DNA from: Fermentimonas sp.
GTDB lineage: Bacteria > Bacteroidota > Bacteroidia > Bacteroidales > Dysgonomonadaceae
Direction of reading: 5' to 3'
DNA length: 64,000 nt
Assembly: GCA_015478775.1 (NCBI GenBank)
Contig: JADMKP010000010.1
Span: forward strand, 1-64,000
Notes under the pieces: generated by a model
Seen by the model: the letters and a program-made list of their open reading frames with translations, nothing else
Told to the model about the DNA's origin: nothing
Database searches by the model: none
Shown: positions 1-64,000 of the stretch, piece after piece
How the letters are laid out: every line of letters begins with the position of its first letter
Position numbering within the stretch: position 1 is the stretch's first letter
Position numbers and translations under genes: made by a program

Positions 1-28
1 TTTTGTGGGAGAGTAGGTAGCCGCCGTT
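1..28 (+). rRNA. rrf: 5S ribosomal RNA, 3' end only
   Basis: The first ~28 bases carry the strand GTGGGAGAGTAGGTAGCCGC that matches the conserved 3' portion of Bacteroidetes 5S rRNA (loop E/helix IV strand and helix I 3' strand). The 5' part lies outside the window. A rho-independent terminator follows about 13 bases later, as expected at the end of an rRNA operon. The exact mature 3' end is estimated. This is recognised from memory of 5S sequences, not from an alignment. Confidence 0.75.
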
Positions 29-40
29 CTTTATAAAATG

Positions 41-76
41 TCCCGGTTGGATTTAATTTCAATCGGGATTTTTTTT
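41..76 (+). terminator. Rho-independent terminator of the rRNA operon
   Basis: A 9-bp stem (41-49 with 60-68, one G-T pair) with a 10-base loop is followed by a run of eight T. It sits immediately after the 5S rRNA end and is the natural stop of the rRNA operon transcript. Confidence 0.85.
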
Positions 77-187
77 GTTGATTTTTTCAACAAAAAAGTA
101 GCATTTCAACATTATGTAATTCATTTATTGATTAATATAGATATATTTGTATAGTATAATTTATATATTACATTTTAAACCACAGTT

Positions 188-697
188 ATGAAAAAAATCT
201 TTATTTTATCATCAGTACTATTATTATCCTTGATTTCTTACAGTTGCAGTAGTGATAAACCAGATGATTTACCTGTTAGCATTAATGCAACTGCGGAAAA
301 ATCATTTACTATAATTGCAGCTGCCGGAAGCGAAACTTCTCAAATTGTAACATTTACAATAGATGATTTTGCTGCACTAAAAGATTACAAAAAGTATATT
401 GAATCTGGTTTAATACAAACAAGTTCTTTTATCGAGGTAAAAGGTATTACAGAAGATGTAGAACTAACAAATGTAAAATTATCTATGAATAGAGATTCTA
501 AAAAGAATATTACTCTTCAAGATATTAATATGAATAAAAAATATCAGGAATTGCCACAACTTTCTTTTTTGCAATTTATTATTGATGAAATAGCTACTAG
601 AGATTCTTCTACGATTAAGCTGGAGTACAAGGCTAATAGTAATATAACATCACCTGTTACAATAACTATATATTTAAATTCACGTTTCAATTTGTAA
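188..697 (+). CDS. Hypothetical lipoprotein
   Basis: A 169-residue protein of unknown function. The N-terminus is a lipoprotein signal: two lysines, a hydrophobic stretch (4-16) and a cysteine at residue 20 in the context SYSC, followed by a Ser/Asp-rich linker. The mature part is polar, predicted mostly beta-strand by eye, and has no motif I recognise. It is exported and probably anchored to a membrane. A TATATTTG element matching the Bacteroidetes -7 box lies at 142-149, about 40 bases upstream, so the gene is probably transcribed independently of the rRNA operon. No partner gene lies on the same strand nearby. Confidence 0.7.
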   Translation: MKKIFILSSVLLLSLISYSCSSDKPDDLPVSINATAEKSFTIIAAAGSETSQIVTFTIDDFAALKDYKKYIESGLIQTSSFIEVKGITEDVELTNVKLSMNRDSKKNITLQDINMNKKYQELPQLSFLQFIIDEIATRDSSTIKLEYKANSNITSPVTITIYLNSRFNL

Positions 698-813
698 TCA
701 ACTAATAGTCGAATGTTAGTTTGCGAATATAAGTGAGCTAAATAAGTGCTGGATAACTATAGAAATAATTGTTATACTAGTTATTTTTTATAAATTATAA
801 TGATCTACTTATG

Positions 814-854
814 AAAAAAAATTAGGAAGAGAACAATATGTCCATCTCCCTAAT
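814..854 (-). terminator. Rho-independent terminator of the BON/SH3 operon
   Basis: Read on the minus strand, an interrupted stem (849-854 with 821-826 and 845-848 with 829-832, two-base bulge) is followed by seven T (complement of 814-820). It lies 40 bases beyond the stop of the SH3 protein gene and would end the 1809-to-895 transcript. Confidence 0.7.
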
Positions 855-894
855 TAATATAATTCTAATGAATTGATTTATCTAATTTATGATC

Positions 895-1305
895 TCAATT
901 AACGGGCTCGAGATAATGTGAATAACAATAACCTTCCTCGCCATCATTGTCTCTAACCAGCCACCACTGATCGTTAGTTTTGCTAATTAAAGTAATTATA
1001 GCCCCTTTTTCGGCTTTTCCAACGATAGGTTGGTCAGTGCCTGGACCTTGGCGTATATTTAGTCGACTTTCATTTGTGACTACTTTAACTTTCCCACCAT
1101 CTGTAACTTTACTTTTCACATTAAGTAAAACATCATTACTCTTGAAATTAGGATCAATTTTCTGATAAATTTGCCACAAGTTATCTTTAATAGTAGGTGA
1201 GTTAACAGTACCATCTATTTTAAGTACCTTCCCATTATCGTTAACGGAAAGGTTATTACTATTAGCCAGATCAATCAATTCTTTATATTTAATATTTAAT
1301 GTCAT
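895..1305 (-). CDS. SH3b-domain protein with BON-like N-terminus
   Basis: A 136-residue protein. Residues ~1-65 look like a degenerate BON-type alpha/beta unit similar in pattern to the second half of its neighbour. Residues ~72-134 form a bacterial SH3 (SH3b) domain with the signature LNIRQGPGTDQPIVG and a C-terminal Trp-Trp pair followed by GYCYSHYLEP. SH3b domains usually bind cell-wall peptides, but no signal peptide is visible here, so the location is uncertain. The stop is 9 bases after the end of the BON lipoprotein gene in transcription order, so the two are almost certainly one operon. The architecture recalls the E. coli BON-LysM protein YgaU (Kbp), with SH3b in place of LysM; that comparison is inference. 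Confidence 0.75.
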   Translation of the reverse strand: MTLNIKYKELIDLANSNNLSVNDNGKVLKIDGTVNSPTIKDNLWQIYQKIDPNFKSNDVLLNVKSKVTDGGKVKVVTNESRLNIRQGPGTDQPIVGKAEKGAIITLISKTNDQWWLVRDNDGEEGYCYSHYLEPVN

Positions 1306-1314
1306 AGTAGAATT

Positions 1315-1809
1315 TTATTTAACTGTGATATTATTAACTACTTGTTCGGGTTGTAATGCATTTATTTTTTCCATTAAAGTAGGAAGGTCTCTTTCATTAA
1401 TTTCACCTTCAAGTGTTACAACTCCATTTTGAACTGTTGCTGTAACTGTATTGTGATCTTTCAAAGCGTCTTGTAGCCCTGAGTTTATAGAGGTGTCTAA
1501 TGCAGAGTAATCAGGTGCAGGTGGTACTACTTGAATTTCATTAATAACGGTTGTAACGTGATTAACTTCTGCAACTTGATTTTCTGCATAAGTTTTTATC
1601 GCTTCATCTTGTACAACTCCAGTAAGTGTGGCTACACGATTTTGAACTGAGACTTGAACTCCTGTTAGTTCGGGGTTCGTTGCAATAACTTCTTGAGCAT
1701 TTGTTTGGATGTCAGCATCACTAACATTGTTACATGATATTGCGAAAACTCCAAAGAGGAATATCAATGTAATCATCGGTAATGAATTAGATAGTTTCAT
1801 AATTTTCAT
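1315..1809 (-). CDS. BON-domain lipoprotein (two BON repeats)
   Basis: A 164-residue exported protein. The signal peptide ends in a lipobox with cysteine 26 (AISC). Two BON domains follow, ~30-93 and ~100-164, each with the pattern V-x-V-x-(N/G)-x-V-x-T-L-x-G-x-(V/I). BON domains, as in OsmY and secretins, are associated with membrane or phospholipid attachment and often with osmotic or envelope stress. The protein is probably periplasmic and lipid anchored. It is the first gene of a two-gene operon with the SH3b protein. The start could be residue 1 or Met4 (position 1800). A cluster of inverted repeats lies just upstream and may be regulatory. Confidence 0.85.
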   Translation of the reverse strand: MKIMKLSNSLPMITLIFLFGVFAISCNNVSDADIQTNAQEVIATNPELTGVQVSVQNRVATLTGVVQDEAIKTYAENQVAEVNHVTTVINEIQVVPPAPDYSALDTSINSGLQDALKDHNTVTATVQNGVVTLEGEINERDLPTLMEKINALQPEQVVNNITVK

Positions 1810-1836
1810 TTTTTAGTTAAGTAATTTTGTTTATTA

Positions 1837-1884
1837 TTAAAACAACTGTTTTAAATATCGTATTATTTACGATACTGTTTAAAC
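1837..1884. promoter_or_regulatory. Cluster of three inverted repeats upstream of the BON operon
   Basis: Three palindromic elements are packed into 48 bases: TTAAAACA/TGTTTTAA (1837-1844 and 1847-1854, 2-base spacer), TATCGTA/TACGATA (1856-1862 and 1868-1874, 5-base spacer) and the perfect 8-mer GTTTAAAC (1877-1884). They lie 28-75 bases upstream of the BON lipoprotein start on the minus strand, a position expected for operators. No protein can be named as the binder. Confidence 0.35.
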
Positions 1885-1935
1885 AAATAAACTTTCTAAA
1901 AAGTTTATAAACCACCTCATTACGTAATAATAATA

Positions 1936-2901
1936 TTAGAATATTTTTGTGTATTTATGACAATATGGAGTACCACCTATGGCTTGATAGTATTGTTGAT
2001 GATAGTTTTCAGCAACCCAAAATACCGAGGCTGGTTTTAACATTGTAGCCACTCGATACCCTCTTTTGGTAAGATCATTAATATATCTTTCGGCAATAGT
2101 TTTTTCAGTAGCGTTTGAATAAAATATACACGATAAATATTGAGGCCCGATATCAGGACCCTGTCCATTTGTCTGAGTAAAATCGTGAGTTTCAAAGAAG
2201 AGTTTAACCATCTCTTCATAACTTGTAACACCAGAATCATATACTACTTCGGTTGTTTCGAGATGTCCTGTATTTTTTTGACAGACTTGTTCATAAGTAG
2301 GATTTTCAATATGTCCCCCCATAAAACCAACATTGGTTTCTTTTACACCAGGTGCTTTCATGAAAAAGTATTCTGTTCCCCAAAAGCATCCCGAAGCAAA
2401 ATAAGCCGTTACATCTTTTTGTTCTTGTTCTGCCGGTATAAAATTCATTGAAATTGAATTTACACAGTGGCGTGTTTGTTTATCGGTAAAACCTTCTCCT
2501 AAGAAAACATGCCCCAAATGAGCTCCGCAAGTGTTACAAAGAATTTCGGTTCGTCTACCGTCTGCATCTCGTACTCGCTTAACTGCTCCTTCTATTTCAT
2601 CATCGAATGATGGCCAACCACAATGTCCATCGAATTTTGATTCGGAATTGTATAATGGTGTATTACATCGTTTACATACATATGTTCCGGCTTCATAATT
2701 ATTTACATACTCACCAGTATATGGTACTTCGGTGCCTTTGTGAATTATAATTCTTTCTTCTTCGGGAGTTAATTCATTAAATTTCATAGTTACCGCGTGA
2801 TTAATTGTTGTCTGATTTTCTTTTTGATTATTCTGTGCACACATATTGAAAAAAAGAGATGTAAGTATAAATATTGAATATATCTTTTTCATATGTTTCA
2901 T
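1936..2901 (-). CDS. msrBA: Peptide methionine sulfoxide reductase, MsrB-MsrA fusion lipoprotein
   Basis: A 321-residue two-domain repair enzyme reducing both diastereomers of methionine sulfoxide in proteins. The signal peptide leads to a possible lipobox cysteine at 21 (FNMC), so it is exported. The MsrB domain (~40-157) has the zinc-binding pairs C76/C79 and C122/C125 and the catalytic C146 in RHCVNSISMNF. The MsrA domain (~164-318) has the catalytic C172 in GCFWGTEY. The order MsrB then MsrA is the reverse of Neisseria PilB-type fusions but is seen in Bacteroidetes and some Firmicutes. No thioredoxin-like domain is fused, so reducing power must come from another protein. It is divergent from ahcY. 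The start could also be Met4. Confidence 0.95.
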   Translation of the reverse strand: MKHMKKIYSIFILTSLFFNMCAQNNQKENQTTINHAVTMKFNELTPEEERIIIHKGTEVPYTGEYVNNYEAGTYVCKRCNTPLYNSESKFDGHCGWPSFDDEIEGAVKRVRDADGRRTEILCNTCGAHLGHVFLGEGFTDKQTRHCVNSISMNFIPAEQEQKDVTAYFASGCFWGTEYFFMKAPGVKETNVGFMGGHIENPTYEQVCQKNTGHLETTEVVYDSGVTSYEEMVKLFFETHDFTQTNGQGPDIGPQYLSCIFYSNATEKTIAERYINDLTKRGYRVATMLKPASVFWVAENYHQQYYQAIGGTPYCHKYTKIF

Positions 2902-2925
2902 TCTTTATTTTTTGTTCGAATAATT

Positions 2926-2973
2926 GAGTCTGAAAGCTCAATATTACATTATAAATTATACAGTTTCAGACTC
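2926..2973 (-). promoter_or_regulatory. 10-bp inverted repeat in the msrBA leader
   Basis: GAGTCTGAAA (2926-2935) is repeated exactly in inverse at 2964-2973 with a 28-base spacer. With a minus-strand promoter at 2985-2992 it would fall at the very start of the msrBA 5' leader, forming either a hairpin in the RNA or a pair of half-sites. No T-run follows, so it is not a simple terminator. Confidence 0.45.
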
Positions 2974-2984
2974 TTTATGTTTTT

Positions 2985-3020
2985 CAAAGTTAGAAACTTT
3001 CTATAAATTTAGTAACTTTG
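2985..3020. promoter_or_regulatory. Back-to-back -7 elements of the msrBA and ahcY promoters
   Basis: TAACTTTG (TAnnTTTG consensus) is present on the plus strand at 3013-3020, ahead of ahcY, and identically on the minus strand at 2985-2992, ahead of msrBA. No good -33 TTG is visible at the ideal spacing for either, so each is a partial match. Together they form an inverted repeat with a 20-base centre. Confidence 0.5.
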
Positions 3021-3056
3021 CAAGCTTAAAAATAAATAAATCAAATATTGCTCATT

Positions 3057-4475
3057 ATGAACTTGAATTATTCAACTGAACTTAATTATAAAGTTGCAGA
3101 TATATCACTTGCCGATTTCGGAAGAAAAGAAATAGATATTGCAGAACATGAAATGCCTGGTTTAATGGCTATACGTAAAAAACATGCTAGTGAGAAGCCA
3201 TTAAAAGGAGCTCGTATTATGGGATCCTTGCATATGACTATTCAAACTGCTGTTCTAATTGAAACATTAGTTGAGCTTGGAGCTGATGTTAGATGGGCAA
3301 GCTGTAACATTTTCTCTACACAAGACCATGCTGCCGCTGCAATTGCTGCTGCCGGTGTACCTGTTTACGCGTGGAAAGGTGAAACACTTGAAGAATATTG
3401 GTGGTGTACGGATATGGCCTTACGTTTTCCAGATGGTAAGGGTCCTAATTTGATAGTTGATGATGGAGGTGATGCATCACTTTTAATACATTTGGGATAT
3501 TATGCTGAGAATGATGCTTCTACAATTGATAGAAAAGGTTCTAATCATGAGGAGCAGGTTGTTTTAGATACTTTAAAACGTATTTTAAAAGAAGATAATC
3601 AACGTTGGCACAGAACTGTATCTGAAATGAAAGGGATCTCTGAAGAGACTACAACAGGTGTTCACCGATTATATCAGATGATGGAGAAAGGCGAATTGCT
3701 AGTACCGGCAATAAATGTTAATGACTCTGTAACTAAATCTAAATTCGATAATTTATATGGTTGTCGTGAGTCTCTTGCCGATGGTATTAAGCGTGCCACT
3801 GACGTGATGATAGCAGGCAAGGTAGTAGTTGTATTGGGTTATGGCGACGTTGGCAAGGGTTGTGCGCACTCTATGCGCTCTTATGGAGCAAGAGTGCTTA
3901 TTACGGAGATTGATCCAATTTGCGCACTTCAGGCAGCAATGGAAGGGTTTGAGGTTACGACGATGGAAGAAGCTGTTAAAGAAGGCAATATTTATGTTAC
4001 TACTACAGGTAATAAAGATGTAATAACTATCGATCATTTAAGTAATATGAAAGATCAATCGATAGTTTGTAATATTGGTCACTTCGATAATGAAATACAG
4101 GTGGACGCTCTCGTTAACTTTCCAGGTATCGAACATCTTAATATTAAACCTCAAGTTGATAAATACACTTTCCCAACAGGAAATTCGATATACCTATTAG
4201 CAGAGGGTCGTTTAGTGAATTTAGGTTGTGCTACCGGTCATCCTTCGTTTGTGATGAGTAACTCTTTTGCTAATCAAACCTTAGCACAGATAGATCTTTG
4301 GCAAAAAGATTATGAGGTAGGTGTTTATAGGCTACCAAAAGAACTGGATGAAGAAGTTGCAAGATTACATTTGGAGCAAATAGGGGTAAAACTAACTACT
4401 TTAACACAAAAACAAGCAGATTATATTGGGGTGAAATTGAATGGACCATTCAAACCTGAACATTATAGGTATTAA
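3057..4475 (+). CDS. ahcY: Adenosylhomocysteinase
   Basis: A 472-residue NAD-dependent enzyme that hydrolyses S-adenosylhomocysteine to adenosine and homocysteine, removing the inhibitory product of methyltransferases. Family marks include the substrate-domain segment [14 protein letters not shown], the GDDGGDA-like stretch VDDGGDAS, the Rossmann loop [12 protein letters not shown], and the C-terminal KPEHYRY that reaches the NAD site of the partner subunit. The open frame extends to a TTG at 3048, but ATG at 3057 gives the usual N-terminus and is preferred. It is monocistronic by spacing, with its own TAACTTTG box at 3013-3020. Confidence 0.97.
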
Positions 4476-4573
4476 ATAATATTAGAAGGATGATTTTTTT
4501 GTATATATCATCTTTGGACTCAGAAGAGTAAGTATTTTAAGTTAAATTAAAACCAATTTAAACACTAAAAAGG

Positions 4574-4604
4574 TTGCAAGATTAAAATAAAGATTTTATC
4601 TTTG
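4574..4604 (+). promoter_or_regulatory. Promoter of the tRNA-Lys gene
   Basis: TTG (4574-4576), a 20-base spacer and TATCTTTG (4597-4604) match the Bacteroidetes primary sigma factor consensus in both boxes. The tRNA begins 30 bases downstream. Confidence 0.85.
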
Positions 4605-4633
4605 CACTCGCTTTTGAAAGAAAGCATCAGGTC

Positions 4634-4706
4634 GATTCGCTAGCTCAGCAGGTAGAGCACATCCCTTTTAAGGATGGGGTCCTGGGTTCGAGCCCCAGGC
4701 GAATCA
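4634..4706 (+). tRNA. tRNA-Lys (anticodon TTT)
   Basis: A full cloverleaf can be drawn: acceptor GATTCGC/GCGAATC, D arm GCTC/GAGC, anticodon stem CATCC/GGATG around the loop CTTTTAA, and T arm CTGGG/CCCAG with TTCGAGC loop. The discriminator base is A and CCA is not encoded. The gene stands alone between its own promoter and terminator. Confidence 0.97.
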
Positions 4707-4718
4707 CTACCAAAAATT

Positions 4719-4753
4719 ACCACATCACTCAATTAGAATGATGTGGTTTTTTT
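4719..4753 (+). terminator. Terminator after tRNA-Lys, probably bidirectional
   Basis: A perfect 9-bp stem ACCACATCA/TGATGTGGT (4719-4727 and 4739-4747) is followed by a T-run on the plus strand. On the minus strand it is followed by AA and five T, so it may also end the convergent outer membrane protein gene. Confidence 0.85.
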
Positions 4754-4766
4754 GTATTCCAATGTT

Positions 4767-7079
4767 CTATAACCTGTTAAATTCACTCTCTCCGGCACCT
4801 GTTCCCTTGTATCTACTGCCATTGGTGTTGAATTTGTATCTTACAGTGAATTCCAGTTCGCGGGTATCCCATTTTGCAGTTTGTGAAAGGTGCAGTTTGT
4901 TGTTGTATACTGTGACATCATTTCGGTTTCCTTGAAATATGTCTTGCCCCTTTATAATTACTGTTAGTTTATCATTAAGGAAAGATTTTGTAACGCCAAC
5001 ATTTAGCACAAACTGATTGTCTTTGAGATCTACATTTTGTGTAGAGCCTTTTCCTCTATAATTGGCATCGAGTGTTACTAGAAATCCTTTTGGTAACGAA
5101 AATGAATTGTTTAGAGAAGCAATAATCATTGGCTCGTTTAGTTTTATATCTTGGCTATTACTTGTAATTGTTAACCATTGCTTTATGAATCCTACACTTG
5201 CCATGGGCGACCAGATACCTAATTTTGGTGAAGCTGTAAGGAAAGCAGATAGGTTTGGTATTTTATCTATGTTTTTAGTAGATAAGATTGCTATGGCAGG
5301 ATTTTCTGGATGTTGATCTGCCCATTGTATTATAGCATCTTTTTCTATCTTATAGCTAATCATTAGCTGCAGGAACTTCCATGAACTCATGAACGATGCA
5401 TCGTTAATTATAGTTGGTTTAAGAAATGGGTTACCTGTTTGCAAAGTAAACCTATTGCCATATAACATGTTGCTTCCAAGTTGCCAGTATGAAGGGCGAA
5501 CTGTTTTTACGTTATAGCTAATTTGTAACTGTACATTTCCAACTGAGTTTGAATATGAGAAATTAGGAAACCAACGTGCATACTTTCTGCTTTGTTCTTC
5601 ATTTAATTCATCATCGTTGTAATAGTCAGACGTAACATCTTCATATCTTAAACCTGCTCCAATCTTCCCAATAGAAGTTGATCTGGAGAACTCGGCAAAG
5701 AAGCTTTTGTTTTCGTCTTTAAAAGATGTGTTAGTTGAAGGAATAGAAACCATGTCGGTTGAGTAGATATCGATTCTTTTAGTGTTCGTGTATTCATTAC
5801 CAGCCGATAACTGACCACCTAAAAATGGATAAGATAATATTAACCTTGTTGCAAATAGTTTATTCTCAATTTCATTAGAAGAGTTTATAACCCTATCATC
5901 AAACTCCTCGCTGCTCTCGTTAATATTAGTTTCTGATAAAAATTTACCCCCATAGAAATCACTATTAAAATCAACTTTCAGTTTTCCAAAAGTACCATTA
6001 TAATAAACATTTAATCTATTTTGGGGTTTGTTATTACTATTTTGATTGCTATTACTAACCCATTTATCATAGAAAACGTTATTTGCAAATACATCACTTG
6101 CTGTGATAACAGATTGCTCGTCTTTACCGGGTGAAAGTGACATAGTGTGTTTCAAACCAACATAATGATTAGGATTTATCTCATAGTTAATACCTGCAAT
6201 TGTTGTGAGAGGATTTTCAACACCTTCTACATCAAGTTTATTTGCTTGTATCCATAAAGTATCCACATAAGCGGTTTGTGTTAAAGTACTATTTTGAATG
6301 TAGTCATACTTTTCGTATTTGACTGTTGCAAATAGATCCCAACCTTTATATCGATAATTAAGATTGAGCTGTTTCCTTAGATCGGTATGCTTATTAATTA
6401 AAGAAGTTGACCTTACATCAAAACTAAACCCATCGCCCACTTTACGAACTGTGTGGATTCGTATAATAGCTTTTACAGAAGCATCGTATCCGGCACCCGG
6501 ATTATGAACTATCTCCACCTCACTGATATCGGAAGAGGCTATCATATCAAGCTCAGAAGGGTCGCGTAATTCTCTATTATTGATATATATTTTGGCTTTA
6601 CCTTTTCCGAAAATTGAGAAATCGCCATCATCACCTGTTATAGCAGGCAAACGTTTTAGCACATCGTTAGCAGTGCCGGCTTTACTAAGTACAGTATTTT
6701 CAACCGTAGCAACCACAGCATCATTACGTAGCCTAATACGAGGTATATCACCATTTACAACCACTTCGCCTAGCATAGTACTATCATAATTAAGGACTAT
6801 ATCCTGTTCAGACTTTGCAGGTAAAGTTTGAGTTTCATAACCAATAAAAGAAACTCTTAGAAGCTTATTGTCAATATTATCTGCATTCAAAAAAAAAGAG
6901 CCGGTTTTGTCAGTAGTTGTTCCGGCAATTATAGTAGAGTCGGGTAGAGAATACACTGCTACGTTAGCAAATTCAATAGGGTTACTGTCTAAGTCAGAAA
7001 CAACACCTTTAATTTGTGCATTAAGTGGAAATAATATACCACATAAAATTAGAGAAGAAAGAATTTTTAGAGTCATCAT
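4767..7079 (-). CDS. Outer membrane beta-barrel protein with carboxypeptidase-regulatory-like domain
   Basis: A 770-residue exported protein of the TonB-receptor-like 'outer membrane beta-barrel family' (OMP_b-brl_3 type). A signal peptide ends near residue 21 (LNAQ). Residues ~22-105 are a CarboxypepD_reg-like beta-sandwich (IKGVVSDLDSNPIEFANVAVY). Residues ~110-205 form a plug-like domain with the segment RLPAITGDDGDFSIFGKG and a conserved VEIVHNPGAGYDAS. The remainder is long alternating beta-strand typical of a large barrel, ending in an aromatic-rich strand before a short polar tail. The substrate is unknown, and no SusD partner is adjacent, so it is not a classical SusC. The start could be Met1 or Met2. 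Confidence 0.85.
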   Translation of the reverse strand: MMTLKILSSLILCGILFPLNAQIKGVVSDLDSNPIEFANVAVYSLPDSTIIAGTTTDKTGSFFLNADNIDNKLLRVSFIGYETQTLPAKSEQDIVLNYDSTMLGEVVVNGDIPRIRLRNDAVVATVENTVLSKAGTANDVLKRLPAITGDDGDFSIFGKGKAKIYINNRELRDPSELDMIASSDISEVEIVHNPGAGYDASVKAIIRIHTVRKVGDGFSFDVRSTSLINKHTDLRKQLNLNYRYKGWDLFATVKYEKYDYIQNSTLTQTAYVDTLWIQANKLDVEGVENPLTTIAGINYEINPNHYVGLKHTMSLSPGKDEQSVITASDVFANNVFYDKWVSNSNQNSNNKPQNRLNVYYNGTFGKLKVDFNSDFYGGKFLSETNINESSEEFDDRVINSSNEIENKLFATRLILSYPFLGGQLSAGNEYTNTKRIDIYSTDMVSIPSTNTSFKDENKSFFAEFSRSTSIGKIGAGLRYEDVTSDYYNDDELNEEQSRKYARWFPNFSYSNSVGNVQLQISYNVKTVRPSYWQLGSNMLYGNRFTLQTGNPFLKPTIINDASFMSSWKFLQLMISYKIEKDAIIQWADQHPENPAIAILSTKNIDKIPNLSAFLTASPKLGIWSPMASVGFIKQWLTITSNSQDIKLNEPMIIASLNNSFSLPKGFLVTLDANYRGKGSTQNVDLKDNQFVLNVGVTKSFLNDKLTVIIKGQDIFQGNRNDVTVYNNKLHLSQTAKWDTRELEFTVRYKFNTNGSRYKGTGAGESEFNRL

Positions 7080-7194
7080 ATTAATTTTAATTTATTCGAA
7101 AATATGACTACATCATTTTTATTTTGGTTACAAAAAAATTGTACCTTGCATTATCATTATCTTTTTTTAATTTATATATGGTAATTACTTAATT

Positions 7195-8253
7195 ATGCAG
7201 CAAACTCCATTAAAACGTCAGGAAGATATTGGACTGTCGCCGTATGAGCTGAAATTTAGAGGGCAGTATCGATCGCAGGAGGTGCAGATGACCGTTTATG
7301 ATATCTGTGCCGAAGATATACAGGAAACAAAAATTAGTTCTGTTGAAGAGTTAAAGTCTTATAAAGACAAGCTAATTTGGCTAAATATAGATGGTTTGCA
7401 CAACGAAAAACTGATGGGTGAGCTTGCAGATAGTATGCAAATACCGTCAGACATTTTGTCGGATGTGATGGAGCCTGGCACTCGCCCACAGACTGAAGAG
7501 TTTGACAATGGACTTTTTATTTCAATTAAAATGTTGCAATTTGACGGTGCATTGCATCAGGTATCAATAGATAATCTGAGTATTGTATTGATGAACAATT
7601 GGCTGATTACTTTTCAGGAAGAACCTAGTAGTCTGTTTAATCCCATAAAAGAGCGGATTAAGAAACATAATAAGAGATTAATTACTATGGGAGCCGATTA
7701 CCTTGCATTTGCCCTGCTAGACGTGGTGATTGATAATTACATTTTTATTTTGGGTGTGCTTGGTGAAGAAATTGAAGATGAGGATAATAAACTTGAACTT
7801 AATCCTGACAGGGAAACCCTTAAAGTTATTAATATGTTTAAACGGCAGCTTAGTGATCTGGGACGTTATATTAAACCTGCCAGAGAGATGGTTTCGAGCA
7901 TAGTGAAAATGGATAGTGATTTTATAACTGAAAAAAACTACAAGCATTTTAAGGAACTCCATGATAACATTAATCAGGCAGTAGAACTACTGGATTATTA
8001 CCATGAAGTTTTATATGATGAATTGAATATATATCATTCTTCTATGAGCACCAAGTTAAACGATATTATGGCACTACTGACAGTCTTTTCGGTGGTATTT
8101 ATCCCGTTAACCTTTATAGTTGGTGTGTATGGTATGAATTTTGACAATATGCCCGAACTCCATATGCCACACGCTTATTTTATAGTCTGGGTTGTGATGA
8201 TATTAACCGCAGCATGTATGCTATGGTACTTTAAAAGGAGAAAATGGTTTTGA
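7195..8253 (+). CDS. corA: Magnesium/cobalt transporter CorA
   Basis: A 352-residue inner-membrane channel for Mg2+ and Co2+. The long cytoplasmic N-terminal domain ends in helical stalk segments (~200-285). Two transmembrane helices follow at ~292-312 and ~327-346. The signature YGMN selectivity loop is present, with GMN at 313-315, followed by the periplasmic FDNMPEL loop and the basic C-terminus KRRKWF. Length and layout are normal for a pentameric CorA. The gene is divergent from the outer membrane protein gene and no operon partner lies downstream. Confidence 0.95.
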   Translation: MQQTPLKRQEDIGLSPYELKFRGQYRSQEVQMTVYDICAEDIQETKISSVEELKSYKDKLIWLNIDGLHNEKLMGELADSMQIPSDILSDVMEPGTRPQTEEFDNGLFISIKMLQFDGALHQVSIDNLSIVLMNNWLITFQEEPSSLFNPIKERIKKHNKRLITMGADYLAFALLDVVIDNYIFILGVLGEEIEDEDNKLELNPDRETLKVINMFKRQLSDLGRYIKPAREMVSSIVKMDSDFITEKNYKHFKELHDNINQAVELLDYYHEVLYDELNIYHSSMSTKLNDIMALLTVFSVVFIPLTFIVGVYGMNFDNMPELHMPHAYFIVWVVMILTAACMLWYFKRRKWF

Positions 8254-8265
8254 AAAACTTAATAA

Positions 8266-8300
8266 TAAAAAAAGCCCGTTCAATTTATATTGCGACGGGC
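8266..8300 (-). terminator. Rho-independent terminator of the DUF4919 gene
   Basis: A stem GCCCGT/ACGGGC (8274-8279 and 8295-8300) is followed on the minus strand by eight T (complement of 8266-8273). It also lies just after the convergent corA stop. Confidence 0.8.
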
Positions 8301-8325
8301 ATTAATATATAAATATCGAATAATA

Positions 8326-9027
8326 TTACATTATACCTCCCCCGCGGGCATTTACATATTTAATTACAGGAGTGATATTGAAGTAAACCCTATCAATGCC
8401 AAAACGATTTTGTCCAAGACTTAGATAATTAATTTTGTTGCCTCTTAGAATTTTATCCTCTCCACCATAAGTATATCCTAGAAATGGAAGAATATCATAT
8501 TCGTGAGCAACTTTTATAACATAAAATGCAGTTTTTTCGGTCATTCCATCACCTGTACTTACGATGGCATTTTGAACAACACTTCTTTGTTGAGCCACTT
8601 TCTTATACTCATCTGTATTGTTTTGCTGAGCAAGTACCAGTAATTTAGCATTAAGAGCCCTTAAGTTAAAAGGATCTTGAAGTAAGAGTGCATTTGAATA
8701 CTCCAATATTTCGGCATAATCACTTGGAGTAAACGTGCCTCTGGATAGTGTTATAGCTAGTTTATTGTTAAATGAAGATGTATCGGTAGGCACATAGTTT
8801 GTTTGAAACACATAACCATAGTAAAGGTGTCTTCCCTCCTCAAGGGTCATATTTGAATTACCTTCTAAATACTTTTTGAGTAAATTTGGATAATAATATG
8901 ATGAGGTTTGCTCCTTTACATTACCCTCGATCTGAGAATAGTCAGGTGCCTTAAAAAACTCTTCTTGTGCATTAATATTTAGAACTAATGCAGTAAATAT
9001 AACAATAAGTAAACTGATTTTTTTCAT
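8326..9027 (-). CDS. DUF4919 domain-containing secreted protein
   Basis: A 233-residue protein with a cleavable signal peptide (~1-20, ending NINAQ). The mature part matches my recollection of the Bacteroidetes-restricted DUF4919 family: an N-terminal segment with APDYSQIEG, a YYYPNLLKKY stretch, the SRGTFTPSDYAEILEYSNALL region resembling a helical repeat, and a C-terminal ATxNKINYLSLGQNRFG-like segment with a conserved glycine-rich end. The molecular function is unknown. It is probably periplasmic. It is monocistronic, with a clear terminator 26 bases downstream. Confidence 0.8.
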   Translation of the reverse strand: MKKISLLIVIFTALVLNINAQEEFFKAPDYSQIEGNVKEQTSSYYYPNLLKKYLEGNSNMTLEEGRHLYYGYVFQTNYVPTDTSSFNNKLAITLSRGTFTPSDYAEILEYSNALLLQDPFNLRALNAKLLVLAQQNNTDEYKKVAQQRSVVQNAIVSTGDGMTEKTAFYVIKVAHEYDILPFLGYTYGGEDKILRGNKINYLSLGQNRFGIDRVYFNITPVIKYVNARGGGIM

Positions 9028-9129
9028 AATCTTTTGAATGTAATAAAGATGGTTAATAGTACAAATGTATTTTCTAATTTCAATTTTAACAAATACCTTA
9101 GTAACAAAGTTTAAATATTTGTTTGATTA

Positions 9130-10011
9130 CTACTGATCTCCTGAAACTGAAACAGTTTTGTCTATTTTCAAAATTAATCCCTGAAGCACTTTACCCGGTC
9201 CGAGTTCCACAAAATCGGTTGCACCGTCTGCAATCATATTCTGTACAGATTGTGTCCATTTAACCGGAGAAGTGAGCTGTGCAATAAGGTTTGCTTTGAT
9301 TGTTTCGGGATCTGTTTCACCGGTTGTTGATACATTCTGATAAACAGGACATACAGGTGTAGAGAATTTAGTTGATTCAATTGCATCCGATAGTTCCACT
9401 CTTGCCGGTTCCATAAGAGGAGAGTGAAATGCACCACCTACTTTTAGTGGTAGAGCTCTTTTAGCACCGGCCTCCTTCATTAATTCGCAAGCTTTGTCTA
9501 TCCCTGTTATAGATCCTGAAATAACAATCTGTCCCGGGCAATTATAATTTGCGGGTACAACTACGTCATCAATAGAATTACATATCTCCTCAACCTTCTC
9601 ATCAGGAAGTGCAATAATTGCAGCCATAGTAGATGGTTCGATTTCACAAGCTTTTTGCATTGCCAAGGCACGTGCATAAACAAGTTTTAATCCATCTTCG
9701 AACGATAAGGCACCAGCAGCAACCAATGCCGAGAACTCACCCAAAGAGTGACCTGATGTCATATCGGGTTTAAACTCCTCTCCCAAAGTTTTAGCTAGAA
9801 TTACTGAGTGAAGAAATATAGCAGGTTGTGTAACCTTTGTTTGCTTTAGATCCTCATCAGTACCTTCAAACATTAAATCGGTTATTCTGAACCCGAGAAT
9901 CTTATTTGCTTTCTCGAATAATTCCTTTGCTAATGGTGTAGTTTCATACAACTCTTTGCCCATTCCCACAAACTGGGCTCCCTGACCAGGAAATACATAT
10001 GCTTTTTTCAT
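9130..10011 (-). CDS. fabD: Malonyl-CoA:ACP transacylase
   Basis: A 293-residue enzyme that transfers malonyl from CoA to acyl carrier protein to start type II fatty acid synthesis. The N-terminal oxyanion motif GQGAQ is at 9-13, the nucleophile elbow GHSLG at 87-91 with serine 89, and a catalytic histidine follows in the GGAFHSPLM segment. The C-terminal PGKVLQGL segment is typical of the family. It is not next to other fab genes. The nearest upstream gene on the same strand is an acyl-CoA synthetase, separated by a strong hairpin, so fabD probably has its own promoter. Confidence 0.96.
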   Translation of the reverse strand: MKKAYVFPGQGAQFVGMGKELYETTPLAKELFEKANKILGFRITDLMFEGTDEDLKQTKVTQPAIFLHSVILAKTLGEEFKPDMTSGHSLGEFSALVAAGALSFEDGLKLVYARALAMQKACEIEPSTMAAIIALPDEKVEEICNSIDDVVVPANYNCPGQIVISGSITGIDKACELMKEAGAKRALPLKVGGAFHSPLMEPARVELSDAIESTKFSTPVCPVYQNVSTTGETDPETIKANLIAQLTSPVKWTQSVQNMIADGATDFVELGPGKVLQGLILKIDKTVSVSGDQ

Positions 10012-10076
10012 AAAATATTTATTTATTGCTTTTATACTCTTTGTTTAATTAAAGGGATAAACAAGTAAAACATGAT

Positions 10077-10107
10077 ACAGTTCAAAATGAATGTAATTTT
10101 GAACTGT
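10077..10107 (-). terminator. Hairpin between acyl-CoA synthetase and fabD
   Basis: A perfect 12-bp stem (10077-10088 with 10096-10107) encloses a 7-base loop. It lies 30 bases beyond the synthetase stop on the minus strand. The T-run is poor, so it may be an mRNA end-stabilising or attenuating structure instead of a strong terminator. Confidence 0.5.
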
Positions 10108-10136
10108 AAAACATATTGGCAACCTTTTATAATAAA

Positions 10137-11792
10137 TCAATTATTCTTTTGTCTGATCTCAACCCTTCTTATCTTTCCGCTTATAGTTTTAGGAAGCTCA
10201 TCTACAAACTCAATTACACGAGGATATTTATATGGAGCTGTAACATTTTTTACATGATCCTGAATTTCTTTTACCAGCTCTTCTCCCGCTTGAGTTTTGT
10301 ATTCTTGAGCCAGAACTATTGTTGCCTTAATTAACTGCCCTCTAATCTCGTCTGGAACACCAGTAATTGCACACTCAACCACAGCAGGGTGAGTCATTAC
10401 TGCACTCTCGACCTCGAAGGGCCCTATTCGGTAACCCGAGCTTTTTATTACATCATCGGTTCTTCCTACAAACCAGTAATACCCATCTTCATCGCGCCAA
10501 GCCATATCGCCAGTGCGGTAGATGTTATCGGAATATACCTGTTTTGTAAGCTCTTCATCTTTATAATAACCCTTGAAAAGCGAAAGTGGGAGCTTCTTAT
10601 CTGTATAAAAAACAATTTCTCCCTGTTCACCATCCTCAGCAGATCTGCCATCGTGTGTAAGAAGATCCATATCATACAATGGGTTTGGAACACCCATAGC
10701 ACCTGGCTTTGGCTTTATCCAAGGGAATGTAACGATTGTGGGAGCGGTTTCGGTTTGACCAAAAGCCTCCATCATCTTTATACCGGTCTTTTCATAGAAT
10801 GCTTGAAAAACTGAGGGGTTTAGAGCCTCACCGGCAGTTGTACAATACTCAAGTGACGATAAATCGTACTTGCTTAAATCTTCGCGAATAAGAAACCTGA
10901 AAATTGTGGGTGGTGCACAGAATGATGTCACCTTATACTTAGAAATAACATTGAGCATATCGTCGGGGATGAATCTGCCTTCAAAATCGTAAACGAAAAC
11001 GCAAGCACCAACTATCCACTGCCCATATAGCTTTCCCCATACTGCTTTCGCCCAACCAGTATCGGCCACTGTTAGATGTACACTATTTTCATGTAGATTG
11101 TGCCAATATTTGGCTGTAGTAATATGACCCAAGGGGTATGTGAAATCGTGTATTACCATTTTGGGCTGACCAGTGGTGCCTGATGTGAAGTAAAGAATCA
11201 TTATATCATCATTACTATTTACCACATCGGGTTTAATAAATGGAGTGGCATTATTGACTCCCGAATGAAAGTCTGCCCAACCATCTCGACTGTTCACTCC
11301 AATTACAATGCGTTGCTGAACGGTTGGTGAACTGCTCATTGCATGATTCACATGCTCGATAAGACTTTGGTCTTCTGTTGCAATTATTGCTTTAACACCA
11401 GCAGCATTATTGCGATATATAATATCTTTATCAGTTAAAAGATGAGTCGCGGGAATTGCAACTGCACCAATTTTATGCAATGCGATAATAGTTTGCCAAA
11501 ACTCGATGCTTCGTTTAAGAATAAGCATCACCATATCACCCTTTTTTATATTTAAAGAAAGGAGAAATGATGCTGTTTTATTTGACAACTCCTTGAGCTG
11601 AGCAAAAGTAAGATCTATATTTTCACCAGTGTCGTTGGTCCAGCAAAGCGCACGCTTATCTGGATCGATTTTTGCCCACTCATCGACAATATCGTAAGCG
11701 AAATTGAAATTTTGGGGTACAATAATCTCGTAATTTTCAATAAAATCTTTGTGAGAACTGAAATCAGTCTTTTTTAAATAATTCTCAATCAT
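10137..11792 (-). CDS. AMP-forming acyl-CoA synthetase (acetyl/medium-chain type)
   Basis: A 551-residue adenylate-forming enzyme. The P-loop-like motif YFTSGTTGQPKMV (201-213) binds ATP. An acyl-site region with GEALNPSVFQAF and the FGQTET motif follows. The hinge segment YRTGDMAWRDEDGYYWFVGR separates the large and small domains, and the C-terminal lysine lies in PKTISGKIRR. It resembles Bacteroidetes proteins related to medium-chain (ACSM-like) acyl-CoA synthetases; the acid used cannot be read from sequence. The gene begins 6 bases after the XRE-cupin regulator, so the two form an operon, and the regulator likely responds to a metabolite of this pathway. Confidence 0.88.
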   Translation of the reverse strand: MIENYLKKTDFSSHKDFIENYEIIVPQNFNFAYDIVDEWAKIDPDKRALCWTNDTGENIDLTFAQLKELSNKTASFLLSLNIKKGDMVMLILKRSIEFWQTIIALHKIGAVAIPATHLLTDKDIIYRNNAAGVKAIIATEDQSLIEHVNHAMSSSPTVQQRIVIGVNSRDGWADFHSGVNNATPFIKPDVVNSNDDIMILYFTSGTTGQPKMVIHDFTYPLGHITTAKYWHNLHENSVHLTVADTGWAKAVWGKLYGQWIVGACVFVYDFEGRFIPDDMLNVISKYKVTSFCAPPTIFRFLIREDLSKYDLSSLEYCTTAGEALNPSVFQAFYEKTGIKMMEAFGQTETAPTIVTFPWIKPKPGAMGVPNPLYDMDLLTHDGRSAEDGEQGEIVFYTDKKLPLSLFKGYYKDEELTKQVYSDNIYRTGDMAWRDEDGYYWFVGRTDDVIKSSGYRIGPFEVESAVMTHPAVVECAITGVPDEIRGQLIKATIVLAQEYKTQAGEELVKEIQDHVKNVTAPYKYPRVIEFVDELPKTISGKIRRVEIRQKNN

Positions 11793-11798
11793 AATAAC

Positions 11799-12362
11799 CT
11801 ATGGATATAATATTACAGCAAGAAATTTTACCGGCTTATCGTTAAGTGCTTTCATGCCGTGCGGAAGAGACGAGTCGAAGTATATGCTATCACCCTTACC
11901 GAGTATTAGGTTTTTATCATTAATGTTAATCATCATGCTACCCTCAAGAATCATATTAAACTCTTGTCCAGCATGTATATTCTTATAAAAATCGGTTTCA
12001 ACTGGTTTTGGCTCTACCGTAACAATAAATATCTCTGCTACATTATTTGAAAAGCCAGATGTTAGAGATTGATATTTATAAGCTGACACCCTTTCTACTG
12101 TTACAGCCTTTTCGTTTCGAGTGATGAAGTATGAATTCATACGAGGCTCGGTGCCAAACATAATTGTAGATATATCTACACCAAACTCTCTTTCGATACG
12201 TTGCAGGAAAGAGACTGAGATATCCATATCGCCCTCCTCAAACTGTAAATATTCTTCAACTTCCACCTCTAGCTTTTTAGCCATTTCTTCTGGTGTGTAG
12301 TCAAGTGCATCTCGTAGCCCCTTAACACGTTCACCTATTTGTTTTAAATCTGTTTTCATCAC
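11799..12362 (-). CDS. XRE-family regulator with C-terminal cupin domain
   Basis: A 187-residue DNA-binding regulator. The N-terminal helix-turn-helix of the Cro/CI type covers ~7-62 (IGERVKGLRDALDYTPEEMA). The C-terminal cupin_2 domain (~110-185) has the signature HAGQEFNMILEGSMMI and DSSLPHGMKAL. Proteins of this architecture usually sense small metabolites through the cupin barrel. It lies first in the operon with the acyl-CoA synthetase. Its promoter overlaps the 3' end of the upstream ZIP transporter gene, which suggests separate control. The start is one of two consecutive ATG codons. Confidence 0.9.
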   Translation of the reverse strand: MMKTDLKQIGERVKGLRDALDYTPEEMAKKLEVEVEEYLQFEEGDMDISVSFLQRIEREFGVDISTIMFGTEPRMNSYFITRNEKAVTVERVSAYKYQSLTSGFSNNVAEIFIVTVEPKPVETDFYKNIHAGQEFNMILEGSMMININDKNLILGKGDSIYFDSSLPHGMKALNDKPVKFLAVILYP

Positions 12363-12398
12363 TGTTAAAGTGTTTGAATTAGTTTAATAATATATTTA

Positions 12399-12428
12399 CA
12401 AAAATACTCTATTTTCTTAAATGAACAA
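12399..12428 (-). promoter_or_regulatory. Promoter of the XRE-cupin/acyl-CoA synthetase operon
   Basis: Read on the minus strand: TTG (complement of 12426-12428), a 19-base spacer and TATTTTTG (complement of 12399-12406). The -33 box lies inside the last codons of the ZIP transporter gene. Confidence 0.7.
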
Positions 12429-13217
12429 GTAAAGACTCATTGCCATTATACCCATTCCAATAACTAGTCCGATTATTGAAAGGTGATGTTTGCCATACTT
12501 TTCGGCACTGGGTAAAAGCTCATCTAATGAAATAAAAACCATTACACCGGCAACAGCTGCCAAGACAACAGCATTAAGAGTTGAACTCCAGAATGGCATT
12601 AAGAAAAAATAGGCAATTAGTGCGCCCAGAGGTTCTGCAAGACCCGAAAGAAGTGAAAACCAGAATGCTTTTTTCTTACTGCCTGTTGCATGGTAAATGG
12701 GCACTGAAACTGCAATGCCCTCGGGTATATTGTGTATAGCAATGGCAGCAGTTATTGGAAGTGCAACCTCTAGTGAAGTTAGAGCCGACATAAATGTTGC
12801 TATACCTTCGGGAAAGTTATGGATTGCAATTGTTATTGCAGTTACAATACCCGTTTGCTTTAGACTTTTATATTTAACAACTCTCATATCTTCCACACCC
12901 TGTAATTCGTGTGGGTTGGACTGTTTGGGAATTAGAAAGTCGATTAGTGCAATAGAAGCTATTCCACCAAAAAATGAAAGAATTAAATAGAGCATTCCTT
13001 GTTTCTCTCCAAATACCTGAGTTAATGAGTCATTTGACAGAGGCAACATCTCCATAAATGATACGTATATCATTACTCCTGCCGATAACCCGAGAGCGAA
13101 GCTAAGAAAGTTTGTATTTGTTCGTTTGGCAATTAAAGCAATAAGACCACCTATACCGGTGGATAGTCCGGCAAATAGTGTAAGTAAAAAAGCAATTAAG
13201 ATAATTTGATTATCCAT
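12417..13217 (-). CDS. zupT: ZIP-family divalent metal transporter
   Basis: A 266-residue inner-membrane protein with eight predicted transmembrane helices. The two metal-binding helices carry HNFPEGIATF and HNIPEGIAVS, the hallmark of ZIP transporters related to E. coli ZupT (zinc, and also iron, cobalt or manganese uptake). A hydrophilic loop at ~95-117 separates helices 3 and 4. The ATG follows the stop codon of the upstream phosphatase gene directly, with no intergenic bases, so they are co-transcribed and perhaps translationally coupled. Confidence 0.93.
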   Translation of the reverse strand: MDNQIILIAFLLTLFAGLSTGIGGLIALIAKRTNTNFLSFALGLSAGVMIYVSFMEMLPLSNDSLTQVFGEKQGMLYLILSFFGGIASIALIDFLIPKQSNPHELQGVEDMRVVKYKSLKQTGIVTAITIAIHNFPEGIATFMSALTSLEVALPITAAIAIHNIPEGIAVSVPIYHATGSKKKAFWFSLLSGLAEPLGALIAYFFLMPFWSSTLNAVVLAAVAGVMVFISLDELLPSAEKYGKHHLSIIGLVIGMGIMAMSLYLFI

Positions 13218-14003
13218 TTAAGTTACTTCAATTATAAGTTTCATAATTTCGTTATGAATAAATCCATTAGAAGCAACCAACTCTCGTCCGAAAATATAAT
13301 TGTTGCCACCTGAAAAATCGGTATTCTTACCTCCCGCACATTTCAAAATAAAAGTTCCTGCAGCAACATCCCATGCCGACAGACCTGAATGAAAATATGC
13401 ATCGGTAATTCCTGCTGCAACATAACAAAGTTCAATGGCAGCTGCTCCTTTAATTCGAAAGCTGCAACTTTTAAAATGTTTCATTGCATTTTGTAATACC
13501 AACTCTCCTTTTGTATCTAAAATATAGGGAATACCACATCCTAAGTATGCATTTTTAATGGTGTTATGAGTACTAACTTCTAATATCTTATTATTTAGTT
13601 TAGCATTACCGGGGGCAGTTGCACTATACATTTGATTTATAATTGGGTCATAAACCACCCCTAACACAATCTCCTGATTGTGTCTGAGAGCTATGCTTAC
13701 AGCATAAGTTGCATCTCCATGAATATAATTAGTTGTACCATCTAAGGGATCAATTATCCAAGTATATTCCGTTTCTTCATAATAAACTGTCTCTTCTTCG
13801 GTAAGAAAACCTGCAGCAGGAAACAACTCTTTTAGTCCTTTTACAAGTATTCTTTCAGCTTCCTTATCAATATAAGTTACATAATCTCTGGCCCCTTTAA
13901 TTTCAATATCTTTTTTATTGAGCTTGGCCTGTTCATTTTTAAGGTATTCGCCAGTAGATCGCGCCAAAGCCTCCACCTTTTTACTTAAGTTTTCCATATA
14001 CAA
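13218..14003 (-). CDS. Inositol monophosphatase family protein
   Basis: A 261-residue Mg2+-dependent phosphatase of the IMPase/SuhB/CysQ superfamily. Metal-binding motifs are FLTEEETVYYEE (motif with Glu), DPLDGTTNYIHG (~86-97) and the C-terminal SAWDVAAGTFILKCAGG. SuhB, inositol monophosphatase and related activities cannot be separated by motif alone. The start is Met1 or Met3 (13997). The gene lies 9 bases after the S9 peptidase stop and abuts zupT, so the three form an apparent operon without an obvious shared pathway. Confidence 0.9.
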   Translation of the reverse strand: MYMENLSKKVEALARSTGEYLKNEQAKLNKKDIEIKGARDYVTYIDKEAERILVKGLKELFPAAGFLTEEETVYYEETEYTWIIDPLDGTTNYIHGDATYAVSIALRHNQEIVLGVVYDPIINQMYSATAPGNAKLNNKILEVSTHNTIKNAYLGCGIPYILDTKGELVLQNAMKHFKSCSFRIKGAAAIELCYVAAGITDAYFHSGLSAWDVAAGTFILKCAGGKNTDFSGGNNYIFGRELVASNGFIHNEIMKLIIEVT

Positions 14004-14012
14004 ATGACTTTT

Positions 14013-16553
14013 TTACTCATTACTATACATTGAATCCCACCATCTTGAATCATCTTTAAGCCATTTGGCAAACCATGCATATATTGCATTATTCCATGCA
14101 ATCCTCTTGTCATAATCGTAAATTGCATGATTCTCTCCCATTACTTCTATGAATTCAACTGGTTTGTTTAACAACTTAAGAGCAGTATACATTTGAATAC
14201 TTTCTCCAATTGGTACGTTTGTGTCTGCAGATCCATGAAGAAGTAATAGTGGTGTGTTTATTTTATCGGCATGAAAAAGTGGACTCTGTTTAACATATAG
14301 CTCAGGATTATTCCACGGATAGCTGCCTGCACTTGCTCCGGCACTATATGTGTAACCCCAATAGCCTTCACCCCAATAGCTAGTTATATTGCTAATTCCA
14401 GCGTGTGATACGGAGGCAGAAAACATATCTGTTTTGGTTATGAGGTACTGTGTCATAAAACCACCGTACGATGCTCCAATATTTCCAATTTTTGTTCCAT
14501 CAACAAATGAATGTGCCTCAACAAATTTTTCTGTGCCTTCAATTATTTCTTCAGCAGTTTGATCGCCCCACGCATTTACGTGGCGAGCAGAGAATTCTTG
14601 TCCGTAGCCAGTTGTACCACTCGGTTGTAGCGTGTAAACCACATAGTCTTGAGCAGCATAAACATGAAGAGGATAGGTGCTCTCAAAAATGCGGGTGGTG
14701 GGACTAGTTCCACCATAATAATATACTATAAGTGGGTATTTTTTATTCTCATCGAAACCAGGTGGCAAATAAAATCTACCTTCAATGACATCTCCAAAAG
14801 AACTTGTGAAATTCCAGTCTTTAACCTCACCAAGATTTAATTGACTCAATCTTTCGGCATAAGGGTCTGAGATTAGAGTGGATTCTAAAGTTTTTAAATT
14901 TAACAGGTAACTTCTACTAGAATTTGATACACTTAACCCAGTGTATGTGGCCCATAATGCATTATTTGCAATATTGAAAGAACGAATAACATCTTCTTTA
15001 AGAGGTAATTTTTCGAACTTCTTTGTTTTGTAAGAATATCGATACATATTTGCTCTGTCACCCTCCTCAACTCTATAATAAATAAAGTTATCCTTGGAAT
15101 ACCATTCTTGAGCACTAATGGTAGGATTAAAATTCTTAGTTACAGGGTCTACGCTTTTAGTCTCAATATCCATAATAAACGATTGAGTGTCGTAGCTATT
15201 AGCAATTTGGTTAGTACTTATATTAAGTCCAATTCCATTAAAAGCCTCTGGTGCACCATGTAATAATAACTTTTTATTATCGGGTGAGAATTGAGCAGAA
15301 TAGATATAGGTTTGATCCTTCCAAATAGTATCCACTCTCATTGTTTCTAGATTGAGCAGAAATAATGAGTTTTTGCGAAATGGACGATCAGTTAAATCTT
15401 CTTCAGAAGTAGTAAAAAGCAGTTGTTTTACATCTTGGGTAACATCGTTAAGAGATGCAGTATTCTTACCAAACGTAAGTTGTTGAGTTAGCCCTGTATC
15501 AAATGAGTGGCGATAAAGAAAATAACGATCGCGATAATTAGACTGTCTATCATCTATACCAACCAAACGTTTTAACCCGGCAGGGCTAGTTGCAGATATA
15601 GTTTCTTTAGATGAAAAGAAAACAGATTTTTCATCAGGAGCCATATAAAAGCTCTCTTTTGGAAGGCCCTTTGCCAAAATTACTGTTTCATTTGTTAGTG
15701 GATCTAAAGATATTATAGATCTATCGCCGTTACTATCATCAACATAGAATAAAATATCTGATTTGGGCATCCATTGAATCTGATTTCTATTGGAAGTTTC
15801 GGAGAGGATTGTTCGTTTTTGTATAGTATCGTATATTTCAGTGAAATTATTGTTATTACCTCCAGCCAATGTTTCTCTTAAACTTAGTAAAATGAAACGA
15901 CCACTAGGTGATATAGTTGAGTTACTTACACGTTTGCCCTCCATTATATCTTTTATATTTATACGTCTGTTGGCACTGTTATTAAAAGTGTAATTCAGTA
16001 AAGAATCAGACTCTTCGGGTCTCACTTCAACTTTAACAGCCGGAGTAGTTTTGTTTTCGGATGAAGTTAATATTTTGATTATCACTCTAGAGTTATTGGT
16101 AAACCCATTTAATCCTGCATCTACTGAGCCCGATTGTTGAAGACTATCGTTAACTTGGGTTTTAGTTGCCCTTTTAACATCGTCTATCCATAACTCTAGT
16201 GGATTGGGCGAAGTAACTATCAATTTACCTTTTCCATATCCATCGCCATTCAGATAAAACGAAATAAGCTGCAATTCATTTCCATTCTTGGTTTTTGGAA
16301 GAAAGAAAAAGCCAGAGCTGTCGGGGGTAAGTTCTGTTTTAAATCTTTCTTGCACAGGAAATGATACAGAGTAGGAAAGCATTAGATCTTCTGTAAACTT
16401 AATTTGATTGAGATTGGTACTATCCAGTAAAACTGGTTTTTGCACAGATATAGGTTCAAATATGTATAATTTATGTGGCATAAAACCTCTCTGAGCCGAG
16501 AGGCTGGCAACAATTATAAAAGTTGCTACAGTGCAAATTATTTTATTATTCAT
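14013..16553 (-). CDS. S9-family serine peptidase (prolyl oligopeptidase/DPP type)
   Basis: An 846-residue exported peptidase. A signal peptide occupies ~1-20 (ending LSAQ). A long beta-propeller-like region (~200-590) contains repeated PDNK/PDEK segments. The C-terminal alpha/beta hydrolase domain has the catalytic triad S695 (GASYGGF), D777 (GSADTNVP) and H809 (GENHAIYD). Enzymes of this type cleave peptides, often after proline, and supply amino acids to asaccharolytic Bacteroidetes. It is probably periplasmic. It heads a three-gene run with the phosphatase and ZIP transporter. The gene before it, ispE, ends 51 bases upstream. Confidence 0.92.
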   Translation of the reverse strand: MNNKIICTVATFIIVASLSAQRGFMPHKLYIFEPISVQKPVLLDSTNLNQIKFTEDLMLSYSVSFPVQERFKTELTPDSSGFFFLPKTKNGNELQLISFYLNGDGYGKGKLIVTSPNPLELWIDDVKRATKTQVNDSLQQSGSVDAGLNGFTNNSRVIIKILTSSENKTTPAVKVEVRPEESDSLLNYTFNNSANRRINIKDIMEGKRVSNSTISPSGRFILLSLRETLAGGNNNNFTEIYDTIQKRTILSETSNRNQIQWMPKSDILFYVDDSNGDRSIISLDPLTNETVILAKGLPKESFYMAPDEKSVFFSSKETISATSPAGLKRLVGIDDRQSNYRDRYFLYRHSFDTGLTQQLTFGKNTASLNDVTQDVKQLLFTTSEEDLTDRPFRKNSLFLLNLETMRVDTIWKDQTYIYSAQFSPDNKKLLLHGAPEAFNGIGLNISTNQIANSYDTQSFIMDIETKSVDPVTKNFNPTISAQEWYSKDNFIYYRVEEGDRANMYRYSYKTKKFEKLPLKEDVIRSFNIANNALWATYTGLSVSNSSRSYLLNLKTLESTLISDPYAERLSQLNLGEVKDWNFTSSFGDVIEGRFYLPPGFDENKKYPLIVYYYGGTSPTTRIFESTYPLHVYAAQDYVVYTLQPSGTTGYGQEFSARHVNAWGDQTAEEIIEGTEKFVEAHSFVDGTKIGNIGASYGGFMTQYLITKTDMFSASVSHAGISNITSYWGEGYWGYTYSAGASAGSYPWNNPELYVKQSPLFHADKINTPLLLLHGSADTNVPIGESIQMYTALKLLNKPVEFIEVMGENHAIYDYDKRIAWNNAIYAWFAKWLKDDSRWWDSMYSNE

Positions 16554-16604
16554 TCTAAAAGTTTTCTTTTATTATATTTTTTATGTTTTATCTATTCAAT
16601 TAAT

Positions 16605-17429
16605 TTAATTGGGAGAAGAGAGCCAAGTAAAATGATTGTTGAATAATTTTTGAAAGTCTGGCTTCTCATAAAATATTCCGTATAAAGACGATCCTGAACC
16701 ACTCATTGATGCATAAGTGGCACCTAGTTCATACAGTTGTTGTTTGATTTTACAAATTTGGGGATATTTTTTGAAAATTGGGTCTTCAAAATCATTTTTC
16801 ATAAGCTCTTTCCATTCGTAAAGTGGTCTGCTGACAATATCTTGGAGAGATAAAATAGGCGCTTTTGTTGTTACCATTGAATAGGCTTCTTTTGTGGATA
16901 TAAAAACATCGGGCTTTACAATAAGGAAGTACATGTCACTTAAATCAAGATTAATTGGTTTTAACTGACTTCCGATACCAGATGCGAAAGCAGGTTTATT
17001 ATATAGAAAAAAGGGACAATCGGCCCCTATTTGAAGTGCTAACTCTGCAAGCTCATTAATAGGTATACCCAGATTATAAGTTTCGTTTAGCAATTTAAGT
17101 ATAAATGCCGCATCAGAAGATCCTCCACCCAAACCAGCACCCGTCGGTATCTTCTTGAGGAGATAAATGTCGATATTTGGTATATTTATATTGGAGTGAT
17201 TTTTAACTAAATCAAATGCTTTTATGACTATGTTTTTTGAGGGGTCTCCATCTATTTTAATGCCCGTTTGGAAGAATTGGTATTCCTCTTGTGAGTCTGA
17301 ATTTATTATTTCTAATCCATCTTTTATATTGATAGGATAAAAAATAGTTTCCAGATTGTGAAACCCATCGTTGCGCCGCGAAACGATATTAAGTCCTAAA
17401 TTGATTTTCGCATTTGGAAAACATATCAT
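16605..17429 (-). CDS. ispE: 4-diphosphocytidyl-2-C-methyl-D-erythritol kinase
   Basis: A 274-residue GHMP kinase that phosphorylates CDP-methylerythritol in the non-mevalonate isoprenoid pathway. The N-terminus MICFPNAKINLGLNIV is the family start. The ATP-binding motif PTGAGLGGGSSDAAF is the GHMP signature, and the C-terminal MSGSGSSLYGIF completes the active site. The reading frame extends 15 codons further upstream to 17474, but a full promoter (17444-17474) lies inside that extension, and the extension lacks similarity to the family, so 17429 is the chosen start. Confidence 0.95.
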   Translation of the reverse strand: MICFPNAKINLGLNIVSRRNDGFHNLETIFYPINIKDGLEIINSDSQEEYQFFQTGIKIDGDPSKNIVIKAFDLVKNHSNINIPNIDIYLLKKIPTGAGLGGGSSDAAFILKLLNETYNLGIPINELAELALQIGADCPFFLYNKPAFASGIGSQLKPINLDLSDMYFLIVKPDVFISTKEAYSMVTTKAPILSLQDIVSRPLYEWKELMKNDFEDPIFKKYPQICKIKQQLYELGATYASMSGSGSSLYGIFYEKPDFQKLFNNHFTWLSSPN

Positions 17430-17443
17430 ATGTATTTTTTTTA

Positions 17444-17474
17444 CAAAGATAACATCTATTGTCTTAAGCATCAA
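17444..17474 (-). promoter_or_regulatory. Promoter of ispE
   Basis: On the minus strand TTG (complement of 17472-17474), a 20-base spacer and TATCTTTG (complement of 17444-17451) match both consensus boxes. The predicted transcript would start about 10 bases before the ispE ATG at 17429, giving a very short leader. The -33 box overlaps the stop region of the upstream DUF5686 gene. Confidence 0.75.
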
Positions 17475-19621
17475 AATTCAAATGATGCTCTTACACCTAT
17501 TCTTCTAAAATTTGTTTTATAAAATGAACTAAAAATTCCTGCATTAAAGAATCTATTTCCAATTCCATATCCTATTTCTGTGTAAGATTTAATATAAGGG
17601 GTGTAAAGTTGACTTAAGTAGATTCGTTCTTTGTCGGCAAAATCAGAAATGAATGGAATGTTTTTAATAATTAGAAAGGGAGTTTCGAACATAAAATGAG
17701 ATTGAATATATAAATCTGTAGCATTATACAAATTTCTCTCGAGAAGATTAAATCCGCCACCTAGCTTATCATTCCAATTTTCGGGGAAGTTATTTCGGGA
17801 GAAATAGACAAAATCGGCAAAGTATTCTGTTTTTTGATTAATAAATTTACCCGCCCCTAAATGATAGTGGAGCGTGTGCATGAGACCCATGGGTATATTT
17901 TGGCTTATATCAAGTTCAACACGATTATACTCTGAAGTACTTCCTAATACGTCTTGAAAACTTCTCGAAAGTTCAACTTTGAATGTGGGAAACTTAGAAC
18001 GTACATATATCTTTTGACGCCCTTCATAACGGTAATATTGTCTAGGAGTCCAGCTTAACCTAACATATGGCGCAAACGATCGTCGTATACCAAACATATC
18101 TTCTATTGGCAACAAGCTATCGTCTGTACTTCGCAATTTTATATTGTTGCTTTCTCCTTTTCTTATATGGTAGTCGATACCAGTCTGGAATAAAAACCCG
18201 TTTGCAATCTCTATTGTATTGAAAATCTTTAAATAATAGTCTTCATAAAAATGAGGAGAAATGTCTTCAAATGAAAGTCCTTTATTTTTCAAACTATCTT
18301 GAATCTGATCAACAAATAGTGAGCTGTATGAAGGGTTGCCATTCCCTATTGATAATGATAGGCTACCCAAATGCATAGGCTCATAGTTGAAAGTAGTTGT
18401 AAGATCTGTGATTAATTCTTTACTTCTAAACATATAACCTGCGAATGCATTTATATTTATAGTCCTATTACGGCTTAAGTCGATATTAAACGATAATTTT
18501 TGTCGGTATGTAACACCATCTCTAGAGGTATAACCAAGCATAAGCGGATTGAGAAGGCCTGAATATCCAATATTGGTTGACTTATATTTATACCTAGAAC
18601 TCAGTGCCATTCTCTGAGCCATTTGTAATGCAACATCTGACCCGTTAAGTGTATCTCCTTTTTTTACTTGTTGTCTCTCTAGTTGCTTCGCTCTAAAATT
18701 TTTGATTACATCATATTCTTTATCTTGAAGTGGTATAGGCCTATAAGAATTCCAAAAGGAAGAGTCACTCTTTACAGGAACTGAGTCTAAACGCACTTTA
18801 TAGAAGTCGCTTGTGTTAAGAGAACTTTCCTTCTCTTGAGATTGGCGCAGCTTAATATCTTTGTACTTTATTTTCGCCAGATGTCTACCAGCAAGTACAT
18901 TGCCCAGGTAGGAAGTTGTTTGATAAATTGTGAAATTAACAGGAAGATAGTTGGTTATCCATTCATCTCCCATACTCACTTCAAAAGAAAAGTCTGAAAA
19001 TATATCTACACCTTCTCCACGGAAAAAAATCACCCTCCAAGTTCCTCTCTCAACAATAAAAGAACCTTTTATTAGCTTTGGGTTTTCATATATAGGCAGA
19101 TAGTGAATATTGTAATATGTTTTGTTGTTTTCTGTAAATGTTTGGTAAAGTTCATAACTATAGTACTTTGATGTACTAAAGCGTATAGGCATGAATAAAC
19201 TTTCATCGTTAGTTGTCTCACCATAAATATTTATGTTGAGTAACTTAAAAGGAATTAAATCGATATCTTTCTGTTTTGTAATTGTTCCTATTACATGCTG
19301 AATGTCATGTACATAATTGTTTGGATATTCGAACCTGAAATTACTAATTGTCTCAATTAATGCTTCGTCGCTATGCGGGTCATGTAGTACAAACTGTGGT
19401 ATGAGATGTGTATATTTATACAGGATATTCTTTTTAACAGTTTCGACATATGATCGCGTGTAAACCTCGGCAGAATAGTGTTCGACCAGGTCATTGTATT
19501 TTTCAGCAGAACTCATAACTCTCATCAATATCGTATCTGTAGGAAGCTCAGATTCCGATGAGTAGCAGTTCATGATGATTAATAGACAGAATATGGATGT
19601 TAAAGATTGCAACCTACTCAT
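17471..19621 (-). CDS. DUF5686 family outer membrane protein
   Basis: A 716-residue exported protein. The N-terminus has a hydrophobic signal (~7-17). The family core follows: a globular region ~30-260 with VEHYSAEVYTRSYV and GTWRVIFFRGEGVDIF, and a C-terminal ~340-716 region with alternating hydrophobic residues and frequent aromatic strand ends, ending in the F-S-F-E-F-like terminus typical of outer membrane barrels (RASFEF). Many DUF5686 proteins carry an N-terminal carboxypeptidase-regulatory-like domain; this one lacks it. The function is unknown. A -7-like TAAATTTG lies only 8 bases before the start, so the mRNA may have almost no leader. Confidence 0.75.
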   Translation of the reverse strand: MSRLQSLTSIFCLLIIMNCYSSESELPTDTILMRVMSSAEKYNDLVEHYSAEVYTRSYVETVKKNILYKYTHLIPQFVLHDPHSDEALIETISNFRFEYPNNYVHDIQHVIGTITKQKDIDLIPFKLLNINIYGETTNDESLFMPIRFSTSKYYSYELYQTFTENNKTYYNIHYLPIYENPKLIKGSFIVERGTWRVIFFRGEGVDIFSDFSFEVSMGDEWITNYLPVNFTIYQTTSYLGNVLAGRHLAKIKYKDIKLRQSQEKESSLNTSDFYKVRLDSVPVKSDSSFWNSYRPIPLQDKEYDVIKNFRAKQLERQQVKKGDTLNGSDVALQMAQRMALSSRYKYKSTNIGYSGLLNPLMLGYTSRDGVTYRQKLSFNIDLSRNRTININAFAGYMFRSKELITDLTTTFNYEPMHLGSLSLSIGNGNPSYSSLFVDQIQDSLKNKGLSFEDISPHFYEDYYLKIFNTIEIANGFLFQTGIDYHIRKGESNNIKLRSTDDSLLPIEDMFGIRRSFAPYVRLSWTPRQYYRYEGRQKIYVRSKFPTFKVELSRSFQDVLGSTSEYNRVELDISQNIPMGLMHTLHYHLGAGKFINQKTEYFADFVYFSRNNFPENWNDKLGGGFNLLERNLYNATDLYIQSHFMFETPFLIIKNIPFISDFADKERIYLSQLYTPYIKSYTEIGYGIGNRFFNAGIFSSFYKTNFRRIGVRASFEF

Positions 19622-19708
19622 ATGATTGCAAATTTACGATTTATTTTGAAAGAGAAGAAAAAATTAGGTATTGCGACTCGATTATTTTTTTATTTTTCGG
19701 ATAATTAT

Positions 19709-19716
19709 TATATTTG
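19709..19716 (+). promoter_or_regulatory. Probable -7 box of the Crp/Fnr regulator gene
   Basis: TATATTTG fits TAnnTTTG and lies 28 bases before the preferred ATG at 19745. At -33 spacing only TTT is found. The box lies inside the longer open frame, supporting the shorter start. Confidence 0.5.
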
Positions 19717-19744
19717 TGTTTTAGAACATAGTTCTATAGCACCC

Positions 19745-20446
19745 ATGTCTGAATATAATAAAGAACCATTAGATTTATCATCTTCGTTACCTGAGGTTTG
19801 GAGGATGTTAACGGATATCGAGCGAAGCCATTTGCGCGAGAATGCTCGAGTTATGCAATTTAAGAAAAATGAATTAATATATATTGAAGACGAGGTTCCT
19901 AAAGATCTTATGTGTCTTTTTGAAGGTAAAGTAAAGATTTACAAAAGTGGAGTGGGAGGAAGAAGCCAAATTATAAGGATAATTAGACCAGTAATGTATT
20001 TTGGATATAGGGCCTATTTTGCAAGAGAGTCTTATGTTACAGCAGCATCTGCTTTTGAAGCATGTACAGTTTGTTTTATACCTATGACTTTGATTGAGAA
20101 ATTAATTCGTGGCAATGGGGATTTATCTATGTTTTTCATCCAACAGTTATCTTTGGATCTAGGTATTGCCGATCAGAGAGTTGTAAACCTGACTCAAAAA
20201 CATGTGCGTGGGAGATTAGCTGAGTCACTAATTGTTTTGAGAGAAACTTATGGGCTTGAAGAAGATGATGCTACAATAAATATTTACCTTGCACGTGAAG
20301 ATTTGGCAAGCCTCTCAAATATGACAACTTCAAACGCTATAAGAACCTTGTCAAATTTTGTGAATGAGAGAATTATTGCCGTTGATGGTAGAAAAATAAA
20401 AATAATTGATGAGGAACGACTTCGTAAAATAAGCCGTATTGGTTAA
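19745..20446 (+). CDS. Crp/Fnr-family transcriptional regulator
   Basis: A 233-residue regulator. Residues ~20-140 form a cyclic-nucleotide-binding-like beta-roll (KNELIYIEDEVPKDLMCLFEGKVKIYKSG). Residues ~150-230 are the winged helix, with recognition region LAREDLASLSNMTTSNAIRTLSNF. No cysteine cluster for an iron-sulfur centre as in Fnr is evident, so an Fnr-like oxygen sensor is unlikely; the ligand is unknown. The frame is open back to 19607, but that extension overlaps the divergent DUF5686 gene and contains a promoter-like box, so ATG 19745 is preferred. The GH3-like gene lies 59 bases downstream with its own -7 box. Confidence 0.88.
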   Translation: MSEYNKEPLDLSSSLPEVWRMLTDIERSHLRENARVMQFKKNELIYIEDEVPKDLMCLFEGKVKIYKSGVGGRSQIIRIIRPVMYFGYRAYFARESYVTAASAFEACTVCFIPMTLIEKLIRGNGDLSMFFIQQLSLDLGIADQRVVNLTQKHVRGRLAESLIVLRETYGLEEDDATINIYLAREDLASLSNMTTSNAIRTLSNFVNERIIAVDGRKIKIIDEERLRKISRIG

Positions 20447-20475
20447 AATGATTTTTTATTTAACAAACTACTATT

Positions 20476-20483
20476 TATCTTTG
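20476..20483 (+). promoter_or_regulatory. Probable -7 box of the GH3-family gene
   Basis: TATCTTTG matches TAnnTTTG 22 bases before the ATG. No clear TTG is visible at the correct -33 spacing. Confidence 0.5.
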
Positions 20484-20505
20484 CGCAACATTTGACACGG
20501 AAACA

Positions 20506-22026
20506 ATGATTCGGAAAATTGCTCGATCAATATTAAATTCATATTATAAACCAGTGGAGAAATTTGTAGCAGATCCACTTGGGACACAGCACAGAACTCT
20601 ACAGTATCTTATTGAACATGGGCGAAATACACTCTATGGCAATAAAATGAATTTTGAAAATATTCAAAATGAAAATGATTTTGCCTCTAGGGTACCGGTA
20701 ATATCATATGAAGAACTTCGGCCTTATCTCGATGACATTATTATTAGGAAAAAGAAAAACGTGCTTTGGGATACACCAATAAAGTGGTTTGCAATGTCTT
20801 CAGGAACAACAGAGGACAAGAGTAAATATATTCCGGTAACGAAAGAGTCGCTTAATAATGTCAATTATCGTGGGGGGTATCATATGCTTGGAACATATGC
20901 AGTGCACCATCCAGATACATCTTTTGTTTTAGGTAAAACATTGGTTATGGGAGGAAGTCAGCAAATTAACCAAATAGGTGGAGATATTTTTACAGGAGAT
21001 ATTTCTGCAATTCTAATGAAGAATCTTCCAAGAGCAATTAAGAAAAGAAGAACACCTGAGGAGATAGCTTTAATGTCTGATTGGGAAGAGAAGTTGCAAA
21101 ATCTTACTGATTATGCTATAAAGACAGATATACGTGCTTTGCTAGGAGTACCATCGTGGATGTTAGTTCTTCTAAAAAAGATTGTTGAGGATACCGGCAA
21201 AACTATTCCGGAAATTTGGCCTCAGATAGAAGTCTTTTTTCATGGAGGAGTAAGTTTTACTCCTTTTAGTGAGCAGTATGAAAAAATCATACGTTTAGAC
21301 AAAATGAGATATTGGGAAACATATAATGCGTCGGAAGGATTTTTTGGAGTGCAATTTTCTCCTGATTCAAAAGACTTGTTGTTATTGCTCGATAATGAGG
21401 TTTATTATGAGTTTTTACCTGTAGAAGAGTGGAACAAAGAACTACCAAAAGCCATTCCTTTAGAAGGAGTAGAAACAGGAAAACAGTATGCTGTTATAAT
21501 AACTACCAGTGGCGGTCTTTGGCGCTATAAGTTAGGGGATACGGTAATGTTTACCTCCACGGATCCATATCTTTTTAAATTGACAGGAAGAACAAAGCAA
21601 TTTATCAATGCATTTGGAGAGGAACTTATTGTAGAAAATGCAGATAAAGCAATTGAAGAGGCTTGTATTGAAACAGGCGCCAAAGTTACTGAATACACGG
21701 CTGCTCCGGTTTATTTTAGTGAAAACCACAATGGGGCACATGAATGGTTAATTGAGTTTGATGCAGTTCCCAACGATTTAAATAAATTTATACAAGCACT
21801 TGATGAAAGCTTGAAACGACATAATTCAGACTACGAAGCAAAGCGTTCATATAACCTTTCTCTAGATCTGCCAATTGTTAAGATGCTTGAAAAAGGTTCG
21901 TTTTATGGATGGATGAAGCAAAAAGATAAAATAGGTGGTCAGAATAAAGTTCCTAAGCTATCAAACAATCGCAACTACGTAGATAGTGTATTGGAATTTG
22001 TTTCAAAGAATACTAAAATAGAATAA
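20506..22026 (+). CDS. GH3-family acyl-AMP-forming enzyme (bacterial GH3 auxin-responsive-like)
   Basis: A 506-residue member of the GH3 branch of adenylate-forming enzymes. The ATP motif SSGTTEDKSKYIP (98-110) replaces the plant SSGTSAGE motif. Also present are YNASEGFFGVQ and LWRYKLGDTVMFT, which correspond to GH3 motifs near the nucleotide and hinge, and TGRTKQFINAFGEELI before the small C-terminal domain. In plants GH3 enzymes join amino acids to jasmonate or auxin. The bacterial substrate is not known, and a membrane or acyl-amide role is only a guess. It is followed by bamD 70 bases downstream. Confidence 0.88.
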   Translation: MIRKIARSILNSYYKPVEKFVADPLGTQHRTLQYLIEHGRNTLYGNKMNFENIQNENDFASRVPVISYEELRPYLDDIIIRKKKNVLWDTPIKWFAMSSGTTEDKSKYIPVTKESLNNVNYRGGYHMLGTYAVHHPDTSFVLGKTLVMGGSQQINQIGGDIFTGDISAILMKNLPRAIKKRRTPEEIALMSDWEEKLQNLTDYAIKTDIRALLGVPSWMLVLLKKIVEDTGKTIPEIWPQIEVFFHGGVSFTPFSEQYEKIIRLDKMRYWETYNASEGFFGVQFSPDSKDLLLLLDNEVYYEFLPVEEWNKELPKAIPLEGVETGKQYAVIITTSGGLWRYKLGDTVMFTSTDPYLFKLTGRTKQFINAFGEELIVENADKAIEEACIETGAKVTEYTAAPVYFSENHNGAHEWLIEFDAVPNDLNKFIQALDESLKRHNSDYEAKRSYNLSLDLPIVKMLEKGSFYGWMKQKDKIGGQNKVPKLSNNRNYVDSVLEFVSKNTKIE

Positions 22027-22063
22027 AAAGAGGTTTCAATACCTATAAATGAGAAAGTTTATG

Positions 22064-22071
22064 TAAATTTG
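22064..22071 (+). promoter_or_regulatory. Probable -7 box of the bamD-rpoZ-DUF4293 operon
   Basis: TAAATTTG fits the Bacteroidetes consensus, 25 bases before the bamD ATG. A matching -33 TTG was not found. Confidence 0.5.
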
Positions 22072-22096
22072 CGCTCTTAAACCGACTTGTATCGAG

Positions 22097-22912
22097 ATGA
22101 GAAAAAATATAATCTTTTTTTTATTGTTAGCTCTGGTATTAGGCTCTTGTGGCGAATACAACAAAATTCTAAAAAGTACCGACAGAGATTTGAAGTATAG
22201 CTACGCAAAAAAATACTTCGAAGAGGGCAAATACAGTAGGAGTATTACACTACTTGAGGAGTTAGTGCCATTTATGAAGGGTACCGCAGAGGCCGAAGAG
22301 TCTCTTTACCTTTTAGCACAGAGCCATTATAATTCGAGAGATTATATTTCAGCTACAGAGGTATTTACTACATATTACAATACATATCAGAGAGGTGAAT
22401 ATGCAGAACCTTCACTATTTTATTCTGCATACGGAATGTATCTTGATTCTCCAGATCCTAAACTTGACCAATCGAAAACATATACTGCAATAGCTGAGTT
22501 CCAAAAGTATATGGAGAGATATCCACAAACAGAGCGTGCTGAACAAGCCCAAAGCTATATGTTTGAATTGCAGGAGAAACTAGCATATAAAGATTTACTT
22601 GCAGCACAACTCTATCTAAATCTTGGTAATTATAAGGGAAACAATTATGAGGCGGCTGTAACTACTGCACGTGAAGCAATGAAGAGTTATCCATATTCAA
22701 TTCATATGGAAGAATATCAAATAACTATATTACGTGCACGATATGAGTTTGCACAAAGAAGTACATTGAACACGCAACCGGAGAGATACCGTATGGTAGT
22801 AGATGAATATTTTAATTACACAAATACCTTCCCAAAAGGTAAATTTCTATCGGAAGCTGAGAAGTATTATAAAGAGGCACTAACAAAAATTGAAGAGTTG
22901 CCAACAACTTAA
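22097..22912 (+). CDS. bamD: Outer membrane assembly lipoprotein BamD
   Basis: A 271-residue lipoprotein of the BAM complex that folds beta-barrel proteins into the outer membrane. The lipobox LGSC places the lipidated cysteine at 18, followed by GEYNKILKSTDRDLKYSYAKKYFEEGKY. The rest is built of tetratricopeptide-like helices (LYLLAQSHYNSRDYISATEVF, FYSAYGMYL, YPQTERAEQAQSYM). This layout is typical of Bacteroidetes BamD, which is somewhat longer than the E. coli protein. It is the first gene of a short operon with rpoZ (26-base gap) and a DUF4293 gene, an arrangement I recall as common in Bacteroidales. Confidence 0.93.
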   Translation: MRKNIIFFLLLALVLGSCGEYNKILKSTDRDLKYSYAKKYFEEGKYSRSITLLEELVPFMKGTAEAEESLYLLAQSHYNSRDYISATEVFTTYYNTYQRGEYAEPSLFYSAYGMYLDSPDPKLDQSKTYTAIAEFQKYMERYPQTERAEQAQSYMFELQEKLAYKDLLAAQLYLNLGNYKGNNYEAAVTTAREAMKSYPYSIHMEEYQITILRARYEFAQRSTLNTQPERYRMVVDEYFNYTNTFPKGKFLSEAEKYYKEALTKIEELPTT

Positions 22913-22938
22913 GAAAACAACTAACATATATAAATAAA

Positions 22939-23271
22939 ATGGATTATAGAAAAATTGCTGCAAGTTCAAACACCGAAACACGTGATGTAATGAAATTATC
23001 GGAGCCAGTTGGAAATGTATATGAAATGGTAAGAGTGATTGGTAAAAGAGCTAACCAAATTAGTATAGATATGAAACAGGACCTTGATTCTAAACTTCAG
23101 GAATTTGCTTCATATAGTGATAATTTAGAGGAGGTTTTTGAAAACCACGAGCAGATTGAAATATCTCGTTTCTATGAAAAACTTCCTAAACCTGCACTTA
23201 TTGCAGTTGAAGAATGGAAAGAAGGGGAAGTTTATTATCGTAATCCTGCCAAAGAAAAAGATCTATTTTAA
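22939..23271 (+). CDS. rpoZ: RNA polymerase omega subunit (Rpb6-like)
   Basis: A 110-residue protein of the omega/Rpb6 family found in Bacteroidetes. It assists assembly of RNA polymerase by holding the beta' subunit. Recognisable parts are the N-terminal MDYRKIAASSNTETRDV, the VYEMVRVIGKRANQIS segment that matches the omega core (ALVxxAxxRAxQL), and a C-terminal EEWKEGEVYYRNP. It is divergent from the proteobacterial omega and lacks a clear helical tail. The stop precedes the DUF4293 start by 3 bases, so the genes are co-transcribed. Confidence 0.85.
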   Translation: MDYRKIAASSNTETRDVMKLSEPVGNVYEMVRVIGKRANQISIDMKQDLDSKLQEFASYSDNLEEVFENHEQIEISRFYEKLPKPALIAVEEWKEGEVYYRNPAKEKDLF

Positions 23272-23274
23272 TTT

Positions 23275-23730
23275 ATGTTACAACGAATACAATCCGTATA
23301 TTTGATTCTGGCTGCAGCAGCTATGTTGATTTCAGTTGCAGTGCCATTAGCCACATTCTACTTCAATACCGAAGTGGTTGTATTTGAAGCAATGGGAATA
23401 TACTTAAATACCGAACTAACCGATTCTACATGGGGTTTGTTCGCCATTGGTTTACTCAGCTCAATTTTGGCACTGATTACCATATTTCTTTATAAAAACA
23501 GACTTTTGCAAATTCGATTATCAATTTTTAATATTGTTTTAATGATTGGCTTTTATCTGTATTTCGGTTTTATAATGTATAAAATTTATCCTGTACAGAG
23601 TTTAGAGCTTAGTAAAGTGGGTTTTGGAATAATAATGCCCGTCATCAGCATTATTCTCACTATTCTTGCGATTAGGAAAATAGGTGCTGACGAGGCGTTA
23701 GTTCAATCTTTAAACCGATTAAGGGGCTAA
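23275..23730 (+). CDS. DUF4293 integral membrane protein
   Basis: A 151-residue protein beginning MLQRIQSVYLILAAAAMLIS, the conserved N-terminus of DUF4293. Four transmembrane helices are visible at roughly 7-28, 55-75, 80-102 and 118-138. The short C-terminus DEALVQSLNRLRG is basic and conserved in the family. The function is unknown; synteny with rpoZ is the main clue, and it may simply share expression. It is the last gene of the operon. Confidence 0.88.
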   Translation: MLQRIQSVYLILAAAAMLISVAVPLATFYFNTEVVVFEAMGIYLNTELTDSTWGLFAIGLLSSILALITIFLYKNRLLQIRLSIFNIVLMIGFYLYFGFIMYKIYPVQSLELSKVGFGIIMPVISIILTILAIRKIGADEALVQSLNRLRG

Positions 23731-23754
23731 GTTAGATACTTATCACTATAGTTT

Positions 23755-24639
23755 TTAAAAGGACCACTCTTCTGAAGTCCTTACATCTTTATTTTCCACT
23801 GGAACTTTGGCTTTAGTTTTAATAGGTTCGGTTGTTGTATTTTGCACGCCCGAACCTTTGTAATATTGTAAAGCAGTGGGCATAATTGCATTTAATCTAT
23901 CTATCCTTCTAGAATCTGCAGGGTGTGTACTTAAAACTTCAGGTACTTGTGAACTAGATGATGCCTGTGCCATCCTTTGCCAAAATGGAATAGCAACACG
24001 AGGATCATAACCGGCAATTGCCATTATAATTACTCCAATTTCGTCAGATTCTAACTCTTGTTTACGAGCATATGGCATCATAACGCCATATTGAGCTCCC
24101 AGTCCGAAAACGGTGCCCCCAATTTGTTGTGCAATCTCAGAATTGCCAAGCAAACCTCCCGCAATAGCACCGCCATATTGTAATGCCACCTGTTGGCTAA
24201 TTCTTTCGTTTGAATGTTGGGCTATCACATGCGCTATTTCGTGTCCTATCACCACTGCAAGTGCCTCTTCTGTTTGTGTTACAGGAAGTAATCCAGAGTA
24301 AACAACTACTTTACCTCCTGGCATTGCAAAAGCATTCACACTTTTATCTGCTACAAGATTGAATTCCCATGCATAATTTGCTAGCGCAGATTCATAACCG
24401 TTGCTTTTATAAAAAGTTTCTACAGCTTTAGCAATTCGACTTCCTACACGTGCTACCATTTTGGCATCTTCTGTACCTCTTTCCAAAGGTGCGCCACGCA
24501 TAAATTCTTGATATTGTTGTAAGCTTAATGCTATGACTTCGTCATTAGACACAAGCTGTAGTTGTCTCCTTCCTGTAAAAGGCACGCTACCACACGATGT
24601 TAAGAAAATTACTAATAAAAGATAACTCCATTTTTTCAT
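23755..24639 (-). CDS. M48-family metallopeptidase lipoprotein
   Basis: A 294-residue zinc peptidase related to LoiP/BepA. The lipobox SC gives a lipidated cysteine at 16 (FLTSCGSVPFTGRRQL). The catalytic HEIAHVIAQH motif is present with a downstream glutamate in QELESDEIG. The segment FAMPGGKVVVYSGLL is the usual lead-in to the active site. It probably degrades misfolded outer membrane proteins in the periplasm. The frame is open to 24681, but the extension lacks a signal and overlaps a TATTTTTG box at 24679-24686, so the ATG at 24639 is preferred. It converges with the DUF4293 gene. Confidence 0.92.
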   Translation of the reverse strand: MKKWSYLLLVIFLTSCGSVPFTGRRQLQLVSNDEVIALSLQQYQEFMRGAPLERGTEDAKMVARVGSRIAKAVETFYKSNGYESALANYAWEFNLVADKSVNAFAMPGGKVVVYSGLLPVTQTEEALAVVIGHEIAHVIAQHSNERISQQVALQYGGAIAGGLLGNSEIAQQIGGTVFGLGAQYGVMMPYARKQELESDEIGVIIMAIAGYDPRVAIPFWQRMAQASSSSQVPEVLSTHPADSRRIDRLNAIMPTALQYYKGSGVQNTTTEPIKTKAKVPVENKDVRTSEEWSF

Positions 24640-24725
24640 AGTTGAATATATTGTTTTAGTTGTTAAATATGAATTTTGCAAAAATAAATAATATTACAAA
24701 TATCAATCCTTAAAAGAAAACTATT

Positions 24726-24755
24726 TTGAGTTTTGCCCCATTTTGCATATCTTTG
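24726..24755 (+). promoter_or_regulatory. Promoter of the topoisomerase IV subunit A gene
   Basis: TTG (24726-24728), a 19-base spacer and TATCTTTG (24748-24755) match both boxes. The start codon is 140 bases downstream, so the leader would be long and may carry regulation. Confidence 0.7.
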
Positions 24756-24894
24756 AGCGATATTATTAGCTTATAATTACACTGACTGAATGATTATTAA
24801 TCATAATTATTAAAAGTAATATATTTTATTCTTTATAACGTTGCACACTGCCATTTAGTTTAGGTGGTGAGGCTTCGGTTTATTAAACATATAT

Positions 24895-27597
24895 ATGTCA
24901 TCTAAGCAGAAAAACGACGACGAATTAGAAAATAAAAAAGAAAATCTTCAGGAAGACGAACAGGAAACTAGTTTTTCTTCTGGGGTAGGTTCTGTATCTA
25001 GAGTACCGATAAAACTTGGAGAAGATACCACGCTCAATTTATCTAAAATGTATCAGACATGGTTTCTTGACTATGCCTCATACGTTATATTAGAGCGTGC
25101 AGTTCCTCATATTTCCGATGGTCTGAAACCAGTACAGCGCAGAATTATGCATTCCATGAAACGTATGGATGATGGCAGATACAATAAGGTGGCAAATATT
25201 ATTGGAAACACAATGCAATTCCACCCCCATGGTGATGCATCTATTGGTGATGCACTGGTACAGTTGGGGCAAAAAGATCTACTAGTTGACTGCCAGGGTA
25301 ACTGGGGAAATATTTTAACCGGAGATAGTGCTGCTGCTCCCAGATATATTGAAGCTCGACTTACAAAATTTGCTCTCGAAGTACTGTTTAATCCAAAAAC
25401 TACTGAATGGAAGCCATCTTATGATGGTAGAAACAAAGAGCCAATCACACTCCCTGCAAAGTTTCCATTACTCCTGGCTCAAGGGGCAGAAGGGATTGCT
25501 GTTGGGTTATCTTCAAAGATATTACCTCATAATTTTAATGATCTCTGTGATGCATCTATTGCCCATTTAGAAGGAAAGTATTTTAAAATATATCCCGATT
25601 TCCAAACTGGTGGATATATTGATGTCGAAAAATATAACGATGGAGAAAGGGGCGGTTCAGTTAAAGTACGTTCTACAATCACTAAATTAGATAATAAAAC
25701 ACTAATTATAAAGGATGTTCCTTTTGGAAGGACCACATCAAGTGTTGTAGATTCGATCCTTAAAGCCAATGAAAAAGGAAAAATTAAAATCAGAAGAGTT
25801 GACGATATAACAGCACAGAATGTTGAAATTCATGTTCAACTTGCCCCGGGTGTTTCGTCAGATAAGACTATTGATGCACTTTATGCTTTTACTGATTGTG
25901 AAATAAGCATTTCACCCAACTGCTGTGTTATTGATGAAGAAAAACCTCATTTCTTAACTGTAAGTGATGTACTAAAAGCATCGGTTGAAAGAACAAAAGA
26001 AATGCTCCGTTTGGAGCTTGAAATTGAAAAAGGAGAAAAGCAAGAAGCTCATTTATTTGCATCTCTTGAAAAAATATTTATTGAAGAGCGTATATACAAG
26101 GATAAGGAGTTTGAGAATGCCAAAAATATGGATGTTGCTGTATCTCATATTGATATGAGAATTGAGCCATATAAAGCCAATTTAATTCGTGAAATTAATC
26201 GCGATGATATTCTTAAATTGATGGAAATAAAAATGGCTAGAATTCTTAGATTTAATGTTGATAAATCTGAAGAACTTGTAGCCAGACTCCTTAAAGAGAT
26301 AGATGAAATTAATCATCATTTGAACAATCTTGTTGATTACACTATCTCATGGTATCTAATGCTTAAAGATAAGTATGGTAAAAATTATCCCAGAGCCACA
26401 GAAATAAGAAGCTTCGAGAATATTGAAGCGGCTAAAGTAGCGGTTGCTAATGAAAAGCTTTATATAAACAGAGAAGAAGGATTTATTGGTACAGGGCTGA
26501 AGAAGGATGAATTTGTGTGCAACTGCTCAGTGCTTGATGATATTATTGTTTTCTTTAAAGATGGAAAATATAAAATTGTAAAAGTTAGCGAGAAAGAATT
26601 TGTTGGAAAAGGAATTCTTTACGCCAATGTTTTTAAGAGAAATGATAAAAGGACTATATATAATGTTATTTATAGAGATGGAAGAACATCTCCACATTAT
26701 ATCAAACGATTTGCAGTAATAGGTGTAACACGAGATAAGGAATATGACTTGACCAAAGGTAAGCCTGGTTCAAGAATTGCTTATTTTAGTGCGAATCCTA
26801 ACGGTGAAGCAGAAACAATTAAAGTAGTATTAAAGCCTAAACCAAGACTAAGAATCCTTCAATTTGAAAAAGATTTTAGCGAAATCGATATTAAAGGAAG
26901 AGGTGCAATGGGTAATATTTTAACTAAAGCCGAGATTCATCGAATTCAGTTAAAACAAAAGGGCTTATCAACATTAGGTGGAAGAAAGGTCTGGTACGAT
27001 CCCGATGTTTTTAGACTTAACTATGATGGTGGAGGTAAATTCCTAGGTGAATTTCAAGGTGATGACAAGATATTGGTGGTTACTAAGAGTGGTGACTATC
27101 ATATATGTAATTTCGATTTATCTAATCATTTTCCAACAAATTTACTTTTAATTGAGAAGTTCGATTTAAACAAGATTTGGACTGCTGCTCTTTATGATGC
27201 AGATCAAAAGTATGCATATTTAAAGCGCTTTACTTTTGAAGCTTCTGATAAACCTCTTAATTTCATTGGAGAGAACCCCGATTCAAAACTCTTTGTATTG
27301 TCAGATGTAGTATTTCCAAGAATGAAAGCTATCTTTGGAGGCAATGATTATTTTAGAGATCCAGTGGAGATTGATGTTGATGATTTTATTGCAGTAAAAG
27401 GATATAAAGCAAAAGGTAAAAGAATTTCTAATTTTGAAGTTGAAACTATTGAAGAGCTTGAACCTATAAGGTTTCCTGAAGAGTTAGAAGTAGATCAATC
27501 AACAAAAGTTGAAATTGAAGAAGAGAACGGAGAAGAAGGTATTTCTGATTCTGATTTGAGAGATGAAATTATTGGTCAGATGAAATTGTTCGATTAG
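24895..27597 (+). CDS. parC: DNA topoisomerase IV subunit A
   Basis: A 900-residue type IIA topoisomerase subunit. The catalytic tyrosine is Y151 in AAPRYIEARL. The quinolone-resistance region contains HPHGDASIGDALVQL, and the GyrA-box motif typical of gyrase is not evident in the C-terminal propeller, which favours ParC. The length (900) and an acidic C-terminal tail (SKVEIEEENGEEGISDSDL-like) fit Bacteroidales topoisomerase IV. It cuts and passes duplex DNA, acting in chromosome decatenation, and needs ParE, which is not in this window. The next gene starts 20 bases downstream and may be co-transcribed. Confidence 0.9.
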   Translation: MSSKQKNDDELENKKENLQEDEQETSFSSGVGSVSRVPIKLGEDTTLNLSKMYQTWFLDYASYVILERAVPHISDGLKPVQRRIMHSMKRMDDGRYNKVANIIGNTMQFHPHGDASIGDALVQLGQKDLLVDCQGNWGNILTGDSAAAPRYIEARLTKFALEVLFNPKTTEWKPSYDGRNKEPITLPAKFPLLLAQGAEGIAVGLSSKILPHNFNDLCDASIAHLEGKYFKIYPDFQTGGYIDVEKYNDGERGGSVKVRSTITKLDNKTLIIKDVPFGRTTSSVVDSILKANEKGKIKIRRVDDITAQNVEIHVQLAPGVSSDKTIDALYAFTDCEISISPNCCVIDEEKPHFLTVSDVLKASVERTKEMLRLELEIEKGEKQEAHLFASLEKIFIEERIYKDKEFENAKNMDVAVSHIDMRIEPYKANLIREINRDDILKLMEIKMARILRFNVDKSEELVARLLKEIDEINHHLNNLVDYTISWYLMLKDKYGKNYPRATEIRSFENIEAAKVAVANEKLYINREEGFIGTGLKKDEFVCNCSVLDDIIVFFKDGKYKIVKVSEKEFVGKGILYANVFKRNDKRTIYNVIYRDGRTSPHYIKRFAVIGVTRDKEYDLTKGKPGSRIAYFSANPNGEAETIKVVLKPKPRLRILQFEKDFSEIDIKGRGAMGNILTKAEIHRIQLKQKGLSTLGGRKVWYDPDVFRLNYDGGGKFLGEFQGDDKILVVTKSGDYHICNFDLSNHFPTNLLLIEKFDLNKIWTAALYDADQKYAYLKRFTFEASDKPLNFIGENPDSKLFVLSDVVFPRMKAIFGGNDYFRDPVEIDVDDFIAVKGYKAKGKRISNFEVETIEELEPIRFPEELEVDQSTKVEIEEENGEEGISDSDLRDEIIGQMKLFD

Positions 27598-27616
27598 TCA
27601 ATTAATACTATTCCAG

Positions 27617-28474
27617 ATGAAAAAAGTATTGGTATTTGTGTTTATATTGATAAATTCTATAAATGCAATGTTTTCACAAGAAAGAATTTATACCGATAGA
27701 ATAAGATCGGTAAACCAATCTACACTAATAGGAATTGGTAAGTCATATTTGTTTGATAGCTACCTTTCTCCACTCACATACGACGGAATAGCAATATCTT
27801 TAATTCATGATAGATTCAAAGGATCGGATCTTTTTAATGGTGTTTTATTACTACAGAATCAGTTTAGACTTCAAACAGGTGTTACAAAAAATCCCACATC
27901 TTCTTCTTCCGAATATTGGGGCAGTTTATATTATAATTTAAACGGATATGTACCGATATTAAACCATAGTCTAAATAACTCTAATTTAAGATTATATGGT
28001 GGGGGTGGCCCCGAAATTACACTCGGTGGTATATATAATATAAGAAATAGCAATAATCCTGGTTCCCTTAAAACGTATGCAAATTTAAATCTTTCTGCAA
28101 TGGCTGTATATAATTGGAAGAATCTAACTTTTAGATGGCAAGTATCGTCTCCATTTGTTGGAATATTTTTTTCACCAGAATACGGACACTCCTATTATGA
28201 GATATTCACCTTGGGTAATGATAAAGGTACAATACATTTAGGCTCATTACACAATCAAATGTCATTACGTAATTACTTCACGATAGATATTCCGATAAAT
28301 AATTTAACTGTTAGAACCGGATATATGTGGGATTACTACAGTAGTGATGTGAATAAGCTTGTCACAAAAATAAGCTCTCACCAGTTTTTAATTGGTCTTG
28401 CTTTTGAGTCTTTAAATTTTGGTTATAAAAAGGCGCGAAATAATCAATTGTTTGAAAGTGTTTTTTATAAATAG
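27617..28474 (+). CDS. DUF3316-like outer membrane protein
   Basis: A 285-residue exported protein with a signal peptide (~1-20, ending MFSQ). The mature part is rich in alternating aromatic and hydrophobic strands (LYYNLNGYVPIL, LRLYGGGGPEITLGG, KNLTFRWQVSSPFVG), and the C-terminal segment TKISSHQFLIGLAFESLNFGYKK resembles my recollection of the DUF3316 family of Bacteroidetes barrel-like proteins. The function is unknown. It starts 20 bases after parC on the same strand. The family assignment is tentative, but outer membrane location is likely. Confidence 0.65.
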   Translation: MKKVLVFVFILINSINAMFSQERIYTDRIRSVNQSTLIGIGKSYLFDSYLSPLTYDGIAISLIHDRFKGSDLFNGVLLLQNQFRLQTGVTKNPTSSSSEYWGSLYYNLNGYVPILNHSLNNSNLRLYGGGGPEITLGGIYNIRNSNNPGSLKTYANLNLSAMAVYNWKNLTFRWQVSSPFVGIFFSPEYGHSYYEIFTLGNDKGTIHLGSLHNQMSLRNYFTIDIPINNLTVRTGYMWDYYSSDVNKLVTKISSHQFLIGLAFESLNFGYKKARNNQLFESVFYK

Positions 28475-28547
28475 ATTGGAAGTTTACACATTATATGTTG
28501 ATCAATAATATAATAGTTACACTAAAATAAAACATAAAATTAATCGA

Positions 28548-29720
28548 ATGAATTATAATTTTGACGAAGTAATTGATAGGTCAAACAGCGATTGCTCAAA
28601 AATAGAGAATTTGAAACCATTATTTGGTCGTGAAGATATTATCCCTCTTTGGGTAGCAGATATGGACTTTAAATCGCCACCACCAATTACCCGTGCGCTA
28701 ATGAAGAGAGTAGAGCATGGTGTATTCGGTTATACGGTTCAATCAGAAGTGTATTTTAATTCAATTATTAATTGGCTTAATAGGCGCTATAATTGGATAA
28801 TTAGTAAGGAAGATATTAATTATGTACCTGGTGTAGTAAAGGGGTTTAGTATTGCAATAGAAGAATTTACAGAAATAGGAGATAATATAATTATACAACC
28901 GCCTGTTTATCATCCTTTCAGAATTATGACCAAATCCCTAAATAGAAACGTGGTAAACAATCCGCTTATATTAGAAAATGGTCAATACCGGATCGATTTT
29001 GATGGCTTGAGAAAAATTGTATCAGAGAAAAATTGCAAAATGCTAATATTTTGTAATCCTCATAATCCGGGTGGAAGAGTTTGGTCGGTTGAAGAACTTA
29101 AGGTATTATCACAGATTTGTTTTGAAAATGAAATCTTGGTAGTATCTGATGAAATCCATTCTGATATGGCATTACCGGGATTTATTCATACACCATTTGC
29201 GACAGTATCAGCGGAGGCAGAAAATAATTCAATTACGCTAATGGCACCCAGTAAGACTTTTAATATTGCCGGTATTGTAAGTTCTTATGCGGTTATTTCA
29301 AACAAAGAAATTAGAGATAAATATCAGGGTTTTGTAAAAAAGAGAGGCTTAGATGAAGGTAATCTTTTTGCATATACTGCTACCGTGTCAGCATATAATG
29401 AGTGTGACGATTGGCTGGATGAAATGTTGAAATATATACAAAGTAATGTGGATTTTGTAGATAGTTATCTAAAAGCCAATATATCAGAAATTAAAGCAAT
29501 TTTGCCAGAGGCATCTTTTTTAATTTGGCTTGATTGCAGGTCATTAAATTTATCTCAACATGAGCTAGTTAAATTGTTCGTAGATAAAGCAGGATTAGCT
29601 CTTAATGATGGCTCTATATTTGGCCCTGGTGGTGAGGGCTTCATGCGTCTAAATGTAGGTACTTCAAAGAGTATATTAGAAAAAGCTTTGAACAATCTCA
29701 AAAATGCATGTAATCAATAA
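28548..29720 (+). CDS. MalY/PatB-type pyridoxal-phosphate C-S lyase (putative cystathionine beta-lyase)
   Basis: A 390-residue fold-type I aminotransferase-like enzyme. N170 and P171 (FCNPHNPGGRVW), D201 (VVSDEIHSD) and the Schiff-base lysine K236 (APSKTFNIAG) form the PLP site. The N-terminal signature PLWVADMDFKSPPP is typical of MalY/PatB, which cleave cystathionine or other cysteine S-conjugates to pyruvate, ammonia and a thiol. Aminotransferase activity cannot be excluded by sequence. It may link to homocysteine metabolism with ahcY, but the genes are not adjacent. Confidence 0.9.
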   Translation: MNYNFDEVIDRSNSDCSKIENLKPLFGREDIIPLWVADMDFKSPPPITRALMKRVEHGVFGYTVQSEVYFNSIINWLNRRYNWIISKEDINYVPGVVKGFSIAIEEFTEIGDNIIIQPPVYHPFRIMTKSLNRNVVNNPLILENGQYRIDFDGLRKIVSEKNCKMLIFCNPHNPGGRVWSVEELKVLSQICFENEILVVSDEIHSDMALPGFIHTPFATVSAEAENNSITLMAPSKTFNIAGIVSSYAVISNKEIRDKYQGFVKKRGLDEGNLFAYTATVSAYNECDDWLDEMLKYIQSNVDFVDSYLKANISEIKAILPEASFLIWLDCRSLNLSQHELVKLFVDKAGLALNDGSIFGPGGEGFMRLNVGTSKSILEKALNNLKNACNQ

Positions 29721-29798
29721 ACTTTGTCAAAACTCAGGTGTTACATTCAAGGGTTATTTTGCCCACAAATAAATGTCAAATAATTTAAGGAATTTAAA

Positions 29799-30425
29799 AT
29801 GAAGATTTCACAAAATAAATATGTAATTCTTGCTTATGATCTAAATGTAGGTGATGATGATGAAAAAGAATTAATGGAACAGGCTACATTAGAGCAGCCA
29901 ATGGAGTTTATATTTGGTACAAATAGTATGCTTGATGCATTCGAAAAACAACTTGAAGGGAAAGAATCAGGTGATGAATTTAATTTTCATCTTACACCAG
30001 ACGAAGCTTATGGAGTGTATGACGATGCTCAGATTTTAGAACTTCCCAAAAATGTTTTCGAGATTGATGGTAAAATAGACACAAATATGCTTTTTGAAGG
30101 AAATGTTGTGCCGATGATGGATTCATCTGGAAGTCGTTTAATGGGCTCGGTGGTTTCCATTGGAGATGATTATGTTACAATGGATTTTAATCATCCATTG
30201 GCTGGTGAAAATATGTATTTCTCTGGAAAGGTATTAGAAGTAAGAGAGTCTACTCCCGAAGAGATTGCCGCATTGTTCTCAGGCGGTGGCTGTGGTTGCG
30301 GCTCAGGTGGTTGTGGATCACACGAAGATGGTTGCGGTTCAGGAGGCTGTGGTTCAAGTGAAGAGGGCTGTGGCTGCGGAAGTAAAAATGGTGGTGGTTG
30401 CGGCTCAGGAGGCTGTAATTGTTAA
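29799..30425 (+). CDS. slyD: SlyD-like FKBP-type peptidyl-prolyl isomerase with Gly/Cys-rich tail
   Basis: A 208-residue cytoplasmic foldase. The FKBP core (~1-70 and ~120-155) is split by an insert-in-flap domain (~70-120) with KNVFEIDGKI, as in SlyD. The usual family signs are present: MEFIFGTNSMLDAFEKQLEGKESGDEF and HPLAGENMYFSGKVLEVRE. The C-terminal ~50 residues are nearly all glycine, serine and cysteine, with ten cysteines in CGCGSGGCGS-type repeats and only one histidine. E. coli SlyD has a histidine-rich tail that binds nickel; here a cysteine-rich metal-binding tail is inferred. It lies 30 bases upstream of aroC on the same strand. Confidence 0.9.
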   Translation: MKISQNKYVILAYDLNVGDDDEKELMEQATLEQPMEFIFGTNSMLDAFEKQLEGKESGDEFNFHLTPDEAYGVYDDAQILELPKNVFEIDGKIDTNMLFEGNVVPMMDSSGSRLMGSVVSIGDDYVTMDFNHPLAGENMYFSGKVLEVRESTPEEIAALFSGGGCGCGSGGCGSHEDGCGSGGCGSSEEGCGCGSKNGGGCGSGGCNC

Positions 30426-30455
30426 TAAACCTTTTGAAAATCTTTAAAGGAATTT

Positions 30456-31523
30456 ATGAACACATTTGGTAAACTATACAGGCTAACTTCTTTTGGCGAA
30501 TCGCACGGTACAGCAGTTGGTGGAATAGTAGATGGTTGTCCTCCAGGATTGCTATTAGACATTGATTTTATACAGTCAGAACTCAATCGCCGTAGACCTG
30601 GTCAGTCACGTGTTACAACTCCTCGTAAGGAATCAGATACGGTAGAGCTTTTGTCAGGTATATATGAAGGTAAAAGCACCGGAGCACCAATAGGCTTTAT
30701 AGTTAAAAATGAAAATCAACAATCATCTGACTATAGTAATATAATAGATTCGTACCGTCCTTCACATGCCGATTATACTTATCAACAAAAATATGGTATT
30801 AGAGATTATCGTGGAGGTGGTCGCTCTTCTGCCAGGGAAACTATATCCAGAATTGTTGGCGGTGCAATCGCAAAACTATATCTAAAGCAGTTTGACATAG
30901 ATATAAAAGCCTACACGTCTCAGGTTGGACATATTGCATTAGAGAATGATTATAGAATGTATAATCTTGATCGAATTGAAGAAAACATAGTGAGGTGTCC
31001 CGATCCTGAGATTGCACAATTTATGATTAAACTTATTCAGGAAGTTCGTTCAGAGGGAGATACTATTGGAGGTGTTATAACTGCTGTAATTAAAGGAGTA
31101 CCAGTTGGATTAGGTGAACCTGTATTCGGTAAACTTCATGCTGACTTGGGTGCATCTATGCTTGGAATTAATGCAGTTAAAGGCTTTGAATACGGTATGG
31201 GGTTTGATGTATCTAAGCGAGGTTCGGAGGTGAATGATAGTTTTTATGATGACAATGGAACTATTAAAACTCGTACTAATAATTCTGGAGGTATTCAGGC
31301 AGGTATTTCAAATGGACAAGATATATATTTCCGTGTAGCTTTTAAGCCGGTCTCAACTATTCTTAGAGAACAAAAAACAGTGGATATCACAGGAAAAGAT
31401 ACTATAATAAAAGCAAGGGGGAGACACGACCCGTGTGTTTTGCCAAGAGCGGTTCCAATTGTTGAATCTATGGCTGCTATGACTATTTTAGATCATTTTC
31501 TTATTTCTAAAACATATAAATGA
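30456..31523 (+). CDS. aroC: Chorismate synthase
   Basis: A 355-residue flavin-dependent lyase that converts 5-enolpyruvylshikimate-3-phosphate to chorismate, the last step of the shikimate pathway. The N-terminus [16 protein letters not shown], the motif [15 protein letters not shown], and [20 protein letters not shown] with [10 protein letters not shown] are family signatures. The C-terminal [18 protein letters not shown] is also conserved. Length is normal. It is co-oriented with slyD and separated by 30 bases, so possibly one transcript. Confidence 0.97.
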
Positions 31524-31611
31524 CTTTATATTGAAGAGTGAAGTGTTTCTGAGCAATATATTAATATTAAGGATGTATGGTAATATTAGTCTTGATGGTA
31601 ATTTTTAAACT

Positions 31612-32484
31612 ATGAAGAATATATTTGTATTTATATCATCTTTTTTTATTACCGTTATGTCTTCTGCACAGCCAAGTGTATATTATACAAATGAGAATCT
31701 AATTTATACAGATGAGGATAAGCAAATTTATAATCAATATATTTCATATATTTCGCCTATCACACAAATACTAGAGTTAGATGAACTTTTAGAAAAAACA
31801 GCATCTTTCTTTCTCACTAAACCATATGTAGCTCATACACTTGAAAATGAAGGGGAGGAGAGTGTTGTTGTTAATTTAAGGGAATTTGATTGTACAACCT
31901 ATATAGAAACTGTTGTAGCTTTAACTCAAACAGTACGTTCGGAAGATCACAGCTTCGAAAACTTTATTAAGAAGCTAGAAGCTATACGTTATAGAGAAGG
32001 GAAACTAGCGGGCTATAGTTCACGACTTCATTATTTTAGCGACTGGTTGTATGATAATGAAAAGAGTGGTGTGTTGAAGAATTTTACAATGTTAATAGGT
32101 GGTATAACAGAAGAGAAGCAATTAAACTTTATGTCTACACACAGAAATGCATATAGTCAACTTAAATTTAATGATAATAATTTAAGCGGGATTATAGATA
32201 TCGAAAAAGAAATTAATGAGAGAGGTGGCATGTCGTATATTCCAAAATCAAAGATATTCGATATAAACTCTAGAATTCCTCATATGTCAATTATTGCATT
32301 TGCAACTTCAATAAATGGATTAGATGTAACTCACACTGGCTTTGCCTATCAAAAAGATGGAAAACTAACATTTATTCATGCTTCTTCCGCGAAAAATAAA
32401 GTCATTATAGATTCGTCAACTGTAAGTGAATACTGCAATTTACAAAAAACCTGTACCGGGATAATAGTTGCAAAACTATTGTAA
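31612..32484 (+). CDS. DUF1460 (NlpC/P60-like amidase) secreted protein
   Basis: A 290-residue protein with a signal peptide (~1-20, ending SSAQ). The DUF1460 core contains the putative nucleophile cysteine C94 in LREFDCTTYIETVVALT and a downstream histidine in THTGFAYQKDGKLTFIHASS. DUF1460 proteins are cysteine amidases related to the NlpC/P60 fold and are thought to act on cell-wall muropeptides. This one is probably periplasmic and active in wall turnover or recycling. It converges with the MgtC gene, leaving only 6 bases between stops. Confidence 0.85.
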   Translation: MKNIFVFISSFFITVMSSAQPSVYYTNENLIYTDEDKQIYNQYISYISPITQILELDELLEKTASFFLTKPYVAHTLENEGEESVVVNLREFDCTTYIETVVALTQTVRSEDHSFENFIKKLEAIRYREGKLAGYSSRLHYFSDWLYDNEKSGVLKNFTMLIGGITEEKQLNFMSTHRNAYSQLKFNDNNLSGIIDIEKEINERGGMSYIPKSKIFDINSRIPHMSIIAFATSINGLDVTHTGFAYQKDGKLTFIHASSAKNKVIIDSSTVSEYCNLQKTCTGIIVAKLL

Positions 32485-32490
32485 GTTAGA

Positions 32491-32922
32491 TTATTCTTTT
32501 TTCTTTTTCTTCGCAAACCAGAAGTCCGCTTTTCTTAAAACTGAATTTATAATAATTATAAGTAAAGTAGAAGCAACAAGTTCCCAATACATACCAAAAC
32601 CAGCAAGACATCCCAAAGCAGCGCTACACCAGATCGTAGCAGCTGTTGTGAGGCCTTTAACATTTGATCCTTGATGCAAAATTACACCTGCACCCAAAAA
32701 GCCAATACCTGTAATAATTTGACCCATAACCCTGCCAGGGTCACCCGTGTTGTTTCCTTCTAAGAGACTTGCAGAAATCATTACATAAATAGATGCACCT
32801 ACTGAGACAATCATATTGGTACGTAAACCTGCACTTTTATTACTCGATTCACGTTCTATTCCTAAAGCACCTCCAGCTAAAGAGGCGGCTAATAGGCGTA
32901 TAATAAATTCAATAGGAAACAT
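32491..32922 (-). CDS. MgtC/SapB-family membrane protein
   Basis: A 143-residue protein with about four transmembrane helices (5-24, 33-55, 65-84, 95-130) and the MgtC signature GGALGIEREssNKSAGLRTNM followed by GFLGAGVILHQGSNVKGLTTAA. Family members relate to magnesium homeostasis and acid tolerance, and some interfere with F-type ATP synthase; the exact role here is unknown. The C-terminal cytoplasmic domain of long MgtC proteins is missing, so this is the short SapB-type. The C-terminus ends in six charged residues. Confidence 0.9.
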   Translation of the reverse strand: MFPIEFIIRLLAASLAGGALGIERESSNKSAGLRTNMIVSVGASIYVMISASLLEGNNTGDPGRVMGQIITGIGFLGAGVILHQGSNVKGLTTAATIWCSAALGCLAGFGMYWELVASTLLIIIINSVLRKADFWFAKKKKKE

Positions 32923-32994
32923 AGTTGTAAATAATTTGTAAAGTTTATACTCATAACAACGTCAAATTATTTAGTGTTCAGTAATTATTATGTT

Positions 32995-34674
32995 TTATTT
33001 ACTTGAAAGTTCAATATCTTTTTGGGGTAATAATAATCTATTATAATCTTCTGGTGATTTCAGAACCTCAATAGCTTTATCAAAAACAATATCATTAGCT
33101 AATTGATGTTTGAGAACACCCTTTTTATAATAATATCTTTGAACTATTTCAGTTTCAATCATACTCTTAATCATACTTTTAAACAGATCTAAATCCCTGT
33201 CGAGGTCTGGTTGTAATTTTTTTTCAAGTGCAGTAAATTCTTCAGAGGCCACATTCATGTAGCCTTCAAATTCCATAATACTCTTTAATTGATTCAATGA
33301 TTGCTCGCTCATTTTATCGTACTCAAAATCCTTTGATTTTACGAAATTTACAAACTCTTGATAATCTTCATTAGAAAGTATAAACTGTTCAGGTAGAGCT
33401 ATTTTATCATTATTCACTACCCACTCGGTTACATAATCAAATATAATATTTTCAGCCATTAGGTAATATGCTATGGTACCCCCTTGCTCGTGGGTTAGCG
33501 AAATATCAGGAGTTATACCTCCTCCATCACGAACTTCACGACCGTTTTTAGTGTAATATAAATTTGTAAGGGAATCTGGCACTCGTGCTACGCTTCCATC
33601 AGGATTACGATGTGAGTAGTCGAGTGCTTGAATTCCTCTTCCACTAGGGATATAGTATTTTGAAGTAGTAATTTTGATATTTCCACCATAGGGAAGGTTT
33701 CGGGGTGTTTGTACCAAACCTTTGCCAAAAGATCTATTGCCTACAATTACAGCTCTGTCTAGGTCTTGTAATGATCCCGCAACAATCTCTGAGGCGGATG
33801 CAGATCCTGTATCTATCAAAACAACAATTGGTATAAGTTCATCAAGCGGCTGTTCGCGTGTGAAATAAGATCTGTCCCATTGTGTCATTTTACCTTTGGT
33901 AGATACAATTTCTATACCTTTGGGAACAAAAAGATTCACAATATTAACAGCTTCATCAAGGATGCCACCTCCATTACCTCTTAAATCCATTATCAAAGAC
34001 TTGGCGCCATTTTCTTTAAGTTCCTTTACTGTTTCTTCTACTCTTTTTGAGCTATTAGATGTAAAGCTCCCAAAATGTAAGTAACCGATATCATCTTTCA
34101 CAATTTCTGAAAAAGTAATCGGATCCATTTCAATTTTTTCTCTTACAACAGAAACTACTCTCTCTTTTTCCTCACCCGGTCTTTTAATTAATAATTGCAA
34201 AGTTGTTCCGGGTGTGCCTTTTAGCATATTGCTCACTTCTTTTACATTGGCACTTCTCACATCTTCTTCATCAATTTTCAGTATTCTGTCACCTGCTTTT
34301 AATCCCGCTTTATCGGCAGGTAAGCCTTCGTATGGTTCATTTATTATTACGCCTCCATCTTTATAGGATATAATTGCTCCAACACCCGCATATTCTCCTG
34401 TTGTAAGGAATTGAAGATCACCTATATTCTCTTCAGAGTAATATTCAGTATAAGGATCAAGACGAGTAAGCATGCTCTCAATTGTTCTTTGTACAAGGTT
34501 GTTAATCTCTACACTATCTACATAAAACATATCCAGTTCTCTTAGTACTGAATTAAATATATCGATATTTTTATTTATGTCGAAATAGCGTTGGTTTTGT
34601 TCTTTAGAAGGTTCTTGCGCCACTATATGTATTGAAGTAAATGCTATAAATAGTGAAAGAATAAAATATCTCAT
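32995..34674 (-). CDS. S41-family C-terminal processing peptidase with PDZ domain
   Basis: A 559-residue exported protease. A signal peptide starts at the chosen Met (MRYFILSLFIAFTS, ends IVAQ). A PDZ domain (~85-170) has YAGVGAIISYKDGGV and GDRILKIDEEDV. The S41 catalytic domain has the serine in DTGSASASEIVAGSL and the lysine in RSFGKGLVQ, the Ser/Lys dyad of Ctp proteases. It also has MDLRGNGGGILDEAV. It likely processes or degrades periplasmic proteins. The frame opens at 34719, but 15 residues before the signal peptide look untranslated. It is divergent from the VanZ gene. Confidence 0.93.
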   Translation of the reverse strand: MRYFILSLFIAFTSIHIVAQEPSKEQNQRYFDINKNIDIFNSVLRELDMFYVDSVEINNLVQRTIESMLTRLDPYTEYYSEENIGDLQFLTTGEYAGVGAIISYKDGGVIINEPYEGLPADKAGLKAGDRILKIDEEDVRSANVKEVSNMLKGTPGTTLQLLIKRPGEEKERVVSVVREKIEMDPITFSEIVKDDIGYLHFGSFTSNSSKRVEETVKELKENGAKSLIMDLRGNGGGILDEAVNIVNLFVPKGIEIVSTKGKMTQWDRSYFTREQPLDELIPIVVLIDTGSASASEIVAGSLQDLDRAVIVGNRSFGKGLVQTPRNLPYGGNIKITTSKYYIPSGRGIQALDYSHRNPDGSVARVPDSLTNLYYTKNGREVRDGGGITPDISLTHEQGGTIAYYLMAENIIFDYVTEWVVNNDKIALPEQFILSNEDYQEFVNFVKSKDFEYDKMSEQSLNQLKSIMEFEGYMNVASEEFTALEKKLQPDLDRDLDLFKSMIKSMIETEIVQRYYYKKGVLKHQLANDIVFDKAIEVLKSPEDYNRLLLPQKDIELSSK

Positions 34675-34755
34675 ATTTTTTATTGATTGATTTGTTTGAT
34701 TCAATTTTAATTTTAGCAAAGGAACTAATTATTTACTAAAAACTAAGTTCCCGAT

Positions 34756-34787
34756 TTGTTATATGTTTATAAATGATACTATCTTTG
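34756..34787 (+). promoter_or_regulatory. Promoter of the VanZ-family gene
   Basis: TTG (34756-34758), a 21-base spacer and TATCTTTG (34780-34787) fit both consensus boxes; the ATG is 31 bases downstream. Confidence 0.75.
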
Positions 34788-34818
34788 TCATCATTCAAAG
34801 ATTTTATCTAACTTCATT

Positions 34819-35202
34819 ATGAACAGTTTGCTACGTTATTCTATATTACCACTAATTTTAGGTCTTCTAATTTTCATACTTACTTGTTTAATTTCATCAG
34901 ATAACATACCAGGGATGCCCGAAGGCTTACAATGGGATAAATTTGCTCATTTTGGTATGTTCTTTTTATTATCGATAGTAATAATGTATGACTATTATCG
35001 AATGCATAATAAAACCCCATCACGGGGCAGGTGGATCTTTTGGGGTTTAATTGTTCCTGTTTTTTATGGAGGTTTAATTGAATTACTCCAGAAGTACTTC
35101 TTTTCAACAAGGAGTGCAGAATGGGGAGATTGGATAGCGGATATTGCAGGATCTTTAATTGCTACTATAATAGCAATAATTGTTTTTAAGATAAAGCGAT
35201 AA
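34819..35202 (+). CDS. VanZ-family membrane protein
   Basis: A 127-residue protein with four transmembrane helices at about 8-25, 46-62, 77-95 and 108-124. The pattern WDKFAHFGMFFLLS in helix 2 and GGLIELLQKYFFSTRSAEWGDWIADIAGSLIA in the C-terminal half fits VanZ-like proteins, which in enterococci confer low teicoplanin resistance, although most bacterial homologues have no known resistance role. The conserved tryptophan and aspartates in WGDWIADIAG support the assignment. It lies 40 bases ahead of the FtsE-like gene. Confidence 0.85.
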   Translation: MNSLLRYSILPLILGLLIFILTCLISSDNIPGMPEGLQWDKFAHFGMFFLLSIVIMYDYYRMHNKTPSRGRWIFWGLIVPVFYGGLIELLQKYFFSTRSAEWGDWIADIAGSLIATIIAIIVFKIKR

Positions 35203-35242
35203 TTATAAAACTATTTTTTTGTAAATAAATACTTTCTATAAA

Positions 35243-35914
35243 ATGATTCAGGAACAGATAGTTAATTATTCAAATGTACAGCTCAACAGAGAGGAAAATA
35301 TAATACTTCGTAATGTTAATCTTGCAGTAAATAGAGGCGATTTTCTTTATATTATAGGCAAAGTAGGTACAGGTAAAAGTACACTAATGAAAAGTATGTA
35401 TGCCGAATTACCAATAGAATCGGGAAGTGCAAGGGTGTTCGACTACGAATTAGCTTCTATTAAAAGTAAACTAGTCCCTTTTTTACGCCGAAAAATTGGA
35501 ATTGTATTTCAAGATTTCCAACTTCTTATCGATCGCACAGTAGAGAAGAATTTAGAATTTGTCCTACGAGCTACTGGCTGGAAGAATAAACGTGAGATAA
35601 AAGATCGTATAAACGAAGTTTTATTACAAGTAGATATGCAAAATAAAACTTACAAAATGCCACACGAGCTTTCAGGTGGTGAGCAACAACGCATTGTAAT
35701 TGCACGAGCCCTCCTAAATTCTCCAGCGTTAATTCTTGCCGATGAACCAACCGGAAACCTAGATCCTGAAACAGGAAGTCAAATCGTTTCATTATTGCAG
35801 GAAATATCTAAAAGAGGTACTGCTGTTATAATGTCAACTCACAATTACTCTATAGTTCAGGCGTTCCCAGGAAAAATTATGCGTTGTGAAAACATGGAAC
35901 TTATTTCGATGTAA
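35243..35914 (+). CDS. ftsE: FtsE-like cell-division ABC ATPase
   Basis: A 223-residue ABC ATPase. Walker [10 protein letters not shown] is at 39-47, the Q-loop is in [15 protein letters not shown], the signature LSGGEQQR at ~138-145, Walker [10 protein letters not shown] follows, and the H-loop is in MSTHNYS. It resembles FtsE, which with FtsX links septal peptidoglycan hydrolysis to the divisome. No ftsX gene lies next to it in the window; in several Bacteroidetes the two are apart, so this is expected but not proven. LolD-type and other small transport ATPases are alternatives. Confidence 0.8.
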
Positions 35915-35963
35915 ATTCTCATATGATCTACGGATTGACATATTTTATTACTCAATGTTCTAA

Positions 35964-37634
<1,671 letters not shown>

Positions 37635-37647
37635 TCCCAATTATTTA

Positions 37648-39600
37648 ATGGATAAAAATACAGTTATTGGATTACTATTGATTACAGCAATAATCATAGG
37701 ATTCACTATTTACAACAGACCAAGTCAAGAACAGATTGCAGAACAACAGCGTTTGCGTGACTCAATTTCTCTTGCTGAAACCCAGCATACCGAAGTTTTA
37801 GATAAAGGCGAAATAACAAGCGATACCTCAAGCATAGCTCAAATAGAGCAGGGAGATAATATTTCAAATTTCTTTAGTGCAGGAAGTACGCAGAAAGGTG
37901 AAAATACAGATTCACTAAATACAGTGATACCTTCTACGCATGCCGAAGAATTAATTGTTTTAGAGAACGATAAGGTACGTCTCGTATTAAATACCAAAGG
38001 TGGCAGCATCCAGTCTGCACAATTAAAAGAGTATTTGCATTATTTAGGCGATAGTCTTTTTCTGTTTGAGAATCAAAAAGAAGCACGTTTTAATTTAGAG
38101 CTATTCAATAGAAATAGCGTGAGATTATCAACTGAAGAAGAGTATTTCACTCCCATAAGAAGTGCTAATGACAATTCTATAATAATGAGGCTTCAGCAAT
38201 CTGCTGATCAATATATAGATTTTGTTTACACATTACCCGAAAATGAATATATGATGGATTTTGATATCAGGGTAGTGGGAATGAGAAATGGGCTACATCC
38301 CGAAAGTCTTACTAATTTCAGACTAAACTGGGAACAAAAAATAAGACAGCAAGAAAAAGGCAGAGCTTTTGAAAATCGCTATTCACGCATTCATTATAAG
38401 TATGATAAACAAGATGTAAATAGACTTAGTGAATCAAAGAATGACAAGAAAGAACTTTCAGATCCAATTAAGTGGATTGCTTTCAAAGATCAATATTTCT
38501 CTGTAGTAATAATTGGTGAAAAACCATTCAACAATACTTTATTAACATCAGAGATTTTATCTGATGCAGATTATATCAAAGATTATAAAGCAGAAGTTTG
38601 GTCACCAGTTGAGGTAAGTCCCGAAGGTGATCTAATAAGTGCAGGATTTAAATATTATTTCGGCCCTGTGCATTACAACACTTTAAAAGCATATGATGAA
38701 GGCGTTAGCAATAGGTCAGATAAGCTAGAGCTCGAAGAAATTGTTCACCTCGGCTATAAATGGTTAAGTTGGGTGAATAAGTGGTTTGTAATTCCAATTT
38801 TCAACTTCTTCCTCACCTTAAATTGGAGTATGGGGTTAATAATATTGATTTTAACTCTTATGGTAAAAATCATAATATCTCCATTAACCTATAAGTCATA
38901 CATGTCATCTGCCAAGATGCGCGTATTGCGCCCTCAGATTCAGGATATAGAGAAAAAGTTCCCTGGAAAAGAACAAGATATGATGATGAAGAGGCAGCAG
39001 GCTACCATGGAACTATATAATAAGGCAGGGGTAAGTCCAATGAGTGGCTGTTTACCAATGGTTATACAAATGCCTGTCTTATTAGCTCTGTTTTTCTTTT
39101 TCCCATCTGCTATAGAATTACGTCAACAGAGTTTTTTATGGGCCGATGACCTTTCTACTTTCGATTCAGTGATACAATGGAGTGGAAATATTCCTCTGAT
39201 TACAAAATTTATTGGAAACCATATAAGCATCTTCTGTCTACTAATGACAGTAACTAATGTTATATATGCTAAATATAATATGGCATCAATGGATACCGGA
39301 CAGCAAACAATGCCTGGAATGAAAAGTATGCCTGTAATTATGAGTGTTTTCATGTTTTTCTTCCTAAATTCATACCCTTCAGGACTCAACTACTATTATT
39401 TCCTTTCAACACTAATTACTATCATTATTACAACGATAATGAAGAAAGTGATTGATGAAGATAAGATATTAATTCAGCTTGAAGCTAACAAGAAAAAACC
39501 TAGAAAAAAGAAATCAGGTTTTATGGCACGATTAGAGGAAGCGCAAAAACTACAAGAAAAGCAAGCACGTGAGCAAGCAAAGAAGAACTCGAAAAGATAA
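37648..39600 (+). CDS. yidC: Membrane protein insertase YidC
   Basis: A 650-residue inner-membrane insertase. It has an N-terminal transmembrane helix (5-22), a large periplasmic domain (~60-360) and a conserved C-terminal five-helix core with LNWSMGLIILILTLMVKIIISPLTYKSYMSS and SGCLPMVIQMPVLLALFFFFPSAIELRQQSFLWADDLS. The tail is basic (KKKPRKKKSGFMARLEEAQK), suitable for ribosome contact. It inserts proteins from the Sec translocon or alone. The position beside pyrG is common in Bacteroidetes. Confidence 0.96.
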   Translation: MDKNTVIGLLLITAIIIGFTIYNRPSQEQIAEQQRLRDSISLAETQHTEVLDKGEITSDTSSIAQIEQGDNISNFFSAGSTQKGENTDSLNTVIPSTHAEELIVLENDKVRLVLNTKGGSIQSAQLKEYLHYLGDSLFLFENQKEARFNLELFNRNSVRLSTEEEYFTPIRSANDNSIIMRLQQSADQYIDFVYTLPENEYMMDFDIRVVGMRNGLHPESLTNFRLNWEQKIRQQEKGRAFENRYSRIHYKYDKQDVNRLSESKNDKKELSDPIKWIAFKDQYFSVVIIGEKPFNNTLLTSEILSDADYIKDYKAEVWSPVEVSPEGDLISAGFKYYFGPVHYNTLKAYDEGVSNRSDKLELEEIVHLGYKWLSWVNKWFVIPIFNFFLTLNWSMGLIILILTLMVKIIISPLTYKSYMSSAKMRVLRPQIQDIEKKFPGKEQDMMMKRQQATMELYNKAGVSPMSGCLPMVIQMPVLLALFFFFPSAIELRQQSFLWADDLSTFDSVIQWSGNIPLITKFIGNHISIFCLLMTVTNVIYAKYNMASMDTGQQTMPGMKSMPVIMSVFMFFFLNSYPSGLNYYYFLSTLITIIITTIMKKVIDEDKILIQLEANKKKPRKKKSGFMARLEEAQKLQEKQAREQAKKNSKR

Positions 39601-39682
39601 TAGTATAACCGTTTGAGATCTGTTTGTGAACATAATATTTGATTAATTGTTTTATGAATATACATCTAAAAATTGTTTTGTT

Positions 39683-40006
39683 ATGAGCGATGAAAAGAAA
39701 GTACTAGAGTACGACGAAGATGATTCCCTGAAGTTTATACAGCAATATCTTCCAGAAGAAATGCAAGACGAATTCACAGATGACGATATTAACTATATCG
39801 TCGATTTGGTTTATGAATTCTATGAAGAAAAGGGATTCCTCGATGAAAGTGATGATTCAGAAATCGAAATTGATGAAGAAGAATTGCTTGAGTACATCTT
39901 CGAGAATGCACGTGAGGACGCTATTAGAGATTATACCGACGAACAAATTGAGGCAATTGTAGCAGGGGAATTAGCTTATTGCGATACACTTAACTTGTTC
40001 GATTAA
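39683..40006 (+). CDS. Small acidic protein of unknown function
   Basis: A 107-residue, strongly acidic protein with many Asp and Glu and almost no basic residues after the first few. No motif or domain is recognised. Internal segments such as SDDSEIEIDEEELLEYIFENAREDAIRDYTDEQIEAIVAGE look helical. The frame is open to 39647, but ATG 39683 begins MSDEKKVLEYDED and fits the acidic composition better. It lies 82 bases after yidC on the same strand. The real protein status is supported by clean composition and its place in a row of genes, but the function cannot be named. Confidence 0.7.
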   Translation: MSDEKKVLEYDEDDSLKFIQQYLPEEMQDEFTDDDINYIVDLVYEFYEEKGFLDESDDSEIEIDEEELLEYIFENAREDAIRDYTDEQIEAIVAGELAYCDTLNLFD

Positions 40007-40075
40007 AACAAAACTATTATAAAGTATTTTATAACCAAAATTTTATAAGTATTATTCATTAAATTAAAATTAACT

Positions 40076-40756
40076 ATGAAACAATTTTCTAAATTATTAG
40101 CGATAGCGGTGTTGGCCATATCACTTATTTTTTCAAGTTGCGGTGCCAACCGTACAGTTAAAGGTGGAGCTTTAGGTGCCGGATCGGGTGCAGCCGTAGG
40201 AGCTGGTGTCGGAGCAATTGCAGGCGGAGGAAGAGGAGCTGCTGTAGGTGCAGGTATCGGTGCAATCCTAGGAGGTGCAGCCGGAGCAATTATTGGTAAT
40301 AGAATGGATAAGCAGGCTGCCGAGCTTGAACAGATTGAAGGAGCGCAAGTAGAAAAAGTAAACGAAGGAGAAGCTATAAAGGTTACATTTGAATCAGGTA
40401 TTCTCTTTGCTACTAATTCTAGTACTTTAAACACTGCTTCACGTTCTTCATTAGATAAGTTTGCTACTTCACTTCAAAACAACCCCGACACAGATGTAGA
40501 GATTTATGGTCATACAGATAGCTCAGGAAGTGATGCTATAAATAACCCACTTTCAGAACGCCGTGCCGAGTCTGTTTATAACTATTTAAGCTCAAAAGGA
40601 GTTTCAGGTCTACGTATGTCATATGAAGGTTTCGGATCAAAACAACCAGTTGCCGATAACAGTACAGTTGCAGGTAGATCAGAAAATCGTAGAGTAGAAG
40701 TTTATATTTTGCCTAACGCAAAAATGATTGAAGAGGCAAAAGAACAATCTAACTAA
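40076..40756 (+). CDS. OmpA-family lipoprotein with glycine-zipper region
   Basis: A 226-residue exported protein. The lipobox FSSCGAN gives cysteine 22. A glycine-zipper segment (~29-75: KGGALGAGSGAAVGAGVGAIAGG) may insert in membrane. The C-terminal OmpA domain (~110-218) has the peptidoglycan-binding pattern IYGHTDSSGSDAINNPLSERRAESVYNYL and the terminal GRSENRRVEVYI. It is thus an outer-membrane-anchored, wall-binding protein of the Pal/YiaD type. It may be a structural link between membrane and wall. A strong terminator follows at 40791. Confidence 0.92.
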   Translation: MKQFSKLLAIAVLAISLIFSSCGANRTVKGGALGAGSGAAVGAGVGAIAGGGRGAAVGAGIGAILGGAAGAIIGNRMDKQAAELEQIEGAQVEKVNEGEAIKVTFESGILFATNSSTLNTASRSSLDKFATSLQNNPDTDVEIYGHTDSSGSDAINNPLSERRAESVYNYLSSKGVSGLRMSYEGFGSKQPVADNSTVAGRSENRRVEVYILPNAKMIEEAKEQSN

Positions 40757-40790
40757 TTCTAAATTAGATTAACTAATAAATATTGAAAAT

Positions 40791-40828
40791 AAAAGTTGCG
40801 TTGCCTCATTATGGGAACGCAACTTTTT
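40791..40828 (+). terminator. Rho-independent terminator after the OmpA-like gene
   Basis: A perfect 12-bp stem (40791-40802 with 40816-40827) with a 13-base loop runs into a five-T tract. It lies 35 bases after the OmpA-like stop and inside the open frame upstream of the fRMsr gene, which argues for the later ATG as the fRMsr start. Confidence 0.8.
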
Positions 40829-40855
40829 GCATTAAATATAACTAAATATCTAAAA

Positions 40856-41326
40856 ATGGCAGAAGATCTTTATATACCAACAGATGTTTCAAAAGAAGAA
40901 GTTTACAGGTCACTTTATCCACAATTAGAAGCATTATTAATTAGCGAGACTGACCAAATAGCTAATATGGCAAATATAGCTTCTGCACTAAAGGAGGCAT
41001 TAGGCTTCTTTTGGGTTGGGTTTTATAGAGTTGTTGGTGAGCGACTGGTGTTAGGTCCTTTTCAAGGACCAATTGCATGTACTTCAATAGTTTTAGGTAG
41101 AGGTGTTTGTGGAAGTGCCTGGAAGCAAGCTAAAACAATTATTGTGCCCGATGTAGATAAATTTCCAGGACATATAGCTTGTAGTTCTCAATCCCGTTCA
41201 GAGATTGTAGTTCCTGTAAAACACAAAAATACCGTAGTTGCAGTTCTTGACGTAGATAGCAACCAGCTTAATTCATTCGATGAAACCGATTTATATTGGT
41301 TAGAAAAGATATGCGAATTATTATGA
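40856..41326 (+). CDS. msrC: Free methionine-(R)-sulfoxide reductase (GAF domain)
   Basis: A 156-residue GAF-domain enzyme that reduces free methionine-R-sulfoxide. The three key cysteines are in place: C75 (IACTSIVL), C85 (GRGVCGSAW) and C109 (HIACSSQSRSEIVVP). The last motif is the strict mark of fRMsr compared with other GAF proteins. The frame extends to a TTG at 40796, but the extension is occupied by a terminator hairpin, so the ATG at 40856 is preferred. It overlaps by 6 bases, tail to tail, with the UpxY-like gene. It complements the MsrBA fusion, which acts on bound methionine. Confidence 0.93.
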   Translation: MAEDLYIPTDVSKEEVYRSLYPQLEALLISETDQIANMANIASALKEALGFFWVGFYRVVGERLVLGPFQGPIACTSIVLGRGVCGSAWKQAKTIIVPDVDKFPGHIACSSQSRSEIVVPVKHKNTVVAVLDVDSNQLNSFDETDLYWLEKICELL

Positions 41327-41827
41327 ATTAATTTTCTCAACCGACGATGCATTTAATTCAACCACAGCACAACCCAACTGTTCAATTCTAATCGCAATCT
41401 TGTATTTTCCATCAATATTAACCATTTCGCCTTCTAATCCTGTGAGGGAGCCTTTTATAACTCTTACTTTCTCACCAGGTTGAAGATTGTTGGAGCTAAA
41501 GTCAACCTGATTATCTGTTTTGTCTAGCATAAACTTAAAGCTGTTCATTTGAAAAGCAGGTATCTCAGAGGGTTGATGCTCACCCCTTAAAACAAGATAT
41601 CTTATAATTGAAGGTAATCTAATAACTCTTTGTTGCTCTTCAGTATCAACATTAACAAATATCATCATAGGTATAAGCACCCTTTCAACCTTTTTCTTCC
41701 TATCACTCCATTGTCTAATTTCTGTTTGCACTGGTAGAAAATTGTCTATATTTAAAGAGGTAAGATGATCTCTAACCTTTTTTTCATGATGCATTTTTAC
41801 GTATGCGGCAAGCCACCTTTTATTCAT
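41321..41827 (-). CDS. NusG-like transcription antiterminator, UpxY type
   Basis: A 168-residue protein of the specialised NusG paralogue group. The NGN domain (~3-100) begins with RWLAAYVKMHHEKKVRDHLT and contains LPSIIRYLVLRGEHQPSEIP, which is typical of Bacteroides UpxY. A KOW domain (~115-150) has LQPGEKVRVIKGSLTGLEGEMVNIDG. In Bacteroides UpxY proteins are encoded at the start of capsule operons and allow transcription through the 5' leader. No polysaccharide locus follows here, so it is isolated. A TATTTTTG box on the minus strand (41884-41891) is a possible promoter. Confidence 0.88.
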   Translation of the reverse strand: MNKRWLAAYVKMHHEKKVRDHLTSLNIDNFLPVQTEIRQWSDRKKKVERVLIPMMIFVNVDTEEQQRVIRLPSIIRYLVLRGEHQPSEIPAFQMNSFKFMLDKTDNQVDFSSNNLQPGEKVRVIKGSLTGLEGEMVNIDGKYKIAIRIEQLGCAVVELNASSVEKINS

Positions 41828-41981
41828 AATCTTTCCATATTCTAATAGAATTCAGATTAAATATACTAGTTTTATTTCAGAAGCAAAAATACAAAAAAAT
41901 CTTTAGCTATGTTTTAAACATATTTGCATATAATTTAAATCGTACAAATTTAATTGAACAAATAAAATCAGTTTTTTTATG

Positions 41982-41989
41982 TAAGTTTG
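41982..41989 (+). promoter_or_regulatory. Probable -7 box of the GH10-like gene
   Basis: TAAGTTTG matches TAnnTTTG 48 bases upstream of the ATG. The nearest TTG (41954-41956) is 25 bases away, too far for the ideal spacing. Confidence 0.4.
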
Positions 41990-42036
41990 TACATAGAAAT
42001 TATTCAGAAGTTTATATCAATTATATAAAAATATTA

Positions 42037-43491
42037 ATGAACAAAATATCTATTTTGCTCATACTGTTGTTTTGTAGTTTTATAAGTGCCTTTTCAAATG
42101 AACCTCCAGCTACAGAGATCAGAGCAGTTTGGTTAACAACTAACTACGGATTAGATTGGCCCCGCAACAGATCTAGTCAGGAATTTCAGAAAAGAGAGTT
42201 AATTACAATTTTAGACAGTCTCAAAAAACATAACTTCAATACAGTTCTGTTTCAAGTAAGAGCTCGGGGTGAAGTTTTCTATATCTCAGACATAGAGCCG
42301 CTTTCTTCAATTATAGTCTCTAGTGGTTATGGCAATGATAGGTTCGATCCTCTTACCTTTGCAATAGAAGAGTCTCATAAGCGTGGGTTAGAGTGTCATG
42401 CTTGGCTGGTTACCTATCCTTTGGGAGCAGATAAACATGTAAGAAGTTTAGGCTCAAAATCAATAACAAAGAAAGATCCAACAATCACTAAAAAGTTTAA
42501 AGGAGAGTGGTTTCTCGATCCGGGTAATCCACGCACAGATGATTATTTGCTTACCATTGTCAAAGAAATTGTTACTAAATATGATGTTGACGGCATACAT
42601 ATGGACTATATCAGATATCCCGATAATAGGGGTCAGTTTCCAGATGATGGCTTATATAGAACACATGGCAAAGGTAAATCCAAAAGCGATTGGAGAAGAG
42701 ACAATATAACTAGGTTTGTAGGCAAATTATATAAAACAGTAAAAGAGATAAAACCTTGGGTTCAGGTAAGTAGTGCCCCTCTAGGTAGATATCGCACACT
42801 TAACGAAAGAGGTAGGGGATGGACTGCACATGAGACCGTATTTCAAGATGCAGGTAAATGGATGGAATTGGGCATTCACGACGCTCTTTACCCCATGATG
42901 TATTATAAAGATGAACTTTTTTACCCATATCTCGATGATTGGATGGTTAATAGTAATAATAGAATATTAGTGCCCGGGCTCGGTGCTTATCAAATGATAG
43001 AATTAAAATGGTTGCTTAAAGACATAACCGACCAAATCGATTACTCCAGAGAAAATAATACACATGGACAAGCCTATTTCAGAGCAGAAAATGTGCTTTC
43101 AAATACTAAAGGAGTTTTAAATAGCCTGATAAAATATTATCAGCATCCAGCCAAATTGCCTCCAATGGCGTGGTTGTCCGACAGTATCCCCGACAAACCG
43201 CACAGTATAAGTGCCGAAAGAAATGAAGATGGGTTATTTGAGTTAAGGTGGGATAGTAATAATAAAGACAGTAGGATAACATATAATGTCTATCGCAGTG
43301 AAACGGACGATTTCAGTAAAGATAACGCTCATTATATTATAGCAACCGGATTAAAAGAACCATATTATAGTTATTATGCAGTAAACAACGATTTGGCCTA
43401 TTTCTATTATATAACAGTATCAGACTCATATCATAACGAAAGCGATGTTAGTAGTCCTGCTTTCTTTTATCATTCCGAAACTGTCAAATAA
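42037..43491 (+). CDS. Family 10-like glycosyl hydrolase (GHL10/DUF187), secreted
   Basis: A 484-residue exported protein with a signal peptide (~1-20, SFISAFSNE). The GHL10 (DUF187, YngK) domain covers ~27-340 with EIRAVWLTTNYGLDWPRNRSSQ, FQVRARGEVFYIS, ECHAWLVTYPLG, VDGIHMDYIRYPD and YPMMYYKDELFYPYL. The DGIHMDYIRYP segment is the likely active-site region. The C-terminal ~395-480 part resembles a fibronectin type III-like domain. The substrate is unknown; some relatives act on wall or exopolysaccharide. It stands alone. Confidence 0.87.
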   Translation: MNKISILLILLFCSFISAFSNEPPATEIRAVWLTTNYGLDWPRNRSSQEFQKRELITILDSLKKHNFNTVLFQVRARGEVFYISDIEPLSSIIVSSGYGNDRFDPLTFAIEESHKRGLECHAWLVTYPLGADKHVRSLGSKSITKKDPTITKKFKGEWFLDPGNPRTDDYLLTIVKEIVTKYDVDGIHMDYIRYPDNRGQFPDDGLYRTHGKGKSKSDWRRDNITRFVGKLYKTVKEIKPWVQVSSAPLGRYRTLNERGRGWTAHETVFQDAGKWMELGIHDALYPMMYYKDELFYPYLDDWMVNSNNRILVPGLGAYQMIELKWLLKDITDQIDYSRENNTHGQAYFRAENVLSNTKGVLNSLIKYYQHPAKLPPMAWLSDSIPDKPHSISAERNEDGLFELRWDSNNKDSRITYNVYRSETDDFSKDNAHYIIATGLKEPYYSYYAVNNDLAYFYYITVSDSYHNESDVSSPAFFYHSETVK

Positions 43492-43598
43492 TAAAAATTA
43501 ATTAACTAAATTCCTGCTAAAGTAATAGTTAGGTGAATGAAATAATAAATGACAAGTAAATCTATTTAAAATCAGAAAAATAGAATAATTTTGTAATT

Positions 43599-44108
43599 AT
43601 GGAAGCTAATTTCAAATTAAGAGAACAAGTTAAAGAAGAGTTTACTGAGTATCTTACCCTTCATAAGCATCGAAAGACTCCCGAACGGTTCGCTATACTC
43701 GATCATATATATGCTTTCAAAGGTCATTTCGATATAGAAGATCTCTTTAATTTTATGACGGACAATGATTTTCCCGTTAGCAGAGCAACTCTTTATAACA
43801 CGATGGAGCTTTTATTAGATTGCAGATTAGTAATAAAGCATCAGTTTGGTGCAAATATTTCCAAATATGAAAGATCATATGGTAATGAAAACCACAATCA
43901 CATAATTTGTACGATGTGTGGAGATGTGCGTGAAATGAAAAATGATGAACTGCTTACTACAACTCAGCTTAAAAAAATAAGAAAATTTACTATCAATTAT
44001 TATAGTATGTATATCTATGGAATTTGTAGTAAATGTAGCCATGCAAAAAGGATGGAGTTAATGAGAATAGAGCGTCAGAATAAAAAAGAAAAATCAAAAA
44101 ATAAATAA
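43599..44108 (+). CDS. Fur-family metalloregulator
   Basis: A 169-residue zinc-containing repressor of the Fur superfamily. The winged helix is at ~17-90 (RKTPERFAILDHIY, DFPVSRATLYNTMELLLDC). Two cysteine pairs for the structural zinc site follow: HIICTMCGDV and GICSKCSHAKR. Which metal it senses (iron, zinc, manganese or peroxide) cannot be read. The C-terminus is strongly basic. A TAATTTTG box ends 5 bases before the ATG, so the mRNA might be nearly leaderless. purA follows 16 bases later, so the pair may be co-transcribed. Confidence 0.9.
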   Translation: MEANFKLREQVKEEFTEYLTLHKHRKTPERFAILDHIYAFKGHFDIEDLFNFMTDNDFPVSRATLYNTMELLLDCRLVIKHQFGANISKYERSYGNENHNHIICTMCGDVREMKNDELLTTTQLKKIRKFTINYYSMYIYGICSKCSHAKRMELMRIERQNKKEKSKNK

Positions 44109-44124
44109 TATAATAGTTTATCAA

Positions 44125-45384
44125 ATGAAAGTTGATGTGATTTTAGGACTCCAGTGGGGAGACGAAGGAAAAGGAAAAGTAGTTGATGTGCTTACACCAA
44201 ACTATGAAATTGTAGCTCGTTTTCAGGGCGGACCAAATGCAGGTCATACATTAGAGTTTGAAGGACAGAAATATGTTTTAAAATCTATTCCTTCAGGTAT
44301 TTTCCAAGAGGGAAAAATGAATATAATAGGAAATGGAGTAGTCATAGATCCTGCACTGTTTAAACAGGAGGTCGAAAAACTCGAGGAAACCGGCCATATC
44401 CTTACCAACCGCCTCTGTATATCTAAAAAGGCTCACCTTATATTACCCACGCACAGGCTTCTTGATGCAGCCTCAGAAACAGCTATGGGCGAAGAAAAAA
44501 TTGGTACTACAGGTAGAGGGATAGGACCTACATACACCGATAAAATTAGTCGCCACGGGTTAAGGGTAGGCGACTTGTTTCATAATTTCGAAGAGAAGTA
44601 CCAAAAAGCTGTAGATCGTCATAAAAATATACTCAACAAATATAGCATCCAGTATGATTTAGAAGCTCTTGAGAAAGAGTGGTTCGCGGGTGTCGAGAAA
44701 ATGAAGCAATACGAAGTTATCGATAGCGAGTATTATATCAATAAACATATTTCAAATGGCGGTTCAGTTTTGGCAGAAGGTGCACAAGGTTCATTACTGG
44801 ATATCGATTTCGGATCTTATCCATTTGTAACTTCTTCAAATACAATTTGCGCCGGTGCATGCACAGGGCTTGGAATTGCACCTCAGCAAATTGGTGACGT
44901 CTACGGTATCTTCAAAGCATACTGCACAAGGGTGGGTAGCGGACCTTTCCCAACTGAACTATTCGATAATGATGGCCAAAAATTACGCGACAATGGCAAT
45001 GAGTACGGATCAGTTACCGGAAGACCCCGTCGTTGTGGATGGATAGACTTAGTTGCATTGCGCTATACAATCATGTTAAATGGGGTAAACAACCTGGTAA
45101 TGATGAAAAGCGATGTGCTCGATAGTTTTGATACAATAAAAGTATGTGTGTCTTATACTGTCGATGGTGTAGAAACTGAGGACCTCCCTTATGATATATC
45201 AGAAAACATTATACCCAATTATATCGAGATTCCAGGATGGAAAACAGACATGACCGCAATGAGATCTGAAAATGAATTCCCAGAAGAATTTAATAATTAT
45301 ATCACATTCCTCGAAGAAGAGCTTGGAGTACCAATTTCAATTGTTTCAGTAGGACCCGATAGAGCTCAAACAATTATTAGATAA
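44125..45384 (+). CDS. purA: Adenylosuccinate synthase
   Basis: A 419-residue GTP-dependent enzyme that joins IMP and aspartate in AMP synthesis. The N-terminal P-loop-like LQWGDEGKGKVVD, the GPNAGHT active-site segment, the motif IGTTGRGIGPTY, and EGAQGSLLDIDFGSYPFVTSSN are all present, as is VGSGPFPTE and the C-terminal VSVGPDRAQTI. Length is normal. It is co-oriented with Fur (16-base gap) and followed by the metallopeptidase gene 66 bases downstream. Confidence 0.97.
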   Translation: MKVDVILGLQWGDEGKGKVVDVLTPNYEIVARFQGGPNAGHTLEFEGQKYVLKSIPSGIFQEGKMNIIGNGVVIDPALFKQEVEKLEETGHILTNRLCISKKAHLILPTHRLLDAASETAMGEEKIGTTGRGIGPTYTDKISRHGLRVGDLFHNFEEKYQKAVDRHKNILNKYSIQYDLEALEKEWFAGVEKMKQYEVIDSEYYINKHISNGGSVLAEGAQGSLLDIDFGSYPFVTSSNTICAGACTGLGIAPQQIGDVYGIFKAYCTRVGSGPFPTELFDNDGQKLRDNGNEYGSVTGRPRRCGWIDLVALRYTIMLNGVNNLVMMKSDVLDSFDTIKVCVSYTVDGVETEDLPYDISENIIPNYIEIPGWKTDMTAMRSENEFPEEFNNYITFLEEELGVPISIVSVGPDRAQTIIR

Positions 45385-45450
45385 CAACTAAGTGCTTTTT
45401 TGAACTTTTAAATGAGTGATTGCGTTAAATTATAACAGATAATTTTATTT

Positions 45451-46134
45451 ATGGCAACAATTTGGATTTTATTTATTGCAATAGCTATTGTAGGATGGCT
45501 TGTTCAAGCACGTCTTCAAAGCAAATTTAAGAAGTATTCAAGAATACCATTACGCAACGGTATGACCGGTAAAGAGGTAGCTGAGAAAATGCTGCAAGAA
45601 AACGGTATATACGATGTTCAGGTAATCTCAACCAGAGGGCAGCTTACAGATCACTATAATCCTCTAAAAAAAACTATTAATCTAAGCGAGCCTGTATATG
45701 GTTCTTATAGCGTTGCAGCAGCAGCAGTAGCAGCTCACGAAACCGGTCACGCACTTCAACATGCAAAAGGATACGGACCATTAAAAATGCGCTCAGCACT
45801 AGTGCCAATAGTATCTTCCACCTCAAAATGGGTAATGTGGGTTATATTGGCAGGAATACTTATGTTACAGTCGTTCCCAGGCCTACTATGGATTGGTATC
45901 GGTATGTTTGCACTAACAACCCTGTTTAGTTTTATTACATTACCGGTAGAGAAAAATGCCACCAATCGCGCTCTCAGATGGCTAAGCAGCGCAGGCATCA
46001 CCGATGTAAGTAATCATACACAGGCTGAGGATGCACTAAGATGGGCAGGATACACCTATGTAGTAGCAGCTTTAAGTTCACTGGCAACACTCCTTTATTA
46101 TGTAATGATAGCTATGAGTGGAAGCAGAAGATAA
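45451..46134 (+). CDS. Membrane-bound zinc metallopeptidase (YugP-like)
   Basis: A 227-residue membrane protein of the 'neutral zinc metallopeptidase' (YugP) family. The catalytic motif HETGH has H96, E97 and H100 and is followed by ALQHAKGYGPLKMRSALVP. N-terminal (~3-20) and three C-terminal helices (~125-160 and ~200-220) anchor it in the membrane. The segment NPLKKTINLSEPVYGSYSVAAAAVAAHE is well conserved. Its physiological target is unknown. The TIGR01777 gene begins 6 bases after the stop, so the two are one operon. Confidence 0.9.
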   Translation: MATIWILFIAIAIVGWLVQARLQSKFKKYSRIPLRNGMTGKEVAEKMLQENGIYDVQVISTRGQLTDHYNPLKKTINLSEPVYGSYSVAAAAVAAHETGHALQHAKGYGPLKMRSALVPIVSSTSKWVMWVILAGILMLQSFPGLLWIGIGMFALTTLFSFITLPVEKNATNRALRWLSSAGITDVSNHTQAEDALRWAGYTYVVAALSSLATLLYYVMIAMSGSRR

Positions 46135-46140
46135 ATAAAT

Positions 46141-47052
46141 ATGAAGACTATCCTAATCACCGGAGGCTCTGGCATGATTGGTGTCAGGCTCACAGAAATG
46201 CTTAAAGCAAAGGGCTATTCGGTGATTTGGCTTAGTCGCAAAAGAAATATTAAAGCAGAGATACCCCGTTATAGTTGGGACTATCGCAAAGGAGAGATTG
46301 ATACAGAGGCCTTAAAGCAAGCAAATATCGTAGTACATCTTGCTGGCTCAAATTTGGGAGATGGTAGCTGGACAAAGGCCAAAAAGCAAGAGATTGTCGA
46401 AAGTCGCATCCTCACAACAAAACTACTTCTCCAAACATATAAATCTTTAAATATACAACCCGAAGCATTTATTTCTGCCTCAGCCGTTGGATACTATGGA
46501 ATGCATACAGATGATAACATCTACACCGAAGAAAGTCCACCAGCTAGAAATGATTTTTTAAGTCGTACATGCAAAAAATGGGAGTCTGCTGCATTTCAGT
46601 TTAATGAAGAACTGAAGGTACGCGTAGTAGCCCTACGAACATCCTTTGTAATATCAAAAGAAAGCGAAGCCTTTAAAAAAATGATATTACCCACACGTTT
46701 TGGCCTGGGGGCTCCAATGGGAGATGGTAAACAGTATATGAGCTGGATTCATATCGATGATCTATGCAATTTATATATCAAGTCCATAGAAGACAGCTCT
46801 ATGAGTGGCGTATATAATGCAGTTGCACCCCACTTATCAACCAATAAAGAATTCATGCATACCCTTGCAAAAGAGTTAAATCGACCTTATATAATACCAG
46901 GAATTCCATCATTTCTTTTAAAATTAATTATGGGAGAAGCTTCTGGTATGATACTAGAAGGAATCCAGGTATCCTCACAAAAAGTCATAGATTCAGGATA
47001 CAAATTTTTATATCCCACTGTAAAAGAGGCAATCCATGCCTCGTTAGTTTAG
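46141..47052 (+). CDS. TIGR01777-family SDR/epimerase-like protein
   Basis: A 303-residue Rossmann protein. The dinucleotide motif is in TILITGGSGMIGVRL (3-17). The conserved SASAVGYYGMHTD, EESPPARNDFLSRTCKKWE and LRTSFVISKES segments identify the TIGR01777 (YfcH-like) branch. A C-terminal DUF1731-type region (~245-303, PSFLLKLIMGEASGMILEGIQVSSQKVIDSGYKFLYP) is included. The substrate is unknown. It follows the metallopeptidase with a 6-base gap. Confidence 0.92.
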   Translation: MKTILITGGSGMIGVRLTEMLKAKGYSVIWLSRKRNIKAEIPRYSWDYRKGEIDTEALKQANIVVHLAGSNLGDGSWTKAKKQEIVESRILTTKLLLQTYKSLNIQPEAFISASAVGYYGMHTDDNIYTEESPPARNDFLSRTCKKWESAAFQFNEELKVRVVALRTSFVISKESEAFKKMILPTRFGLGAPMGDGKQYMSWIHIDDLCNLYIKSIEDSSMSGVYNAVAPHLSTNKEFMHTLAKELNRPYIIPGIPSFLLKLIMGEASGMILEGIQVSSQKVIDSGYKFLYPTVKEAIHASLV

Positions 47053-47229
47053 AATGAAATTATTCTTTATATAATCTCATTCTCAATTTTAAGTTTTTCA
47101 ATGATTTCTTTAACACACTTCTCAAAAACAATCTTCTTTTTCCAATGTTTAATTTAAGTATTATAGTCGAATTCACATAAATGAATATGGACTAATTCTC
47201 ATCATTCCAATATAAAAGTAAATTCTAAA

Positions 47230-47676
47230 ATGACTCCAATAAATGAAAATGCTCCGGTTAAAGCAAAAGAAAGTATTCAGATAGAAGCCTCTCCAGAAAA
47301 GGTTTGGCAAATCCTCTCCGATATTAATAATTGGAATAAGTGGAATTCAGATATTCAATTTGCAAAAATTAACGGAGAACTTAAAGCAGGTACAACTTTC
47401 AATTGGAATAGCATGGGCACTAAGATAATGTCAACACTTCACACCGTAACACCTCTCCATGAGATAGGGTGGAGTGGTAGAACCTTTGGCGCATTTGCAA
47501 TACATAACTTCAAAATCACCGCAGAAAATGGATATACAACTGTGTTAATAGAAGAAAGTATGGAAGGGTTTTTAATGCGTTTATTTAGAGGATATATGCA
47601 AAATACTTTAGAAAATGCAATTAATAAATGGCTCACACAAATAAAAGAAGCTGCAGAGATGGATGCAGCTAATTAA
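47230..47676 (+). CDS. SRPBCC (START-like/polyketide cyclase) protein
   Basis: A 148-residue member of the SRPBCC ligand-binding fold. The N-terminal VKAKESIQIEASPEKVWQILSDINNWNKWNSDIQFAK is the hallmark. The rest is alternating strands with a final amphipathic helix (LENAINKWLTQIKEAA). These proteins bind lipids or small hydrophobic compounds or act as cyclases; the ligand is unknown. The VOC gene follows 34 bases later on the same strand, so they may share a transcript. Confidence 0.87.
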   Translation: MTPINENAPVKAKESIQIEASPEKVWQILSDINNWNKWNSDIQFAKINGELKAGTTFNWNSMGTKIMSTLHTVTPLHEIGWSGRTFGAFAIHNFKITAENGYTTVLIEESMEGFLMRLFRGYMQNTLENAINKWLTQIKEAAEMDAAN

Positions 47677-47710
47677 TTGAATTTCTTAAAATCTCAAACA
47701 ATTAAAGATT

Positions 47711-48139
47711 ATGATAAAATTAAATCCCTATCTCAATTTCGATGGTAACTGCGAAGAAGCATTTAACTATTATAAAAAAGTATTCGGAGTAGAATTTTCT
47801 TATTTCTCCAGAATGTCAGAAATGGAAAATTATGAATTTCCCGAAGAAGATAAAAATCTTGTAATGCATGTAAGCTTACCCCTGGGCAATGATGTCCTCA
47901 TGGGCTCAGATGTTTCCTCTTCTATGAAATCTATGTTCAAGCATGGAAACAACAATTATATAAGTCTCACGCCCACAAGTAGAGAAGAAGCAGATAGATT
48001 ATTTCAGGAACTCTCTGCAGGCGGCGAAGTCGAGATGCCTATGGAGGAAATGTTTTGGGGCGACTACTTTGGAAGCTTCAGGGATAAATTCGGAATATAC
48101 TGGATGATAAATTATTATATAGGAGAACCACAAGCATAA
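47711..48139 (+). CDS. VOC-family protein (PhnB-like)
   Basis: A 142-residue vicinal oxygen chelate (glyoxalase/bleomycin resistance-like) protein of the PhnB type. The N-terminal IKLNPYLNFDGNCEEAFNYYKKVFG is diagnostic, followed by MHVSLPLGNDVLMGSDVS and the C-terminal GDYFGSFRDKFGIYWMINYY. Metal-ligand residues of the classic glyoxalase are not all visible. The function is unknown; these proteins often pair with SRPBCC proteins, as here. Confidence 0.88.
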   Translation: MIKLNPYLNFDGNCEEAFNYYKKVFGVEFSYFSRMSEMENYEFPEEDKNLVMHVSLPLGNDVLMGSDVSSSMKSMFKHGNNNYISLTPTSREEADRLFQELSAGGEVEMPMEEMFWGDYFGSFRDKFGIYWMINYYIGEPQA

Positions 48140-48168
48140 ATAATTATCTCAGTTTTGTGTTTATATTG

Positions 48169-48230
48169 AATGCAACTAAAGTTTTAAACCACAATGTTCA
48201 ACATTTATAGGTCTTGACTTTAGTTGCATT
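48169..48230. terminator. Long hairpin between convergent genes
   Basis: A perfect 14-bp stem (48169-48182 with 48217-48230) encloses 34 bases that contain a smaller possible hairpin (AATGTT/AACATT). It lies between the convergent VOC and sugar-dehydrogenase genes and can act in both directions. T-runs are weak on both sides. Confidence 0.5.
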
Positions 48231-48248
48231 TATAATTTTATTAAATTT

Positions 48249-49487
48249 CTAATTCGATTTAGCAATTCGAAATAGTTTTCCAGAGTCGGTAACAGCATAA
48301 AGAGCACCATCACTACCTTCTTCAACATCTCTTATTCGTTCATTCTGATCAACCAGCAGCCGTTCTTCACCTACCACCTTGTTGTCTCTAAAAACTAAAC
48401 GAGCAATATGTTTACTACTTAGACCGCCAATAAATAGATTATTTTCCCATTCCGGAATTACGTTAGAACTATAGAAAGTCATCCCACCTGGCGAAAGTAC
48501 CGGGTCCCAGTAATAAACCGGTTGCTCCATATCTTCATGCTGTGTAATGCCATCTCCAATTGTATTTCCGTTATATTCGATACCATATGTAATTGTTGGC
48601 CAACCATAATCTTTTCCTGGTTCAATAAGATTTATCTCATCACCACCACGTGGTCCCATCTCGCTAATCCATATATCTCCGGTTGTAGGATGAATGTCCA
48701 GCCCTTGCGGATTGCGATGTCCATAACTATAAATCTCAGGCAATGCACCAGGCGTATTAATTAACGGATTGCCATCCACTGGCTTTCCATCAGGTGTAAT
48801 ATGCAAAACCTTACCGTGAGCAGTTTCAAGTTTCTGTGCATTATAACGAGTCTCAATGCTCGAGCGTTCACCGGTGGTTACAAAAATATTCCCCGCCTCG
48901 TTAAACACCAATCTACTTCCAAAGTGCATACTATTATCAAAATAAGGAATTGCACGATAAATGGTTGTGAAATTCTCAATTACCGATTCATCATCAGATA
49001 ATCTGCCTTTACCAACAGCGGTTAATGAACCTTGAGAAGTACGTTCTGCAAAAGAGAAAAACAACATTCTACTAGTTTCAAAATCAGGTGCAGGAGCCAC
49101 ATCCAGCAAGCCACCCTGATTTCTGTCGTCAACTTCCGGGAAGCCGGTTATTGCCTCACTAACTTCGCCTTCTTTAGTTACAATACGCATGGTACCACCT
49201 TTTTCAGTAATGGCAAATCTGCCATCAGGTAGTTCCACCACTGCCCACGGACTATCCAATTCTGAAGTTAACGTAGTTACAGAATAAGGCGTTTCAGTCT
49301 TTACACCCGCAATCCTAGTCTGCCCGTCAAAAGCAGGCTGGTAACTGGTGTTAGGGTCCTGTGTCTCAACCGGAGGCAACATCTCAGCAGGTAGTTCCTC
49401 TTCGTTATTCGTTTTGCGCTCGTCACATGAAGCAGAAGAAAATAGAAATAAAACTGCTATTAAAGCGGTGATTTTTAAATGATACAT
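48249..49487 (-). CDS. PQQ-type sugar dehydrogenase lipoprotein
   Basis: A 412-residue soluble glucose/sorbosone dehydrogenase-like protein. The lipobox SSASC gives cysteine 21. The six-bladed propeller begins LDSPWAVVELPDGRFAITEKGGTMRIV and includes GGLLDVAPAPDF, HFGSRLVFNEAGNIFVTTGERSS, YSYGHRNPQGLDIHP and ISEMGPRGGDEINLIEPGKDYGWP, all typical of the GDH/Hhip group (Asd-like aldose dehydrogenases). Its cofactor (PQQ) would have to be supplied externally if the genome cannot make it. It is periplasmic. The tricorn-like gene ends 64 bases upstream, co-oriented. Confidence 0.9.
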   Translation of the reverse strand: MYHLKITALIAVLFLFSSASCDERKTNNEEELPAEMLPPVETQDPNTSYQPAFDGQTRIAGVKTETPYSVTTLTSELDSPWAVVELPDGRFAITEKGGTMRIVTKEGEVSEAITGFPEVDDRNQGGLLDVAPAPDFETSRMLFFSFAERTSQGSLTAVGKGRLSDDESVIENFTTIYRAIPYFDNSMHFGSRLVFNEAGNIFVTTGERSSIETRYNAQKLETAHGKVLHITPDGKPVDGNPLINTPGALPEIYSYGHRNPQGLDIHPTTGDIWISEMGPRGGDEINLIEPGKDYGWPTITYGIEYNGNTIGDGITQHEDMEQPVYYWDPVLSPGGMTFYSSNVIPEWENNLFIGGLSSKHIARLVFRDNKVVGEERLLVDQNERIRDVEEGSDGALYAVTDSGKLFRIAKSN

Positions 49488-49551
49488 GTCGATATTTATT
49501 AATTAAACTTCATATTTAGTTCATATAAAACAACAACAATATCAGTTTTGT

Positions 49552-52500
49552 TTATTTTATTTCACGTTCTATCCATTTAGATCTATTCGGAGGAGTAGGA
49601 GAAGTCACTTTTTTACGAGGTGTAACTCTCAACTCTTCAAGCAAAACCTCTACAGCCTTCTCAATTGATGGGTCGTTACCTTTGGCAAGTTCCTCTGGTC
49701 TATCCACAACTTCAATGTCTGGATACACACCTATTCCTTCAATTATCCACTCACCATTCTCATCATAAATACCAAACATTGGCACAGATATATAACCACC
49801 GTCAACCAATCTGGCATTTCCCGAAATACCAACCAATCCTCCCCATGTGCGAGTACCAATTAGTTTGCCTTCACCCGTTTTACTAAAGAAATAAGGAAAT
49901 GCGTCACCTCCCGAAGAAGAATAACCATTTATAAGCATAGCCTTTGGCCCGTCGTGTGCCAAACCTGGCGATTTCATAGGCTGCTCAATACCATTTCTAT
50001 GCCAGTATACCAGCGTTCGTCGGTTTACCAAGTCAATCATCCTGTCGGGTATAAATCCACCCCCATTATATCTGTCGTCAATAATCAAAGCATCTTTATG
50101 GTTGTAAGCCAACATACCTTTAAAAAGTTCTCTGTTACCTTCAACAGCAGTGTTCGGAACGTGAATATATCCAATCTTACCATCCGATAATTTATCAACC
50201 AAATTACGTCTTTCATTTACCCAATCCAGATATCTCAACTCATGCTCACTAGTAATGGTTTTAACCTGGTATGAATGAGCGCCCGATTCAGACGAAGAAC
50301 TGTTGACCGTTAACTCAACATACCTTCCACCCATATTTTCAAGTAGCTCATACGGGTTCTTATCAACAGTTACATCCTCACCATTTATCTTGATTATATA
50401 ATCACCCTCTTTCACATCAACCCCACTTTCGGTAAGAGGTGAACGTCTGCTCTCATTCCAATTCTCACCCTGGTAAATCTTTGTAATCTTATATCTGTTG
50501 GCCTTCAAATCAGCCATCAGCTCAGCACCAAGCAAACCACCATTTATTCTATCCACGCTACCAATATCTCCCCAGTCAACATACGCGTGACCAGTATTTG
50601 TTTCGCTTATCACCTCATTAAGTATGTAGTCCAAATCATACCTGCTAGGCACATAAGGTAGCATAGCACCATAAGTTTCTTTTATGCCAGCCCAATCCAC
50701 CCCGTGAATATTATCCACATAAAAATAGTCCCTAAAAATTCTGAATGCATCTTCATAAATTTGGTTCCACTCCAACTTAGGATCAATTTTCATAACAAGG
50801 TTTGTCAGATCAATCTTTCCGTCACCAGCTTTTTGTCCAGGCTGATTTTTAGCAATCATAAAATCACCATTTCTACGATATATAAGTGATTTGCCATCAG
50901 CAGAAGGCGTTACAAAGCCCACACCATCTAAAATATCTTCACTCTTTTCTTCTTTTATATTGTATCTCATTGTTTTGTTGCCCGAAGAATAAAGCAATCC
51001 CTCTTCCACAGTACCGTGAATATTGTAATTACCATTAGGCATCGTTAAAACCTCTATTCTATTTTGAATTCCATCCAAATCGATAGTAATCTTTTCATCT
51101 TTTGATTTAGAAGTACTCTCTTTCGATCCATTAGACTCATTCGCGTCTTTCGATCCTTCTGCCATATCATCACCATAAGGCTCTACATCAATCTTATTTG
51201 GTGATAAACTCGAACCATCGTCTTTCAACGGAATTGCATACACACGTGTAGCATTATTATACAGATAATCAAACTCGAAGCTACTAAATTCCAAGTTGAA
51301 ATCTCTATTAGACAAGAAGAACAAAAACTTTCCATCTCTGCTAAATACAGGGTCACTATCCGAAAATGCAGCATCAGTGATTTGATGTTTATGACCGGTT
51401 GATATGTTATATAGCCAAAGAGCCGACTGATAGTTGGGCGACGATTTACTGTACGCTATCCATCCTCCATCATACGAAAAGGTGTAATCACTAATCTCTT
51501 CTGCCGAGGCTTTATCAACAGCCACCTGGCCACCGTTAGCAGCATCAACCAACCAAAGTGTCATCGACCTGTCGCTGAATAAAAGATGGGTATTTTGTGG
51601 CGACCACACAGCTTGATTTTTCCAAGCTTTAGAACCACTTGTTAACTTACGCGGCTCTGCTCCCTTTTTATTATCTATAAGGTAAAGTTCATACTCACCT
51701 GTTTCATCTGAGTAGTAGGCAATCTGCTTACCGTTAGGCGACCAAATTGGCGATATTTCTCTAACTCCTTGCGTGTTAGTTAGGTTCACTATCTCACCAT
51801 TCTCTGCAGGAACACTAAATATATCACCTCTGGCTTCAATTAACGCTCTCTTACCAGTTGGCGAAAGAGAATAACTGCCCACAAAATCTTTTACATTTTT
51901 AAAGCTCGATTGTAAGTTTGGGTTATCATATTTTATCGAAACCGAAACCTTTTCAGTTACCCCGCTCTGTAAATTCAGTACATACAGAAATCCACCGTTC
52001 TCGTATACCAGTTTTCCGTTACTCCCCGAAGGCCACATAACATCAAAATCGGTATGCGAAGTAACTTGCACATCCTCACCAGTAGTTGTATTATAACTCC
52101 AGATGTTTAGTCTGGTATCACGGTCCGAAGCATAATAAATATTGTTTCCATACCATGTAGGCCATTGATCCGTACCCGCCCAATGTGTCATTTGCTCTGC
52201 ACTGTTTTCATCTAAGTTATATCTCCACAATTCGGTAGCTCTACCACCTTTATATCTTTTCCATGTTCTAAATTCCCTGTCAACAGGAGTAAAGCAAATT
52301 TCAGATCCATCAGGTGAGAAGGTTGCAAAACCACCATTTACAATTGGAAGCGGCTGTTCCATTCCACCATCTAAACTAACAGTAAAATATTTCCCATTTC
52401 TTTCACCAAAGGAAGTTCTGTTTGCCCTAAATAAAATGCTTTTACTATCGGGGGTCCAATCTAAAACCACATTATCATAACCACCACGCGGAGGCATCAT

Positions 52501-52824
52501 TCCTTCCGAATTGTAATATGTAAGCTGTCTGGCAGCACCCCCCTCAGAAGGCATTACCCAAATTTGCCTGTTTCCCGAATACTCTGCAGAAAACGCTATC
52601 CATTTACCATCAGGCGAAATTTTAGGAAACAGCTCTAAACCCCGATGTGAGGTTAACCTTTTGGCCTCGCCTCCACCATTATTCACACTCCATATATCAC
52701 CCGCATAAACAAAAGTGATAAGGCTCCCGTTTATATCAGGGAAACGCAACATTCGTGCATCTTCAAAAGCATTAGCCTGAAGAAAAAGCATTGATATTAA
52801 AACAGATAAAACAATTTTTCGCAT
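49552..52824 (-). CDS. Tricorn-like S41 protease
   Basis: A 1090-residue exported protease with a signal peptide (~1-19, LQANAFED). N-terminal residues ~25-320 and ~330-560 form two WD40/PD40-type beta-propellers (FSPDG, WSPNGKQIAYYSD, FSRDGKFLFFLSNRD). A tricorn C1 helical region (~690-770), a PDZ domain (~775-870) and the S41 catalytic domain (~880-1060) follow. The probable nucleophile serine is in NGYSSSGGDAFPYFFSKTG. It degrades peptides, perhaps with downstream aminopeptidases. A consensus promoter lies directly upstream. Confidence 0.92.
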   Translation of the reverse strand: MRKIVLSVLISMLFLQANAFEDARMLRFPDINGSLITFVYAGDIWSVNNGGGEAKRLTSHRGLELFPKISPDGKWIAFSAEYSGNRQIWVMPSEGGAARQLTYYNSEGMMPPRGGYDNVVLDWTPDSKSILFRANRTSFGERNGKYFTVSLDGGMEQPLPIVNGGFATFSPDGSEICFTPVDREFRTWKRYKGGRATELWRYNLDENSAEQMTHWAGTDQWPTWYGNNIYYASDRDTRLNIWSYNTTTGEDVQVTSHTDFDVMWPSGSNGKLVYENGGFLYVLNLQSGVTEKVSVSIKYDNPNLQSSFKNVKDFVGSYSLSPTGKRALIEARGDIFSVPAENGEIVNLTNTQGVREISPIWSPNGKQIAYYSDETGEYELYLIDNKKGAEPRKLTSGSKAWKNQAVWSPQNTHLLFSDRSMTLWLVDAANGGQVAVDKASAEEISDYTFSYDGGWIAYSKSSPNYQSALWLYNISTGHKHQITDAAFSDSDPVFSRDGKFLFFLSNRDFNLEFSSFEFDYLYNNATRVYAIPLKDDGSSLSPNKIDVEPYGDDMAEGSKDANESNGSKESTSKSKDEKITIDLDGIQNRIEVLTMPNGNYNIHGTVEEGLLYSSGNKTMRYNIKEEKSEDILDGVGFVTPSADGKSLIYRRNGDFMIAKNQPGQKAGDGKIDLTNLVMKIDPKLEWNQIYEDAFRIFRDYFYVDNIHGVDWAGIKETYGAMLPYVPSRYDLDYILNEVISETNTGHAYVDWGDIGSVDRINGGLLGAELMADLKANRYKITKIYQGENWNESRRSPLTESGVDVKEGDYIIKINGEDVTVDKNPYELLENMGGRYVELTVNSSSSESGAHSYQVKTITSEHELRYLDWVNERRNLVDKLSDGKIGYIHVPNTAVEGNRELFKGMLAYNHKDALIIDDRYNGGGFIPDRMIDLVNRRTLVYWHRNGIEQPMKSPGLAHDGPKAMLINGYSSSGGDAFPYFFSKTGEGKLIGTRTWGGLVGISGNARLVDGGYISVPMFGIYDENGEWIIEGIGVYPDIEVVDRPEELAKGNDPSIEKAVEVLLEELRVTPRKKVTSPTPPNRSKWIEREIK

Positions 52825-52849
52825 AAATATTCTATTCTTATTATTACTG

Positions 52850-52881
52850 CAAATTTACATAAAATAACTCAATTTTTTCAA
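52850..52881 (-). promoter_or_regulatory. Promoter of the tricorn-like protease gene
   Basis: On the minus strand TTG (complement of 52879-52881), a 21-base spacer and TAAATTTG (complement of 52850-52857) match both boxes; the ATG is 26 bases further on. Confidence 0.75.
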
Positions 52882-52898
52882 CGATATAAAAAAGATGT

Positions 52899-52906
52899 TA
52901 TCTTTG
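52899..52906 (+). promoter_or_regulatory. Probable -7 box of the NfeD-family gene
   Basis: TATCTTTG matches TAnnTTTG 22 bases before the ATG. Only TTT is found at the -33 spacing. Confidence 0.5.
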
Positions 52907-52927
52907 TTTTTATTAAACTAGTTAAGA

Positions 52928-54313
52928 ATGAAAAAGATATATTTACTGCTTATAATCTTGTTCTATATTATATCACAAGCAATATCTGCACAAGAAACCA
53001 AACCTTCAATCTACCTAATAAATATAAAAGAAAATATAGGTAGCAATACCTGGATTTATCTTCAAAACGGATTGCACGAAGCACAAGAGCGCGATGCCGA
53101 CATGGTTTTATTGCATATGAATACCTATGGTGGTGGGGTGTTGGAGGCCGACTCAATGCGCACAGCCATACTTAATAGCAAGCTCCCCGTTTATGTTTTT
53201 ATTGATGTAAACGCAGCATCTGCAGGTGCTCTTATTTCAATTGCATGCGATTCTATTTTTATGCGAACAAGTGCCTCAATAGGTGCAGCCACGGTTGTTG
53301 ATGGTGGTAGTGGGGCAGCAGCCCCCGATAAATACCAATCGTATATGAGAGGTATAATGCGGGCAACTGCCGAAAGCCATGGTAAAATTACAACTTTTGA
53401 AAATGGCGATTCGATAAGCAAATGGCGACGCGATCCTAAAATTGCCGAAGCAATGGTAGACGAGAGGGTAGTGGTGCCAGGTTATGCCGATTCCACACAG
53501 ATATTAACCCTCACTGCTAGTCAAGCCGTAGAATTGGGTTATTGCGATGGTATAGCTGAAAGTGTGCACGAGGTAATTGTGTCTCATTTAGGGTATAACG
53601 ATTACGATTTGGAAGCCTACAATCCCACATTTTATGATAAGATAAAAGGCATACTTACCAATGGTGTGCTTCAGGCATTTTTGATTATGTTTATTCTCGG
53701 AGGTATATACTTCGAGCTTCAATCGCCCGGTGTAGGCTTCCCAACAGCAGCTGCAATAACAGCCGCAATACTCTATTTTACGCCCCTTTACCTTACTGGC
53801 TATGCCCAGAATTGGGAGGTTCTGTTGTTTGTGCTGGGGCTCATCTTTATAGTCTTCGAGATATTTGTAGTACCCGGTTTTGGGTTCACGGGCATTGCGG
53901 GAATAGTTTTCATATTCATCTCGCTCGTTTTGGCACTCGTAGGCAATGTCAATTTCAATTTCGAAGGACTCCCAGCTAGAGAAGTGTTTAGGGCATTTAT
54001 GACAGTACTAGGAGGAATGGGCATGGGAATGATTTTAATAATATACCTGAGCAGTAGAATCGGCAAAAAAGGATTTCTTAGAAATGTTGCCCTATTGGCC
54101 GATCAAGAAGGATACTACTCCGTTTCTTTACAGCCCGATTTACTGATTGGTAAAACCGGAATTGCTGCAACCGTGTTGCGCCCCTCTGGCCGAGTTAATA
54201 TAGATGGAGAATTTTATGATGCCGTATCCTTATACGGAATGATAGAAAAGGGCGACGAAATTATTGTAAAGCGATATGAGAGCTTTCAGTTGTATGTAGT
54301 AAGAAAGGAGTAA
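52928..54313 (+). CDS. NfeD-family membrane serine protease (ClpP-class, NfeD1b type)
   Basis: A 461-residue inner-membrane protein. A signal peptide (~1-21) precedes a ClpP-like serine protease domain (~25-225) with the segment VFIDVNAASAGALISIACD that carries the nucleophile serine, and lysine-bearing RGIMRATAESHGK. Four to five transmembrane helices cover ~240-375. A soluble beta-barrel (OB) NfeD C-terminus (~390-461) has IGKTGIAATVLRPSGRVNIDGEFYDAVS. Such proteins cut membrane-associated proteins such as stomatins. No stomatin (slipin) gene is adjacent here. A bidirectional terminator follows. Confidence 0.92.
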   Translation: MKKIYLLLIILFYIISQAISAQETKPSIYLINIKENIGSNTWIYLQNGLHEAQERDADMVLLHMNTYGGGVLEADSMRTAILNSKLPVYVFIDVNAASAGALISIACDSIFMRTSASIGAATVVDGGSGAAAPDKYQSYMRGIMRATAESHGKITTFENGDSISKWRRDPKIAEAMVDERVVVPGYADSTQILTLTASQAVELGYCDGIAESVHEVIVSHLGYNDYDLEAYNPTFYDKIKGILTNGVLQAFLIMFILGGIYFELQSPGVGFPTAAAITAAILYFTPLYLTGYAQNWEVLLFVLGLIFIVFEIFVVPGFGFTGIAGIVFIFISLVLALVGNVNFNFEGLPAREVFRAFMTVLGGMGMGMILIIYLSSRIGKKGFLRNVALLADQEGYYSVSLQPDLLIGKTGIAATVLRPSGRVNIDGEFYDAVSLYGMIEKGDEIIVKRYESFQLYVVRKE

Positions 54314-54391
54314 AGATTAATGACTAAAGACTAAGAGCGTCTCGCCCTAATACACTTAACTGTAAAGTGAATAAGGTGAAACAGTTATAAT

Positions 54392-54434
54392 AAAAAAATC
54401 CCTGGGATTAAATTTAATCACAGGGATTTTTTTT
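54392..54434. terminator. Bidirectional rho-independent terminator
   Basis: A stem ATCCCTG/CAGGGAT (54398-54404 with 54421-54427), extended by A/T pairs, has A-runs on the left and T-runs on the right, so each strand sees a stem followed by T. It lies between the convergent NfeD and small membrane protein genes. Confidence 0.88.
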
Positions 54435-54465
54435 CACTAGCTTATTAAAGTCAGCTAATCAAATT

Positions 54466-54750
54466 TTAATTATATGCTTCAATCTCATCTGGTGAATAAG
54501 CTGCTTTTTTCGCAAAGAAATAGATGAAATAAGGCACTATAAACAAAATTATTATCCAAAGAGCATTGCTTATAATACCACCTCTTTTCATGTTGTTAAC
54601 AAAAATGTGCCCTAGCATTCCATTCACAACCATTGCCATTCCAATTATAAGATTGGTATTTCCGCCACCACCCATCATAAATGGTACAATTAAAACAGCA
54701 ACGCCAATAAGCATCACCAATACGCCGATGTATTTTGCAAATTCTTTCAT
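54466..54750 (-). CDS. Small integral membrane protein of unknown function
   Basis: A 94-residue hydrophobic protein with three transmembrane helices (~6-24, ~32-47 and ~57-75), a glycine-rich loop GGGGNTN, and an acidic C-terminus (SPDEIEAYN). No family is recognised. The frame opens at 54792, but the first 14 residues are polar and unusual; ATG 54750 gives MKEFAKYIGVLVMLIG, which fits a first helix, and is preferred. It converges with the NfeD gene and is divergent from plsC. Confidence 0.75.
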   Translation of the reverse strand: MKEFAKYIGVLVMLIGVAVLIVPFMMGGGGNTNLIIGMAMVVNGMLGHIFVNNMKRGGIISNALWIIILFIVPYFIYFFAKKAAYSPDEIEAYN

Positions 54751-54881
54751 GTGAGTATAATATAATATTTTGTAATTGATTTCGTGACACAAATAAACAC
54801 AAAATTCAACAAACGAGGAAATTATTTGAGATAAAAATTGTCTTTAATCTCTTTTCGACACTAAATAAACGCTATTTTATT

Positions 54882-54889
54882 TATATTTG
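54882..54889 (+). promoter_or_regulatory. Probable -7 box of the acyltransferase gene
   Basis: TATATTTG fits TAnnTTTG 31 bases before the GTG start. No TTG is present at the right -33 spacing. Confidence 0.45.
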
Positions 54890-54919
54890 TCAAATGTTTA
54901 TCCTGAATGAGGTGAAGTT

Positions 54920-55651
54920 GTGAAAAATATATTGCGTCTATTATATCAGTGGTTATTTTTTGTTCCAATCTTTCTTGTAATAACAATTGTTACAGCTTTA
55001 ATTGTAATGATTATGGCTCCACTGTTTGGAAGTAAAACATGGGGTTACTACCCGGCCAAATGGTGGTCGCGACTCACTTGTTGGCTATCATTATGCAAAA
55101 TAAGTACTAGGGGACACGAAAACCTCGATAAAAACAGATCATATGTCTTCGTTGCAAATCACCAGGGAGCATTCGATATTTTTCTTACTTACGGATTTCT
55201 GAATCATAATATTGTATGGATGCAAAAGCATAGTCTCCGTAGCTTGCCATTAGTTGGTTATGCATCAAAAATGGCTGGGCATGTTTTTGTAAATAACACA
55301 AATGCAACAACCAGGGCATTTACATTAAAAGAGGCAATATCAAAAGTAAAAGATGGAGTATCAATAGTTATATTCCCTGAGGGAGCACGCACACATACCG
55401 GAAAGATGAGACAATTTAAAAAAGGAGCTTTTTATATCGCTACAGAAGAGAAGTTGCCAATTGTACCCATTACAATAAACGGACCTTTTGATGTTCTTAA
55501 AAGGGGCACATTAGACCTTAAACCGGGTAAATTAGAACTTGTAATACACAAGCCAATACCAACAGAAAATATTTGTGAGGATGATATTCCCGAACTGATA
55601 GATACAACAAGAGAGATTATTTATTCAGCACTTTGGGAAAAGTATAAATAG
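54920..55651 (+). CDS. plsC: 1-acyl-sn-glycerol-3-phosphate acyltransferase
   Basis: A 243-residue membrane enzyme that adds the second acyl chain to lysophosphatidate in phospholipid synthesis. The catalytic NHQGAFD motif (H81, D86) and the substrate motif FPEGART (~152-158) are present, with FKKGAFYIATEEKLPIVPI in motif IV. Two N-terminal transmembrane helices (~10-35) are visible. The start codon is GTG at 54920, since no in-frame ATG lies nearby and the N-terminal helix would be lost otherwise. It stands alone, divergent from the small membrane protein gene. Confidence 0.93.
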   Translation: MKNILRLLYQWLFFVPIFLVITIVTALIVMIMAPLFGSKTWGYYPAKWWSRLTCWLSLCKISTRGHENLDKNRSYVFVANHQGAFDIFLTYGFLNHNIVWMQKHSLRSLPLVGYASKMAGHVFVNNTNATTRAFTLKEAISKVKDGVSIVIFPEGARTHTGKMRQFKKGAFYIATEEKLPIVPITINGPFDVLKRGTLDLKPGKLELVIHKPIPTENICEDDIPELIDTTREIIYSALWEKYK

Positions 55652-55710
55652 TTAGCGAGAAATATAAATAGTTTGCATATTACCGAGATGAGACCTATAT
55701 AAAAAAGGAA

Positions 55711-55820
55711 TGGTTGTCTCACGACAACCAATCTTCATTGTTAACCTTAAATCTAATACCATGAAAAACACGATGCAAATATATAGTGTTTATGCTTACC
55801 CTCCAAATAATATGACATGA
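55711..55820 (+). promoter_or_regulatory. Leader-like element: hairpin plus 19-codon ORF
   Basis: A perfect 8-bp hairpin (55711-55718 with 55723-55730, loop TCAC) is followed 30 bases later by a short ORF, 55761-55820, encoding MKNTMQIYSVYAYPPNNMT. The segment between reads TTAACCTTAAATCTAATACC, a pattern I associate with leader regions ahead of SusC-type genes in Bacteroidales. No large gene follows on this strand, so it is orphaned: either a remnant of a lost gene or an independent small RNA. Nothing else is evident in the gene-free stretch 55652-55940. Confidence 0.4.
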
Positions 55821-55940
55821 AAAGTGGTGTATTTAAAATTATTTAATACTTTATTTCGTTTTAACTTACGAATTAGCACTTTTATTAGTATTTATTTACA
55901 ACTATCGCACACAAATTGTCTTTCTTGTATGGCTTATTAT

Positions 55941-56927
55941 TTAATCGTAAATCTTGTTCGCAAAGAAATTCAATAAACTCAAATTATATCTATACCATCT
56001 TCTAGTGGCCGTTTGCTTGCCACCAAACTGAAGTAAAAACCTTGAGCGACCGGCATTCTTATTCAAGAACCCCACATCCATATAGTCGAAAAACTTAAAA
56101 CCCTTATTCTCTGCCAGCTGCATAGCAGAATAGAGTGTAAATATAGTTGGATGAAGAAATTTATACCTCTTGCTCTTTCCCCAGTAATATAAGCAGTATA
56201 CAGTTTCATTACCTTCAAATCCGAGAACTGCACCACCAATAATTTTATTCTGATAACGTGACAAAATTATCTTTCCCTTTCCATTTAATATATAGTGATG
56301 AAAGAAGTTTTCGAAATATTTGTAAGGAGGAAATCTGTGAGTAATCTTTTTATTGTTAGTAAGCTCAATGAGCTTATAAATCTCAGGTAAATTATCTTCA
56401 GAAGTAAATTCCTCAATCTTCACACCCTTCTTAATTGCTTTATTTACCTGATTTCTTCTAGAATTAGATAGCTGGTCCCATATTTTTCTTTTACGTTGCA
56501 GCGAGTTTTTCACATTAATCCACTTAACAGAGTAAAATCTATTCTCCCTAAAACCCTTATACCCAAAAATACTACTGCCCAGTGAGTCGTAACGAATCAA
56601 AAATACTTTGTTTTTAACCTCATCAACCAGTCGCGAAATAAGCAGATGAAACAGATCGATTTTAGAAATGCTTTTGTCAAAAAATGAAGGTTGCTGCGAA
56701 ATAAAACACCTTTTAAAAAGCGATCCATGAAGATACCTGTTTCGTCTAACAATCACTGCAAACATTGCAGCCACAGGTTGCCTCTCTTTAAAAGCAACCA
56801 GCATAAAAGGTTTATAGGTAGGTGCACTGTTATACCAATCGAAAGAAGATGAATAGTGAAAGAAATTACTATCCTCTAAATACGGCAAATCTTCCTTATT
56901 ATAATAAATATTTACGCTATATTCCAT
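55941..56927 (-). CDS. FemAB/GNAT-like acyltransferase family protein
   Basis: A 328-residue protein with a GNAT-like fold in two halves. The segment SNSRRNQVNKAIKKGVKIEEF matches the FemAB and BioF2-like acetyltransferase (Acetyltransf_6) groups. The C-terminal half has KGKIILSRYQNKIIGGAVLGFEGNETVYCLYYWGKS. The terminal part FFDYMDVGFLNKNAGRSRFLLQFGGKQTATRRWYRY is characteristic of FemAB-like proteins. It may transfer an acyl or aminoacyl group to a wall or polysaccharide precursor; the substrate is unknown. It is divergent from galE. Confidence 0.78.
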   Translation of the reverse strand: MEYSVNIYYNKEDLPYLEDSNFFHYSSSFDWYNSAPTYKPFMLVAFKERQPVAAMFAVIVRRNRYLHGSLFKRCFISQQPSFFDKSISKIDLFHLLISRLVDEVKNKVFLIRYDSLGSSIFGYKGFRENRFYSVKWINVKNSLQRKRKIWDQLSNSRRNQVNKAIKKGVKIEEFTSEDNLPEIYKLIELTNNKKITHRFPPYKYFENFFHHYILNGKGKIILSRYQNKIIGGAVLGFEGNETVYCLYYWGKSKRYKFLHPTIFTLYSAMQLAENKGFKFFDYMDVGFLNKNAGRSRFLLQFGGKQTATRRWYRYNLSLLNFFANKIYD

Positions 56928-57040
56928 TACTTTTAAATCACATCATTTAACATGACAAGCAAATATAATAAAAATAATTAAACAACAGGAGTAACCTTGG
57001 TTCTAAAAGGTTTGTCGTAACAAATAACCTTTATTTTTTG

Positions 57041-57048
57041 TAATTTTG
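57041..57048 (+). promoter_or_regulatory. Possible -7 box of galE
   Basis: TAATTTTG fits TAnnTTTG 38 bases ahead of the ATG. No TTG stands at the ideal -33 spacing, so it is only a candidate. Confidence 0.4.
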
Positions 57049-57085
57049 AAGTTCTATCGAAAGACCGAATAAAAGAAGTAAAAAT

Positions 57086-58117
57086 ATGAGTAAAAAGATT
57101 TTAGTAACTGGTGGAACCGGATATATTGGTTCGCACACAGTTGTTGAGTTGCAACAAGCAGGCTACGAGGTTGTTATAATAGACAATCTGTCAAATTCTA
57201 ACGAAGAAGTATTAGACGGTATTGTTAATATTACCGGCAAACGCCCCATCTTCTTTAATATAGATTGCACAGATATGAATGCACTAACACCCCTTTTTAG
57301 TGAACATGCATTTGTTGGTATCATTCATTTTGCTGCAAGTAAGGCAGTAGGTGAGTCGGTACAAAAACCACTATTATACTACCGTAATAATCTGGTTTCG
57401 CTAATTAACCTTCTTGAGTTAATGCCTCGGCATAATGTAAAAGGAATTGTATTCTCGTCTTCATGCACGGTGTATGGAGAACCGGACAGTAACCCTATCG
57501 ATGAAAATGCACCAATCAAGCCCGCTGCATCACCCTACGGAAACAGTAAGCAGATAAACGAAGAGATAATTAAAGATTTCATTCACTCGGGTGCAGATGT
57601 AAAGAGCATCATACTCCGATATTTCAACCCGATTGGCGCGCACCCCTCGGCCGAGATTGGCGAGCTGCCACTTGGAGTGCCTCAAAACTTGGTGCCATAT
57701 ATTACTCAAACCGGACTTGGTATAAGAGAGCAATTAAGCGTTTTTGGCGATGATTATGATACTCCCGACGGATCTTGCATCAGAGATTTTATTAACGTGG
57801 TAGACCTCGCTAAAGCGCATGTTATAGCAATTGAAAGGATGCTTAATGATAAATCAAACGATAAGGTAGAGATATTTAACCTTGGCACCGGCATTGGTGT
57901 ATCGGTATTAGAACTGATTAATCTTTTCGAAAAAGTATCGGGCACTTCTCTCAATTACAAGATAGTTGACAGACGAGAAGGAGATATAGAAAAGATTTGG
58001 GCACAACCCGATAAAGCAAATAACGTGCTCGGTTGGAAAGCAGAAAAAAGCATTGAAGAAACAATGGATTCTGCTTGGAAATGGCAACTTCGTTTACGCG
58101 AAAAAGGCGTAATGTAA
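57086..58117 (+). CDS. galE: UDP-glucose 4-epimerase
   Basis: A 343-residue NAD-dependent epimerase interconverting UDP-glucose and UDP-galactose for sugar use and envelope polysaccharide. The Rossmann motif GGTGYIGSHTV begins at 9. The serine of SSSCTVYGEP and the catalytic pair Y151/K155 (SPYGNSKQ) form the active site. The tail segments GDYDTPDGSCIRDFINVVDLAKAH and ADKANNVLGWKAEKSIEETM-like are typical. Length is normal. It stands alone. Confidence 0.95.
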   Translation: MSKKILVTGGTGYIGSHTVVELQQAGYEVVIIDNLSNSNEEVLDGIVNITGKRPIFFNIDCTDMNALTPLFSEHAFVGIIHFAASKAVGESVQKPLLYYRNNLVSLINLLELMPRHNVKGIVFSSSCTVYGEPDSNPIDENAPIKPAASPYGNSKQINEEIIKDFIHSGADVKSIILRYFNPIGAHPSAEIGELPLGVPQNLVPYITQTGLGIREQLSVFGDDYDTPDGSCIRDFINVVDLAKAHVIAIERMLNDKSNDKVEIFNLGTGIGVSVLELINLFEKVSGTSLNYKIVDRREGDIEKIWAQPDKANNVLGWKAEKSIEETMDSAWKWQLRLREKGVM

Positions 58118-58142
58118 AAAACAGAATTGGTGATTTCTATCT

Positions 58143-58361
58143 TTAGAAGTAATATTCTATTATCAGATAGAAATCATCTTTTCCATCTTCAGTTTTAGTT
58201 ATTTCAATCTTATCTTCGCGAGCCAGCCAACCTATAGCAGTATATATTTCTTTCTTAGATAAGCCAGTTTCTTCACTCAATTTCTTTGCGGTCCAACTCT
58301 GTTTGTTAGAAAGTAGGTTCCAAATAATACCTGCATTTGTTCCGATGTGTCTTTTTTCCAT
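58143..58361 (-). CDS. DUF2582-type winged helix protein
   Basis: A 73-residue protein. The sequence NAGIIWNLLSNKQSWTAKKLSEETGLSKKEIYTAIGWLAREDKIE matches the winged helix of DUF2582 (a small Bacteroidetes/Chlorobi family). It has the pattern of a helix-turn-helix DNA-binding protein, but the regulon is unknown. The frame is open to 58397, and the ATG at 58361 (MEKRHIGTNAG) gives the usual family start. It converges with galE, with 25 bases between the stops. Confidence 0.8.
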   Translation of the reverse strand: MEKRHIGTNAGIIWNLLSNKQSWTAKKLSEETGLSKKEIYTAIGWLAREDKIEITKTEDGKDDFYLIIEYYF

Positions 58362-58500
58362 ATTTTTATTAGTTTTTGAGCTCCACCACTTATACAAAGA
58401 AAGTAGGGTAGTAATAAAACGAATCTAATTAACATTTTGTTTTAACAGAGTTGCAAAAAAATTAGATATCGACACAAAAAAAATGGATATAACAACAGAA

Positions 58501-59343
58501 TCAGAAATAAGAATAAATGGTAAAATAAAGGTAGATAGCTGGTATAGCTATCAATAAACTATCAATTCTGTCTAGTATGCCCCCATGACCCGGAATGAGA
58601 TTGCCAGAGTCTTTAACCGAACTAGTGCGTTTTATGAGAGATTCAAACAGGTCGCCCATGGTTCCAAAAATTGCAATTACAACTGCCGAGCCAATCCAAA
58701 ATACAACCGAATACTCTGAATAAAATCTTGCAAATACTAATGAAGCAATTACCGTAAACAATATACCTGCAACAAACCCTTCAACAGTTTTCTTAGGAGA
58801 GATATGTTCCATGAGCTTTCTCTTGCCAAGGAGCGATCCAAAAAAGTAAGCAGCGGTGTCGTTAACCCAAATAAACACAAAAATTGCCAGTACCGGCGCA
58901 TAATGATAACCCACGCCACCCATTTCGCCAGGGAAGAAATACGACATAAACAATAGCAAACTCATTGGCATAGTTACATACATCTGTCCAAATCCAGAAT
59001 ATATAATACCATGCAAAATATCTTGTCGTTTAATAAATATTGCCGAGGAAATTAAAATCAGCAAATAAAGCAGCACAGATATCGGCAGTGCAATTAGTGA
59101 TATCTCCTCCAGATATAAAAATACCGAGAAGAATATCACCACTCCCATTACAATGTTGAAGATCTTGCTTATAGCGTGCGAAGTATCCTTCTCCATCATT
59201 CTATAAAACTCAAACAGACTAATACCCAGTATAGTTCCGAATATTGCTACAAATGAGAATCTGCCTCCAAGTACACCTAAAAGGATAAACAGGATATATA
59301 AAGTGCCTGCCACTGCACGCGTACCAATATCTTTTAATTTCAA
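58501..59343 (-). CDS. cdsA: Phosphatidate cytidylyltransferase
   Basis: A 280-residue integral membrane enzyme making CDP-diacylglycerol, the precursor of phosphatidylethanolamine and other lipids. About eight transmembrane helices are visible. The family signature is in the C-terminal part: GDLFESLIKRTSSVKDSGNLIPGHGGILDRIDSLL, which includes the conserved S-x-x-K-R-x-x-x-x-K-D and the P-G-H-G-G-x-x-D-R-x-D motif. It begins 6 bases after the DUF5606 gene, so the two are co-transcribed. Confidence 0.96.
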   Translation of the reverse strand: MKLKDIGTRAVAGTLYILFILLGVLGGRFSFVAIFGTILGISLFEFYRMMEKDTSHAISKIFNIVMGVVIFFSVFLYLEEISLIALPISVLLYLLILISSAIFIKRQDILHGIIYSGFGQMYVTMPMSLLLFMSYFFPGEMGGVGYHYAPVLAIFVFIWVNDTAAYFFGSLLGKRKLMEHISPKKTVEGFVAGILFTVIASLVFARFYSEYSVVFWIGSAVVIAIFGTMGDLFESLIKRTSSVKDSGNLIPGHGGILDRIDSLLIAIPAIYLYFTIYSYF

Positions 59344-59349
59344 ACCATG

Positions 59350-59883
59350 TTAATTTTGGTCGTCTATAGTATTATCCTGATTTTCTGTAGTTACATCTTC
59401 AGAAGTCTTTTCAGAAGTTTCTCCTTCAGAATCTAAAGCTTCTCCTTCAGCATCTAAAGCTTCTCCTTCTGCACCCTCAGTTTCCTCTTCTTCAACCACT
59501 TTTTCAAGGTCGATATTGTTCTCCATCAGAATATTATACCATGATATTATTTTTTTTACATCAGAAGTATATACACTCTCTTTATTATAGTTGGGGAGCA
59601 CCTCTTCAAGATAATTGAAATAATCTTTTCCAGATGATTTAGCCCCAAGAGAAACCTTATTGCCGCTTTCTTTTTCTTTAATTGCTTTTAAAACATCCCT
59701 TAAAGGAGTATCACCCTCGTTGGTGTATATCGATACATCACTTAAAGCAACAACCTTTTCGTGCATATATACAGGAATACGTTTTCCATCAGTAAGAGAT
59801 TCAACAACATTCATATTTTTGTTTGTAGAAATTAATTTGTACAAACCCGGTTTACCGGTTACAGATAATATTTTGGTTAGCAT
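59350..59883 (-). CDS. DUF5606-family protein with acidic repeat tail
   Basis: A 177-residue protein. The N-terminus MLTKILSVTGKPGLYKLISTNKNMNVVESL and the region YMHEKVVALSDVSIYTNEGD are typical of DUF5606, a Bacteroidetes-restricted family of unknown function. The C-terminal ~45 residues are acidic and contain a repeat (EGEALDAEGEALDSEGE), encoded by a 21-bp tandem repeat (59420-59470). The gene is first in an operon with cdsA and has a consensus promoter. The tail length may vary between strains. Confidence 0.87.
   Translation of the reverse strand: MLTKILSVTGKPGLYKLISTNKNMNVVESLTDGKRIPVYMHEKVVALSDVSIYTNEGDTPLRDVLKAIKEKESGNKVSLGAKSSGKDYFNYLEEVLPNYNKESVYTSDVKKIISWYNILMENNIDLEKVVEEEETEGAEGEALDAEGEALDSEGETSEKTSEDVTTENQDNTIDDQN
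59420..59470. repeat. 21-bp tandem repeat in the DUF5606 gene
   Basis: Two units of 21 bases (59420-59440 and 59441-59461) differ at one base, and a partial third unit (59462-59470) follows. The repeat lies in frame and encodes the E-G-E-A-L-D-x pattern. Slippage could change the tail by seven residues at a time without a frameshift. Confidence 0.85.
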
Positions 59884-59925
59884 ATTTTATTTTGTTTATT
59901 AAATATCATTATATATAAAACTGTG

Positions 59926-59956
59926 CAAAAGTAATCAGACTATGCTTTATTCGCAA
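59926..59956 (-). promoter_or_regulatory. Promoter of the DUF5606-cdsA operon
   Basis: On the minus strand TTG (complement of 59954-59956), a 20-base spacer and TACTTTTG (complement of 59926-59933) match both boxes. The ATG of the DUF5606 gene follows 43 bases later. Confidence 0.8.
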
Positions 59957-60048
59957 CTTTTAAAGAATAATCTATTCTAAATTATTTTTACAACCACACT
60001 ACTTGTTATAATAATTACTACTTTCGTAATCATAACTACGTAAATAGA

Positions 60049-61257
60049 ATGAATATGTTTAACAAAATTGCAATGATAAGTATAGTCGCTTCACTCATGC
60101 TCTCATGTACCGGAAATCGCACCAATAATAGTGATAATAACGCCAACGGTGGTGATAATGAAGAGGTTGCAGCAACCAATGTAACCCAACTTACCGAAGC
60201 AAAAAGCGGAGAATTATTTCTTCTCATTGGCACATATACATCAAAAGAAGGTAGCAAGGGAGTATATGTTCACCGTTTCAATACCGAAACGGGCAGTTCA
60301 GATTCCATAAGCATGGTAGAGGCCAATAACCCCTCATACCTAGCTATAAGCCCATCTCAAGATTATGTTTATGCCGTTGGAGAAGATGAAAACAGCGGTG
60401 TATATTCATTCTCATTCGATAAAAAAAGTGGCACATTAATACCAATAAACTTCCAACCCACACTCAGTTCTGGTCCGTGCTATATTACAATCGACCCGAG
60501 CGGCAAAAACATATACACAGCCAATTATGGCGGTGGAAGCATCTCCTCATTTCAGGTTAATACCGATGGCAGCCTCACGCCAGCAACATCCGTACTATCG
60601 TTCCAAGGATCGGGCCCCGACACAACCCGACAAAAAAGTCCGCATTTACACAGCGTAATGTTTACATCCGCCGGTGATTACTTATTTGCCACCGACCTGG
60701 GCAGCGATAGGTTATACCGCTTAAGCAGCACAAACTCACCCTTTGAAGGACAACCAAGCATAGACGAAAGAAGCCTAAGAGTATTTGATATGCCCCCCGG
60801 AACCGGTCCAAGGCACTTTGCCTTTCACCCCGATGACGATAAATATCTCTATATATTAGGCGAGCTATCGGGCGAAGTAGCACTATTTGATTACGCAAAT
60901 GGCGACATTTCGCATAAGCAAACAGTAGTTGCCGACAGCGTGGGCGCACGAGGCAGTGCCGATATACACATTACGCCCGATGGACGATTTCTGTACTCAT
61001 CAAACCGACTACAAGCCGATGGTATAGCCATATTTGCAATCAACGCCGACGATGGAACACTCGAAAAAGTTGGCTACCAACCCACAGCCCGTCACCCTCG
61101 CAATTTTGTGATCACACCAAACGGCAAATACCTTCTTGTGGCCGGCAGAGACGACAATAAAATTCAGGTTTTCGAAATCAATCAAGATACCGGATTGCTA
61201 ACCAATACAAATCAGGATATATTGATTGATAAACCGGTGTGTTTGAAGTTAATATAA
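60049..61257 (+). CDS. Lactonase-family (6-phosphogluconolactonase-like) lipoprotein
   Basis: A 402-residue beta-propeller protein of the Lactonase (YbhE/Pgl) family. The lipobox LMLSC gives cysteine 20. After a Asn/Asp-rich linker (~23-45) comes the propeller, with LLIGTYTSKEGSKGVYVHRFN, NPSYLAISPSQDYVYAVGE, GPCYITIDPSGKNIYTANYGGGSISSF, GTGPRHFAFHPDDDKYLYI and ARHPRNFVITPNGKYLLVAGRD. The E. coli homologue Pgl is cytoplasmic; this exported form may act on another lactone or sugar. The start could be Met1 or Met3. It stands alone, just before the accessory segment. Confidence 0.88.
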   Translation: MNMFNKIAMISIVASLMLSCTGNRTNNSDNNANGGDNEEVAATNVTQLTEAKSGELFLLIGTYTSKEGSKGVYVHRFNTETGSSDSISMVEANNPSYLAISPSQDYVYAVGEDENSGVYSFSFDKKSGTLIPINFQPTLSSGPCYITIDPSGKNIYTANYGGGSISSFQVNTDGSLTPATSVLSFQGSGPDTTRQKSPHLHSVMFTSAGDYLFATDLGSDRLYRLSSTNSPFEGQPSIDERSLRVFDMPPGTGPRHFAFHPDDDKYLYILGELSGEVALFDYANGDISHKQTVVADSVGARGSADIHITPDGRFLYSSNRLQADGIAIFAINADDGTLEKVGYQPTARHPRNFVITPNGKYLLVAGRDDNKIQVFEINQDTGLLTNTNQDILIDKPVCLKLI

Positions 61258-61344
61258 TCGTATCCTTTCAGCTAATTGAATAAAATAGTCATTAGACAAA
61301 ATATTTAATTCCTGGGGATTATAATCTTTTCATGATCATAGTTT

Positions 61345-61728
61345 TTAACAACAATACAAACTCTCCGAATTCTTTTGCAAAGAAAAAGAAGAAAAGTAAA
61401 TCCAGATATGCATATCATCTAAATTCCACACACGGGGTAGGGATATAGATGTTTTTCCGTCTGAACGAACTGCAATCCCCGAAAAACTATCAACAAAGTT
61501 TTCTTTAGCATTAAAAGCTACAATATTAATCTGGTCGTTATCTTTTGCCGTACCTTTTGAGGTTGCATTTTGCTCGTCCCACGAGAATGTTACAGAATTA
61601 TTTTTATCATCCAACTCAAACATAATATTTGTAGGCAATTGCAAATCGCCCTCTGCAATCTTAATCTTACTATAATCGAGAGTGAAATCAGGATATTCAC
61701 CCACGATAGCTTCACGATATGCTTGGAG
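61345..61728 (-). pseudogene. DUF6266 C-terminal fragment
   Basis: An open frame of ~128 codons (LQAYREAIVGEYPDFTLDYS at its start, on the minus strand) that matches my recollection of the C-terminal half of DUF6266, a Bacteroidetes family of unknown function: YSKIKIAEGDLQLPTN, SVTFSWDEQNA, KDNDQINIVAFNAKENF, and a final HIWIYFSSFS. The N-terminal half is missing. It joins directly, in another frame, to an IstA N-terminal fragment near 61725, so the gene is broken. The GTG at 61704 is only a formal start; the natural start is lost. Confidence 0.7.
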
Positions 61729-62120
61729 CCTTTAACCCTCATATATTTACGATGAAAGTGTTCCATAAACTGAGTGTAGCTGTATGGATTGATTACATTG
61801 GCAGCATAATCATTGTAATGATACTGAAACGTGAAACCGGGATGACTGCGAGCTGCATTGATATGCTCTAAATAGAGCATTAAATCATCATGACGTGAGA
61901 CATCAATGGTGGTTTTACTGGTAAAAAGTTCGTTTAATCGGCTCTCATCAAAGTTTAACAGCTCACCAATACTGTAGCCACTTGAGTTAAACTGCTTAAC
62001 GTAAGTATTAACAGTATTACGAGATATACCCAGTATCGCACCAATACCGCGGTTACTAAAACCGTCTTTAAGCAAAACTAAAATTTGTTTTATATCCATT
62101 GGATCAAGTTTATTTGCCAT
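61725..62120 (-). pseudogene. istA: IS21-family transposase IstA, N-terminal fragment
   Basis: The first 132 codons of an IS21-type IstA. The start at 62120 gives MANKLDPMDIKQILVLLKDG, followed by a helix-turn-helix (GFSNRGIGAILGISRNTVNTY), and further INAARSHPGFTFQY and FMEHFHRKYMRVKGS. Full IstA is roughly 500 residues with a DDE integrase core, which is completely absent. The sequence changes after codon 132 into the DUF6266 fragment, and no istB is found. The frame continues for ~44 meaningless residues. It is a deletion or recombination product. Confidence 0.85.
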
Positions 62121-62164
62121 ATCGTATCCCTTTTTTGGGGACAAGATAACTTGATCTTTTCAAA

Positions 62165-62254
62165 GTGGCACAAATCGAACCGTGAAAAGTGGCACGGTTT
62201 GAACCGAAAACACTGGCACACATAGACCGATATCACTGGCACAAATCAAACCGT
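62165..62254. repeat. Terminal multiple repeats of the IS21-type element
   Basis: Four similar ~18-20-base units begin at 62165, 62189, 62213 and 62236, about 24 bases apart, each of the type (G/C)TGGCACAAATCGAACCG. They lie 45-134 bases upstream of istA. IS21-family ends carry such repeated transposase-binding sites. The outer edge of the element is therefore near 62254. Confidence 0.7.
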
Positions 62255-62472
62255 TATATCCACTATTATTTATTACTGGTTGTGAATCTTCTATTGATAC
62301 TTTAAACAATGAAGTAGAAGGAGAAATAGAATTTGAAATAAAAGGGGAGAAAGAAGTAAAAGAAGTAAAAGAAGAGAAAGAAGAAGATCACACTAATGGT
62401 AATTCAATTGAAGATTGGGAGGTGGATGCTGATTCGACAGTTTATGAGTTGAAGCCGAGTGGGAAGGGGTAG
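62255..62472 (+). pseudogene. 5'-truncated lipoprotein gene next to the IS end
   Basis: An open frame runs from the IS end to the stop TAG at 62470-62472 with no start codon near its beginning. It reads PLLFITGCESSIDTLNNE, in which FITGC is a lipobox and the C is at 62281. The rest is highly acidic and lysine-rich (EKEVKEVKEEKEEDHTN) and ends DSTVYELKPSGKG. The missing part is only the basic N-terminus and part of the signal core. The IS therefore entered or was joined inside the signal sequence. The family is unknown. Confidence 0.6.
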
Positions 62473-62639
62473 TTTAAAAAATAAATATGTAGTTTGTTTT
62501 ACACAACCCTTTTAAAGGTGATTTTTATTTCATTCTATTTATATTTTTAGTTAACTTTGGTTTTTTAACAGAATTAAATTTGTTGACTAAATAAAGATAT
62601 AATTAAACATATTTAAAAAACTTTCGTAAACACCCCCGA

Positions 62640-62884
62640 TTTCGTAAGGATATACGAATGTTATAAATCGGGTATATACGAATGTTGTATATTCATTGCG
62701 TAAATAACACGTTGTAGGCAAGCCAGACGAACAGAATAAATGAAGATTACGAAAGAAATGTATTTTTATTTTTTTGCCAACGCTCAGGAAAACAATTTTG
62801 CCAACGCACAAATGGCACATTTGGTTTTTCCAACGCACAAGCCAAACGAAAAAACCAAAAGAGCCATTTTTTTGCCAACGCACT
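62640..62884. repeat. Repeat-rich gene-free stretch before the vWA gene
   Basis: The direct repeat TATACGAATGTT occurs at 62651-62662 and 62675-62686. A 15-mer of the type TTTTGCCAACGCACA occurs four times (62772-62786, 62796-62810, 62825-62839 and 62870-62884) with one or two changes. An imperfect inverted repeat (62814-62829 with 62850-62865) is nested within. No credible gene is present from 62473 to 62943. Confidence 0.65.
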
Positions 62885-62943
62885 GAATAAGAATGAATAA
62901 TTGAAAAGAAGAAAAAAATAGTAAATTTTAAAATTAAATAAAT

Positions 62944-63621
62944 ATGGAAGAAACAGGATTAATTATTGACAAACCGGAAGTGCCAAGAACTTTTCATCAG
63001 TTGGGTATTTTAGTATTAGATGGCAGTGGCTCTATGAGTGCAACTGGAAGACAACAATTAACAAAAGCCCAGGAAGTAGAAATGGGAATAAAAGAAATGT
63101 TCTCTCGATTTGATGCAAGTAGAGTCAAAAACAACTTTTCTTTTTCTTGTATAAAGTTTGACACTTCCTCTACGGTAACATTGCAACCAACAGCATTCCA
63201 AGACCTTGATTATTTTAGTGAAGATTTTAATCCTTTAAACGGAAAAGGTAAAGGAACACACATTTTTGACGCTTTAAATGAAGCGAAAAAAATAGCGGAA
63301 GATTTTCTTGCAAATGCTCCGGCAGATGGTGTAAAACATAGTGTCGTAATTCTTTTGATGTCTGACGGTTTGTGTTTTCAACCAGAAACAACAATTGCTG
63401 TTGCGGATAACATAAAACAAAACAATCAAATTGTAATTGCATCAGCATACTTTGCTGAAATAGGGAATAGCGATAGTGAGGCAAATGACACCAAAAACTT
63501 GCTTCAAGCAGTTGCTACAAATCCTGTTTCTTACTATGCAACTGTTTATGACGGGGAAACTTTAAGAAAATTCTTTGAACGTTCTATCAGTCAATCTTCA
63601 GGTATTGGAAAAATAAACTAA
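62944..63621 (+). CDS. vWA-domain protein, TerY-like
   Basis: A 225-residue cytoplasmic protein made almost wholly of one von Willebrand A domain. The metal-ion-dependent adhesion site is complete: DGSGS with D26, S28 and S30, T105 in GKGTHIFDA, and D141 in LLMSDGLC. No signal peptide or membrane segment is seen. It is similar in size and layout to TerY proteins. The next gene, a PP2C-like phosphatase, starts 7 bases after the stop, so they form an operon. In TerY-P triads a serine/threonine kinase is the third member; whether one follows is not visible here. The partner substrate is unknown. Confidence 0.88.
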   Translation: MEETGLIIDKPEVPRTFHQLGILVLDGSGSMSATGRQQLTKAQEVEMGIKEMFSRFDASRVKNNFSFSCIKFDTSSTVTLQPTAFQDLDYFSEDFNPLNGKGKGTHIFDALNEAKKIAEDFLANAPADGVKHSVVILLMSDGLCFQPETTIAVADNIKQNNQIVIASAYFAEIGNSDSEANDTKNLLQAVATNPVSYYATVYDGETLRKFFERSISQSSGIGKIN

Positions 63622-63628
63622 TTATTCG

Positions 63629-64000
63629 ATGATTTCAAATTTACTAATCAAGTCAATAAGCCCGAAATTAAAAAATGAGGACTTTATTGAAACTGTTATA
63701 AATGTCGAACTAAATTTTAAGGCTATCGTTTTAGGCGATGGAATTGGTTCACATTATAAACCTGATGAAGGTTCGGAGTTTTGCGTCAAATCATTAAAGA
63801 AACATCTTGAAAACTGCAAAAGCCTTAATGGGATAGATTTCAAAGAGTTATTCAAGAAAGTTCATTCCGAACTAAAAGAAAATTTCAGCAATATTGAAGA
63901 TGATACAATAGATAAAACCCAAGCTTATGGCACAACGTTAATTTGTGCTATTGAACTTGAAGACAAATACATTGTTGCGTATCTTGGAAATGGCTCTGCG
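63629..64000 (+). CDS. PP2C-type protein phosphatase, N-terminal part (runs off window)
   Basis: An open frame begins at ATG 63629 and stays open for 124 codons to the last base. It starts MISNLLIKSISPKLKNEDFI. The metal-binding aspartate is in IVLGDGIGSHYKPDEGSEF, corresponding to the DGxGG motif of PPM/PP2C phosphatases. The second motif is in AYGTTLICAIELEDKYIVAYLGNGSA, matching GTT...GDS-type. Two expected C-terminal motifs lie beyond the window. It is co-transcribed with the vWA gene. The likely function is to remove phosphate from serine or threonine in a signalling module with a kinase. Confidence 0.8.
   Translation, partial: MISNLLIKSISPKLKNEDFIETVINVELNFKAIVLGDGIGSHYKPDEGSEFCVKSLKKHLENCKSLNGIDFKELFKKVHSELKENFSNIEDDTIDKTQAYGTTLICAIELEDKYIVAYLGNGSA

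Follow-up and report, generated by a model that had tools for sequence, protein, structure and literature searches.

A vWA-PP2C-kinase operon with membrane genes

The window, by which we mean the whole 64,000-nucleotide stretch analyzed, lies on a 501-kb contig (C10, genome G000) whose numbering continues that of the window, and it closes within an operon of five genes, all on the forward strand (Table 1). The first gene had been predicted to encode a vWA protein with a complete MIDAS and no export signal. Consistent with this, the protein scores above the curated Pfam cut-off and carries the D-x-S-x-S motif as DGSGS at residue 26, the threonine in GKGTH and the aspartate in LMSDG; the latter two residues were picked by eye, and the motif definition also appears in an excerpt of PMC11090510. 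Kyte-Doolittle analysis, at the cut-off used, found no hydrophobic segment in the vWA, PP2C or kinase proteins, in agreement with the absence of an export signal from the vWA protein. As anticipated, the PP2C gene begins 7 bases after the vWA stop, at 63629. The window holds its first 124 residues (63629-64000) and the gene ends 468 bases further on, its frame remaining open to the stop after 279 residues, which disposes of the possibility of a frame broken just past position 64000. We take the GDG, STDG and DDDT motifs of this protein to be its metal-binding aspartate motifs. Whether the pair belonged to a triad or to a two-gene form had been left undecided; the gene that follows, 11 bases after PP2C, encodes a kinase, and the arrangement is a triad. 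The kinase, small multi-TM and DUF4407 genes overlap in series, and all five operon frames are intact. The small multi-TM protein gave no Pfam match and showed weak likeness to DUF4407 proteins by phmmer, for which the E-values given here are those of small ORF sets. The operon is larger than the gene pair of the original prediction: its triad is TerY-P-like and is fused to a membrane module, Ig-DUF4407, that is exchangeable.

The repeats that had been predicted just upstream of the operon are real, and lie between it and an HTH-bearing remnant that is presumably IS21-like. Insertion-sequence-like remnants flank the operon region on both sides, and the family names that we attach to them are assumed. 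A Pfam scan of ten proteins around the operon recognized no Ter genes. A NERD-domain protein (PF08378, 4.9e-25) is encoded on the reverse strand at C10 76030-76758 (L002:15030-15758), downstream of McrBC and of a stretch that was read by eye as transposase-like.

A defence-type gene was sought beyond position 64000, and the McrBC pair was found there; its McrB has a weak PF00910 match, taken as the AAA domain of McrB. The triad could be the regulatory arm of this McrBC, as in CoCoNuT, whose types II and III-A, according to an excerpt of PMC11090510, very often include TerY-P, and McrB and McrC do lie downstream on the same strand. Nevertheless, they start 790 bases after DUF4407, across a gap that holds the DUF6804 gene; Pfam detected neither a HEPN domain nor a CnuH-type helicase in the eight proteins encoded from vWA through McrC; and the 27 related loci described below, with flanks of up to 10 kb, gave no McrB or McrC match at E<=1e-3. 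We consider this regulatory-arm reading the least probable of those weighed here.

Table 1 Features of the operon region and of related loci. Positions without a prefix refer to the window; C10 is the contig that bears it.
Feature	Position	Strand	Remarks
HTH-bearing remnant	61590-62144	-	
24-nt direct repeat units	62162-62256	.	Upstream of operon, outside unit
16-nt direct repeat units, TTTTGCCAACGCACAA type	62772-62885	.	Upstream of operon, outside unit
vWA protein, 225 aa	62944-63621	+	PF00092, E 1.1e-10
PP2C_2, 279 aa	63629-64468	+	PF13672, E 1.9e-12 at full length
Ser/Thr kinase with Ig-like tail, 661 aa, TTG start	C10 64480-66465	+	Pkinase PF00069, 1.3e-12; without catalytic-loop Asn (sequence reading)
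Small multi-TM protein, 221 aa	C10 66401-67066	+	Operon gene 4
DUF4407 membrane protein, 509 aa	C10 67047-68576	+	DUF4407, 1.7e-37
DUF6804 gene	C10 68758-69045		Between DUF4407 and McrBC; probably outside unit
McrBC pair (McrB, McrC)	C10 69367-72446	+	Probably outside unit
Kinases without catalytic-loop Asn at other loci	L124:9406-11001; L129:9774-11795		Sequence reading
Ubiquitin-like core loci	L108:3281-11413; L109:918-8912; L110:542-8828; L112:1515-10109		JAB/E2-like/ThiF/Clp-AAA before Ig-DUF4407
Hairpin-rod RNA copies	L098:4980-5249; L103:4925-5190; L115:5007-5272; L112:1269-1508; L108:3000-3207; others		Conservation

The kinase and its Ig-like tail

The window kinase keeps the HxD and DFx aspartates and has an alanine at the expected catalytic-loop asparagine. 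Both aspartates are retained in 11/11 kinases read, and the asparagine position is occupied by alanine in L124, serine in L129 and asparagine in the other eight; the change, being common to L124 and L129, is thus a subfamily trait, and the window kinase and these two relatives may be weak or inactive. The lost asparagine, together with the insertion-sequence-like remnants on both sides, would fit an operon that has decayed or lost activity within an accessory region, a reading that we consider very unlikely given the five intact frames and the sharing of the substitution with relatives.

Beyond residue ~355, the kinase continues into a tail homologous to tails and to separate proteins at other loci. 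The best PDB matches of the tail profile were the Ig-domain proteins neurofascin and titin, at E 0.011 and weaker, and "Ig-like" is used here as a reasoned label for these weak sequence matches, not for a solved fold. At five loci of a single core type (L097, L099, L104, L113 and L115), the Ig protein is unfused to the kinase and begins with a W-C-C-N-C-C type zinc finger, which we take to be RanBP2-like and which L097 matches only in relaxed form.

Recurrence of the system across Bacteroidota

DUF4407 relatives (E<=1e-5) were present in 26 of 393 genomes of the order, including the window's own. Twenty such loci were fetched, some on short contigs; vWA and PP2C genes adjoined DUF4407 in two of them (L041 and L049), and the Ig tail was found only in L049. 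Searching with the Ig tail matched 17 of 395 genomes of the phylum, again including the window's own, and yielded a second full system in Flavobacterium ichthyis (G375), whose intact operon (L091) has seven genes, a second kinase and a PLD gene among them; at 12 of the 15 other genomes, the loci gave no vWA, PP2C or DUF4407 match. The vWA search matched the window's own genome alone among 395 genomes of the phylum, and vWA is therefore a poor probe by itself.

Three DUF4407 sequences, run against 84,980 species genomes, returned 27 loci, all of them Bacteroidota by record title. A phmmer census of these loci (E<=1e-3, flanks up to 10 kb) placed the Ig and DUF4407 genes next to each other in 26. 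Genes for vWA, PP2C-like and kinase proteins are present in 20 of the 27, a proportion that is not an unbiased or population rate because all three queries came from triad loci. The remainder consists of four loci with a ubiquitin-like core, which the queries had not seeded, two cut by the contig end (L102 and L107) and one lone DUF4407 gene (L094). Two loci carry two handles each (L049 = L115; L076 = L091). The vWA gene of L100 is cut by the contig end, the first kinase frame of L114 is split, and L129 has the triad and the Ig tail with no DUF4407. Proteins of their own kind were among the queries for L092, L093 and L096; when these were left out, vWA and kinase were still found and PP2C was not. 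All 22 vWA proteins read have the DxSxS/DxTxS part of the MIDAS. The DUF4407, vWA and PP2C proteins were all unmatched in plasmids, as were vWA and DUF4407 in viral contigs. L041:5670-14617, which overlaps L089, contains a row of genes for a dynamin-like protein, an N-extended DUF4407, a DA1-like zinc protein, vWA, PP2C and a kinase-vWA fusion.

For 15 of the 20 triad loci, the core type includes a protein whose identity as a PP2C is weakly supported. Pfam matches back the PP2C assignment in the window, L049, L041 and L129; no family was assigned to the two proteins scanned from L076/L091 and L096, whose PP2C-like designation comes from position, SDG/DD motifs and weak profile likeness. In profile comparisons, the window group reached a probability of 40% (E 3e-4) against the L090 kind and 1% against the other weak type, and the L090 kind reached 95% against the L092 kind; since the Pfam-supported L115 type also reaches only 1% against the window group, the profile test is a weak one. 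The vWA of the L090 kind reached 93% against the window group.

In the ubiquitin-like loci, the E2-like protein was called by motif and position only, with no Pfam match, and JAB scored below the Pfam cut-off; a PDB sequence search gave no match for the vWA, E2-like or JAB proteins. The operon of L108 also encodes a 103-residue protein (L108:4786-5094) that ends in Gly-Gly and has a repeated "NPxTxxFExVxxGS" type motif, by eye resembling the start of the adjoining Ig protein. This protein is a candidate conjugation substrate or tag.

Cores are exchanged over a shared Ig-DUF4407 pair

The core relative considered was L124, the best of the 7 genomes of 395 in the class (the window's own included) that the PP2C search matched. 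Between the window and L124, identity is 186/225 (83%) for vWA, 157/279 (56%) for PP2C and 257/353 (73%) for the kinase domain, compared with 50/142 (35%) for Ig and 129/431 (30%) for DUF4407. Between the window and L090, from Chitinophaga, the corresponding core values are 52/208 (25%), 68/221 (31%) and 74/256 (29%), BLAST finding no significant similarity for any of the three, and the output values are 146/297 (49%) for Ig and 266/463 (57%) for DUF4407. The mosaic break falls inside the kinase gene, where identity flips at residue ~360; the nucleotide match of the window with L124 ends at L002:4537, that is, at kinase residue ~353.

Core exchange was further followed on a DUF4407 tree of 42 rows. 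The L090 core kind, the largest, requires nine label changes, eight of them forced by starred branches, the L115 kind requires five, and the L092, window and ubiquitin-like kinds require two each. Placing all nine labels, three of which (ordinary, cut and lone) are not cores, takes 17 changes, against a minimum of 8 and a shuffled mean of 25.3, with a count as low in 0/200 shuffles; because core labels cluster more than in the shuffles, exchange is frequent but not free. Cores differ between the closest sisters, L098 and L104 (branches 0.065 and 0.07), and likewise between L115 and L116, both pairs sitting on starred branches, and between L099 and L112, on an unstarred one (86/67). At the DNA level, L098 and L104 can be aligned in two places only, immediately before the first gene and across DUF4407, a pattern that would be expected from cassette exchange between conserved flanks. 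On these comparisons, the operon is modular, with the Ig tail and DUF4407 traveling together and the cores being exchanged.

A hairpin-rod RNA upstream of Bacteroidales operons

In 16 Bacteroidales loci, a conserved RNA of ~280 nt that forms a long hairpin lies directly upstream of the operon, whichever core follows. It has a trailing U-run, and in L099 and L101 it touches the called gene start. The fold of L103:4915-5215 has a free energy of -120.8 kcal/mol (z -7.0). Over the 250 nt that precede the first gene, z ranges from -2.6 to -7.0 in 15 such loci, and 0/52 random stretches fell below -3; for these upstream-element analyses, the first-gene start of L110 and L116 was set by eye to a later codon. 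An alignment of 11 sequences has 67 pairs, 97.0% paired, of which 16 are changed on both sides, compared with a mean of 6.6 in shuffles and at most 7 in slid structures, the structure under test having been predicted from the same alignment.

A covariance model, R1, run on 51 sources recovered the 11 training loci and five new ones (L101, L108, L109, L110 and L113), and it matches all four ubiquitin-like loci. There was no R1 match in the window, L002, L003, L090-L097, L124-L129 or 15 sources from other DUF4407 loci, nor in L100, L102 and L107, three loci that start inside the operon. Across the order, R1 matched 52 of 374 genomes, many in multiple copies. Among 20 further copies read by eye, seven head defence-like genes (helicase, restriction, Hsp70 with kinase), five head lipoprotein or acyltransferase genes and eight were left unclassified. 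The one copy searched in Rfam, that of L098, had no match near the gathering score (best E 0.43), and no title or abstract opening found in a literature search describes such an RNA. The most likely identity of this RNA is a general leader, a terminator-type element or a small RNA of accessory operons. We rejected it as part of the window's own system, since R1 matches neither the window nor its genome and the upstream z there is only -2.17.

Defence genes in the flanks

Ten proteins were picked by eye for Pfam scanning, seven from the flanks of related loci and three from beside other DUF4407 genes. The seven proved to be TIR_2 (L097), HsdM and GmrSD (L095), Cas9-type RuvC/HNH (L096), RVT_1 (L093), AAA_21 (L115) and AAA_16 (L098). 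Furthermore, 122 flank proteins from 28 loci (at most three per side, each of at least 150 aa, the window McrBC included) matched 351 PADLOC families at 1e-10, compared with 25 for 98 control proteins around 19 other DUF4407 genes. These counts refer to heavily overlapping families, not proteins, any one family deriving from at most 3 of the 122, and the control flanks also match defence (Cas10, Cas6, REase_II and SoFic), so the contrast is suggestive only.

At L128:8771-11339, on the reverse strand, a vWA-like gene (phmmer 3.5e-7, no Pfam match) and a PP2C-like gene are followed by a caspase-like gene (PF00656, 1.3e-14) in the place of the kinase, and they adjoin genes that by eye look like type I restriction.

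DUF4407 structure and other contexts

An AlphaFold2 model of the L090 DUF4407 protein, built with 26 sequences, has a mean pLDDT of 82.9 and a pTM of 0.44, the low pTM making the overall shape unreliable. The protein is predicted to be nearly all helical, with three N-terminal helices of membrane-spanning length followed by long helices and, further on, one more membrane-length helix and a long C-terminal helix. Foldseek against the PDB returned 0 matches at E<=0.001, with TM-scores below 0.4 in the 50 matches listed, and we therefore make no fold claim. Among the best 60 of 82 matches, a PDB sequence search retrieved mostly coiled-coil proteins (best E 0.0014).

Outside the triad system, DUF4407 genes of L039, L042, L045 and L051 adjoin genes that by eye are SiaC-like or DUF6272-like, for which Pfam identified SiaC (PF09345) and DUF6272 at L045:7794-8757 and a SpoIIE-type phosphatase at L042:5841-7043. 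Other Bacteroidales DUF4407 genes (within L037-L052) adjoin CheB/CheD/response-regulator-like genes, again by eye. Judged by these neighborhoods, DUF4407 is recurrent beside phospho-switches outside the triad system too, which argues that it is not a dedicated killer; among the titles and abstract openings found that name DUF4407, none gives it a defence role. Such contexts would suit signaling in the reverse direction, in which the DUF4407 coiled-coil would be an envelope sensor and the triad would report membrane stress, with a function that is not primarily defence. However, cores are often exchanged over the same Ig-DUF4407 pair, defence genes flank several loci, and a ubiquitin-like core takes the place of the triad in 4/27 loci, a turnover that housekeeping signaling would not usually show. 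We regard the sensor reading as unlikely, if still credible.

Proposed mechanism

Starting from gene order, domains and the co-travel of Ig and DUF4407, all of which are read from sequence, we infer a direction of signaling, a phage trigger and a membrane outcome. We put at about an even chance the proposal that the five-gene operon is a two-part conflict system, composed of a soluble core and a membrane output. The core, comprising vWA, PP2C and the kinase domain, would act as a soluble phosphorylation switch in which vWA serves as a metal-dependent scaffold or sensor, the kinase sets the phospho-state and PP2C resets it. The output, comprising the Ig-like tail, the small TM protein and DUF4407, would sit in the inner membrane, with the DUF4407 cytoplasmic coiled-coil as the site at which the Ig tail docks the core. 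Phage infection would be the most likely trigger of the switch, whose altered phospho-state would then open or assemble the DUF4407 complex, and the cell would stop growing or die before phage release. We read Ig-DUF4407 as a membrane output that exchangeable cores have in common, with a role that is probably anti-phage, and the system may be a new kind.

More tentatively, and at somewhat less than an even chance, we propose an undescribed Bacteroidota immune family on a plug-in plan, in which one membrane output (the Ig-like adaptor and DUF4407) accepts exchangeable cores. CBASS are immune systems on such a plan. As a joint proposal, made with the same reserve, the output would join at least three diverged triad cores (the window, L090/L092 and L115 kinds) and an E1-E2-JAB-Clp core, the cores would be swapped as cassettes bounded on the upstream side by a conserved element and on the other by the Ig-DUF4407 pair, and the upstream element in Bacteroidales would be the hairpin-rod RNA, which may hold the system silent. 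If this is true, phosphorylation triads and ubiquitin-like conjugation, which are usually treated apart, converge on one membrane partner; DUF4407 gains a testable function; and the refitting of one effector to new triggers is explained. The natural swaps (the window versus L124 and L090, L098 versus L104, and L115 versus L116) are suited to domain exchange.

Comparison with known systems

The original prediction was that the locus looks like part of a TerY-P triad. According to an excerpt of PMC11090510, TerY-P consists of vWA, PP2C and a kinase whose tail is a zinc ribbon or an OB fold, and a commentary (PMC7699616), also seen in excerpt, describes it as active against T7-like phages. The window operon likewise unites a vWA protein with a MIDAS, PP2C and a Ser/Thr kinase, and this part of the prediction stands. 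The kinase tail, in contrast, is Ig-like: no CxxC motif occurs in the window kinase, neither a zinc ribbon nor an OB fold was recognized, and the homology of the tail to Ig-like tails speaks against an OB-fold variant. In addition, the operon runs on into the small TM protein and DUF4407, two membrane genes that are absent from the excerpted description of the triad. Because the kinase tail lacks the TerY-P feature, we class the operon as a variant and not as a TerY-P member. A TerY-P triad of the known anti-phage type that stands alone, with the membrane genes as ordinary neighbors, would agree with the gene content and with the tight packing of the genes. Against this stand the fusion of the Ig tail to the kinase and the joint occurrence of the Ig tail and DUF4407 in 26/27 loci with widely diverged cores; moreover, the window vWA matched no PADLOC family at E<=1, in a library that may or may not hold TerY-P models, and the window PP2C matched a SIR2 model only, weakly. 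We judge a stand-alone triad decidedly unlikely. A literature search on TerY-P, DUF4407, anti-phage vWA, PP2C and kinase combinations, and JAB/Bil returned no title or abstract opening that describes an operon of the window type.

CoCoNuT types II and III-A resemble the window in the proximity of a triad to an McrBC pair, but the window region has no recognized CnuH/CnuE-type genes, and McrBC went unmatched in the 27 related loci. A likeness to MADS comes from MAD6, which is both the best PADLOC match of the window kinase (E 2.3e-12) and its sole NCBIfam match (1.7e-6); however, the kinase scores 26.9 bits against an NCBIfam cut-off of 460, and the match covers the kinase domain only. A single further MADS match turned up among the nine proteins scanned, a weak one (2.6e-4) of McrB with mad8. 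Finally, L108, L109, L110 and L112 are akin to bacterial E1-E2-JAB operons in carrying JAB, E2-like, ThiF and Clp-like AAA proteins, whereas the window differs from these operons in that its core is not the ubiquitin-like one.
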